Part shown: one piece after another, positions 1-33,984 of the stretch | Numbering within the stretch: the first letter of the stretch is position 1 | Layout of the letters: each line of letters begins with the position of its first letter | DNA from: a virus | IMG/VR virus record: IMGVR_UViG_3300041409_000318 | Location: 1 to 33,984 of that record | Reading direction: 5' to 3' (one strand) | Length of the DNA: 33,984 bases | Program-made: the position numbers and the translations under genes | Notes under the pieces: model-generated | The model's database searches: none | Seen by the model: only the letters and a program-made list of their open reading frames with translations | Told to the model about the DNA's origin: nothing

Positions 1-42
1 ATCGGAAGAGCGCGGAAAAGCGCTAGTCAGTGAAAGTTACCG

Positions 43-64
43 GACCTACCACGCAGACCTACCA
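43..64. repeat. Two direct 9-mers upstream of terminase
   Basis: GACCTACCA occurs at 43-51 and again at 56-64, a 13-base period, directly before the first possible start of the small terminase gene. In lambda-like phages the cos site and the small-subunit binding sites lie just upstream of this gene, so these could be part of a packaging site. Two short copies are weak evidence, and no cos nick site can be identified. Confidence 0.25.
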
Positions 65-808
65 TTGACCGGGCAGCTACCGGTAACGGGGTTACCAGTG
101 CTTCCAGCGGACCATGAGATCGAGAGCATCCGCGCGTTCGGGCGTCGCGTGGGCCGGAGTCATCCGACCATCATCCAGGCGATCGAGGAAGGGCGGATCA
201 CTGCGGTCAAGCGGGACCCGGCCACCGGCAAGGTGCTGGGGGTCGTCTGGCGCATCGCGGTGGGCGAGTACCAGGGCAACACGGATCCGACACAGGCGGA
301 GCGCTCCGGCGCTGCGCCGCTTTATACCTCCCCCGCGAAGGCGCCGGCCGATGTATCCGAAAGCGCCACAAGTAGTCAGGGCCATCAGGAGAGCAGGCCG
401 GCTGCTCCTGGCCCATCTGGGGGCGGGGAGTTGTTCCCAGGGAGCGATGCGTCGGCCGCTGCTGGCGCTGCGTTTAAACAAGGCAAGGAGGATCCGCACG
501 GCTATCTCGAACATCGCGCACGCACTGAGCAATACCGATCGAAGCAAGCCGAGCTGGAGTACCTGAAGGACCTGGGCTTGTTGGTTCCGGCGGTGGATGC
601 CAGGGAGGCGAACTTTCGCCGCTACCGGATGCTGCGCGACAAGCTGCTGAACATTCCTGATCGCGTGGCCACCATCCTGGCGGCCGAGCGCGATCCGGCA
701 CGGGTGCATCAGCAGCTCACCGTCGAGATCAAGCGGGTACTGAGTGAACTCTCCAACGATGCTACCGCTGACGCTGCCGGAGGGCCTGCCGAGCGCGTGG
801 CTGCTTGA
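65..808 (+). CDS. terS: Terminase small subunit (Nu1-like)
   Basis: Likely the DNA-recognition subunit of the packaging motor, binding the packaging site and presenting phage DNA to the large subunit. Residues about 18-60 form a helix-turn-helix-like segment (RAFGRRVGRSHPTIIQAIEE). A low-complexity Gly/Ala/Pro linker follows, then a charged helical C-terminus from about residue 145, as in Nu1/DUF1441-type small subunits. The assignment rests on this architecture plus the large terminase directly downstream, whose start lies inside this gene (65-base overlap). The TTG start has a poor ribosome binding site. A GTG at 98 is an equally possible start, and a hairpin (82-96) would then lie in its leader. 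GpA-type terminases usually make cos ends, so cos packaging is inferred, not seen. Confidence 0.72.
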   Translation: MTGQLPVTGLPVLPADHEIESIRAFGRRVGRSHPTIIQAIEEGRITAVKRDPATGKVLGVVWRIAVGEYQGNTDPTQAERSGAAPLYTSPAKAPADVSESATSSQGHQESRPAAPGPSGGGELFPGSDASAAAGAAFKQGKEDPHGYLEHRARTEQYRSKQAELEYLKDLGLLVPAVDAREANFRRYRMLRDKLLNIPDRVATILAAERDPARVHQQLTVEIKRVLSELSNDATADAAGGPAERVAA

Positions 809-2867
809 CTGCATCACCTTTGCGGAAGCGATCGCACCGGATCCGGACCGCACGATAGACCAGTGGGCCGACGAAAAGCGCGTGCTGCCGCCGGAAACCT
901 CGGCGGAGCCGGGCCCCTGGCGCACCGATCGCGTACCGTTCACGCGCGAGATCATGCAGGCGCTGTCGCCGATCGACCCGTGCCAGGAGGTGACCTTCGT
1001 CGCCGGCACCCAGGTGTCGAAGACCGAGACCGGGAATAACTTCATCGGCTTCATCATGGATGAAGCGCCGGGCCCGGCGATGATGGTGCTGCCGACCTCG
1101 AACACGGGCAAGCGCAGCTCGCGCACGCGCCTGGCGAAGATGATCGAGTCCACACCGAGCCTGCGCGGCAAGATCAGCGACAGCTCGCGGGACAAGACCA
1201 ACTCGGCGACCATGAAGGAGTTCCCGGGCGGGGTCCTTGTGATCGCCGGGGCGAACAGCGCGGCGGAGCTGAAGTCGATGCCGGTGCGCTACCTGTTCGA
1301 GGACGAGGTCGACGAGTACCCGGACGACGTTGACGGCCAGGGCCCGGCCGACGAGCTGGCGGAAAAGCGCACCGATACGTTCGTGCGCAAGAAGATCTTC
1401 CGCACCTCGACGCCGACCGAGAAGGGCCGCTCGAAGATCTGGCGCCACTGGGAGAGATCCGACCAGCGGCAGTACCACGTGCCTTGCCCGCATTGCGGGC
1501 ATGAGCAGACGCTGGTGTGGGACCAGATGCGCTGGGAAACGCGCAAGGTGTACGAAGTCACGCTGGCCGATAGCGGCGAGATCCATGAGGTGGAGGCCTC
1601 GACCGAGGGTGCGGTCGAGCGCGACACCGGCGAGCTGATCGATGTCTGGTACGAATGCGGCGCCTGCCAGGCGCGCATCGAAGAGTACGAAAAAACCGAA
1701 ATGCTGGAGCGCGGCCGCTGGATTGCCGCGAACCCGGTGTCGCGCCGGCGCGGCTATCACCTCAATGCGCTGTATTCGCCAGTCGGCTGGTTTGCCTGGC
1801 GGCAGGCGGTGGAAAAGCGCCTCGAGGCCGACCGCGATCCGACCAAGTTCCTGCTCAAGGTCTGGACCAACACCGTGCTGGCTGAAGCCTACGCCGACAC
1901 CGGCGACCAGGCCTCGGCGCTGGAACTGAAAGCGCGCGCGGAAAGCTACGCACTGAAGACCGTGCCGGCCGGTGGCCTGATGCTGACCGCCGGCGCCGAC
2001 ATCCAGGCGAACCGGATCGAAGTGAAGGTGAAGGCCTGGGGCCGGGGTGAAGAGTCCTGGCTAGTGGATTACCAGGTGATCCACGGCGACACCGAATCGG
2101 CGGAAGTGTGGGAACGTGCCGCGGCGTACCTACATGAGACCAAGTTCATGCACGAATACGGCGTGCCGATGAAGGTGGTGGCCGCCGCGTTTGACACCGG
2201 CTATCGCACGCAGACGGCCTACGATTTTTGCCGCCGCTACCGGCACCGCAACTACATCGCAGTCAAGGGTGTGTCGCGGCCCGGCAAGTCGATCTTGGGC
2301 CGACCTTCGGCGCAGGACGTCACACACCGCGGCGTCACGATCAAGGGCGGCGTGCAGTTGTGGCCAGTGGGGGTCGACACCGGCAAGGCGCGGATCTATG
2401 GGCGCCTGAAGATCCTGGCACCGGGCCCGGGTTGCATGCACTTCCCGCTCGGGCTGCCGGACGAATACTACGAAGGCCTGATCGCCGAGCGCCTGGTGAC
2501 CAAGTTCGTGCGCGGCTACGCGGTGCGGGTGTTCGAGCTCGACGCCGGCGTGCGCAACGAGCCGCTAGACACCGAGAACTATTCCTATGCCGCGGCACTG
2601 TATGCCGGTGTGTCGCGCCTGAACTGGGACAAGCTGGAAGCGACCCTGAAGGCCTCGGCCGGCGACCTGTTCGTCGCCGCCGGCAATGTTCCACGTGAAG
2701 CGGTGCAGACGCCTGCACTCGCACAGAACCGCGATGACGCGGCGCCAGCCGCGGCGGACGCAGCCCCGGGTGTCGAGGCCTCGGTGCCCGGGGCGGATGC
2801 CGTGAGACGGAAAAAGAAGGCCCTGCCGCCACAGCGCGGCAGTTTCGCGCAACGGTGGAGGATTTAG
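744..2867 (+). CDS. terL: Terminase large subunit (GpA family)
   Basis: ATPase-nuclease that cuts concatemeric DNA and pumps it into the prohead. Visible features, numbered from the GTG start, are a Walker-A-like GTQVSKTE at 88-95, a Walker B strand with acidic residues (YLFEDEVDEY, 183-192), and a TSTPTEKG segment near 221-228. A four-cysteine zinc-ribbon insertion has C248/C251 and C305/C308, and the C-terminal half is nuclease-like, starting around GADIQ. The 707-residue length is normal for lambda gpA relatives (about 640-700). The GTG start overlaps the small subunit; an ATG at 759 is an alternative. The C-terminal 70 residues are Ala/Pro-rich, then basic. The next gene starts on the base after the stop codon. 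Confidence 0.95.
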   Translation: MNSPTMLPLTLPEGLPSAWLLDCITFAEAIAPDPDRTIDQWADEKRVLPPETSAEPGPWRTDRVPFTREIMQALSPIDPCQEVTFVAGTQVSKTETGNNFIGFIMDEAPGPAMMVLPTSNTGKRSSRTRLAKMIESTPSLRGKISDSSRDKTNSATMKEFPGGVLVIAGANSAAELKSMPVRYLFEDEVDEYPDDVDGQGPADELAEKRTDTFVRKKIFRTSTPTEKGRSKIWRHWERSDQRQYHVPCPHCGHEQTLVWDQMRWETRKVYEVTLADSGEIHEVEASTEGAVERDTGELIDVWYECGACQARIEEYEKTEMLERGRWIAANPVSRRRGYHLNALYSPVGWFAWRQAVEKRLEADRDPTKFLLKVWTNTVLAEAYADTGDQASALELKARAESYALKTVPAGGLMLTAGADIQANRIEVKVKAWGRGEESWLVDYQVIHGDTESAEVWERAAAYLHETKFMHEYGVPMKVVAAAFDTGYRTQTAYDFCRRYRHRNYIAVKGVSRPGKSILGRPSAQDVTHRGVTIKGGVQLWPVGVDTGKARIYGRLKILAPGPGCMHFPLGLPDEYYEGLIAERLVTKFVRGYAVRVFELDAGVRNEPLDTENYSYAAALYAGVSRLNWDKLEATLKASAGDLFVAAGNVPREAVQTPALAQNRDDAAPAAADAAPGVEASVPGADAVRRKKKALPPQRGSFAQRWRI

Positions 2868-3443
2868 ATGCCCGCTATCCCGACTAACGAGCCGTTCGAG
2901 CTGCGCGCAGGCCTGACATGGGCCTGGCGTCGCGAGGACCTGACGGCCGACTACTCGGCCGCCAACGGCTGGGCGCTGAAGTACTGGTTCAAGAAGACCG
3001 GTGCGGCGGGTGCCAATTTCTCGATCGATGCGGTGGCATCCGGGGCAGCGTTCGCGGTCAGCGTGGCCGTGTCGACCACGGTCACTTACACGGCGGGCGA
3101 TTACACCTGGTCGGCGGTGGTGACCAAGGCGGGCGAATCCTACGAAGTCGATAGCGGCACGCTCAAGGTGCTGCCGCGCTACGACGTCGCGGCGAACCTG
3201 GACGACCGCAGCCACGCCCGGAAGGTGTTCGAGGCGATCGAGGCGGTGATCGAGGGGCGGGCGACCAAGGACCAGGAGGAATACACCATCGGTAATCGCA
3301 GCCTGAAGCGCACCTCGATCGCTGACCTGCTGGTGTTGCGCGACCGCTACAAGGCCGAGGCGGAAAGCGAGGCCGCGGCATCCGGGATTGCCAACGGCAT
3401 GCCGAATCCGCGTTATTTCCGGGCGAGGTTCGACCGTGCTTGA
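2868..3443 (+). CDS. gpW-position head protein, two-part
   Basis: Unknown in detail. It lies between large terminase and portal, where lambda encodes the head-completion protein gpW. The N-terminal ~105 residues look beta-rich with repeated aromatic/Thr strands (TWAWRRED, YTAGDYTWSAVV). The C-terminal ~85 residues are helical and charged, with an ARKVFEAIEAVIEGRATKDQ helix and a TSIADLLVLRDRY helix ending in a basic tail. The C-terminal part resembles the short gpW-like helices often found at this locus, so the protein may join a beta domain to a gpW-type domain. It abuts the terminase stop and overlaps the portal start by 8 bases (GTGCTTGA), suggesting translational coupling. A role in head completion is inferred from position. 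Confidence 0.6.
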   Translation: MPAIPTNEPFELRAGLTWAWRREDLTADYSAANGWALKYWFKKTGAAGANFSIDAVASGAAFAVSVAVSTTVTYTAGDYTWSAVVTKAGESYEVDSGTLKVLPRYDVAANLDDRSHARKVFEAIEAVIEGRATKDQEEYTIGNRSLKRTSIADLLVLRDRYKAEAESEAAASGIANGMPNPRYFRARFDRA

Positions 3444-5499
3444 GCGCGCGCGTTTGAGGCTTTCGCGCTGGATCGCGCCGAAACTCGGCACCGCGACGCG
3501 CATGTATGCGGCTGCGCGCTCGAGCCGGTTGACCGCCGGCTGGCAGGTGTCCAACACCAGCGCGGACAGCGAGCTCGCCACCAGTCTCACCGCGCTGCGC
3601 TCGCGTGCGCGCGCCCTGATTCGGGATGCGGCCTATCCCAAGCGCGCCAAGGTCGTCGTGGTCAACAACGTCGTGGGCCCCGGCATCGGCATGCAGGCGC
3701 AGGTCAAGACCTCACGCGACGCATTGAGCACCCGGGTCAATGACGCCATCGAAGAGGCCTTTGCCGACTGGTCCTGTGCGGAGAACTGCCACACTGGTGG
3801 CGGACTCCACTTCGCCGATTTCGAGCGGGTGGCCATGGGCCAGGTGTTCGAGGCCGGCGAGGTGTTCGTGCGCAAGCATTACCGGGCGTTCGGCAACTCC
3901 CGGGTGCCGTTTTGCCTGGAGCTGATCGAGGCCGAGCGCCTGGCCGATGAGCTTGCGTCGCATGGCTTGCCGGGCCCGGTCGCGCCTGGCGCGCACATTC
4001 GCCTGGGTGTGGAGGTCGACAACTTCTACCGGCCGCTGGCCTACTGGATCCGCGAGCGGCATCCCAGTGAATTCCGGTTCGGCGGCAACCTGACGGACCG
4101 CTACGAGCGGGTGCCGGCGGACCAGATCCTGCACCTGCGCATTGTCGACCGCTGGCCGCAAACCCGCGGCGAGCCCTGGCTGCACGCCGTGGTGCGCAAG
4201 TTGAACGACATGGACGGCCTGACCGAGGCCGAAATTACTGCTGCGCGCGGGGCGGCGAATTTCATGGCGGCGATCGAAACACCCGACGCCAATACCGCGC
4301 TCGCCGAGGTCGCAGAGGACGGCACGCGAGAGATTCCGCTCGAGCCCGGCACCTCGGTGCGCCTGTTGCCCGGCGAGAAAATGAACTGGATCTCGCCGAA
4401 CCGCCCGAACCCCGCGCTGGACCCGTTCATGCGCATGATGCTGCGCGAGGTGGCTGCCGGTGCGATGGTGAGTTACGAAAGCCTGTCGCGCGACTACTCG
4501 CAGTCGAACTACTCCTCGAGCCGCCTGGCGCTGCTCGACGACCGCGACCTGTGGCGCATGCTGCAGCAGTGGTTCCTGCGTTCGTTCCGGCTGCCGCTGC
4601 ATCGCCAATGGCTGCAGCAGGCGATTCTGGCGCGCGGCATCGATGGCATTCGCATCGAGGAGTACGCCCTCGATCCGAAGAAGTTCGAGGCAGTCCGTTT
4701 CAAGCCACGCGGCTGGGGCTGGATCGACCCAACGAAGGAAGTCGAAGCGGCCGCGGCCGCCGTGCGCAACGGGTTCACCACGGTCACCGACGTGATCGCC
4801 AGCACCGCCGACGGGCGCGACATCGAGGACGTGCTCGAGCGCCGGCGCAAGGAGCTGGACGACATGGCGGAAAAGGATCTGGAGTTCGATACGGATCCGG
4901 AACGCGCGGCGAACGGTGCCCAGGCCGCGCCGCCGGCGCCGCCAAAGGTTGTCGAGCCGGTGCAGCCAGCCAAGGGGGAGGACGACGAGGAGGATCCCGC
5001 CAAGAAGGCAGAGCGCATGCTGCGCGCGCTCGGCGAGGTGGTTGCCGGCGCGGTCGCGGCCGTGGGTGGCGTGGTAGCAGATGCACTGCGCGCGCAGAAG
5101 CCACCGCAAACCCTGACCACGATCAACAATCACGTCGAGCCGGCCGCCGCGCCGGAAGTGCGCATCGCCCCACCGGCCATTACCGTCAACACGCCCGAGG
5201 TCCGCGTCGAGAACAATATCGAGGTGCCGGCCGCCGCACCGGCGATCACCGTGCAAGCCTCCGAAGTGCGCGCGCCGGACGTCCATGTGGCCGCACCTAC
5301 TGTGAACGTCGCCGCCCCAGCTGTGCATGTCGACAACAGGGTTGACGTGCCGGCGACGATCGTCAACGTGCCGGCAGCCGAAGTGCGCGTCGAGAACAGG
5401 GTGGAGGTCCCATTGGAAACGGAGACCGTGACCCGGCATGTGCGTGACAACCAGGGCGAGCTCGTCGAGTCGCGCGCCCGGACAAGGAAGGTCAATTGA
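3436..5499 (+). CDS. Portal protein (lambda gpB family)
   Basis: Forms the dodecameric ring at one capsid vertex through which DNA enters and leaves. The N-terminal ~470 residues match the lambda portal family: AAARSSRLTAGW near the start, a LRSRARALIRDA helix, then NNVVGPGIGMQAQV, and later PLHRQWLQQAI. I chose the GTG at 3436 because it overlaps the previous stop by 8 bases; an ATG at 3388 would add 16 residues that overlap the upstream gene. From about residue 555 the protein carries an unusual extension of alternating Val-x-Val-x-x-Pro strands (PEVRVENNIEVP, PAVHVDNRVDVP), ending in a basic tail. An acidic and Lys-rich linker precedes it (GEDDEEDPAKKAE). The extension is not part of the basic portal fold and may form a beta-helix-like or virion-contact domain. 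Confidence 0.9.
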   Translation: MLERARLRLSRWIAPKLGTATRMYAAARSSRLTAGWQVSNTSADSELATSLTALRSRARALIRDAAYPKRAKVVVVNNVVGPGIGMQAQVKTSRDALSTRVNDAIEEAFADWSCAENCHTGGGLHFADFERVAMGQVFEAGEVFVRKHYRAFGNSRVPFCLELIEAERLADELASHGLPGPVAPGAHIRLGVEVDNFYRPLAYWIRERHPSEFRFGGNLTDRYERVPADQILHLRIVDRWPQTRGEPWLHAVVRKLNDMDGLTEAEITAARGAANFMAAIETPDANTALAEVAEDGTREIPLEPGTSVRLLPGEKMNWISPNRPNPALDPFMRMMLREVAAGAMVSYESLSRDYSQSNYSSSRLALLDDRDLWRMLQQWFLRSFRLPLHRQWLQQAILARGIDGIRIEEYALDPKKFEAVRFKPRGWGWIDPTKEVEAAAAAVRNGFTTVTDVIASTADGRDIEDVLERRRKELDDMAEKDLEFDTDPERAANGAQAAPPAPPKVVEPVQPAKGEDDEEDPAKKAERMLRALGEVVAGAVAAVGGVVADALRAQKPPQTLTTINNHVEPAAAPEVRIAPPAITVNTPEVRVENNIEVPAAAPAITVQASEVRAPDVHVAAPTVNVAAPAVHVDNRVDVPATIVNVPAAEVRVENRVEVPLETETVTRHVRDNQGELVESRARTRKVN

Positions 5500-5501
5500 G
5501 C

Positions 5502-5675
5502 ATGGCCAAGCTGAAGATGCCGAAGAGCGAAGAAGAGCTGCGCGCATTAAGCGATGCGGACCTGGAAAAATTGCGCGTGACGCTGGCCATCGAACAGGAT
5601 CAGCTTCGGACCATACGCAAGGTGCTCGCGCTCGAAACCGAGCGCCGTGACTGCTCGCCGAAAGCGAAAGGGTAA
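5502..5675 (+). CDS. Small coiled-coil protein, 57 aa
   Basis: Short gene between portal and the next structural gene. It begins at an ATG 2 bases after the portal stop and has an AAGGAAGG ribosome binding site inside the portal's last codons. The protein is strongly charged and helical (SEEELRALSDADLEKLRVTL, then a Leu/Ile-spaced segment), so a coiled coil is likely. It contains a single cysteine and ends in a Lys-rich tail. No family is recognised. Tight spacing on both sides (next ATG 3 bases after its stop) and GC-rich third positions support a real gene. It could be a small head-assembly or joining factor, but nothing in the sequence shows this. Confidence 0.7.
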   Translation: MAKLKMPKSEEELRALSDADLEKLRVTLAIEQDQLRTIRKVLALETERRDCSPKAKG

Positions 5676-5678
5676 GCC

Positions 5679-6083
5679 ATGGCCAATGCACTGTTCGACC
5701 CGGGCCGTGAAGGCTTCCTCGACGGCTCCATCGACTGGGACACCGACGACGTTCGCGCCATGTTGGTGCTGTCTTCGTACAGCTTCAGCGCGGCGCACCG
5801 GTTCATTTCCGACCTGGGCGCGGTGGACAACGGCCGCAGTGCGGCGTTGGGGGGCAAAACCGTGACCAACGGCGTCGCGGATGCCAACGACACCACGCTG
5901 GTGGCGACGGCCGCGACCGCAAGCAAGGCGATCATTTTGTTTAAACACACCGGCGCGGATGGCACTGCCAGGCTGATCGGCTACATCGACACGCCAACCT
6001 CCGGCCTGCCGTTCACGCCAGCGGCCGGACAGACGGTGAACATCGCCTGGGATAACGGCGCCAACAAGATCTTCAAGTTGTAA
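5679..6083 (+). CDS. Conserved phage structural-type protein
   Basis: 134-residue protein of a type common in structural clusters of proteobacterial siphophages, function unknown. It opens with MANALFDPGREGFLDG and an acidic DWDTDDVRAML segment. Alternating short strands follow (TLVATAATASKAIILF), then a C-terminal PAAGQTVNIAWDNGANKIF motif, a pattern suggesting a compact beta protein. It starts 3 bases after the preceding stop, and its TAA overlaps the next ATG (TAATG). A virion decoration or tail-associated role is plausible from its neighbours but unproven. A GTTTAAAC palindrome lies inside the gene at 5939-5946, encoding Leu-Phe-Lys. Confidence 0.72.
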   Translation: MANALFDPGREGFLDGSIDWDTDDVRAMLVLSSYSFSAAHRFISDLGAVDNGRSAALGGKTVTNGVADANDTTLVATAATASKAIILFKHTGADGTARLIGYIDTPTSGLPFTPAAGQTVNIAWDNGANKIFKL

Positions 6084-6367
6084 TGGGGGCGACCGTAGAC
6101 GGCACCCTGTCGTTCGGCGCCGACCCAGGCACCAACGAGCCGGCAGTCGCCACGGTGGCGGCGGCCGGCTGCGTGGCTGGCTCGGCGGCGGAAGCCTTCG
6201 TGCAGTCCAACAGCACGGCGTCCAATTCCGTAGACGATCATTTGACCCTGGCAGCGCTGGCGCGCTTCAGTTGCGAGCCGCAAACCAACCAGGTGCTGGT
6301 GACCTGCGTGGTCGATGGCGGCTGGTATGCGCAAGGCGATTTCGACATCAAAGTGGTCTGGAACTAG
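6083..6367 (+). CDS. Hypothetical protein, 94 aa
   Basis: Not recognised. The start overlaps the preceding stop as TAATG, indicating translational coupling. The protein is small and rich in Ala, Val and Thr, with a central LTLAALARFSCEPQTNQVL segment and a Trp-containing C-terminal strand (GDFDIKVVWN). Three cysteines are present (residues about 29, 64 and 75). It has no signal peptide or transmembrane segment. It probably belongs to the same structural sub-cluster as the genes on either side; a small beta-barrel virion component is a guess from composition. Confidence 0.62.
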   Translation: MGATVDGTLSFGADPGTNEPAVATVAAAGCVAGSAAEAFVQSNSTASNSVDDHLTLAALARFSCEPQTNQVLVTCVVDGGWYAQGDFDIKVVWN

Positions 6368-6376
6368 GAGAAGGCA

Positions 6377-7081
6377 ATGAGCTGGGGCATCAGACTACTC
6401 GGGCGCGATCTGGCCAGTTTTGGCGAGATCGGGCCGACGCATAAAGCGTTGGCGGTGCAGAGCCGACCGCTCGATTACGGCATCGGTGGCGCGGCCAAGG
6501 GGCAGTACAAAATCAGTGTGGTCACCGGCACCCTGGCGGCGGCGCTGGCTGCCGCGGCGCAGGTGTTCCAGTTCAAGTGGATTGCGGCGGGTTCGGATCT
6601 GGCGGTCATCCACAAGCTAAAAACCCGCTTTCTGCCGCTCACCCCGTTCACCGCCGCGACTCTGACCGACCATACGTCGTTCGATGCCTTCGTCTGCCGG
6701 CCGTTTGGTGCCGGTGGCGGTGGCACCACGCTCACCTTGACCGGCAATAACGCCAAGATGCGCACCAACATGGCCACCTCGCAGGCGCAGATCAACGTGT
6801 CCACCACGGCTGCACTCACCGCGGCCACCGGCATGGACACGCAGCCGTTTGACCAGAGCATCCGCAAGGGCAACCGGGTCAACCCGGCGGCGGCGACTGA
6901 AGAAGTGATCATGCCCACGATCGACGGCATGCAGTTCGAGCCCGACATGATGGACGGCGACCACCCGCTGGTGCTGGCACCCGGCGAAGGCCTTGTGATC
7001 CGCAACCGCACCGTGTGGCCGGCGGCCGGTACCGGGATCCTGCTCATCGAGCTGCGTTGGTCCGAGGTCGCCAGCTTCTAA
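6377..7081 (+). CDS. Conserved phage structural-type protein, 234 aa
   Basis: Follows a clear ribosome binding site (AGGAGAAGGC before the ATG). The sequence is predominantly beta-like with regular hydrophobic strands (AAQVFQFKWIAAGSDLAVIH, GEGLVIRNRTVWPAAGTG), ending in ILLIELRWSEVASF. Related proteins occur widely in siphophage structural regions without an assigned role, and the strand pattern would fit a jelly-roll virion subunit. There is no signal peptide. Its position between portal and capsid genes, next to other virion-like genes and the SAEAFG repeat protein, suggests a particle component, perhaps a capsid or tail surface protein. The precise function is unknown. Confidence 0.68.
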   Translation: MSWGIRLLGRDLASFGEIGPTHKALAVQSRPLDYGIGGAAKGQYKISVVTGTLAAALAAAAQVFQFKWIAAGSDLAVIHKLKTRFLPLTPFTAATLTDHTSFDAFVCRPFGAGGGGTTLTLTGNNAKMRTNMATSQAQINVSTTAALTAATGMDTQPFDQSIRKGNRVNPAAATEEVIMPTIDGMQFEPDMMDGDHPLVLAPGEGLVIRNRTVWPAAGTGILLIELRWSEVASF

Positions 7082-7094
7082 GCCGGGTTTTTTA
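7071..7094 (+). terminator. Weak possible terminator
   Basis: CCAGCTT and AAGCCGG can pair imperfectly (one A-C mismatch, very tight loop) and are followed by GTTTTTTAAA just before the next ATG. The T run is convincing but the stem is marginal. Confidence 0.25.
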
Positions 7095-7098
7095 AAGC

Positions 7099-7866
7099 AT
7101 GTCCCTGATCCTCGCGCTGCTGAGCGGCGGCGGTGGCGCGGCGTCGATCATCGGCGCCGGCGGCATCGCCAGCGCCGAGGCCATCGGCCAGCCGGCGGTC
7201 TCGGCCAATGTTGTAACCACAGGCATCGTTAGCGCCGAGGCGTTCGGCGGTACGGTCATTTCGGCGTCGGTAATTAACGCCGGCGGGATTGCTTCGGCTG
7301 AGGCCTTCGGTGCATCGGCGGTTGCGGCGACGATTGCCGCGACGGCAATTGCCAGTGCCGAGGCCTTCGGGAGCATTAGCGCCGCGGTTGTCGTCGCCGG
7401 CGGCAGCACGGTCAGCGCGGAAGCGTTCGGCCAGCCGGTTATCAGCGCCAACATCGGCGCAAGCGGGATTGCGGGGGCGGAGGCGTTCGGCGGCAGCACC
7501 CTCGCCGCGCAGATTGCAGGCGCCGGCGGGATCGCGACCGTAGAGGCATTCGGCCAGCCGGTGGTATCAACCGGTGTAGCCGCGCAGGACATCATCGGCG
7601 CCGGCGGCATCACGAGCGCGGAGGCCTTCGGGCAGCCGACGATCAGCGCCGTTGGCAGCGCAACGCAACCAGGCGGCGGCTGGCGGCCTCGACGGCCGCT
7701 GCCGGATTACGAGCCGTACACGCCGTTTGTGGTGCCGTTATGGCCGCACCAGATTGGCGGCGCCGGCGGGATCCATAGCGCCGAAGCATTTGGCCGGCCG
7801 ACGGTGACCGCGCGGCGTGATGTGCGACGCCGGCGCGAGGAAGAGATCGAACTGCTCGCTGCCTGA
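7099..7866 (+). CDS. SAEAFG-repeat protein
   Basis: 255-residue protein built almost entirely from a repeat of about 20 residues with the core G-I-x-S-A-E-A-F-G-x-P-x-V/I-S-A. Nine cores are visible, with their central Glu at residues 27, 47, 68, 88, 108, 128, 149, 175 and 229. The first eight are nearly contiguous. A Trp/Pro-rich linker (about 190-218) separates the ninth, and the C-terminus is Arg/Glu-rich. Similar SAEAFG-type repeats occur in other phage virion-region proteins. The alternating small hydrophobic pattern suggests stacked beta strands, like a beta-solenoid or fibre. The first residues (SLILALLSGGGGAASII) are hydrophobic but lack a basic start, so export is not supported. Copy number may vary between relatives. 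Function unknown; a surface or fibre role is inferred. Confidence 0.75.
   Translation: MSLILALLSGGGGAASIIGAGGIASAEAIGQPAVSANVVTTGIVSAEAFGGTVISASVINAGGIASAEAFGASAVAATIAATAIASAEAFGSISAAVVVAGGSTVSAEAFGQPVISANIGASGIAGAEAFGGSTLAAQIAGAGGIATVEAFGQPVVSTGVAAQDIIGAGGITSAEAFGQPTISAVGSATQPGGGWRPRRPLPDYEPYTPFVVPLWPHQIGGAGGIHSAEAFGRPTVTARRDVRRRREEEIELLAA
7156..7806 (+). repeat. Nine 60-base coding repeats (SAEAFG units)
   Basis: DNA region encoding the nine SAEAFG units. Most spacings are exactly 60 or 63 bases, one is 78 and the last is 162. Copies differ at many third positions (for example AGCGCCGAGGC, TCGGCTGAGGC and AGTGCCGAGGC), so the protein pattern is better conserved than the DNA. This implies old duplications under selection rather than recent slippage. 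Confidence 0.8.
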
Positions 7867-7886
7867 ACTGACAGGCAGAAGAACAC

Positions 7887-7916
7887 GCGGCCCACTTTCG
7901 TGAGCCGCTTTATTTT
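7887..7916 (+). terminator. Intrinsic terminator before protease-capsid gene
   Basis: GCGGC-C-CAC pairs with GTG-A-GCCGC across a TTTC loop with one mismatch, followed by TTTATTTT. It sits in the gap just upstream of the protease-capsid ribosome binding site (GGAG at 7917-7920). Transcription reaching the capsid gene must therefore read through it or start nearby. Confidence 0.6.
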
Positions 7917-7928
7917 GGAGACAAGCAG

Positions 7929-10043
7929 ATGCTTAAGCGCTTCGTATCGTTGCAAACCGAGGACCTCGGTCGCGCGGAAAAAAACGCGGCCGGCGATCTG
8001 ATCGTGCCCATGGCGTTCTCGTCGGAGCTACCGGCGCAGCGCTGGTGGGGCATCGAGATCCTCGACCACGCCGACACCAGCATCCGCCTGGAGCGCCTGA
8101 AGGATGGCGCGCCGCTGCTGTTCAACCATACGCGCGGCGACATTCGCGGCACCCATGAGGCGTCTTCTATTCGCCTCGACAAGGACCGCGTGCTGCGCGG
8201 CAAGGTGCGCATTACCGCGTCCACCCAGGTGGGCCGCGACACGATCGGCCTGGTGGAAACCAAGATCCTGACCAAGGCCTCGATCGGTTATCGCGTCCAC
8301 AAGGTGATCGAGCAAACCACCAAAAAAAGCGACACCGGCGAGCTTGTCGAAGTCTCGCGCGAGATCGCCGGCGACACCTTCGAGCGCCTGATCGAAGACT
8401 TCGAGAGCCGCGGGGCCCGCGTGTCCGACCGGGGGGAATTCCGCCGCTCGCTGGATGCCAAGGTCGGCCCGTTTACCCGGAACGACGACGAAGAGCCGGT
8501 GTATCGGGTCGTCGACTGGGAGCCGATTGAAAATTCGCTCGTTGATATTCCGTTGGATAACACCGTCGGAGTCGGGCGCAGTGCAGAAGTAGAAGTACCG
8601 GCGCGGATTTCCCGCACCGTTGTTAATCCGGCGGTCACCGCCAATTTGATAAAGGAAACCAGTATGAGCAAAGATGCAGCGCTGGCGGCCGAAGCGGAAG
8701 CCGCCGAGAAACAACGTGCAGAACGCGCCGCCCAGGAACGTGCCGAACGCGAAGCGCAGGAAAAACTGCAACGCATGTCGGCCACCGAGCTGGAGGCGGG
8801 GCGTGTGCGCGCCATTTCCAACCTGGCCAAGGCGAACAGCATTCCGGACAACATCCGCGACACCTGGGTGCGTCAGGGTTACGGCCTCGAGGAAGTCAGC
8901 AACGACATCCTCAAGGTGCTCGAGGAGCGCGGCAAGTTCAACCCGCAGCCGGCGAGCCGACTGGGCTTGACCGGGCAGGAGGTGCAGCGCTTCAGCCTCG
9001 GGCGCGCGATTCTCGCCGCCGCCAGCAAGGACAACGACTGGTCCAAGGCCGGCTTCGAGCTGGAGTGCTCGAAATCGGTGGCGCAGAAGATGGGCAAGAT
9101 TGCCGAGCCGCACAAGTTCTACATCCCGTTCGAGGTGATGGAGCGCCAGTACGATCCGTTCGAGCTGATGATGGGCCGCATGCGCATGGGCAACGGCCAG
9201 CGCGACCTGACGGTCGGCACGGCCGGCGCCGGAGGCTTCCTGGTGCAGACCGACAACATCGGCTTCATCGAGATGCTGCGCAACCGCTCGGTGGCTTTCA
9301 TGATGGGCGCGCGGCGCCTGTCCGGCCTGCAGGGCAGCGTCACCGTCCCGCGGCAGTCGGCGGCCGCCACCGCAGTGTGGCTGGCCAACGAAGCCTCGCA
9401 GGCGACCGAGAGCCAGCAGACCTTCGTGCAGATGGCGATGGCGCCGAAGAGCGTCGGTGCCTACACCGAGATCAGCCGGCAGCTGCTGCTGCAAAGCTCA
9501 CCCGGGGCGGAAGGCATCGTCACCGATGACCTGGCACAGGTGGTGGCGATCGCCGCCGACCTGGCGGTGCTGGAAGGCACGGGCGCAGGTGGCCAGCCGA
9601 CCGGTATCTCCGGCACGGCGGGTATCGGCTCAGTGACCGGCACCGCGCTTGCGGCCGCCGGCATCATCGAGTTCCAGACCGACGTCGCGAGCTCCAACGT
9701 CCAACCGTTGCGCGGTGGCTACATCACCACTCCGGCGGTCGCGGGGTTGCTGATGGTGCGTCCGGAACTGCCGTCCACGGGCACCGAGCGGCTGTGGAAG
9801 GGCAACATCTGGGACGGCTCGATGTTCGACCTGCCGGCCAAGACTTCCAACCAGTTGACCGCCGCCTCCATGATCTTCGGCGACTGGAACGAAGTGGTGG
9901 TGGGCGAGTGGGGTGTGCTCGAAGTCGAGGTCAACCCCTACGCCAACTTCCAGGCCGGCATCATCGGCGTGCGCGCGATCTACTCGATGGACGTCGGCGT
10001 TCGCCGTCCGTTCGCGTTCTCGCGCGCAACCTCGATCACCTGA
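7929..10043 (+). CDS. Prohead protease-major capsid protein fusion
   Basis: One 704-residue polyprotein. Residues 1 to about 200 form an HK97 gp4-like (U35) prohead protease, with candidate catalytic His67 in LLFNHTRGD and Ser118 in LTKASIGYRV. Residues about 246-310 form a charged coiled-coil delta/scaffold-like segment (AEKQRAERAAQERAEREAQ). The remainder is an HK97 gp5-type major capsid protein, with GAGGFLVQTDN, an A-domain around GQPTGISG, and a C-terminal GIIGVRAIYSMDVGVRRPFA. The fused protease would cleave the scaffold and itself after prohead assembly. An internal ATG at 8664, preceded by AAAGGA, falls exactly at the start of the scaffold-like segment and could yield free capsid protein. 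Fusions of this kind are known in other phages; no separate scaffold gene is visible. Confidence 0.92.
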   Translation: MLKRFVSLQTEDLGRAEKNAAGDLIVPMAFSSELPAQRWWGIEILDHADTSIRLERLKDGAPLLFNHTRGDIRGTHEASSIRLDKDRVLRGKVRITASTQVGRDTIGLVETKILTKASIGYRVHKVIEQTTKKSDTGELVEVSREIAGDTFERLIEDFESRGARVSDRGEFRRSLDAKVGPFTRNDDEEPVYRVVDWEPIENSLVDIPLDNTVGVGRSAEVEVPARISRTVVNPAVTANLIKETSMSKDAALAAEAEAAEKQRAERAAQERAEREAQEKLQRMSATELEAGRVRAISNLAKANSIPDNIRDTWVRQGYGLEEVSNDILKVLEERGKFNPQPASRLGLTGQEVQRFSLGRAILAAASKDNDWSKAGFELECSKSVAQKMGKIAEPHKFYIPFEVMERQYDPFELMMGRMRMGNGQRDLTVGTAGAGGFLVQTDNIGFIEMLRNRSVAFMMGARRLSGLQGSVTVPRQSAAATAVWLANEASQATESQQTFVQMAMAPKSVGAYTEISRQLLLQSSPGAEGIVTDDLAQVVAIAADLAVLEGTGAGGQPTGISGTAGIGSVTGTALAAAGIIEFQTDVASSNVQPLRGGYITTPAVAGLLMVRPELPSTGTERLWKGNIWDGSMFDLPAKTSNQLTAASMIFGDWNEVVVGEWGVLEVEVNPYANFQAGIIGVRAIYSMDVGVRRPFAFSRATSIT
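8652..8666 (+). promoter_or_regulatory. Internal ribosome binding site and ATG for capsid alone
   Basis: AAGGA at 8652-8656 lies 7 bases upstream of an in-frame ATG at 8664 inside the protease-capsid gene, at the domain boundary before the coiled-coil segment. Initiation here would give a 459-residue scaffold-plus-capsid protein (8664-10043) lacking the protease, supplying the large capsid excess needed. This is the logic of nested genes such as lambda C/Nu3. The position makes chance less likely, but use of the site is not proven. Confidence 0.6.
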
Positions 10044-10067
10044 CCTGCGCTTCGCGGTCGGTTTTTT
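10042..10067 (+). terminator. Intrinsic terminator after capsid gene
   Basis: GACC-T-GCG and CGC-GGTC pair around a CTT loop, followed by GGTTTTTT. The stem begins inside the capsid stop codon. It would cap most transcripts after the capsid gene unless antiterminated. Confidence 0.65.
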
Positions 10068-10144
10068 AGTCGTTCAACTCAACCATGCCACTGTCGGCGG
10101 CAGGCTCGGCGCTTGTCGCCGGCAGTGCATTTCAAGAGGACGTT

Positions 10145-10336
10145 ATGGCTCCCATGGTAAGTGTCAAGGTAGTGCGCCCCTTCTACTGGAACGGTGCGCC
10201 GCTGGAAAAAGACAAGGTGATCGATCTGCCGAAGGTATTCGCGGCGGAAGTGGTCGCATCGAACAAGGCTGTGTATTACGAAAGAGCCCCCCACGCAGCT
10301 GGCAACAGGGGCGACAAACCCAACGGCCGGGATTGA
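10145..10336 (+). CDS. Small conserved head-region protein, 63 aa
   Basis: The start is the ATG at 10145, preceded by AAGAGGA; an in-frame ATG at 10085 would add 20 residues but has no good ribosome binding site. The short protein has the pattern VSVKVVRPFYWNGAPLEKD, then a DLPKVFAAEVVASNKAVYYE helix-strand, and a polar tail. Small proteins with this K-V-x-V-x-x-P-F...G...A...G/N-K-A pattern often follow phage capsid genes. A head-assembly or capsid-associated role is inferred from that position. It lies between two terminators, as a short transcription segment after the capsid gene. Confidence 0.65.
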   Translation: MAPMVSVKVVRPFYWNGAPLEKDKVIDLPKVFAAEVVASNKAVYYERAPHAAGNRGDKPNGRD

Positions 10337-10426
10337 CAGGCGCGAATCGTGGCTCGCGCACTTGCGGGCCACTGTTGACGCCTGTGCGTCCCGTGGGCCA
10401 ACTCGTTTAAACAGGAGATCGTCGTC

Positions 10427-10804
10427 ATGTTGAACAATGAAGCGCAAGCCGCAACCAGCACCAAGCTGCTCGATCCCGTATCGGCCGCCGCCACCGTCAA
10501 TGCGACATCGGCCTGGGTCGACGTCCGTGACATCGAGGGCGACCTCATGTTCGTCAACCAGGTCGGCGCCCTGACCGGCTCGATCACCTGGACGATCGAA
10601 GACGCCACCGACATCGGCGGCACGGGTGCTGCCGGCATGACACCGAACGAAGGCGCCTATTCCGCAGGTGCGGCCAACCAGATCCAGAAGCGCACGATCA
10701 ATGCCGGGGCATGCCGCGGCTTCGTGCGCTGCGTGGGCACCATCGTCACCGGCCCGGCGCTGGTGGCGGTAAGCGTCCACGGCCGCAAGAAGTGGACGAC
10801 CTGA
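10427..10804 (+). CDS. Capsid-adjacent protein, possible decoration protein
   Basis: 125 residues following CAGGAG at proper distance. The sequence is beta-rich and polar (SAWVDVRDIEGDLMFVNQVG, SITWTIEDATDIGG), with a C-terminal ALVAVSVHGRKKW strand. Small beta proteins directly after a capsid gene are often decoration or cement proteins. No specific family is recognised, so that label is an inference. It is the last gene before a strong terminator and before the differently composed Ntn-hydrolase cassette. A GTTTAAAC palindrome lies at 10405-10412, just upstream of the ribosome binding site. Confidence 0.65.
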   Translation: MLNNEAQAATSTKLLDPVSAAATVNATSAWVDVRDIEGDLMFVNQVGALTGSITWTIEDATDIGGTGAAGMTPNEGAYSAGAANQIQKRTINAGACRGFVRCVGTIVTGPALVAVSVHGRKKWTT

Positions 10805-10837
10805 TCGCGGAAAACGCTTAAGAGCGCCACAAAGGAG

Positions 10838-10864
10838 GGGCCGGCAGCAATGCTGGCCCTTTTT
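10838..10864 (+). terminator. Strong intrinsic terminator
   Basis: GGGCC-G-GCA pairs with TGC-T-GGCCC around a GCAA tetraloop (one G-U pair), followed by TTTTT. It is among the cleanest terminators in the window. It separates the capsid segment from the Ntn-hydrolase cassette. Confidence 0.82.
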
Positions 10865-10963
10865 ATTCCAAGGGCACTACAGGCGCGACTAGGGGGCACC
10901 CGAAAGCCGGTTTCCTGACCGGTTGTCGCGTCTTCATATCAGGGCTTCGACAGGGGGAAGCGT

Positions 10964-11512
10964 ATGACATGCATCGTTGCTTTGCGCCATGAGGGCGTAA
11001 TTTACATGGGTTGCGATTCGGCTGGTGTAGCTGGTTATGGCCGCGCCAACCGCGTTGACCCGAAGATCTATCGTGTAGGCGAAATGCTGATCGGATTCAC
11101 GACGTCGTTTCGCATGGGGCAGCTCCTGGGCTACTCCCTGACATTGCCGAAGCATCACAGCGATGTGCCGGTCGAGAACTATATGGCCACCGCTTTTATC
11201 AACGCAGTTCGGGATTGCCTGAAGACCGGCGGTTTTGCGGAGAAAGAAAAGGATGCGGAGCGTGGCGGTACATTTCTCGTGGCGTATCGCGGGCGGATTT
11301 TTGAAGTAGAGAGCGATTATCAGGTCGGCGAAAGACTCGAGTCGTTCAATGCCGTTGGCTGCGGGGTTGATCTTGCCCTGGGGTCGCTCGCGACCTCGGC
11401 GGCCGACAGCAACATGACGCCGCGCTTGCGTGTGGAGCTTGCTCTTAAAGTTGCTGCTGACTTTTCGGCCGGCGTTTATCCGCCGTTTCGCGTTGAGGAA
11501 TTGCGCGCATGA
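10964..11512 (+). CDS. HslV/proteasome-like Ntn-hydrolase peptidase
   Basis: Predicted threonine peptidase of the proteasome/HslV fold. After removal of Met1, Thr1 would be the nucleophile (MTCIVALRHEG...GCDSAG). Counting from it, Asp17 and Lys33 fall at the HslV catalytic-core positions, and the first 35 residues align with E. coli HslV (recalled sequence) without gaps. Further matches are IGF after a short hydrophobic strand, AVGCG-DLALG for the HslV AIGSG-YA block (Ser replaced by Cys), and a C-terminal VELALKVAADF helix before VEEL. The length of 182 is close to HslV (about 175). A good ribosome binding site (AGGGGGAAG) precedes the ATG. Codons are visibly less GC-rich than the flanking head genes. 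No HslU-type ATPase is present in the window. The substrate is unknown. Confidence 0.85.
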   Translation: MTCIVALRHEGVIYMGCDSAGVAGYGRANRVDPKIYRVGEMLIGFTTSFRMGQLLGYSLTLPKHHSDVPVENYMATAFINAVRDCLKTGGFAEKEKDAERGGTFLVAYRGRIFEVESDYQVGERLESFNAVGCGVDLALGSLATSAADSNMTPRLRVELALKVAADFSAGVYPPFRVEELRA

Positions 11513-11700
11513 AAATCAGCGTAAAGGTCACGCTTCACCGCGGAGAGTTGGTCAGCGAAAAGACTGCCTCGGTCGAAATCGACTCGGAAAGCTATCTGGC
11601 CATAAGCGATGAAGAGATGTTGAAGCGCGACGCTGCACAGATAGAAAACGCCGCTGCCGCACTGTTCGCGGGCATTGCGGTCCAGACAGTGAAGGCCTGA
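11509..11700 (+). CDS. Partner of the Ntn hydrolase, 63 aa
   Basis: Starts inside the stop of the peptidase gene (ATGA overlap), so the two are co-translated. The N-terminal half reads as beta strands (KISVKVTLHRGELVSEKTAS), followed by a helical half rich in Ala and Glu (EEMLKRDAAQIENAAAALF). No family is recognised. It shares the less GC-rich codon use of the peptidase gene. It could be an adaptor, inhibitor or substrate-delivery factor for the peptidase, but only the linkage supports this. Confidence 0.68.
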   Translation: MKISVKVTLHRGELVSEKTASVEIDSESYLAISDEEMLKRDAAQIENAAAALFAGIAVQTVKA

Positions 11701-11705
11701 CTGCC

Positions 11706-12014
11706 ATGTTCACCGAAGACCTGACCGCGTTTTTCCAGACGGCGGATTTTGCTTATGCCGCCACCTGGACGCCGGCGGCCGGGGGCGGGCCGTACACGGT
11801 CAACGTGATTTTCGACAACGCCTATCGCGAGTATGGGCTGGGCGAAGCCGACCAGGCGGGGCGCGCGCCGCAGTGCGAGGCTCCCGACGACCAGCTGGCA
11901 CAGGGCAGCGGCATGAAGCGCGGCGACACCCTCGTCATTAACAGCATCACGTACAAGGTCGGCAACGTCGAGGCGGACGGCACCGGCGTTTCGCTCATCA
12001 CGTTGAAAACCTGA
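11706..12014 (+). CDS. Head-tail joining protein (gpFII-like)
   Basis: 102-residue protein that fits the lambda gpFII/head-tail attachment family. It has an N-terminal FTEDLTAFFQTADFAYAATW segment, a central strand with FDNAYREYGLG, and a C-terminal barrel half with GDTLVINSITYKVGNVEADG and a final LITLKT. Such proteins sit at the bottom of the head connector and create the tail docking surface. It lies 5 bases after the cassette and in front of the tail-terminator region, the expected position. Codon use returns to the GC-rich pattern of the head genes. Confidence 0.75.
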   Translation: MFTEDLTAFFQTADFAYAATWTPAAGGGPYTVNVIFDNAYREYGLGEADQAGRAPQCEAPDDQLAQGSGMKRGDTLVINSITYKVGNVEADGTGVSLITLKT

Positions 12015-12027
12015 ACCTGGAGCCACT

Positions 12028-12993
12028 ATGCCCGTCACTGTCTACAGATCCACCGATGGCAGCGCGCCGGTCCTGACCGGGCTTGCCGGGTCGCTGGTCA
12101 CCGTGCTCGATGCCATCCTGGTCAACGGCTACGGGGCCAAAGCGGCCGCCGGCTGGGCGATCTCGTTCACCGGCACCAACAAGCGCATTTATCGCGCGCC
12201 GTCGGGCGCATTGCGCGCCTTCTACCGGGTGCAGGACGATGCGCCCAATCCGACTTTCGCCGGCGGCCGTGAAGCACGGATCAAGGGCTCGGAAGCGGCC
12301 AGCGCGATCGACACCCAGACCAGCCTGTTTCCGACTGCGGTGCAGCTTGCCAACGGACTGTTCGTGCGCAAGTCGGCGTATCAGGACGCCACGGCGGTGC
12401 CGTGGATCTGTGTGGCCGACGCCCGCACCTGTTATTTTTTCTGCAACACCGCGGATTACACCGGCTATTCCGCATTCATGATGGGCGAGTACTACTCGCT
12501 CAAACCGAGTTCCGATGCCTACAACGGGCTGATCATCGGTCGCGCCATCGAGCAGGTGGCCGCCACGCCGGTGGCCCTGTCCACCGATGAGCGCCTGGAC
12601 GATCTGGGCGCGGTGACGGCGGCCCTGACCGGCCACTATGTGCCGCGCTCCTTCAGCGAGTTCTACCCGTCCGGCGTGGCCGTCGGCAAGCACGGCAATG
12701 CCGCGCACTCCGCGACGACGCTAGTGGGCCTGGCCCAGTACCCGAATCCGGTGGATGCCGGCCTGTACCTGTCCCAGGTGTGGCTGCACGAGCCCGCCGG
12801 CAACGGCATCATCCGCGGCCGGCTGCGCGGCTTCTGGCATTTCCTGCATCCGGCCGCGTCGGGCGTCAATGATCGCGACACCTGGTCCGGTACCGGGCCC
12901 CTGGCCGGCAAGACGTTCATCGCCATCAAGCCCACCGCCGACGCGCTGGGTCTGTACGTGATGGAAACCTCGGACACCTGGGAAACCAACTGA
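12028..12993 (+). CDS. Conserved phage protein, 321 aa, unknown role
   Basis: A widespread but uncharacterised siphophage protein type. It starts MPVTVYRSTDGSAPVLTG, then an LDAILVNGYGAKAAAGW segment, an aromatic middle (YFFCNTADYTGYSAFMMGEY), and a C-terminal IIRGRLRGFWHFLHP block ending in a METSDTWETN tail. The mix of aromatic residues and strands suggests a folded virion component. It sits between the head-tail joining and tail-terminator genes, so it may be part of the neck or tail. Its stop overlaps the next start as TGATG. The GGAG ribosome binding site is good. No enzymatic motif is seen. Confidence 0.75.
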   Translation: MPVTVYRSTDGSAPVLTGLAGSLVTVLDAILVNGYGAKAAAGWAISFTGTNKRIYRAPSGALRAFYRVQDDAPNPTFAGGREARIKGSEAASAIDTQTSLFPTAVQLANGLFVRKSAYQDATAVPWICVADARTCYFFCNTADYTGYSAFMMGEYYSLKPSSDAYNGLIIGRAIEQVAATPVALSTDERLDDLGAVTAALTGHYVPRSFSEFYPSGVAVGKHGNAAHSATTLVGLAQYPNPVDAGLYLSQVWLHEPAGNGIIRGRLRGFWHFLHPAASGVNDRDTWSGTGPLAGKTFIAIKPTADALGLYVMETSDTWETN

Positions 12994-13601
12994 TGGCCGA
13001 CCTGGGTGCGATCGGCGCCGACAACACCGTCGGCACCACCGGCATCAGCGGTGCGCCGTCCGGTGGCGTCAGCGCGATCGGCCTGGCGCTGCGGGTGGTG
13101 CTGTCGCTCGGCACGGCGCTGGGCATCTACGCGCCAATCGGTACCGGCACGCACCAGCGCGAAGTGATCCTCGAAGGCCTGCGCCTGATCCTGAGCCTGG
13201 GCGGCACCGCGATGGATACGCGCGTTTACCGCGGCCGCAAGTTGCCGGTGGAAGACATCGAACTGCCCGCCGCCCTGGTCTATCAGGCCGATGAGCAGAG
13301 CCAGCCCGATGACGTGAACTACCGCAAGGGCCGCGTGCTGCAGGTGGTGGTCGAGCTGCACCAGAAGTCGCAGCCGTCCGACCTGAACGCGCCCGACATC
13401 GAAACCGCGCTCAACGTGCTGGCGCGCGAAGTCGAAGTCCTGGTGGAAGCCGACCCCAGCCTCGCCGGTCGCTGCCTGTGGGCAGAGCATTCCGGCACCG
13501 AAGTCGAAATCGAAAGCGGCGAGACCGACCGCGGCCTGATCCGGCTGAAGTTCGATGTGCACTACCGGACCGTGCGCACGGAACCCGCGACGCAAGCCTA
13601 G
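12993..13601 (+). CDS. Tail terminator (gpU-like) with Gly/Ala-rich N-terminus
   Basis: The region from about residue 50 matches a minor-tail/tail-terminator protein: EVILEGLRLILSLGGT, PAALVYQADEQ, a RVLQVVVELHQKS strand and a final LIRLKFDVHYRTV strand. gpU-type proteins cap the growing tail tube and join it to the head. The first ~50 residues are a low-complexity Gly/Ala/Ile segment (GADNTVGTTGISGAPSGG) not needed for that fold; they may be a linker or an added virion domain. The start overlaps the previous stop by one base, supporting this start despite the odd N-terminus. Confidence 0.72.
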   Translation: MADLGAIGADNTVGTTGISGAPSGGVSAIGLALRVVLSLGTALGIYAPIGTGTHQREVILEGLRLILSLGGTAMDTRVYRGRKLPVEDIELPAALVYQADEQSQPDDVNYRKGRVLQVVVELHQKSQPSDLNAPDIETALNVLAREVEVLVEADPSLAGRCLWAEHSGTEVEIESGETDRGLIRLKFDVHYRTVRTEPATQA

Positions 13602-13610
13602 GAGAACAGC

Positions 13611-13805
13611 ATGAAAAAGACTGAAGACAACCCGGCGGACATCGTCCGCGCCGAGCGCGCCCAGCGCCAGACCTTGACCACCAGCGCCGGGGACGCGGGC
13701 ACGGAGGTACCGGATCGGGATCGCCCGATACCGGAATCCGAGGTGGCCCGCAAGTTGAAGCGCGCGCTCGGCATCCCCGTGCGCTCCGACCCCGTCGACG
13801 TTTAA
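13611..13805 (+). CDS. Small basic/acidic tail-region protein, 64 aa
   Basis: Short gene with a clear AGGAGAACAGC ribosome binding site, between the tail terminator and tail tube genes. The protein is polar and charged (IVRAERAQRQTLTTSAGD), with an ARKLKRALGIP helix near the end and no cysteines. No family is recognised. Third codon positions are GC-rich, which supports expression. The following 45-base gap carries a C-rich run (CCCTAACCCCTAGCCCC) and then a GGAGG ribosome binding site for the tube gene. Confidence 0.6.
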   Translation: MKKTEDNPADIVRAERAQRQTLTTSAGDAGTEVPDRDRPIPESEVARKLKRALGIPVRSDPVDV

Positions 13806-13850
13806 CCCCAGTCCCTAACCCCTAGCCCCTTTGCCCTTCGGAGGTACGTC

Positions 13851-14786
13851 ATGTCCCTGATCAAGAATCGCGCCGTTGTCTGGGCGAAGCAGGAAGTCAC
13901 CTACAACACGGACCCGGTTCCGGTCACCGGCACCAACGACTTGCTGGTCGAAAATCTGGACGGGGTCAAGCCCGCCAGCGCGCGCGCCTACAAGCGCACG
14001 CCGGTGCGGCCGTCCTACGGCAAGTTAAAGCCGATCTACGGCGGCCACCTGGCCGAGGTGTCCTTCGATGTCGAGTGCAAGGGCTCGGGTTCCGCCGGCA
14101 CCGCGCCGGAGTGGGGCGTGCTGCTGAAATCTTGCGCCTGCGGTGAAACGGTGGTGGGGGCGACCTCGGTGACCTACAAGCCGATCTCCACCGCGCTCCC
14201 GTCGCTCACCCTGTACATCTTCCGCGACGGCAAGCGCCAGATCATGACCGGCTGCGTCGGCCAGGTGAAGGGTGCGGTAATGGTGGGCGAGGTGATGAAG
14301 CTCTCCTTCACCTTCGTCGGCCACCATGTGTCCGAGGCCGATGTCGCGCTGCCGACGCCGACCTACGATTCGCCGGTGCCGGTGGTGGCCCTGTCCGCCG
14401 CGGTGACCTTCGATTCCTTCTCCGGCGTGTTTACCAAGATCGAGTGGGATCTCGGCAATGAGATCGCCCGCCCTGGCAGCATCAACGCCGCCGACGGCTA
14501 CGGCCAGCTTCAGATCACTGGGCGCGATGTCAACGGCTCCATCGACATCGAGGACACCCTGGTCGCGTCCTACGACTTCTTGACCAAGTGGAAGGGCAAC
14601 AGCGCGTTCGTGCTCACCACAGGGGTGATCGGCAGCAGCGCCGGCAACCGCTGGCAGCTGTCGTTTCCCGCCGTCACCATCCAGGGCCAGGACCCCGGCG
14701 ACAAGGAGGGGCTCCTCACCCGCGAGATCAAGTTCAGCGCCGCGGAGTCGAGCGGTGATGATGAATGGTCGTTAGCACTGACCTAA
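13851..14786 (+). CDS. Major tail (tube) protein
   Basis: 311-residue subunit that polymerises into the tail tube. It opens SLIKNRAVVWAKQEVTYNTD and has regular beta strands throughout: TLYIFRDGKRQIMTGCVGQV, MKLSFTFVGHHVSE and AVTFDSFSGVFTKIEWDLGN. The C-terminal strand is LLTREIKFSAAESSGDDE, as in large siphophage tail tube proteins with two-domain beta sandwiches. It is followed by the G/GT chaperone genes, the standard lambda order. GGAGG lies at good distance from the ATG. Confidence 0.88.
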   Translation: MSLIKNRAVVWAKQEVTYNTDPVPVTGTNDLLVENLDGVKPASARAYKRTPVRPSYGKLKPIYGGHLAEVSFDVECKGSGSAGTAPEWGVLLKSCACGETVVGATSVTYKPISTALPSLTLYIFRDGKRQIMTGCVGQVKGAVMVGEVMKLSFTFVGHHVSEADVALPTPTYDSPVPVVALSAAVTFDSFSGVFTKIEWDLGNEIARPGSINAADGYGQLQITGRDVNGSIDIEDTLVASYDFLTKWKGNSAFVLTTGVIGSSAGNRWQLSFPAVTIQGQDPGDKEGLLTREIKFSAAESSGDDEWSLALT

Positions 14787-14795
14787 AGAGGGCCC

Positions 14796-15278
14796 ATGGC
14801 AAAAGCTGTCGAAACATTGAAAGCCGAGTACTACACGCTGACCGAAGACCTGGGCCGGGTCGGGGCGCCGCAGTTCCTGCTGCGGCCCCTGTACGGCATC
14901 GAGGAGCTGGACGTGCGCTTTCGCCATGACGGCGAGGGCCGCTACAGCCTCGACTCCAGCTGCGCGACCGCGGTGCTGCTGGCGGGCCTGGAGGGCTGGA
15001 AGGATTTCAACGATTCCAAGGGGCCGGTCGTTTTTGAGATCGACAATCGCAAGGCCAACCTGCGGCGCCTGGCCTTGCGCGACGTGGTGGAACTGGCGAG
15101 CGAAATCTACGCCCGCACCAAATTGTCCCCGGAAGAACGAAAAAACTTATCGTCGCAGTCCACGTCGCAGCCGAAGACCGAAAGCCCTTCGACTGCGGCC
15201 CCCGCTGCCCCTGGGGACGGCACTGCGACGACACCAATCCAGCCGGATACGACGGATATTTCGAGATCCCAGGGGTAA
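14796..15278 (+). CDS. Tail assembly chaperone G
   Basis: 160-residue zero-frame product of the lambda-type G/GT pair. It begins MAKAVETLKAEYYTLTEDLG and contains FLLRPLYGIEELDVRF. A conserved middle covers DSSCATAVLLAGLEGW and ends VVELASEIYARTKLSPEERK. After the slippery site (about residue 115) the zero-frame tail becomes Ser/Thr/Pro/Ala-rich and disordered, as expected for a sequence that mainly serves as overlap. The protein acts with its frameshifted longer form to coat the tape measure protein before tube polymerisation. It is not expected in the mature virion. Confidence 0.85.
   Translation: MAKAVETLKAEYYTLTEDLGRVGAPQFLLRPLYGIEELDVRFRHDGEGRYSLDSSCATAVLLAGLEGWKDFNDSKGPVVFEIDNRKANLRRLALRDVVELASEIYARTKLSPEERKNLSSQSTSQPKTESPSTAAPAAPGDGTATTPIQPDTTDISRSQG
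15140..15146 (+). other. -1 ribosomal frameshift site, A AAA AAC
   Basis: The heptamer A-AAA-AAC lies with AAA (15141-15143) and AAC (15144-15146) as zero-frame codons of gene G, the exact X-XXY-YYZ register for a -1 slip. The -1 frame then stays open for 116 codons to the TGA at 15494-15496 and encodes a T-like segment. This is the textbook position and direction for G/GT frameshifting. Confidence 0.9.
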
Positions 15279-15496
15279 TTGCATCGCGCACCTGTTTTAA
15301 GCCGCTGCGCAGCGAGTTTTCGCTGCGGATGCTGCGGCTGTATCAGCACTACAAGCTGGGGTACCTGCCATTTTCCGGCGGGGTGCTGCAGCAGCCCAAC
15401 AAGTTCCTGGAGGCGATGGAAGTGATCAGCGCCACGATCGGGGGCATCGAGCGTGACCGCTTCGAGCAGATGAAAAAGGACGCGGAAAAAGCATGA
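15146..15496 (+). CDS. T extension of tail chaperone GT (via -1 frameshift)
   Basis: Reading frame without its own good start, entered from gene G by the -1 slip at 15140-15146. The fusion GT is about 117 + 116 = 233 residues. The extension begins with a cysteine-containing segment (C-x3-C-x4-C in FDCGPRCPWGRHCDD), then YDGYFEIPGVIASRTCF. A compact helical T domain follows, typical of gpT-like parts (LRSEFSLRMLRLYQHYKLGY, QQPNKFLEAMEVISATIGG). It would recruit the tape measure and tube subunits. Its stop overlaps the next gene's ATG (ATGA). Confidence 0.85.
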   Translation, partial: LIVAVHVAAEDRKPFDCGPRCPWGRHCDDTNPAGYDGYFEIPGVIASRTCFKPLRSEFSLRMLRLYQHYKLGYLPFSGGVLQQPNKFLEAMEVISATIGGIERDRFEQMKKDAEKA

Positions 15497-16056
15497 TGCC
15501 CACCATCGATGTGCGCGACACCATTCGCGAGACCATCGCCGACATCACCCTGATCCAGCAGGGCATCGGTAAAAAGGCGGCGGTGCGCGGGGTGAACTAC
15601 GCGGTGGACGGGGTGGCCACCGGGGCCAGCCGCGAGGTGCGCAAGGTCTACAACGTCAAGGCGCGCGCGGTGGCCGCCGCCATGAAGAAGGTGAAGGCCA
15701 TCATGCGAAGCGCGCGCATTGCCGGCGCGGTGGTGTTCTCCGGACGCAAGATCCCGTTGATCGAGTTCGATGCCCGCTGGACGCGGAACATGCCTGGCGC
15801 CAGTGTCCGCATTCGCCTCGATGCCGGGCGCAAGACCCTGCCCGGGTCGTTCATCGCGGCGACTTCGCGGGGGCCGGGCGTGTTTAAACGCGTCGGGGCG
15901 TCGCGCTACCCGATCAAGCAACTGCGCTCGGTGTCGATTCCCGACACCGTGCGCAACGAAGCGGTGCGAAATGCCGTGGTCGAGATCGGCCACACCCGCT
16001 TCAAGAAAGAATTCGTCCGGCAGATGAATCTCCTCACGGCAAAGGCAAATGGCTGA
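15493..16056 (+). CDS. Minor tail protein Z-like (tail completion)
   Basis: 187 residues, basic and helical at the N-terminus (KKAAVRGVNYAVDGVATGAS, REVRKVYNVKARAVAAAMKK). A beta portion follows (FSGRKIPLIEFDARW), then a GVFKRVGASRYPIKQL loop and a C-terminal VRNEAVRNAVVEIG helix. This order matches prophage minor tail protein Z (gpZ) relatives, needed for correct DNA positioning and tail completion. In lambda gpZ lies with gpU upstream of the tube gene; here it follows the GT frame, an arrangement seen in other phages. The ATG at 15493 overlaps the GT stop, and a second ATG follows immediately. A GTTTAAAC palindrome lies at 15882-15889. Confidence 0.75.
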   Translation: MMPTIDVRDTIRETIADITLIQQGIGKKAAVRGVNYAVDGVATGASREVRKVYNVKARAVAAAMKKVKAIMRSARIAGAVVFSGRKIPLIEFDARWTRNMPGASVRIRLDAGRKTLPGSFIAATSRGPGVFKRVGASRYPIKQLRSVSIPDTVRNEAVRNAVVEIGHTRFKKEFVRQMNLLTAKANG

Positions 16057-18133
16057 TAAGAACGTCTCCATCGACATCATCGCCGCTGATCGCACCAAGG
16101 CCGCGTTCGAGTCGGTCAAGAAAGGGCTGGGCGAAGTCGACAGCAAGCTGTCGATGGTCAAGGGCACCATCGGCGCGTTCTCCGCCATTGCCGCCTCCGC
16201 CGGCCTGACGCAGATGGTCTCCGCCGCGGTGCAGGCCGCCGCCAAGGCCGAGGATTCGTCCAAACGTCTGGACGCCGTGCTGCGTGCCACCGGCAACACC
16301 GTGGGCTTCACCCGCGACCAGCTGGACTCGATGGCGGACGCCATGGCCAAGGCCACCACCTTCGACGACGAGGGGGTGCGCGACGCCATGAGCGTGTTGG
16401 CCAAGTTCGGCAAGCTGCATGGCGATATTTTCCAGAAAGCGCTGAAGCTCTCCGCCGACTATGCCGCCTTTACCGGCGGCGACATGGCCGAGGCCGCGCA
16501 GGCGGTGGGCAAGGCCTTCGCCGATCCGGTCAACGGCGGCATGATGCTCGAGCGCCAGTTCGGCAAGCTGACCGACGCCCAGGACGCGTCGATCAAAAAG
16601 TTCATGGAGCAGGGCAAAGTGATGGAAGCCCAGCAGGTGTGGGTGGAGAAGCTGGAGAAGTCGATCGGCGGCACCGCGGGCGCCATGAATGAGGGCATGA
16701 CCGGCGCCATCAAGAGCGCCGAAAAGGCCTGGGACGAGCTCATGGAAACCATGGGCAAGAGCGGGCCGTCCAAGATCATCGTCGAAAATGGCCTGCTGTC
16801 GATGGCCACGCTGCTGGAACTGGTCAACGAGCGGCTGAAGGACGCCAACAAGGAAACGCAACGCCTGATCGAAACCCGCGGGCAGTTGCAACCGTTACCG
16901 CAAAGTGCGGTGTCACCCCTGGACGCCCTCAAGGGCTCCAAGATGACCGTGGCCGATGTAAACAAACTGCCGCCCGGGTCGGTGGGTGGGCAACAATTCC
17001 AGCTGCCAAGTGATTTCCCCAAGGACCTCACCGCCGAGCAGGTCGCCGCCCAGGGACGCGCCGCGCGCGCGGCCCAGGACCAAGCCGCAGCCGAGATCCG
17101 CGCTGCCAACGAAAAGCGCGCTGCCGAGCTGCAGAAAGCGCGGCGCAAGGCCCAGGATGAAATCGGCCAGGAGACCTACGCGCGCTGGCAGGCGCAGATG
17201 AAAGCGCACCTGAAAGTCGTCGAGGACCTGCGCAAGGCGGACTTCGACAACGCCGTGCAAATGGGCTCCGAAATGCGCGCCCTGTACGAGGCCGACCAGA
17301 AGGAAAAGCTTGACGCCGACATCGAGTCCGGCGCGCACATGAAGGAACTGTTCCAGGCCGACCAGACGGAGAAGCTCGCCGCCTATACCGCCATGAGCCA
17401 GCGCATCTGGGAGTCGGGCATGACCGACCAGGAGCTGCTACGCGCCAACTATGAGGCGGAATTCGACCTGCTCAACCAGTCGCTCACCCGCAAGTATTTC
17501 GCCGAGGCGCAGTACCGGGAACTGATGCAGCGCCTGGTGCGCAAGTACGAGAAGGACAAGACCGCGCTCGAGGACGCCGAGATCCGCAAGCGCTACGGCA
17601 TCGCCAATGTGTACCGCAAGGCAGACCTGGGAGCGGCGGGCTTTTTCGCCGACCAGATGGGCACCTTGATGCAGACCAAGAGCCGCACCTTGTTCGAGAT
17701 CGGCAAGGCGGGCGCGATCGCCGGCGCGGTGATCGACAGCTACAAGGCCGCCACCGGCTCCTACGCAGCACTTGCCGGGATTCCGATCATCGGCCCGGCC
17801 CTCGGTGCGGCCGCCGCGGCGGCGGCCATTGCGGTGGGCTTTGCGCGGGTGTCGGCGATCAAGTCCACGAGCTTTGGCGGCGGCGGAGGCGGCGGCGGGG
17901 CGGTGGGCACCTTTGCCGCCAACCCCAGCACCGGGCTGCCGGAAGATCCGACCAGCTCGGGCTTTGATGCGGCACCCGTGAGCCCGTTGGCCCAGCGCAG
18001 CGTCGGCACGTCCAAAACCATCACCGTCAACCTGCTCGGCAATGGCCGCTATACCCAGCAGGAAATCCGCGACCAGCTGATCCCGGCCCTGAACGAAGCC
18101 GCCGGCGACGGCGTCACCATCCGGGTGAACTGA
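16049..18133 (+). CDS. Tail tape measure protein
   Basis: 694-residue ruler that fixes tail length and leaves the tail during DNA ejection. The N-terminal half is typical of prophage tape measures (SKRLDAVLRATGNTVGFTRD, DDEGVRDAMSVLAKFGKL, QAVGKAFADPVNGGMMLERQ). A long Ala/Glu/Lys/Gln coiled-coil region covers about 340-520. Near the C-terminus is a hydrophobic membrane-active stretch (ALAGIPIIGPALGAAAAAAA), then a Gly run and a basic end. At about 0.15 nm per residue, a rule of thumb, the tail would be near 100 nm. The gene overlaps gpZ by 8 bases and its stop overlaps the next ATG by one base. Confidence 0.92.
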   Translation: MADKNVSIDIIAADRTKAAFESVKKGLGEVDSKLSMVKGTIGAFSAIAASAGLTQMVSAAVQAAAKAEDSSKRLDAVLRATGNTVGFTRDQLDSMADAMAKATTFDDEGVRDAMSVLAKFGKLHGDIFQKALKLSADYAAFTGGDMAEAAQAVGKAFADPVNGGMMLERQFGKLTDAQDASIKKFMEQGKVMEAQQVWVEKLEKSIGGTAGAMNEGMTGAIKSAEKAWDELMETMGKSGPSKIIVENGLLSMATLLELVNERLKDANKETQRLIETRGQLQPLPQSAVSPLDALKGSKMTVADVNKLPPGSVGGQQFQLPSDFPKDLTAEQVAAQGRAARAAQDQAAAEIRAANEKRAAELQKARRKAQDEIGQETYARWQAQMKAHLKVVEDLRKADFDNAVQMGSEMRALYEADQKEKLDADIESGAHMKELFQADQTEKLAAYTAMSQRIWESGMTDQELLRANYEAEFDLLNQSLTRKYFAEAQYRELMQRLVRKYEKDKTALEDAEIRKRYGIANVYRKADLGAAGFFADQMGTLMQTKSRTLFEIGKAGAIAGAVIDSYKAATGSYAALAGIPIIGPALGAAAAAAAIAVGFARVSAIKSTSFGGGGGGGGAVGTFAANPSTGLPEDPTSSGFDAAPVSPLAQRSVGTSKTITVNLLGNGRYTQQEIRDQLIPALNEAAGDGVTIRVN

Positions 18134-18885
18134 TGGCCACGGGTCCCTTGTTCCTCTACGAGTCGCGTCTCAACGACGCCGTGCCCGTGGCCAGCACCAC
18201 CGCCGCCGGCTACGACGTGCTCAACCTGCGCGATGCGCGGCCGTATTCGTTCTGGAAACCCACCGCGCTGCCGGCCACCGTCACCGTGGATTGCGGCTCG
18301 GCCAAGTTCGTCGATTACTTCGCGGTCTATGGTCACGACCTGTTTGCCACCGGCTGCACCATCGAGCTGCGCAAATCCACGGATAATTTCGCTGCCAACG
18401 ACGTGCTGGTCGACACCCACACGCCGGCGGACAACCTGCCGATCCTGCGGCTGATCAGCTCCACCAGTTCACGCTACTGGCGCATCCGCATCATCACCGG
18501 CACGGCGCCGACAATTGCGATCGCGATGTTCGGCGTGCGCCTCGAGGTACCGTCCGGGGTGCGCGAAGGCTTCGACCCGGTGGGGCGCACGGTCAAGTCG
18601 CAATACAACCGCAGCAACGCCGGCCACCCGCTGGGCAAGGTGCTGCAATACCGCGAGTGGAAAGAAAAGCTCACCTTTGAGCTGGTGACCTGGACCTGGG
18701 TGCGCAACACCTTCAAGGCCGCGGCCGAGGCCTGGCTGGAGGTTGAGCCGTTCCTGTTCGCCTGGAACGCGGACACCTACCCGAAAGAAACCTACCTGGT
18801 GGCAATGGACCAGGAGTGGACCACGCCGCACAAGGCGGGGGCGCTGTGTGACCTGATGGTGCCGGTGACGGGACTCATCCCATGA
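18133..18885 (+). CDS. Distal tail-type protein with discoidin-like domain
   Basis: 250 residues immediately after the tape measure, where distal tail proteins are encoded. The middle has a galactose-binding/discoidin-like pattern: ATVTVDCGSAKFVDYFAVYG, then CTIELRKSTDNF and SSRYWRIRIITG. The C-terminal part has strands ending YLVAMDQEWTTPH. In related phages such proteins form the tail-tip ring to which the hub and fibres attach. Carbohydrate binding is possible from the fold but no ligand residues can be named. It overlaps the next gene by 4 bases (ATGA). Confidence 0.65.
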   Translation: MATGPLFLYESRLNDAVPVASTTAAGYDVLNLRDARPYSFWKPTALPATVTVDCGSAKFVDYFAVYGHDLFATGCTIELRKSTDNFAANDVLVDTHTPADNLPILRLISSTSSRYWRIRIITGTAPTIAIAMFGVRLEVPSGVREGFDPVGRTVKSQYNRSNAGHPLGKVLQYREWKEKLTFELVTWTWVRNTFKAAAEAWLEVEPFLFAWNADTYPKETYLVAMDQEWTTPHKAGALCDLMVPVTGLIP

Positions 18886-20594
18886 CCGAGCGCGTGCTCT
18901 CCGAGGTGGTCGAGCTCGACATCGACAAGTGCCAGAACACCTACGGTGTCGCGCCGTGCACCGCTGCCGGCGCACCCGGCACCGAGTGCACCAATCGCTT
19001 CCGCGGCTGCCAGGACGTGGCCAACTACGTGAAGGGTACGCAGATCGTGCGCTTCACCGGCAAGGGCGCGCCGATCAACCCGGCGCTGCCGGCGCTGCCG
19101 TTCATCACCAGCATCGACAGCGCGCCCACCGAGATCGATCCGGAGGAAGGCCTGGCACAGCGGGCGTCGTCCTCGGTGGCGATGGTGGATGCGCCGCAGT
19201 CGGACGTGGACATGGATCCATACATCCGCACCCGCCCGGTGGCGGCCGGCGGCACCTGGTGGACGCGCTTTTTCGCGCGCAACCTGAATTACGTGGGCCG
19301 CACCGCGCGCATCAAGCGCGCCTTTGCCACGCGCAGCAGCAGTGGTGCCTGGAGCTTCGGCACCTACACCACCGAGCGTTACATCATCGACTCGGCCAAG
19401 GGGCCGGACGCCAGCGGCGCGGTGCGCCTGACCCTGAAGGATCCGCTCAAGCTCACCGACCGCGCCAAAGTGCCGGGCCCGACCTCGGGCAAGCTGCTCT
19501 CGGACGTGGCGATCGGCGACCTGGTGTTACCGCTCAACCCCGGCGACGGGGTGCAGTACACGGCCACCGGCTACGTGCGCCTGGGGGACGAGGTGATCCG
19601 CTACGACGGCAACGTCGGCGACGTGCTGACCCTGTCCTTGTCGTCTTACCGCGCCAGTTTCGGCACTGCGGCCGCCGAGCACCAGGCCGACGACAGCGTG
19701 CAGCAGTGCCTGGTTTATATCGACCAGCCGTTCTCCACGGTGATCCAGGATCTGCTCAACCGCTCGGGCATCGAGGATGCGCTCATCGATCTGGTGCAAC
19801 TGGTCGCCGAAGACCTTACCTGGCTGGGTGCGGGCTATCGGGTCACCGCCTGCATCACCGATCCGGAGGACGTGGCCGACCTGTTGATGGAGCTGCTGCA
19901 GCAATCCAATTCGGTGATGTGGTGGTCGCCCACCGACCAGCAGATCAAGTTCAAGGTGTTCGCGCCGCAGTCGCCCTCGATGGTGAGCTCGGTGGCGCTG
20001 AACGACGAGGCGCACCTGATGGACGGCTCGGTGGCGCTGGAGCGCATGGATGAAAACCGCTTTTCCCTGGTGGCCATCAACTTCGGGATCCGTTCGGCCA
20101 CCGCCAATGTGGAAGAGGCCAAGAACTACAAGCTGGCCGAGATCGCCATCGATCTGGATGCCGAGAGCGCCAACGAGTACAACGAGCGCCGGCCGCAGAC
20201 CCTGTACTCGCGCTGGTTCAGTGTGGACAACACCCTGGCCATGCGCGCCCTGGTGCGGCGCAAGGTGGCACGCTACCGCGATGCGCCGGAGCACATCCAG
20301 TTCAAGCTCGACCCCAAGGACGGCACCCTGACCGAGGGCGACCTGGCGGATTTGACGACCTACCGCATCGTCGATGAAACCGGGGCGGTGCGCACGGTGC
20401 GGGTGTTCATCACCCGGCGCGATGACAACGGCAGTGAGGTCAGCTACAGCGCGCGGGTGACCAACTTCGACGAGGGCTATGGCTTCATCGGCCCGGCCGG
20501 CACGGCGGACTATCCGGCCAACAACGGCTATGCGGTGATCGGCGATGTCAACGGCTTGCTGTCTGACGGCACGGCCTGCTCGAAAGTAATTTAA
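18882..20594 (+). CDS. Tail hub-like protein with conserved four-Cys N-terminus
   Basis: 570-residue tail-tip protein. The first 45 residues hold four cysteines (C17, C26, C36, C43) in the pattern DIDKCQNTYGVAPC...TEC...RGCQD, a module conserved in many siphophage tail-tip proteins. It may bind a metal or an iron-sulfur cluster, as lambda gpL does elsewhere in its sequence. The middle has beta strands and a helical segment (TVIQDLLNRSGIEDALID). The C-terminal half resembles the hub/baseplate gp27-like architecture (DPEDVADLLMELLQQSN, WWSPTDQQIKFKVF, RKVARYRDAPEHIQFKL). It probably anchors the tail tip and controls tube opening. The Cys function is inferred. Confidence 0.72.
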   Translation: MTERVLSEVVELDIDKCQNTYGVAPCTAAGAPGTECTNRFRGCQDVANYVKGTQIVRFTGKGAPINPALPALPFITSIDSAPTEIDPEEGLAQRASSSVAMVDAPQSDVDMDPYIRTRPVAAGGTWWTRFFARNLNYVGRTARIKRAFATRSSSGAWSFGTYTTERYIIDSAKGPDASGAVRLTLKDPLKLTDRAKVPGPTSGKLLSDVAIGDLVLPLNPGDGVQYTATGYVRLGDEVIRYDGNVGDVLTLSLSSYRASFGTAAAEHQADDSVQQCLVYIDQPFSTVIQDLLNRSGIEDALIDLVQLVAEDLTWLGAGYRVTACITDPEDVADLLMELLQQSNSVMWWSPTDQQIKFKVFAPQSPSMVSSVALNDEAHLMDGSVALERMDENRFSLVAINFGIRSATANVEEAKNYKLAEIAIDLDAESANEYNERRPQTLYSRWFSVDNTLAMRALVRRKVARYRDAPEHIQFKLDPKDGTLTEGDLADLTTYRIVDETGAVRTVRVFITRRDDNGSEVSYSARVTNFDEGYGFIGPAGTADYPANNGYAVIGDVNGLLSDGTACSKVI

Positions 20595-20604
20595 GGGGAG
20601 ACGC

Positions 20605-20835
20605 ATGGCCGCACCGTCAAAAAACTTTACCGCGATCGTCGACGCGCAGATCGATGTCGACTCGCCGATCACCGAACCGCTGATGACCGCGTTTCGCGAT
20701 CGCGACCAGCACCTCGAGGAGTGGCTGGGCGGCAGCTACACCGCCGCCGTCGACCACGACCACGACGGGGTGAACTCCAAGCTGCTGGCGGGCAACGTCG
20801 CCGGCAATCTGTATATGTTCTACAACTACGGGTGA
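20605..20835 (+). CDS. Small tail-fibre-associated protein, 76 aa
   Basis: Preceded by AAGGGGAG. The protein begins AAPSKNFTAIVDAQIDVDSP, followed by ITEPLMTAFRDRDQHLEEW. It ends with an HDHDGVNSKLL motif, which occurs in short phage tail and fibre proteins near the tip genes. The His-Asp-rich motif could bind a metal. The small size suggests a connector or fibre base rather than a receptor-binding protein. The function is unproven. Confidence 0.65.
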   Translation: MAAPSKNFTAIVDAQIDVDSPITEPLMTAFRDRDQHLEEWLGGSYTAAVDHDHDGVNSKLLAGNVAGNLYMFYNYG

Positions 20836-20842
20836 GGCACGC

Positions 20843-21328
20843 ATGAAGCTGATGAAAGTGAAGTTCACCGAATGGCGCGATCCACCGGCGGCCCGCCGCG
20901 CGGCAACGCCCACCGAAATGGATACGGTGCAGGCCACCCTGGCCGTCCTGGCGGCGAAGGAAGCGGAGCTGAAGGCCGACTTCGAGCGCAAGCAGGCCCA
21001 GCGCAAGATCGCCGATAGCGAGGCCTTGAAGGCCGAGCACCTGGCGATCGCCACCGAACTCGACAACCTGGTCGCCACCCAGCGCGGGGCCCTGGCCACG
21101 CAGAAGGCCCTGGGCCAGGAAGCGCTGGCCGGGATGAAGGCGCACCCGATGACCGCGCGCTTTGGCTACCAGGTGTTGAACGACGCCGGCACCGAAGTGC
21201 TGATGCTGGTGGACGAAGCCGGGGAGGCCCTGCCAGAGGGGGCGGTGTACGGCTACGAGATCGTCGACCAGGACCCGCCGTCGCCGGCCTGGGTGGCGGT
21301 GAAGGAAGCCGAAGCCGTCAAGCTCTGA
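20843..21328 (+). CDS. Coiled-coil tail-region protein, 161 aa
   Basis: Not recognised by family. Residues about 25-105 form a long Ala/Glu/Lys/Leu helix with heptad spacing (LAVLAAKEAELKADFERKQA, ADSEALKAEHLAIATELDNL), strongly coiled-coil. A C-terminal beta portion (RFGYQVLNDAGTEVLMLVDE) follows and ends WVAVKEAEAVKL. This shape would fit a fibre-attachment or trimerisation component at the tail tip, or a fibre assembly chaperone. The gene is followed by a strong terminator, so it closes the tail operon segment. Confidence 0.65.
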   Translation: MKLMKVKFTEWRDPPAARRAATPTEMDTVQATLAVLAAKEAELKADFERKQAQRKIADSEALKAEHLAIATELDNLVATQRGALATQKALGQEALAGMKAHPMTARFGYQVLNDAGTEVLMLVDEAGEALPEGAVYGYEIVDQDPPSPAWVAVKEAEAVKL

Positions 21329-21348
21329 GTCCGCGCCAACCCGCACCC

Positions 21349-21376
21349 GCCGCCGATTGCCACCGGCGGCTTTTTT
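21349..21376 (+). terminator. Intrinsic terminator
   Basis: GCCGCCG (21349-21355) pairs with CGGCGGC (21364-21370), followed by TTTTTT. It lies between the tail coiled-coil gene and the next gene start at 21402. Confidence 0.8.
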
Positions 21377-21401
21377 ATTGCCGTTTTTCAGGAGTGCCCG
21401 C

Positions 21402-21947
21402 ATGAACAGGATCAAACGCTTTCTCGCCCGCCATGTGCTGGTGCTGTGCTTTTACGTCTGCATCACCGGGGCCTGGGCGGTGGGGCTGTTCGACAAGGCG
21501 GTGGCCGGCCTGCTGCTGGCCGGCACCTCGCCGGCCTTTGCCTCGACGCCGCCGTCGAACTTCACCCCCGGCTCGCTGACCGCCGCCAACACCGCGACCG
21601 ATGGCACCGGCACCACCTTGCTGCTGGCCACCGCGCCGGCCACCGCCAGCGGCGGCTCGCTGGTGGAGCGCATCCGCTGCATGCACCTGGGCACCAACGT
21701 GGCCACGGTGGTGCGGGTGTTCCTCAATAACGGCTCCAGTCCGGCGGTGGCCGGCAACAACAGCCTGATCGCCGAGAAGACCATGCCGGCGAACACGCTC
21801 ACGCAAACCGCGGAGTCGATCCCGCAGGACATCATTCTGAACCAGGTGCTGAAAGCCAGCGCCACCGTGCCGGAGCGCATCTACGTGACGATCGGCACCG
21901 CGGTGGCCGCGGGGATCAAGTTCACCGCCATCGGCGGAGACCTGTAA
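21402..21947 (+). CDS. Virion-type protein with N-terminal membrane/signal segment
   Basis: The start is the ATG at 21402 after CAGGAG. Residues 1-10 are basic (MNRIKRFLAR), then hydrophobic segments run to about residue 48 (HVLVLCFYVCITGAWAVGLF, AGLLLAGTSPAFA), resembling a signal peptide or anchor with a possible AFA cleavage site. The remaining ~130 residues look like a soluble phage structural domain (NNGSSPAVAGNNSLIAEKTM, PERIYVTIGTAVAAGIKFTA). That domain type usually lacks an export signal, so a membrane-targeted form is odd. It may be a host-surface-modifying (exclusion) protein or a fibre with a hydrophobic base. The stop overlaps the next ATG by one base. Confidence 0.62.
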   Translation: MNRIKRFLARHVLVLCFYVCITGAWAVGLFDKAVAGLLLAGTSPAFASTPPSNFTPGSLTAANTATDGTGTTLLLATAPATASGGSLVERIRCMHLGTNVATVVRVFLNNGSSPAVAGNNSLIAEKTMPANTLTQTAESIPQDIILNQVLKASATVPERIYVTIGTAVAAGIKFTAIGGDL

Positions 21948-22528
21948 TGCAGGCGTATCCCGGTTTCCTCGGGCGGCCGCGGGAATCCAATCTGCGGGTC
22001 TACCTGGGCACGCGCCCATGCCGGGGCGAGGGGGTGCTGCTGTTTGCCGGCTTGTCGAAGGAATACGGCCGTTACGAATTCGAATTCGAGGACGTCCGCA
22101 GTTCGGTCGACGGCGCGACCCTCTCGCTGCAGATGGGCCTGGGTGCCGTTGTCGCCAGCGGCTACCAGTATCACGTCACCGAGCTGATCTGCAATGCGGC
22201 GACTTACGCGTCCGGGAACTCGGCCTCGGCGGCGCAGCTCGTGGTGGCCAACAATATCGGCAATGCGGCCGGGGAAAACTACACCGGCATCGTCCAGGTC
22301 AGCATTCCCGAGAATGCCGGTTCGTTCCCGATGGTGACGGCGCTTGGTGGCTCGCTCGATTCGGCAGGGCTCTCCAAATCGTGCTTCTGCTTCGGCAACT
22401 ACAACGTGCTGGGCATGATCGACCGGGTGCAGTTCGCGCTCTCGGGCGGCTCGACGTTCTCCGGCGGGCTGGTGAACGTGTACGGCTACCGGCGGCGCGG
22501 CGGGTACGAAAGAAAGCTGTGGATCTGA
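21947..22528 (+). CDS. Tail-tip/fibre-region protein, 193 aa
   Basis: Unknown, coupled by one-base overlap to the upstream gene. It is beta-rich (RVYLGTRPCRGEGVLLFAGL, YGRYEFEFEDVRSSVDGATL, NYNVLGMIDRVQFALSGGST) with aromatic residues, and ends VYGYRRRGGYERKLWI. The pattern is consistent with a jelly-roll or lectin-like virion domain. It has no signal peptide. Together with the previous gene it may form part of the tail tip or a receptor-binding structure at the end of the structural operon. Its final codons contain the start of the next gene. Confidence 0.6.
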   Translation: MQAYPGFLGRPRESNLRVYLGTRPCRGEGVLLFAGLSKEYGRYEFEFEDVRSSVDGATLSLQMGLGAVVASGYQYHVTELICNAATYASGNSASAAQLVVANNIGNAAGENYTGIVQVSIPENAGSFPMVTALGGSLDSAGLSKSCFCFGNYNVLGMIDRVQFALSGGSTFSGGLVNVYGYRRRGGYERKLWI

Positions 22529-22863
22529 CAAGCTCCCAGCGCCGCCGGCATGACGACCCGCGGGTGCAGCAGCTCGTCGAGGATCTGGGTGCGATCAAGG
22601 TCGACGTGGCCGCACTGGACGCCAAGGTGGCCGACAACACCCGGCTGACCAAACAGATCCAGGAGAGCACGGCGGGGCTGGTGGAGTTTTTCAACGATTC
22701 GCGCGAGGCGTTCCGGTTGTTTAACAAGCTGATGAATATCGTGCGCTGGTTCATCCGCCGCGCGCTGTTGCCGCTCGCCGTCGTGGTCGGCGGGTTCTAC
22801 GCGATTGCCCACGACGGCCGCCCGCCGGAATGGCTGAAAAGCTGGTTCGACCTCTTTAAATGA
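22519..22863 (+). CDS. Coiled-coil, single-membrane-segment protein (lysis region)
   Basis: GTG start at 22519, preceded by AAAGAAAG and overlapping the previous stop by 10 bases. The protein has 114 residues. The N-terminal ~75 are helical and charged (DDPRVQQLVEDLGAIKVDVA, a region with regular Val/Leu spacing). One transmembrane helix (RALLPLAVVVGGFYAIA) sits near residues 82-100, followed by a short polar tail. An N-terminal coiled coil plus one C-terminal membrane helix resembles XhlA-type lysis accessory proteins and some holins. Position before the exported metallopeptidase and amidase supports a lysis role. The stop overlaps the next ATG (ATGA). Confidence 0.65.
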   Translation: MDLTSSQRRRHDDPRVQQLVEDLGAIKVDVAALDAKVADNTRLTKQIQESTAGLVEFFNDSREAFRLFNKLMNIVRWFIRRALLPLAVVVGGFYAIAHDGRPPEWLKSWFDLFK

Positions 22864-23291
22864 AGCTGCTGCTGTGGTTCCTCGCCGCCGTGCTGTTCTG
22901 GCTGGCGGTGGAGACACACGCCCAGCCAGCCGCCCCGGATCCGGACCGCGTCGTCGCCCAGCTGCTGCGGGATCTGCACTACGACGGCCCGCCGCCGGAC
23001 ATCACCTGGGTGGATCCGGCCCGCGTCATCGAGGCCTGCGCCTGCCGGCCGCCGGCGTTCTATCGGGACAACAACGTCTACCTGTCGCGCGCACTGGATC
23101 TGACGAACGTGTGGGCGCGCTCGCTGCTGCTGCACGAGCTGGTGCACCACATCCAGCGGATGGCGAACGGCCCGGCAGCCGATTGTCACGAGTGGCGCCG
23201 GCGCGAGATTGCCGCCCATGCCGCGCAGAACGCCTGGCTGATGGAGCACGGCAGCGGCCGGCGGGCGATTTTCACAACAGTGTGTCAATGA
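22860..23291 (+). CDS. Exported HExxH zinc metallopeptidase-like protein
   Basis: 143 residues. A signal peptide (MKLLLWFLAAVLFWLAVETH, cleavage near THA|QP) sends it across the inner membrane. The core motif is LLHELVHHIQ, with His92, Glu93 and His96 in the classical HExxH arrangement for zinc. Glu116 in the EWRRREIAAHAAQ helix is a candidate third ligand, as in gluzincins. Four cysteines (C60, C62, C109, C142) could form periplasmic disulfides. It resembles uncharacterised exported HELVHH proteins in proteobacteria (DUF6647-like, from memory). Between a membrane protein and the amidase, it may cut peptide cross-links or a periplasmic protein during lysis. The substrate is not known. Confidence 0.72.
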   Translation: MKLLLWFLAAVLFWLAVETHAQPAAPDPDRVVAQLLRDLHYDGPPPDITWVDPARVIEACACRPPAFYRDNNVYLSRALDLTNVWARSLLLHELVHHIQRMANGPAADCHEWRRREIAAHAAQNAWLMEHGSGRRAIFTTVCQ

Positions 23292-23304
23292 ACGGGTCCT
23301 GCAT

Positions 23305-23874
23305 ATGATCGTTCGCGCCATCAACGCCATCGTGATCCACTGCGCGGCCACGCCCAACGGCGCGCCGTATCCCGTCGCCCAGATCGATCGCGACCACCAG
23401 GCCCGCGGCTTTCACCGCCAGGCGCACTGGTTAAAGCAGTGGAACCCGCACCTGCCGGCGATCGGCTATCACTACTACATCGGCACCGACGGCCTGCGCA
23501 GCAACGGCCGCCACCTCGAGGAGATCGGCGCCCACGTGCAGGGCAGCAATGCACGCTCGATCGGCATCTGCATGGCCGGTACCGATCGCTTCACCGCCAT
23601 GCAGTGGATGGCATTGAAGGCCCTGGTGATGGAAGTGGCGCGCCACCTGAGTGATGGTCGGGTGCAGCAGCCGTATCCGATGATAAATGCCGACCAGGTC
23701 ACCGCGGCCCTCTCGGTGATGGGCGTGCGCCTGCTGGGCCACCGCGACTTTTCTCCGGATCTCGACGGCGACGGCATCATCGAGCGCCACGAGTGGATGA
23801 AGTACTGCCCGGGCTTCGACGTGGAAACCTGGAAGCGCAGCGGCTTCACCGCGCAGCCGGCGCACCTGTGCTGA
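23305..23874 (+). CDS. N-acetylmuramoyl-L-alanine amidase (endolysin) with EF-hand-like loop
   Basis: 189-residue amidase_2/T7-lysozyme-type enzyme that cuts the bond between MurNAc and L-Ala in peptidoglycan. Visible features are IVIHCAAT with zinc ligand His12, HWLKQWNPHLPAIGYHYYIG, GAHVQGSNARSIGICM, and GHRDFSPD with His146 and Cys168 (KYCPGFDV) as the remaining ligands. Between the last two ligands lies an insertion DLDGDGIIERHE (152-163) that fits the EF-hand loop consensus exactly (Asp at 1, 3, 5; Gly 6; Ile 8; Glu 12). Calcium could therefore stabilise the active site. No signal peptide is present, so it needs the holin or another route. Confidence 0.9.
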   Translation: MIVRAINAIVIHCAATPNGAPYPVAQIDRDHQARGFHRQAHWLKQWNPHLPAIGYHYYIGTDGLRSNGRHLEEIGAHVQGSNARSIGICMAGTDRFTAMQWMALKALVMEVARHLSDGRVQQPYPMINADQVTAALSVMGVRLLGHRDFSPDLDGDGIIERHEWMKYCPGFDVETWKRSGFTAQPAHLC

Positions 23875-23892
23875 TCTCATAAATTTATGAGA
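23875..23892. promoter_or_regulatory. Perfect 18-bp AT-rich palindrome
   Basis: TCTCATAAATTTATGAGA is a perfect inverted repeat beginning directly after the amidase stop codon, 25 bases before the holin-like start. Its AT content contrasts with the GC-rich surroundings. With no loop or T run it is not a normal terminator. A dimeric regulator binding site or part of a local promoter region is possible. Confidence 0.5.
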
Positions 23893-23916
23893 AACCCTCA
23901 ACCGAAGGAGCAAACC

Positions 23917-24324
23917 ATGAAACATTTTTCCGCGCTTGCACTACTCGTCGCCATGCTGCTGGTGCCCACCCTGATCCTCGCCCAAGGGCTACTGCCCGAC
24001 AGTGTGAAGGATATTTTCGGCGCCCTGATCGGCTGGCCACGCACTCTGGCTGAGAACGTGTTCCTCGCCGCGGCCTGGCTGGGCGTGTTCGCGCACTGGT
24101 GGAACAAGCGCCGGCTAGGGGAAGTCACCGGCAACTTCATCGCTTACCTGATGGCCGAGCGCCGCGACTTCGCCTTCAGCGCCATGACTGTGCTGTTCAT
24201 CTACGCCGCCATCATGGGCCTGATCTCCGCCGGCCTTGTGGCCACCGCGGCCTGGCCTGGCGCACTGGTCGGCGGCATCGCGATCGGGTGGGTGATCGAT
24301 TCGATACTGACGCCGAAATCATGA
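23917..24324 (+). CDS. Holin-like membrane protein
   Basis: Start ATG at 23917 after GAAGGAG; 135 residues. Hydrophobic segments are residues 4-23 (FSALALLVAMLLVPTLILA, possibly a cleaved signal), about 42-59 (ENVFLAAAWLGVFAHWW), and about 85-130 (two helices, TVLFIYAAIMGLISAGLV and GALVGGIAIGWVIDSIL). A short cytoplasmic-type basic loop (NKRRLGEV) lies between them. Small multi-helix membrane proteins next to an amidase and Rz/Rz1 are usually holins. No holin family is recognised with certainty, so the role is inferred from topology and position. The stop overlaps the next ATG (ATGA). Confidence 0.65.
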   Translation: MKHFSALALLVAMLLVPTLILAQGLLPDSVKDIFGALIGWPRTLAENVFLAAAWLGVFAHWWNKRRLGEVTGNFIAYLMAERRDFAFSAMTVLFIYAAIMGLISAGLVATAAWPGALVGGIAIGWVIDSILTPKS

Positions 24325-24644
24325 AGCTCATAGAACTCAATCCACAGTGGCTCGGCAACGGGGGCGAGGGAGTCACCGAGACCGCGACTGGTAAAGCGGT
24401 GCCACGCCGTGAAGGCGTCGGCGTTGATCTGGATTGCCCCTGCGGCTGCGATCGGCGCCTCTATGTGCCATTCAAAAACCCGCTAGATGGCGGCCCGTCG
24501 ATCCATCACAGCAGCACGGGCGGCTGGCTGCGCACCGGCGAAGACTTCGAGACATTGACCCTGACGCCCTCGATCCAGCGTGCTGATCCGAACGGTTGCC
24601 GCTGGCATGGCTTCATCACCAACGGCGAGATCGTCAACGCATGA
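24321..24644 (+). CDS. DUF6527-like zinc-motif protein, copy 1
   Basis: 107 residues, ATGA-coupled to the holin-like gene. It begins KLIELNPQWLGNGGEGV and has a cysteine cluster CPCGC (about 39-43). The C-terminal half carries GEDFETLTLTPSIQ, then a Cys and WHGFITNGEI. These features resemble the DUF6527 family of phage and bacterial small proteins, whose function is unknown. The Cys cluster and His residues suggest zinc binding. The next gene encodes a second, diverged copy with the same C-terminal motifs. Confidence 0.7.
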   Translation: MKLIELNPQWLGNGGEGVTETATGKAVPRREGVGVDLDCPCGCDRRLYVPFKNPLDGGPSIHHSSTGGWLRTGEDFETLTLTPSIQRADPNGCRWHGFITNGEIVNA

Positions 24645-24946
24645 AGCTCACCGACCTTGAGCCGCGGTGGGTGCACGAGAATGTGTTCGTCTTCCGGTGC
24701 CCGCATTGCCAAAAGACCTGGATCTCGTGCAAGTCAACGCCCATGTCCATCGGTGAACAGTTCGAGCATTTCAGGTCTGCCAACTTGGAGCCAGCCGGCC
24801 CGAGATATGCGGTCGTGCCGATGAATGAAGAAACGGCGTGGGCAATGAGCGGTAAGGATTTCGAAACCCTTAGTGTCACACCGTCGATCGACGCCAGTGC
24901 GTCCGGACATTGGCACGGCTTTATCACCAACGGCGAAATCCGATGA
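24641..24946 (+). CDS. DUF6527-like zinc-motif protein, copy 2
   Basis: 101 residues, ATGA-coupled to copy 1. It begins KLTDLEPRWVHENVFVFRCP with CPHC plus a nearby Cys (FRCPHCQKTWISC). Its end repeats the copy-1 pattern: GKDFETLSVTPSID, then HWHGFITNGEIR. The middle differs from copy 1 and the codons are less GC-rich than the structural genes, which points to an old tandem duplication or to acquisition of a pair. A role in lysis is not evident; accessory (moron-type) genes are often inserted at this place. It overlaps the Rz start by 4 bases. Confidence 0.7.
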   Translation: MKLTDLEPRWVHENVFVFRCPHCQKTWISCKSTPMSIGEQFEHFRSANLEPAGPRYAVVPMNEETAWAMSGKDFETLSVTPSIDASASGHWHGFITNGEIR

Positions 24947-25380
24947 TCCAGATCTACGCGATCGCCGCGCTGGTGGCGGCCGCTGTGCTCACTGGCGGCG
25001 GCTTCTACATCAAGTCGCTGCGTGCCGAGGTGGGCCAGCTCACCCAGGCCTACAGCATTGCCGCCCAGACCGCGATCGACAACAAGGCCGAGCTGGAGCG
25101 CGAGATCGGCGAGCGCGCGCGCACCGACCGGCTGCTGCTCAAGCGAGAACGCGAGCGCGAACGTATCCGCAAAACCAATGGAGACTTGAATGCGCTACTC
25201 GACAACCTCAAGCGCGGCAGTGCGGACGTGCGCACTTGGAGCGGCGCTGCTGTTCCTGATGGCGTGCGCGGGCTGCTCAACGGCCCCGCGGCTGCCGCCG
25301 GCGAAGGAAATCCACAAGCAGTACCCGCCGCCGAGCCTGACCGAACCCACGAGTCTTCCAGCGATCGAGATCCGCACTAA
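24943..25380 (+). CDS. Rz: Rz-like inner membrane spanin
   Basis: 145 residues with a single N-terminal membrane helix (IYAIAALVAAAVLTGGGFYI). A periplasmic coiled coil rich in Glu/Arg/Lys follows (AELEREIGERARTDRLLLKR), with a Pro/Ala/Ser-rich end. The start ATG at 24943 overlaps the upstream stop. A lipoprotein gene lies in the +1 frame within its 3' half, the classic Rz/Rz1 layout. The complex fuses inner and outer membranes in the last step of lysis of Gram-negative hosts. Confidence 0.85.
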   Translation: MIQIYAIAALVAAAVLTGGGFYIKSLRAEVGQLTQAYSIAAQTAIDNKAELEREIGERARTDRLLLKRERERERIRKTNGDLNALLDNLKRGSADVRTWSGAAVPDGVRGLLNGPAAAAGEGNPQAVPAAEPDRTHESSSDRDPH

Positions 25381-25480
25381 CGACGACCTGGTTGCCGCCG
25401 TCCTGGCGGCCCGGCGTGCCGTCGACGAGTGCAACGCCGACAAGGCAGCGCTGCGGGCCTGGGCGTCCGAGAACAAATGA
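25190..25480 (+). CDS. Rz1: Rz1-like outer membrane lipoprotein spanin
   Basis: 96 residues, starting inside Rz in the +1 frame and ending 100 bases past it. It has a lipoprotein signal (RTCALGAALLFLMACAGCS), with either the LMAC or the following CAGC cysteine as lipidation site. A Pro-rich segment (APRLPPAKEIHKQYPPPS) follows, then a short helix. The proline-rich mature part and the nested position mark it as the outer membrane partner of Rz. The extension beyond Rz is longer than in lambda, where Rz1 is fully embedded. Confidence 0.85.
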   Translation: MRYSTTSSAAVRTCALGAALLFLMACAGCSTAPRLPPAKEIHKQYPPPSLTEPTSLPAIEIRTNDDLVAAVLAARRAVDECNADKAALRAWASENK

Positions 25481-25532
25481 AGTTTGCAGTCCCTGGCGGC
25501 CGGGTCGACCGCAGTGAAGTAAGGAGCAAAGC

Positions 25533-25859
25533 ATGAAAAAAACTCTCCTGTTATTGAGCATTGCCGCGGCCGCGCTGTTCGCTGTGCCGGCGTTTGCCCA
25601 GGATCCAAGTCCGGATCTGAAGGCCGACGTCGACAAGGTCAAGGCGCCGACCCTGGTGATAGTCGCCGGCGTTGATGCCGGTCCGGAGCCGGTGGTCCTG
25701 TTCAGGGACGTTGTGATCGGCCCGGCCAGCCTGGTGCCCAGTCTGGTACCGGTGACGGCGCTGCAGCCCCAGCGCCAGCTGGTGCCGGCCTACACGCCGC
25801 ATCGCCTGCAGCGCACGGCTCACGGCCAGGATCCGCCCGCGGTCGTTCTGCGGTCTTAG
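25533..25859 (+). CDS. Small exported protein, 108 aa
   Basis: Clear signal peptide (MKKTLLLLSIAAAALFAVPA, cleavage after AFA before QDPSPD) and ribosome binding site TAAGGAG. The mature ~85 residues hold a hydrophobic strand (TLVIVAGVDAGPEPVVLFRD) and a Pro/Val/Leu-rich remainder without cysteines. No family is recognised. It is the last rightward gene before two terminators. It may be a periplasmic accessory factor such as a superinfection or lysis modulator, which is speculation. Its position at the end of the late operon is typical of moron genes. Confidence 0.6.
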   Translation: MKKTLLLLSIAAAALFAVPAFAQDPSPDLKADVDKVKAPTLVIVAGVDAGPEPVVLFRDVVIGPASLVPSLVPVTALQPQRQLVPAYTPHRLQRTAHGQDPPAVVLRS

Positions 25860-25873
25860 TGTCCGGTGAAAAG

Positions 25874-25913
25874 AAAAGGCCCGCCATCCTCGCAAGGGGG
25901 TGGCGGGCCTTTT
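25874..25913. terminator. Bidirectional intrinsic terminator
   Basis: AAAAGGCCCGCCA pairs perfectly over 13 bases with TGGCGGGCCTTTT. U-rich tails follow on both strands (TTTTGTCGTTT on plus, TTTTCTTTTC on minus). It ends the rightward late operon and could also stop the leftward operon. Confidence 0.88.
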
Positions 25914-26005
25914 GTCGTTTCTGGGTGCCATTGACGCCCGCTGCCGGCGGGCGCATCATTCGTCTCCTAGAGCCCGTCCGGACAGTTACCTGCCCGCACA
26001 AGTTG

Positions 26006-26030
26006 AAGCCCCGCGCAAGCGGGGCTTTTA
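26006..26030 (+). terminator. Second intrinsic terminator at operon junction
   Basis: AAGCCCCGC pairs with GCGGGGCTT around a GCAA tetraloop, followed by TTACTTTT on the plus strand. It overlaps the last codons of the leftward HTH gene. Together with the terminator at 25874 it insulates the two converging operons. Confidence 0.8.
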
Positions 26031-26360
26031 CTTTTGGGCCTTCGCCTTCGCCTCGAGTAGGCGATCGTAGTATTCCTTGCGCAGCTGGCCGGTCTTGGCC
26101 AGGAACAATTCGAACAGCCCGGGGTGCATGCGCCGCCCTTCGGCGCCTTCCATTTCCCAGTTCTCCCAGGATCGCGTGGTCGCGTGGATCACCTCCGCGG
26201 CCGCGGCTTGCGTCAGCTCGACCTTGATTCGAGCGGCGCGCACTTCGGCCGCGGTGGGGTTCGCCGTCAGGCTGCGGTTCGCCTGGCTGCGGTTCGGATG
26301 GTTGCTCATGGTCGGGCCCTTGATCTGGTCCGCGGATTCTAACGCCGTCGACGTGCTCAT
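26028..26360 (-). CDS. Helix-turn-helix regulator (Cro/CI-like fold)
   Basis: 110 residues. The segment from about residue 37 (AAEVRAARIKVELTQAAAAE, then VIHATTRSWENWEMEG) has the layout of an XRE-type HTH, with LTQ-x-A-A before the turn and a recognition helix near TTRSWENWE. Such short proteins occur in phage accessory regions and probably bind DNA. The ATG at 26360 has AGGAG upstream and overlaps the upstream stop (ATGA); an ATG at 26309 is an alternative start. It is the last gene of the leftward operon, so a lysogeny-repressor role is not indicated. Its target is unknown. Confidence 0.7.
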   Translation of the reverse strand: MSTSTALESADQIKGPTMSNHPNRSQANRSLTANPTAAEVRAARIKVELTQAAAAEVIHATTRSWENWEMEGAEGRRMHPGLFELFLAKTGQLRKEYYDRLLEAKAKAQK

Positions 26361-26671
26361 GTTGTGCGCTCCTGGTTGTTGGGCATCTGGTGCTGGGTGA
26401 CCCGGCCGTCCGGGTGCAGGATGGTGTAGCGCACCGGCTCACTGAACGGCCCGGTGAGGGTGCCGTGCGATCGCGCGCGGGGCGGTACCGGCTGGCCGGG
26501 CTTCAGGACCAGCCATTCGCCCCTGGCCTTCCACACCGTGACCGGCACGCCCGGTTCCGCGGCCGCCAGGCGGTATGCCAGGCGCCAGGCGCGGCGCTCG
26601 GCGTCCGAGGCATCATCCGGTGAGGGCTCCGGCGCCGAGGGCCTGCAGGCCCATTCGAGACCGGCACTCAT
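26357..26671 (-). CDS. Hypothetical protein, 104 aa
   Basis: Linked by ATGA overlaps on both sides, so part of one operon with the SprT-like and HTH genes. The N-terminus is polar, with an acidic segment (APEPSPDDASDAERRAWRLA). The centre reads as strands (VPVTVWKARGEWLVLKPGQP), followed by PVRYTILHPDGRVTQH, a beta-hairpin-like end. No family is recognised. It contains one cysteine and no membrane segment. Confidence 0.62.
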   Translation of the reverse strand: MSAGLEWACRPSAPEPSPDDASDAERRAWRLAYRLAAAEPGVPVTVWKARGEWLVLKPGQPVPPRARSHGTLTGPFSEPVRYTILHPDGRVTQHQMPNNQERTT

Positions 26672-27351
26672 GCCGCCACCTTGTAGACCATCGGCGCTTC
26701 GACCTGCTTGCCCGGATCGCGTTTAAACGCTGTGCCGCAGTCGCCGCAGGTCGCGTTGAATTCGTCGCGACCGACGCGGGCGATCACGCCGCAGCCGCAG
26801 ACAAATTTGCGCAGCCGGCTGCCGGATCCCGTGCCGCGGGACTTGCCGCCCTTTACGCCGACGCCAGCGCTGCAGGGGCGGATCTTGAACTTGACCGGGG
26901 CACCGTTGGCGCCAAAGCCTTCCAGAGGGCGGGGCTGGCCATCCGTGGGCTTCGGCAGGGCGGCGATCGCGAGCCGAATCTCCGGAGCGAAGCAAGCCAT
27001 CGAGTACTTGGTGCCGGCGGCGCGCACGAACAGCAGGCCGAGGCGTTTGCAGGCCTCGAGCCAGCCCTTGCCGTGACCAGCGCCCGGGCCGGCGATCACG
27101 TGCGCCAGCTCGTGCAGGGTGGTGCCGGCGACCTGGATGTGGGAGTCCTCGCCGAAGGCGCAGATCTCGGCGAAGGCGTGGTCGTGGCCATTTTTCCAGC
27201 AGCCGAAGTAGGTGACGCCGCGGGTGTGGCTGGATCCGGCACCGTAGACCAGCTTGGCATCGAGGGCGGCCGCGCGCTCTTCATCGTTTAAACGCTGGAC
27301 CGCGATGTCGCGCACTGCCTGGATGTACTGCTCGTGGGTGAAGGTTTGCAT
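26668..27351 (-). CDS. SprT-like zinc metallopeptidase
   Basis: 227 residues. The catalytic HELAH lies at 80-84 (GTTLHELAHVIAGPGAGHGK) with His93 as likely third zinc ligand, the SprT/Spartan arrangement. A C-terminal zinc ribbon follows (FVCGCGVIARVG...TCGDCG). In eukaryotes the related Spartan protease removes proteins cross-linked to DNA; phage and bacterial SprT-like proteins are less defined. CAGGAGAG precedes the ATG. It is the first gene after the attachment core in the leftward direction. Two GTTTAAAC palindromes fall in the gene (26721-26728 and 27286-27293). Confidence 0.82.
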   Translation of the reverse strand: MQTFTHEQYIQAVRDIAVQRLNDEERAAALDAKLVYGAGSSHTRGVTYFGCWKNGHDHAFAEICAFGEDSHIQVAGTTLHELAHVIAGPGAGHGKGWLEACKRLGLLFVRAAGTKYSMACFAPEIRLAIAALPKPTDGQPRPLEGFGANGAPVKFKIRPCSAGVGVKGGKSRGTGSGSRLRKFVCGCGVIARVGRDEFNATCGDCGTAFKRDPGKQVEAPMVYKVAA

Positions 27352-27412
27352 CTGGCTCTCCTGGCCCCTGATTGCCCCGAGGCGCGGGTCGCGGCACTTG
27401 CCGCTGGTACTG

Positions 27413-27439
27413 GGTGGAGGCGGCGGGAGTTGAACCCGC
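27413..27439 (-). other. attP core matching tmRNA 3' end
   Basis: On the minus strand this reads as a T-arm with acceptor end: GCGGG-TTCAACT-CCCGC, then CGCCTCC-ACC. GGGTTCAACTCCC and the ending CTCCACC match the 3' end of bacterial tmRNA genes (ssrA), whose acceptor has the G-U pair this end implies. Only the 3' segment is present, not a whole RNA gene. With int and xis 0.8-2 kb away, this is best read as the phage attachment core, which would restore ssrA on integration. Confidence 0.78.
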
Positions 27440-27500
27440 TTGGACTGGATCTAGAGCCCGTCCTGGTTACCGAACCCGCCCCCAACATGGAAACCATTGT

Positions 27501-27515
27501 CCACTCATTGAGTGG
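27501..27515. promoter_or_regulatory. Palindrome CCACTCA-T-TGAGTGG near attP core
   Basis: A perfect 7-base inverted repeat around one central T, 62 bases from the attachment core. A related shorter palindrome (ATTCA-T-TGAAT) lies at 27907-27917, and both share the centre TCATTGA. These may be Xis, IHF-like or repressor sites of the integration module. Confidence 0.4.
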
Positions 27516-27537
27516 GAGTGTCAAGGGGTTTGTGCAA

Positions 27538-27771
27538 TTATTTTTCGGGAAGGTCGTCGGCCCCGGCCGCGCGCTCCGGTGAAAAGCAGACGTCTGCAGG
27601 GCCGACCAGGTGGCCGCGCTTGCGGCAGATGCGCAGGTTGCGATCGACGTCGACCGGGGTGTCGCAGAAGTGCTCGCAGATCCCGCAGCGCGGCTCGATG
27701 CCGTGCAGCCGGTACCAGGCTTGCATGCCGTAGTTCAGCCGGATCCCGACGGTGATGCGCTGGCGCTTCAT
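27538..27771 (-). CDS. Small four-Cys zinc-motif protein, 77 aa
   Basis: I chose the ATG at 27771; a TTG further upstream (27825) would add 18 residues. The protein has CGICEHFC (about 30-37), then NLRICRKRGHLVGPADVC, a C-x2-C-x3-C plus C/H-x-C layout that suggests a small zinc-binding domain. Similar small Cys-rich proteins are common in phage accessory regions. No obvious ribosome binding site is present. It lies within the attachment region between the core and the phased repeats, an unusual place for a gene. Confidence 0.6.
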   Translation of the reverse strand: MKRQRITVGIRLNYGMQAWYRLHGIEPRCGICEHFCDTPVDVDRNLRICRKRGHLVGPADVCFSPERAAGADDLPEK

Positions 27772-28006
27772 GGCTGACCACTGGTAAGGTATCCAGTAGT
27801 CTATGCCGTCCCCGAAAGTGTGCAAATCCCTGCGGTAACTATCTGAATCTATTCGGGCGCATTGTGCTGTTTTGGCCTACGTTTTCGGGGCCTCGATACA
27901 GGGTTAATTCATTGAATGGAAATGTAAAAACGCGGGTGTTGTTCGTTTGCATGGGCAATAGTTGCCGCTAATTTCCGTGCCATTAGAATCAGGCACTTAG
28001 ATCATT

Positions 28007-28035
28007 TGTGCAAGGATTGTGCAAATCAAGTGCAA
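28007..28035. repeat. Three direct repeats phased by 11 bp (integrase-arm-like)
   Basis: TGTGCAA at 28007-28013 and 28018-28024, and AGTGCAA at 28029-28035, start exactly 11 bases apart, about one helical turn. Further same-strand copies lie at 27531-27537 and 27819-27825, nearer the attP core. The integrase has a lambda-like N-terminal domain of the kind that binds arm-type repeats, so these are candidate arm sites. Lambda's own attP is more compact. Confidence 0.6.
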
Positions 28036-28036
28036 A

Positions 28037-28249
28037 TTAACTTGCGGGCGGCACCAGCGGTTCGGACCAGAATTCGCCTTGAATTTGGCCTTGGCCAATG
28101 AAGGCGTCCCATAGAGGGCGGGCTAGGCATGGCGGGCCAAGGTGGGTTACCACCTCGACCACTTCAAGGCTATTTCGATCGACTGCCAACCCGGTTTCCC
28201 GAAACCAGTAGTAGCCCGGTTGAGTTGGCCAAGTGCGCGTCCAGCTCAT
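28037..28249 (-). CDS. Small protein coupled to integrase, 70 aa
   Basis: The start ATG at 28249 overlaps the integrase stop (ATGA). The sequence begins MSWTRTWPTQPGYYWFRETG, continues with an acidic/hydrophobic strand (SLEVVEVVTHLG), and ends with Trp-containing segments (LWDAFIGQGQ, FWSEP). The opening P-T-x-P-G-Y-Y-W pattern is found in small phage proteins of unknown function. It has one cysteine and no membrane segment. The phased repeats start directly after its stop. Confidence 0.65.
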   Translation of the reverse strand: MSWTRTWPTQPGYYWFRETGLAVDRNSLEVVEVVTHLGPPCLARPLWDAFIGQGQIQGEFWSEPLVPPAS

Positions 28250-29394
28250 GCGAGCTTCACTTCCAGCCACTCCGCGCCCCGGGAATCCTTGTAGACGGCG
28301 GTGGTTTTGGGATCCCGGTGGCCGAGTAGGACCTGGACATCGATGCCGCCCTGGGCTTCGTACAGGCGCGCCGCCAGGCTGCGCTGTTCGTGGAAGGTGG
28401 GCGGAGTCTGCGGATTGCCGGCTTCATCCACCGCCGCCCAGGTGAGCCCTGAGCGGTCCCGGGCTTTGCTGAATCCCTTGCTAAGCGTGTTGAGGTGCAC
28501 CGGGTCGCCGGCGGCGGCCTTGGTGTGCTTGCGCGTGTGGTGGATCAGCCGGCGCGACAGGACATTGTCGCGGCAGTCGGCGATCGCCTCCTCAAGCGAG
28601 CATCCGATCGCGTCCAGCCGCAGCGCGTAGGGAATGCGCAGGCGTGCCTTGGTCTTTTCCTGCTTCACCCACAGCTGGCTCTCGGCCGTCCAGACGTCCA
28701 CCTTGTCGCCCGGCTTGAACTCGGCAGCCTGCAGGTCCTCGAGGCGCTGGGCACTGACCATTGCCAGGCGCATCGAGCGCTGCACCCAGGGCTCCAGCTC
28801 GGCGGCCGCGGCGTAGATCGCCTGCCAGGCCTCGAGCGTGAGCCGGGCCCGCATGACCCGGGGCGTCGGCTTGGTGGTGTGGAGCACGGGATTGACCTTG
28901 CTGCGGATCCAGCCGGCGCCGATGGCTTCGGTAAAGACGTCTTTTAAGTAGGACCACAACACCAGCGCCATGCGTTCCTTGCCGCGATCGCTGTAGGTCT
29001 TGAGGAAGTCGGCGATCTGGATGATGTCGACGCGATCGATGACCATGTCGGCCAGGGGCGACGCCTTGACCAGCTGCCCGTGGTACTTGACCTGGCGCAG
29101 CGTGGTGGCGGCCAGCTGGCGCTTGGGTATCACGTCGGCATTGAAGCGATCGATCCAGGCGGCCACGGCGTGCTTGTCGTCGCGGGTGATCTTGTCGACC
29201 AGGCGCGGCGCCGCCAGCTGGCCGGCCAGGTGCAGGTTGGCCTCGAGGGCCTGGGTGATCGCGTCGCGGCGCGGGATCCGGCCGACGGTGATCCACTCGC
29301 CGGTGACGGGGTTTTGGTATTTGAACCAGCCGGGCCGGGGTTCGTACAGGTGGGCGGGCAAGTCGCGGCTGCTGGATTTTCTTTTAGGAGGCAC
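28246..29394 (-). CDS. int: Tyrosine integrase (lambda Int type)
   Basis: 382-residue site-specific recombinase. Catalytic residues are visible as Arg217 (SAQRLEDLQ), a Lys in the KTKARLRIPYAL hairpin, His335/Arg338 (TFHEQRSLAA), His359 (LLGHRD) and the nucleophile Tyr368 (TAVYKD). The N-terminus (LYEPRPGWFKYQNPVTGEW) fits the arm-binding domain of lambda integrase. A core-binding helical domain follows, from about residue 72 to 172. The GTG start at 29394 overlaps the excisionase gene by 11 bases. It probably acts on the tmRNA-type core at 27413-27439. Confidence 0.93.
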   Translation of the reverse strand: MPPKRKSSSRDLPAHLYEPRPGWFKYQNPVTGEWITVGRIPRRDAITQALEANLHLAGQLAAPRLVDKITRDDKHAVAAWIDRFNADVIPKRQLAATTLRQVKYHGQLVKASPLADMVIDRVDIIQIADFLKTYSDRGKERMALVLWSYLKDVFTEAIGAGWIRSKVNPVLHTTKPTPRVMRARLTLEAWQAIYAAAAELEPWVQRSMRLAMVSAQRLEDLQAAEFKPGDKVDVWTAESQLWVKQEKTKARLRIPYALRLDAIGCSLEEAIADCRDNVLSRRLIHHTRKHTKAAAGDPVHLNTLSKGFSKARDRSGLTWAAVDEAGNPQTPPTFHEQRSLAARLYEAQGGIDVQVLLGHRDPKTTAVYKDSRGAEWLEVKLA

Positions 29395-29608
29395 GGATCA
29401 ATTCAAGGATAGTCGGCCGTCGGGTGGGCGCGCGGGGGTCAATATAACGCGCATTGCGGGCGATGTAGTAGCTGCGGCCCTGCTTTTCCGGTGCGGGGAC
29501 CAGCTTGCCGGCGGCAGCCCAGGTGCGCACGGTCTTGACGGAGGGGCGGCTGCCCTCGGCGTAATGGGCGGCGATCCAGGCGTCGAGGGTGATCAGCGGT
29601 TCGGTCAT
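29384..29608 (-). CDS. xis: Excisionase-like winged-helix protein
   Basis: 74 residues directly upstream of and overlapping int. The pattern LITLDAWIAAHYAEGSRPSV, then KTVRTWAAAGKLVPAPEKQG and RSYYIARNARYI matches lambda Xis/excisionase-type DNA-bending proteins: a helix, a recognition helix ending AAAGKL, and a wing with P-E-K-x-G-R-S-Y. It directs the integrase toward excision. The overlap keeps both proteins on one message, as is common in lambdoid phages. Confidence 0.82.
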   Translation of the reverse strand: MTEPLITLDAWIAAHYAEGSRPSVKTVRTWAAAGKLVPAPEKQGRSYYIARNARYIDPRAPTRRPTILELIRAS

Positions 29609-29611
29609 GAC

Positions 29612-29800
29612 TTATCCGTTGGCGGTGGCCCGCTCCCAGATCGAATCGAGGGTCAAGGACTGCTTGTCGGTCAGGGAGCGGCCGCGCTCCAGTTGCGCCT
29701 TGATCGAGTCGATGAAGCCCGCTTCCCATTCGGAGAGGCGGGACTCGCGTTCCTCACAGTCCTCGATCATCTGCAAGTGTTCTTCGGTGGCGGTGGTCAT
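29612..29800 (-). CDS. Small acidic/helical phage protein, 62 aa
   Basis: The ATG at 29800 overlaps the DUF4326 gene stop (ATGA), and its own stop is 3 bases before xis. The sequence is helical and charged: ATEEHLQMIEDCEERESRLS, then EWEAGFIDSIKAQLERGRSL and a TDKQSLTLDSIWE end. Small proteins with a W-E-x-x-F-I-x-S-I...L-T-x-K-Q...L-x-x-I-W-E pattern are common in phage early regions, function unknown. It may act with DNA metabolism proteins, but nothing here shows that. Confidence 0.66.
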   Translation of the reverse strand: MTTATEEHLQMIEDCEERESRLSEWEAGFIDSIKAQLERGRSLTDKQSLTLDSIWERATANG

Positions 29801-30138
29801 GGGCGATTCGCCAGTTCTAGCAGCGCGTCGGCATGGCAGGGCTGGTCCAGAGGGCACCAGCAGCCCAGGTTCTTTCCCTGTAATGCACTGAGGTGATCCG
29901 GATCCTGTTCGAGCTTGGTGGTTACGATGTCGCGGTGAATGGCGACTGAGATCGCCGGGGTGACGATGACGGCATACATGCGACCGTCGACGCCTTCAAC
30001 CCGTGCTTCGGTGCCCACTGCGACCACGTTGCCGTACGGCGTTGTCCGGTCGACCTTCACGGTGTTGGGCGGCATCCGCCAGCCCTTCTTTCGGCTCAGT
30101 TGAATTCGCAGCGGCATGGCCTTATCTGTTTCAGTCAT
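29797..30138 (-). CDS. DUF4326 protein
   Basis: 113 residues from the ATG at 30138; an ATG at 30117 is an alternative, and neither has a strong ribosome binding site. Family marks are PLRIQLSRKKGWRMPPNTVK, then VDRTTPYGNV, and the cysteine end LQGKNLGCWCPLDQPCHADA. DUF4326 proteins occur in phages and plasmids. The C-W-C...C-H cluster suggests metal binding, with no proven activity. Its first base region overlaps the start of an oppositely oriented gene by two bases. Confidence 0.8.
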   Translation of the reverse strand: MTETDKAMPLRIQLSRKKGWRMPPNTVKVDRTTPYGNVVAVGTEARVEGVDGRMYAVIVTPAISVAIHRDIVTTKLEQDPDHLSALQGKNLGCWCPLDQPCHADALLELANRP

Positions 30139-30337
30139 GGCCAGGGCGAACCCGAAAAAGCACCTGTGCGCAGCGTGCACGCTGGCGAGCAAGGATCGGC
30201 TGTTCTCCACCCCGGCGCACGTGGTGCATCCGCAGACCGGCGAGCCGCAGCTGTTCGACGTGTACGGCAATGCCAGATGCCCGAACTGCGGGGCGATGTG
30301 GCATCGGCGGCGCAACGAAGTGAAGCTCGTGGGGTAG
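30137..30337 (+). CDS. Zinc-motif protein in opposite orientation, 66 aa
   Basis: The only rightward gene in this leftward block. It starts at the ATG at 30137 and ends with TAG just before the stop of the convergent neighbour. The protein has two C-x2-C pairs (HLCAACTLASKDR and ARCPNCGAMWHRR), an FDVYGNARC segment and a basic end, which suggests a small zinc ribbon. Third codon positions are strongly GC-rich in this frame. A competing leftward frame (30131-30343) is tiled with ATGA overlaps but encodes an unconvincing Arg/Pro/His-rich peptide. No clear ribosome binding site is visible. Confidence 0.62.
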   Translation: MARANPKKHLCAACTLASKDRLFSTPAHVVHPQTGEPQLFDVYGNARCPNCGAMWHRRRNEVKLVG

Positions 30338-30339
30338 GG

Positions 30340-30639
30340 TCATGGCATCGCTACTTGCTTAGATGGAAACGAGCAGGTAGGGCAGATGCAGTAGCCTCGC
30401 GGAGCGCCGTCCTCAGGTGGAAAGATCAGTGCCGGCTCCCCGCACTGGGTGCAATCGCATGGTGAAGGGAGCATCCCAATCTCGCTATAGAGTAGTCCGC
30501 TGTTTGGCGCTCGGACGTTTCGCTGTGTCCAAGCACGCATAGTTCTGACTACCCATGGCGTAATCTTTTGCCCGCGGCGTTTGGCCTGTTCGATGCGCTC
30601 GTCGACTGGATCCTGAGCCGGAAAAAGCGATAGGGTCAC
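30340..30639 (-). CDS. Cys-rich small protein, 99 aa
   Basis: The GTG start at 30639 overlaps the Gp37/Gp68 gene stop (GTGA). The N-terminal part is helical and basic (DPVDERIEQAKRRGQKITPW, VVRTMRAWTQRNVRAP). The C-terminal part has cysteine pairs in PCDCTQCGEPALIF and YCICPTCSFP, a likely zinc ribbon. Longer readings from upstream ATGs would run antisense-like through the preceding gene and are rejected. No family is recognised. Codons are less GC-rich than in the integrase genes. Confidence 0.68.
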   Translation of the reverse strand: MTLSLFPAQDPVDERIEQAKRRGQKITPWVVRTMRAWTQRNVRAPNSGLLYSEIGMLPSPCDCTQCGEPALIFPPEDGAPRGYCICPTCSFPSKQVAMP

Positions 30640-31526
30640 GCCGGATACTCCATGTGCTCGCGGCCATCGAGCAGGCGGCCGGCGGCTTTCTTGCCCAGCC
30701 GCTGCAGTTGAACTGCGCCAGGCTCGTTCATCAGTATCGGTGGATTGCCTGTCGGCCCCCACTCCCCCCATTGCTTGAAAAAGAACGGTACGCCGGCCGC
30801 CGCGCATTGATCGCGCAAGGACCGGAACCATTCCGGGTGTGAGGGCCGCGCCTTGGGGCCGGATTCGCCGCCGGCGATTACCCAATGCAGATCACGTTTG
30901 ATCGGTCGGCCGTGGACGGTGAAGACGGCGGGACCAGGCGCAAGATTCCCATGTGCCGGTAAAGTAGAATTCATGGCGGCCTGAATGTCGATTGGCCCGA
31001 GCAGCGGTTCGCACGACAGGAAGCGCACCGCGGCCGGTGTCTGCAGCAGCAGCGGGATGCGCTCGTCGGCGGTGGCCTGGTCCTCGACGCTGACGCCCCA
31101 CCAGATATTGCGCGGCGGTTCCTCTTCGCCAGCCTCGACCGGTTCGCCGATCAACTGCCACATGCGCTCCGGCCGCTTGGTCAGCACCTGGAAAGTGTGC
31201 CAGTGCGCGCGGGCCATGATGCTGAACACGTCGAAGATAAAATCGTCGGGCACGTCCTCGTGGAACAGGTCGGACATGGAGTTCACGAAGATGCGGCGCG
31301 GCTTTTTCCAGTGCAGCGGCGCGTCGAGGCGGGATGGATGGCAGAGCACATCGGTGAACAGGCGAGGGCGCGACTCGCGCGACGGTGCCTCTGACAAGAT
31401 TGTCTGGCCGGCAAACACCTTCGGCGCGAGGCGCTCGGCATAGCAATTCTTGCAGCCCTGGCTGATCTTGGTGCAGCCGGTCACAGGGTTCCAGGTGGCG
31501 TCGGTCCATTCTATTTTCGTGCTCAT
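30636..31526 (-). CDS. Gp37/Gp68 family (DUF5131) three-Cys protein
   Basis: The start is the ATG at 31526; the reading frame extends further upstream but that part is Arg-rich antisense noise over neighbouring genes. The protein has 296 residues with N-terminal KIEWTDATWNPVTGC and cysteines C18, C25 and C28 (GCTKISQGCKNCYAER). HWKKPRRIFVNSMSDLFHED, HTFQVLTKRPERMW, NIWWGVSVEDQ and a WVIAGGESGPKARP block follow. These are diagnostic of the phage Gp37/Gp68 family. The three cysteines resemble a radical-SAM-like cluster site. The frequent partner TcmP is not visible in the window. Function unknown; modification chemistry is suspected for the family. Confidence 0.88.
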   Translation of the reverse strand: MSTKIEWTDATWNPVTGCTKISQGCKNCYAERLAPKVFAGQTILSEAPSRESRPRLFTDVLCHPSRLDAPLHWKKPRRIFVNSMSDLFHEDVPDDFIFDVFSIMARAHWHTFQVLTKRPERMWQLIGEPVEAGEEEPPRNIWWGVSVEDQATADERIPLLLQTPAAVRFLSCEPLLGPIDIQAAMNSTLPAHGNLAPGPAVFTVHGRPIKRDLHWVIAGGESGPKARPSHPEWFRSLRDQCAAAGVPFFFKQWGEWGPTGNPPILMNEPGAVQLQRLGKKAAGRLLDGREHMEYPA

Positions 31527-31819
31527 CGCTTTGCCCCTTCCTCGCCGTCCTTCAACCGCCAGACGCGCACACCGACGTTGCCGATCTTGCGCACGGTGAT
31601 CTTGATTCCGAGCTTCTTGGCCCGGGTGTAGAAGCTCCCGGGGTTGAGAATGCCGCGGGCGAAGAACGATTGACCGGGCTGCAGCTGGCTCATGGGCCAG
31701 CGCTCGTCGATGCCGTTCTTCTTCAGCTCCGGCGCCGGGATCGGGATGCCATTGTCGATCGTCACCCCGTTGCGGATCTCGCCGTCGCTGAGCAAATGCA
31801 CGACGCGCGGGCGTGTCAT
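31523..31819 (-). CDS. Conserved small phage protein, 98 aa
   Basis: ATGA overlaps on both sides. The central part reads DNGIPIPAPELKKNGIDERW, then PMSQLQPGQSFFARGILNPG, and the C-terminal part KKLGIKITVRKIGNVGVRVW. Proteins with this G-x-P-I-P...P-M-x-x-L-x-x-G-Q-S-F-F...K-L-G-I-K...V-R-V-W-R pattern occur in phage early regions and have no known function. It is basic at the end and may bind nucleic acid. It is directly upstream of, and probably co-translated with, the Gp37/Gp68 protein. Confidence 0.72.
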   Translation of the reverse strand: MTRPRVVHLLSDGEIRNGVTIDNGIPIPAPELKKNGIDERWPMSQLQPGQSFFARGILNPGSFYTRAKKLGIKITVRKIGNVGVRVWRLKDGEEGAKR

Positions 31820-32184
31820 TTCGCCAATTCCCCTTCCTGTGCCGGTGGGGTAGCTGCGGCGTCCGTGCAGAAATCGTGCATGTGCCAGATCGCATTGGCC
31901 ACGAGTTGATTTCTCGTGCCGCCGCGCTCATACATATCCTCGGCGTGATCTTTCGCCAGAGCAAGGTACGACTCGCTGATCGGCATCCTCACCCCTTCCT
32001 GTGGGGTAGCTGGAACGGCGGCGGCATTCCAGCCTTTCATAAACACCGCCCATAGTGAGCCTTCAACATGCTCAGGATGAATGGCCCACCTTTTTGTGTT
32101 CTGGTAGTCGTCCGTCCCCTTATAAGCCTCCCACGCTTTTACTAGAGCCGTGCTTCTCGGTACTGCTTGCATCGCATCACTCAT
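31816..32184 (-). CDS. Hypothetical phage protein, 122 aa
   Basis: The start ATG at 32184 follows AGGAGAAATC, a strong ribosome binding site, and an ATG-led upstream extension is unlikely. The first half is helical with aromatic residues (TALVKAWEAYKGTDDYQNTK, SLWAVFMKGWNAA). The second half has LALAKDHAEDMYERGGTRNQ and IWHMHDFCTD. The repeated Trp/Tyr spacing is seen in small phage early proteins, but no function is recognised. The codons are among the least GC-rich of this block. Confidence 0.68.
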   Translation of the reverse strand: MSDAMQAVPRSTALVKAWEAYKGTDDYQNTKRWAIHPEHVEGSLWAVFMKGWNAAAVPATPQEGVRMPISESYLALAKDHAEDMYERGGTRNQLVANAIWHMHDFCTDAAATPPAQEGELAK

Positions 32185-32192
32185 GATTTCTC

Positions 32193-32645
32193 CTATAGTC
32201 TGGATGGGCAACCAGCTAGACAGTTTCCAGCCGACCCACAATCTGGACATATTTGCTTGTCAGGCTGTTCCTGTGCGGGATCAAGGGAGCGCAGTCCCTC
32301 CACCACCTGGCGCATTTCGTCGTGGTCGGCCTTGGCCTGGCGATCGCTGTCGTCGTGATCCGGCCAGGTGCCATCGGCGAGGGTGTGGCCGGCCTTGAGT
32401 TCGTCTGCGTGGAGTTCGAGCAGCTCGGCGGCGCGGAGCAGGAGCGGAGTGGTTAGTTGAGGAAGTGGACGCGATTGGCCGGCGAGGGCGGCAACATAGT
32501 GATCGCATAACGCATTCAGCACTCTGTTCTCGTGAAGTGCCCACGGCATCATCTGCTCGGGACACAGGGTGATCAGGGCATCGCGGCGAAACGTCTCAAC
32601 TTCTGCGATCGTAATCGCGCATACGGGGGTGGGTGTCTCACTCAT
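32193..32645 (-). CDS. Hypothetical protein with C-terminal Cys cluster, 150 aa
   Basis: The start ATG at 32645 overlaps the upstream stop (ATGA). The body is helical (VETFRRDALITLCPEQMMPW, LLLRAAELLELHADELKAGH, DHDEMRQVVEGLRSLDPAQE). It ends in a compact cysteine tail, ICPDCGSAGNCLAGC, likely a small zinc-binding element. No family is recognised. The frame upstream of this ATG is open but encodes Arg/Pro-rich sequence antisense-like to the neighbouring gene. Confidence 0.68.
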   Translation of the reverse strand: MSETPTPVCAITIAEVETFRRDALITLCPEQMMPWALHENRVLNALCDHYVAALAGQSRPLPQLTTPLLLRAAELLELHADELKAGHTLADGTWPDHDDSDRQAKADHDEMRQVVEGLRSLDPAQEQPDKQICPDCGSAGNCLAGCPSRL

Positions 32646-33049
32646 GATTCCATTCCTTCGCGTGTCGTCACTACCTCCGGGTTGCAGCGGTTCCAGATCA
32701 TCATCGCGGCCAGGCCCACGGCCACGATGTCGCCGGCGTCGAGGCGTTCCTGCAGGTGTTCCTCGAGCTGGGCGATCGTGCAGCGCGCGGGATCGTTCCA
32801 GCCGGTGCGGCCTTCGCCGCGCTTGATGCGCAGCTGGTCCATCATCGCGCCCATGAAGCGGGTCAGCGCGACGCCGTCGAGGGTGAGGCCTTCGAGGGTG
32901 TGGATGCTGCCCAGGGCGTAGGCGCGGGCGGAGACATCGGGCTCGGGCGGCGGAGAAGCGGGCGCCGCGGGTTTCGCGGTCGTCGGCGCCGGGTTCGAGT
33001 TGATCGGGCGCCGGACTTCTTCCTTGGGCAGCAGGCTGGGTTGGCTCAT
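32642..33049 (-). CDS. Hypothetical phage protein, 135 aa
   Basis: ATGA overlaps on both sides. The N-terminal ~40 residues are Pro/Ala-rich and disordered. The C-terminal ~95 are helical and conserved-looking: LTRFMGAMMDQLRIKRGEGR, TGWNDPARCTIAQLEEHLQE and RLDAGDIVAVGLAAMMIWNR. Small phage proteins with this G-W-x-D...L...H...G-D...V-A...A-M-M-x-W-N-R pattern are common in early operons of proteobacterial phages; their role is unknown. It has no membrane segment. Confidence 0.7.
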   Translation of the reverse strand: MSQPSLLPKEEVRRPINSNPAPTTAKPAAPASPPPEPDVSARAYALGSIHTLEGLTLDGVALTRFMGAMMDQLRIKRGEGRTGWNDPARCTIAQLEEHLQERLDAGDIVAVGLAAMMIWNRCNPEVVTTREGMES

Positions 33050-33225
33050 CGTTCGGATCTCGATGGTTCGGTTGCGTAGTACGTGCAGTCAACCGTAACG
33101 ACCTCGTCAACGCCGAAATGCACGGAAAATTTCGTCACGTGCGCCGGAATGTTCAGGTTCGCTCTCAGCATGTCGGAGAGTTCCTTGCCGAATCCGGCGT
33201 CGCAAGTCATGAGCTGATCGCTCAT
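33046..33225 (-). CDS. Small protein, 59 aa
   Basis: Short gene fitted between its neighbours by ATGA overlaps at both ends (start 33225, stop ending 33046), which strongly supports it. The sequence begins MSDQLMTCDAGFGKELSDML and continues with a strand-rich second half (HVTKFSVHFGVDEVVTVDCT). No family is recognised. Two cysteines are present. It probably belongs to the same leftward early transcript as the genes on both sides. Confidence 0.68.
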   Translation of the reverse strand: MSDQLMTCDAGFGKELSDMLRANLNIPAHVTKFSVHFGVDEVVTVDCTYYATEPSRSER

Positions 33226-33984
33226 GCCTTTTTCGCCTTCTTCGCGGCCGGCGCCTTGGCCGGTTTGTCCGCTGCCTTCGCCGCGGCCTTGAGGTCTTTC
33301 TTGATCTTGTCGGGGTCGATCTTCAGGCGCTTGGCAACGTCGAGCAGGGACTTCGGACTGGTGTGGATGCTGAGGCAGTCAAGCACCGTCAGCGTGCGCA
33401 CCAGGGCGAGCAGCTCGGGCTCTTTCATGTTGCCGGGCTTCGGTTCCTTGCCGAAAAACTCCTCGGCATCCTGCGCGATGTTGTAATCGTCGAGCATCTT
33501 TTCCGCGAGCAGGCACAGGTCGTCATGCTTGAGCGGGCCGGTGCCCTTGAGGGTGACCTGGGCCAGCAGGGCGCGGCGGAAGCGGCTTTCCTCTTCCTGG
33601 CGGGCGCGTTGCGCTTCTTCCTTGCGCAGCCTGGCTTCCTTGTCGGCGGCCGATTCACTGGGCCGGGTGATTGTCCGTGGTGCGCCATAGCGCCAGTCGT
33701 TCAGTTCGAACTTGTGCAGCTTCTTGATGGCCTTGGCCGCTTCGGTGTAGTCCACCAGGGTGCGGATCTGTTGGGTGCGCGGGTCTTCGATGACCACCGG
33801 CGTCACCTTGACGCCTTCGAGCAGCTGGCGAAAGGTGCGCGGCTTGTAGGCCGCCTCTTTCTGATTCCAGGCCTGCTCCGCTTTTCTGTACGCTTCCATC
33901 ACCACGGGGTCACCGTCGTCGTCGGGGTATTCCGGCGCGCCGTCGTCATCCGGTTCGTCGTCGGGGCAGACCTCGTCGAGGTCG
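33222..33984 (-). CDS. Partial gene, Lys/Ala-rich C-terminus, role unknown
   Basis: The frame is open to the right edge, so the start lies beyond the window and an apparent ATG at 33905 is internal. The visible 253 residues begin with an acidic Asp-rich linker (CPDDEPDDDGAPEYPDDDGD). A helical domain follows (MEAYRKAEQAWNQKEAAYKP, RTFRQLLEGVKVTPVVIEDP, HKFELNDWRYGAPRTI), then a charged coiled coil (ARLRKEEAQRARQEEESRF). An HTH-like SPKSLLDVAKRLKIDPDKIK stretch precedes a histone-like Lys/Ala tail. This could be the C-terminal part of a ParB-like or other DNA-associated phage protein, which is a weak guess. It overlaps the next gene by ATGA. Confidence 0.65.
   Translation of the reverse strand, partial: DLDEVCPDDEPDDDGAPEYPDDDGDPVVMEAYRKAEQAWNQKEAAYKPRTFRQLLEGVKVTPVVIEDPRTQQIRTLVDYTEAAKAIKKLHKFELNDWRYGAPRTITRPSESAADKEARLRKEEAQRARQEEESRFRRALLAQVTLKGTGPLKHDDLCLLAEKMLDDYNIAQDAEEFFGKEPKPGNMKEPELLALVRTLTVLDCLSIHTSPKSLLDVAKRLKIDPDKIKKDLKAAAKAADKPAKAPAAKKAKKA

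Follow-up and report, generated by a model that had tools for sequence, protein, structure and literature searches.

The window analysed here is a stretch of 33,984 bases that makes up one virus record. The phage is lambda-like and temperate, with a gpA-type terminase, a lambda-type portal, an S78/HK97 capsid fusion, a decoration-like gene, a gpFII-type connector, tail genes and an integrase. Between the decoration-like and gpFII-type genes, in the position and on the strand that an earlier note on this DNA had given, lies a gene for a proteasome-like protein that we assign to the AAH family. The locus contains the following features.

7929-10043, plus strand: S78 prohead-protease/HK97-type capsid fusion (PF04586, 7e-8; PF05065, 9e-30)
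10427-10804, plus strand: decoration-like head gene, its role suggested by position (71-75% identity in the two closest relatives, L001 and L002)
10837-10868, plus strand: intrinsic-terminator-like hairpin with a U-tract, between the decoration-like and AAH genes (RNA folds and sequence)
10952-10958, plus strand: Shine-Dalgarno-like AGGGGGA (sequence)
10964-11512, plus strand: AAH-type proteasome-like (Ntn) threonine hydrolase of 182 aa, with residue 1 after the Met as nucleophile
11509-11700, plus strand: 63-aa ORF of low GC, overlapping the AAH stop by 4 bp (ATGA)
11706-12014, plus strand: gpFII-type head-tail attachment protein (PF05354, 8e-19)

The ribosome-binding site of the AAH gene is good, and the product begins M-T-C-I-V-A-L; residues are numbered here from the one that follows the Met. 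No sigma-70-type promoter was found upstream of the gene. Counterparts of the hairpin occupy the matching position 5' of AAH in L001 and L002, and the three structures gave RNA folding z scores of -3.4, -4.8 and -5.3; a search for the hairpin in L093 and L094 did not find it. RNA folding detected the window hairpin and a terminator scan of the window did not, probably because the stem runs into the T-tract.

Base composition also sets the gene apart. At 56.6% its GC content falls in the 1.8th percentile, the window as a whole having 64.7%; the ORF directly downstream has 54.7%. This small ORF had no family match and no recognisable counterpart in L002, and is a possible cassette partner of AAH. 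The low GC of both reading frames and the hairpin upstream have the look of a moron cassette; a low-GC AAH gene behind a terminator hairpin, as in such cassettes, is a new observation in this phage.

Elsewhere in the window, four ORFs lie between the portal and the capsid fusion (5679-7866), and within this interval 7099-7866, which matches a minor tail PHROG, is made up of repeats like IASAEAFGxPxVSA. An ORF on the minus strand (30636-31819) presumably resembles the phage Gp37/Gp68 radical-SAM-like family.

Sequence searches and predicted fold

Searches with the single sequence gave only one match, to PHROG 1040 'peptidase HslV family' (5e-22), and none in Pfam, NCBIfam or PDB sequences. When a profile of 88 relatives was compared with the sequences of solved structures, it matched BPH, the betaproteobacterial proteasome homolog, over its full length (4e-5), and HslV (5e-5). 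The AlphaFold2 model (mean pLDDT 96.5, pTM 0.91) has two central sheets, helices H1 (49-58), H2 (70-88), H3 (135-145) and H4 (153-167), and a last strand at 176-181. The protein is thus predicted to be a complete subunit with the Ntn alpha-beta-beta-alpha fold, the feature for which the earlier note had proposed structure prediction as a check. An S78 prohead protease fold was rejected, as the window protein has the Ntn fold instead.

Structural comparison with Foldseek and VIA-align placed BPH at the top (TM 0.82; Z 21.6, 2.1 A over 171 residues, 5OVT), followed by HslV (Z about 20) and then by proteasome beta subunits. The top matches were proteasome-family chains only, and connectase and Anbu were absent among the matches listed.

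Catalytic residues are invariant among homologues

Residue counts cover 144 non-redundant homologues and exclude five Rhizobium tropici-type copies that an internal stop interrupts. The active-site positions in the window gene, all on the plus strand, are as follows.

10967-10969, plus strand: Thr1, putative N-terminal nucleophile after Met removal (144/144 homologues)
11015-11017, plus strand: Asp17, catalytic triad (144/144 homologues)
11063-11065, plus strand: Lys33, catalytic triad (144/144 homologues)
11093-11095, plus strand: Gly43, aligned with the oxyanion-hole Gly47 of the proteasome (144/144; HslV/BPH alignment)
11360-11362, plus strand: Cys132, replacing proteasome Ser129 (GCG versus GSG; Cys in 132/144, Ser in 6, Val in 6)

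Thr1, Asp17 and Lys33 therefore sit where the earlier note had counted them to be, and both outcomes that it had named as decisive, the fold and the conservation of these residues among homologues, spoke for it. The key of the genome scan was the GFTSSFRM motif, and one viral pattern of the two contained Asp17; the search thus did not itself require an invariant Thr1 or Lys33. A start codon stands immediately 5' of Thr1 in all 165 complete copies (ATG 142, GTG 12, TTG 9, ATT 2). The family signature, TTSFRMGQLL, comes directly after Gly43. When the window gene is compared with the four relatives closest to it, dN is 0.16-0.25, with dS near or beyond saturation, and these values point to strong purifying selection that has kept the active site. 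Residue invariance and the fold together rule out chance similarity, and a triad that never varies rules out a catalytically dead subunit. A phage-encoded proteasome-like threonine hydrolase is upheld by three lines of evidence: fold, invariant triad and profile homology.

The cysteine that had been spotted in the window protein proved to be a family-wide replacement, and the six homologues with Val at this position are Dactylosporangium copies. In the proteasome, Ser129 hydrogen-bonds the Thr1 amine and forms a second proton relay with Asp166 (PMC4792962). The replacement of Ser129 by Cys (GCG) across the AAH family is new here, and may weaken that second relay.

Assignment to the AAH family

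In 2021 Fuchs, Alva and Lupas described 22 new proteasome-like families, and reported AAH from alpha-proteobacteria, Actinobacteria, Firmicutes and many phages, with no suggestive genomic context (PMC8665760). The relatives that we found come from Rhizobium, Sinorhizobium and Mesorhizobium plasmids, Azospirillum, Frankia, Dactylosporangium, Paenibacillus, Pelosinus and phages. The phage setting, once considered unexpected, is not: both AAH and PPH were described from phages in 2021 (PMC8665760), and 181 phage records encode a relative. AAH has therefore been known from phages since then, and the novelty of the present case is modest. A literature search for AAH found no experimental work, function, structure or assay.

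Our tree comprised AAH relatives with HslV, PrcB, Anbu, one BPH and one PPH-type protein. It placed the window protein within the AAH clade (95/87), apart from HslV (100/98), proteasome beta and Anbu, and inside a group of five virus sequences with a support of 100/100; the BPH and PPH-type rows stand on flagged long branches, so that their exact placement is unsure. Like AAH, the protein has the catalytic triad and oxyanion Gly, H1-H4, a compact subunit and a distribution that takes in alpha-proteobacteria, Actinobacteria, Firmicutes and phages. The modelled architecture is that of a compact group I subunit, with H1-H4, no insertions and no C-terminal S12/H5. No defining difference was found, and we file the protein as AAH with one reservation: the basis is distribution, architecture and tree, the published reference WP_035979212 itself not having been directly compared.

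Other proteasome-like families fit less well. PPH is likewise a phage-borne proteasome-like subunit with Thr1/Asp/Lys, but its members have about 140 residues and lack H2 (PMC8665760), and the PPH-type protein of CcrColossus, read from the genome, has 141 aa. PPH was rejected for the window protein, with its 182 aa and an H2 at residues 70-88, on grounds of size and of this helix. Anbu was rejected for the absence of its C-terminal H5 extension, as the model ends with the strand at 176-181. Connectase lacks H1/H2 and carries a helical insertion between S3 and S4; the model has H1/H2 and no S3-S4 helical insertion, and connectase too was set aside.

BPH (5OVS, 5OVT, 5OVU) is the best solved-structure match, at 23% identity, and resembles the window protein in the absence of HslU contacts and of a propeptide. 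AAH differs in having GCG for GSG and the SFRMGQLL motif, and BPH falls outside the AAH clade, but as a single row on a long branch. By alignment only, the acidic pore run of BPH corresponds to a loop of mixed charge in AAH, AEKEKDAER. BPH binds epoxomicin and lacks HslU-interface residues, and the purified protein was inert on standard substrates, casein included (Fuchs et al., PMC5777263).

Relationship to HslV and HslU

HslV needs HslU. The likeness of the window protein to HslV comprises the fold, Thr1/Asp17/Lys33, a Gly-X-Gly block (AVGCG, against IGSG in HslV) and a first stretch of 35 residues that aligns gaplessly, as had been noted from the sequence. A further likeness proposed for the C-terminal EEL did not survive comparison with the relatives, which end in VLNTS, FETL, CLSQP and other sequences, and is not an AAH feature. 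The C-terminal YTN block of HslV is in AAH replaced by SAGVxPPF. In the alignment, HslV positions 28, 35, 54, 57, 61 and 80 are all replaced in AAH; positions 28, 35 and 61 were included as presumably relevant. Residues 54, 57 and 80 of HslV contact the HslU tail (PMC6429459), and here AAH has Q for F54, G or R for F/L57, and D or a variable residue for K80.

With an HslU model, none of 54 virus records that carry AAH, some of them complete phage genomes, had a hit above the cut-off, and inspection of the window's ORF list by eye found no hslU-like ORF. Among 45 AAH-bearing bacterial genomes, HslU was over the cut-off in 26; the 19 with none over the cut-off are all Actinobacteria, and since AAH occurs in these genomes, HslU cannot be a general requirement of the family. 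We conclude that the protein is not HslV proper: it forms part of a separate clade, its HslU-tail contacts are replaced and no hslU partner was found in the window or, over the cut-off, in the related virus records. Of the original designation as an HslV/proteasome-like peptidase, the proteasome-like part stands and the HslV part does not; the observation itself was true and well supported, rightly called proteasome-like and misfiled as HslV.

Placement of AAH among phage genes

The window, L001 and L002 share the gene order capsid fusion, decoration-like gene, AAH, gpFII-like gene and tail terminator. Identity to these relatives is 79% for AAH, against 48-59% for the capsid and 44-53% for the portal. 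In 41 of 68 non-redundant viral loci, at most five genes separate AAH from a terminase, portal, protease/capsid or other head/connector gene, a count inflated by virus contigs that are partly recognised by their head genes, and for which the ORF labels set a lower bound. Among the 29 contigs with a length of 30 kb or above, 11 show the same proximity, all of them about 35-63 kb long; none of the eight contigs above 65 kb does. Adjoining genes are mostly portal, terminase, head-maturation protease and head-morphogenesis PHROGs. That phages of about 35-63 kb often have AAH within their terminase-portal-protease-capsid region is new here, and is a small addition to Fuchs et al. In large phages (T5-like, Vibrio, Ochrobactrum) the gene stands among nucleotide-metabolism genes, and the Azospirillum copy is an ordinary gene of the chromosome.

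Proposed mechanism and alternatives

The reading that we favour, and consider somewhat better than an even bet, is that removal of Met exposes Thr1 of an ATPase-independent, BPH-like peptidase of narrow specificity, carried as moron-like cargo and not for capsid maturation. We infer Met removal, assembly, peptidase activity, the kind of substrate, ATPase independence in this phage and the cargo role as follows. Met-Thr is a normal methionine-aminopeptidase substrate, and formyl-Met would be removed after translation to expose Thr1 without propeptide cleavage. Lys33, oriented by Asp17, would activate the Thr1 hydroxyl for attack on a peptide (amide) bond; the amide of Gly43 would form the oxyanion hole, and Cys132 would stand where proteasome Ser129 touches the Thr1 amine. 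Judging by the family, the subunits would probably assemble via H1-H4 into a closed or double-ring BPH-like particle, which would work without HslU and might admit only particular peptides or already unfolded proteins. Since purified BPH binds epoxomicin yet is inert on standard substrates, narrow specificity is likelier than bulk degradation. Among the modes of action listed in the earlier note, acting alone like BPH is the best supported, and the capsid protein already carries a fused S78 protease, which makes degradation of scaffold unlikely. For the same reason the AAH protein is unlikely to be the head-maturation protease; as the S78 domain already covers capsid maturation, we prefer, with low confidence, a role as moron-like cargo lying between head genes and outside that process.

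A doubtful alternative is a head-morphogenesis enzyme, active late in infection, whose target for trimming or crosslinking would be a portal, connector or decoration protein. The identical position between head genes in the window, L001 and L002, an identity above that of capsid and portal, and the frequency of head and packaging genes nearby (mainly portal, terminase, protease and head-morphogenesis PHROGs) speak for it, and in other phages, too, AAH is often found in the head module, which could reflect a function tied to the head. Against it stand the phage's own S78-capsid fusion, the co-occurrence of AAH with protease/capsid genes elsewhere, the copies in large phages and in the Azospirillum chromosome, and the inflation of the count by short IMG/VR contigs recognised via head genes. 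We think it unlikely that AAH is an ATPase-free, self-compartmentalised virion-assembly threonine hydrolase or ligase, kept by many temperate phages within the terminase-portal-capsid region, that processes one head/connector protein, with Cys132 as a family-specific proton-relay change. A non-peptidase Ntn enzyme, whether a specific amide hydrolase or a connectase-like protein ligase with one defined substrate, is also rather unlikely: BPH assays on standard substrates were negative, AAH activity is unreported, the change from Ser129 to Cys alters the environment of the Thr1 amine, and the wider family does include the ligase connectase (PMC8665760), but the H1-H4 architecture of AAH, without insertion, is not that of connectase.

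Improbable as a separate explanation, though compatible with the favoured reading, whose role it narrows, is a lysogen-benefit or counter-defence moron, in which the peptidase degrades a defence, stress or competing-phage protein. Low GC, the upstream terminator, a temperate phage with an integrase and a tree in which the gene has moved repeatedly between phages and bacterial replicons agree with it; a PADLOC search gave no match for AAH, and the missing promoter counts against it. Least credible is that the protein stands in for HslV itself, docking onto the HslU (or ClpX) of the host and so diverting the host's protein degradation. The protein shares its fold, triad and compact subunit with HslV, and the 26 AAH hosts with HslU include many proteobacteria and Bacillota, but the HslU-tail contact positions are not conserved, the protein lies outside the HslV clade and relatives persist in the 19 genomes without HslU.

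Returning to the ATPase-independent peptidase, the occurrence of AAH in HslU-free hosts, the lost HslU contacts and the change from Ser129 to Cys together narrow the mechanism to consider. The phage AAH opens the question of what role proteasome-like particles have without an ATPase, and an ordinary-sized phage member beside genes of well-understood timing and products offers a tractable genetic system.

AAH copies in other genomes

Among 248 Rhizobiaceae genomes, AAH was present in 7 and nifH in 14, with both in 3, one of which was the genome on which the sample was centred. In all three (L019, L021 and L008; genomes G055, G139 and G085) AAH and nifH share a contig, 8-24 kb apart. On symbiosis plasmids AAH may therefore travel with the nif region, a link to nitrogen fixation that is suggestive, with too few cases to claim. 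Five copies on R. tropici-type symbiosis plasmids (L008, L031, L032, L034 and L035) share an in-frame stop after residue 38 (counting Met as 1), which appears to be a shared nonsense mutation of this lineage; the R. mayense and R. calliandrae copies are complete. The Azospirillum-type gene is apparently an inherited, domesticated chromosomal copy, and a gene near AAH common to 16 such loci (e.g., L054, L061, L064 and L072) is presumably ElbB-like.

Two phage loci bear on the N-terminus. In Vibrio phage henriette 12B8 a peptide deformylase is encoded three genes before the AAH relative (L011, 2633-3130), and could help in freeing Thr1. In Moorella phage MTATph1 (L004, 5001-5558) the start indicated here precedes the annotated start of the HslV-family gene by 42 bases, and the annotated protein therefore lacks the catalytic Thr1.
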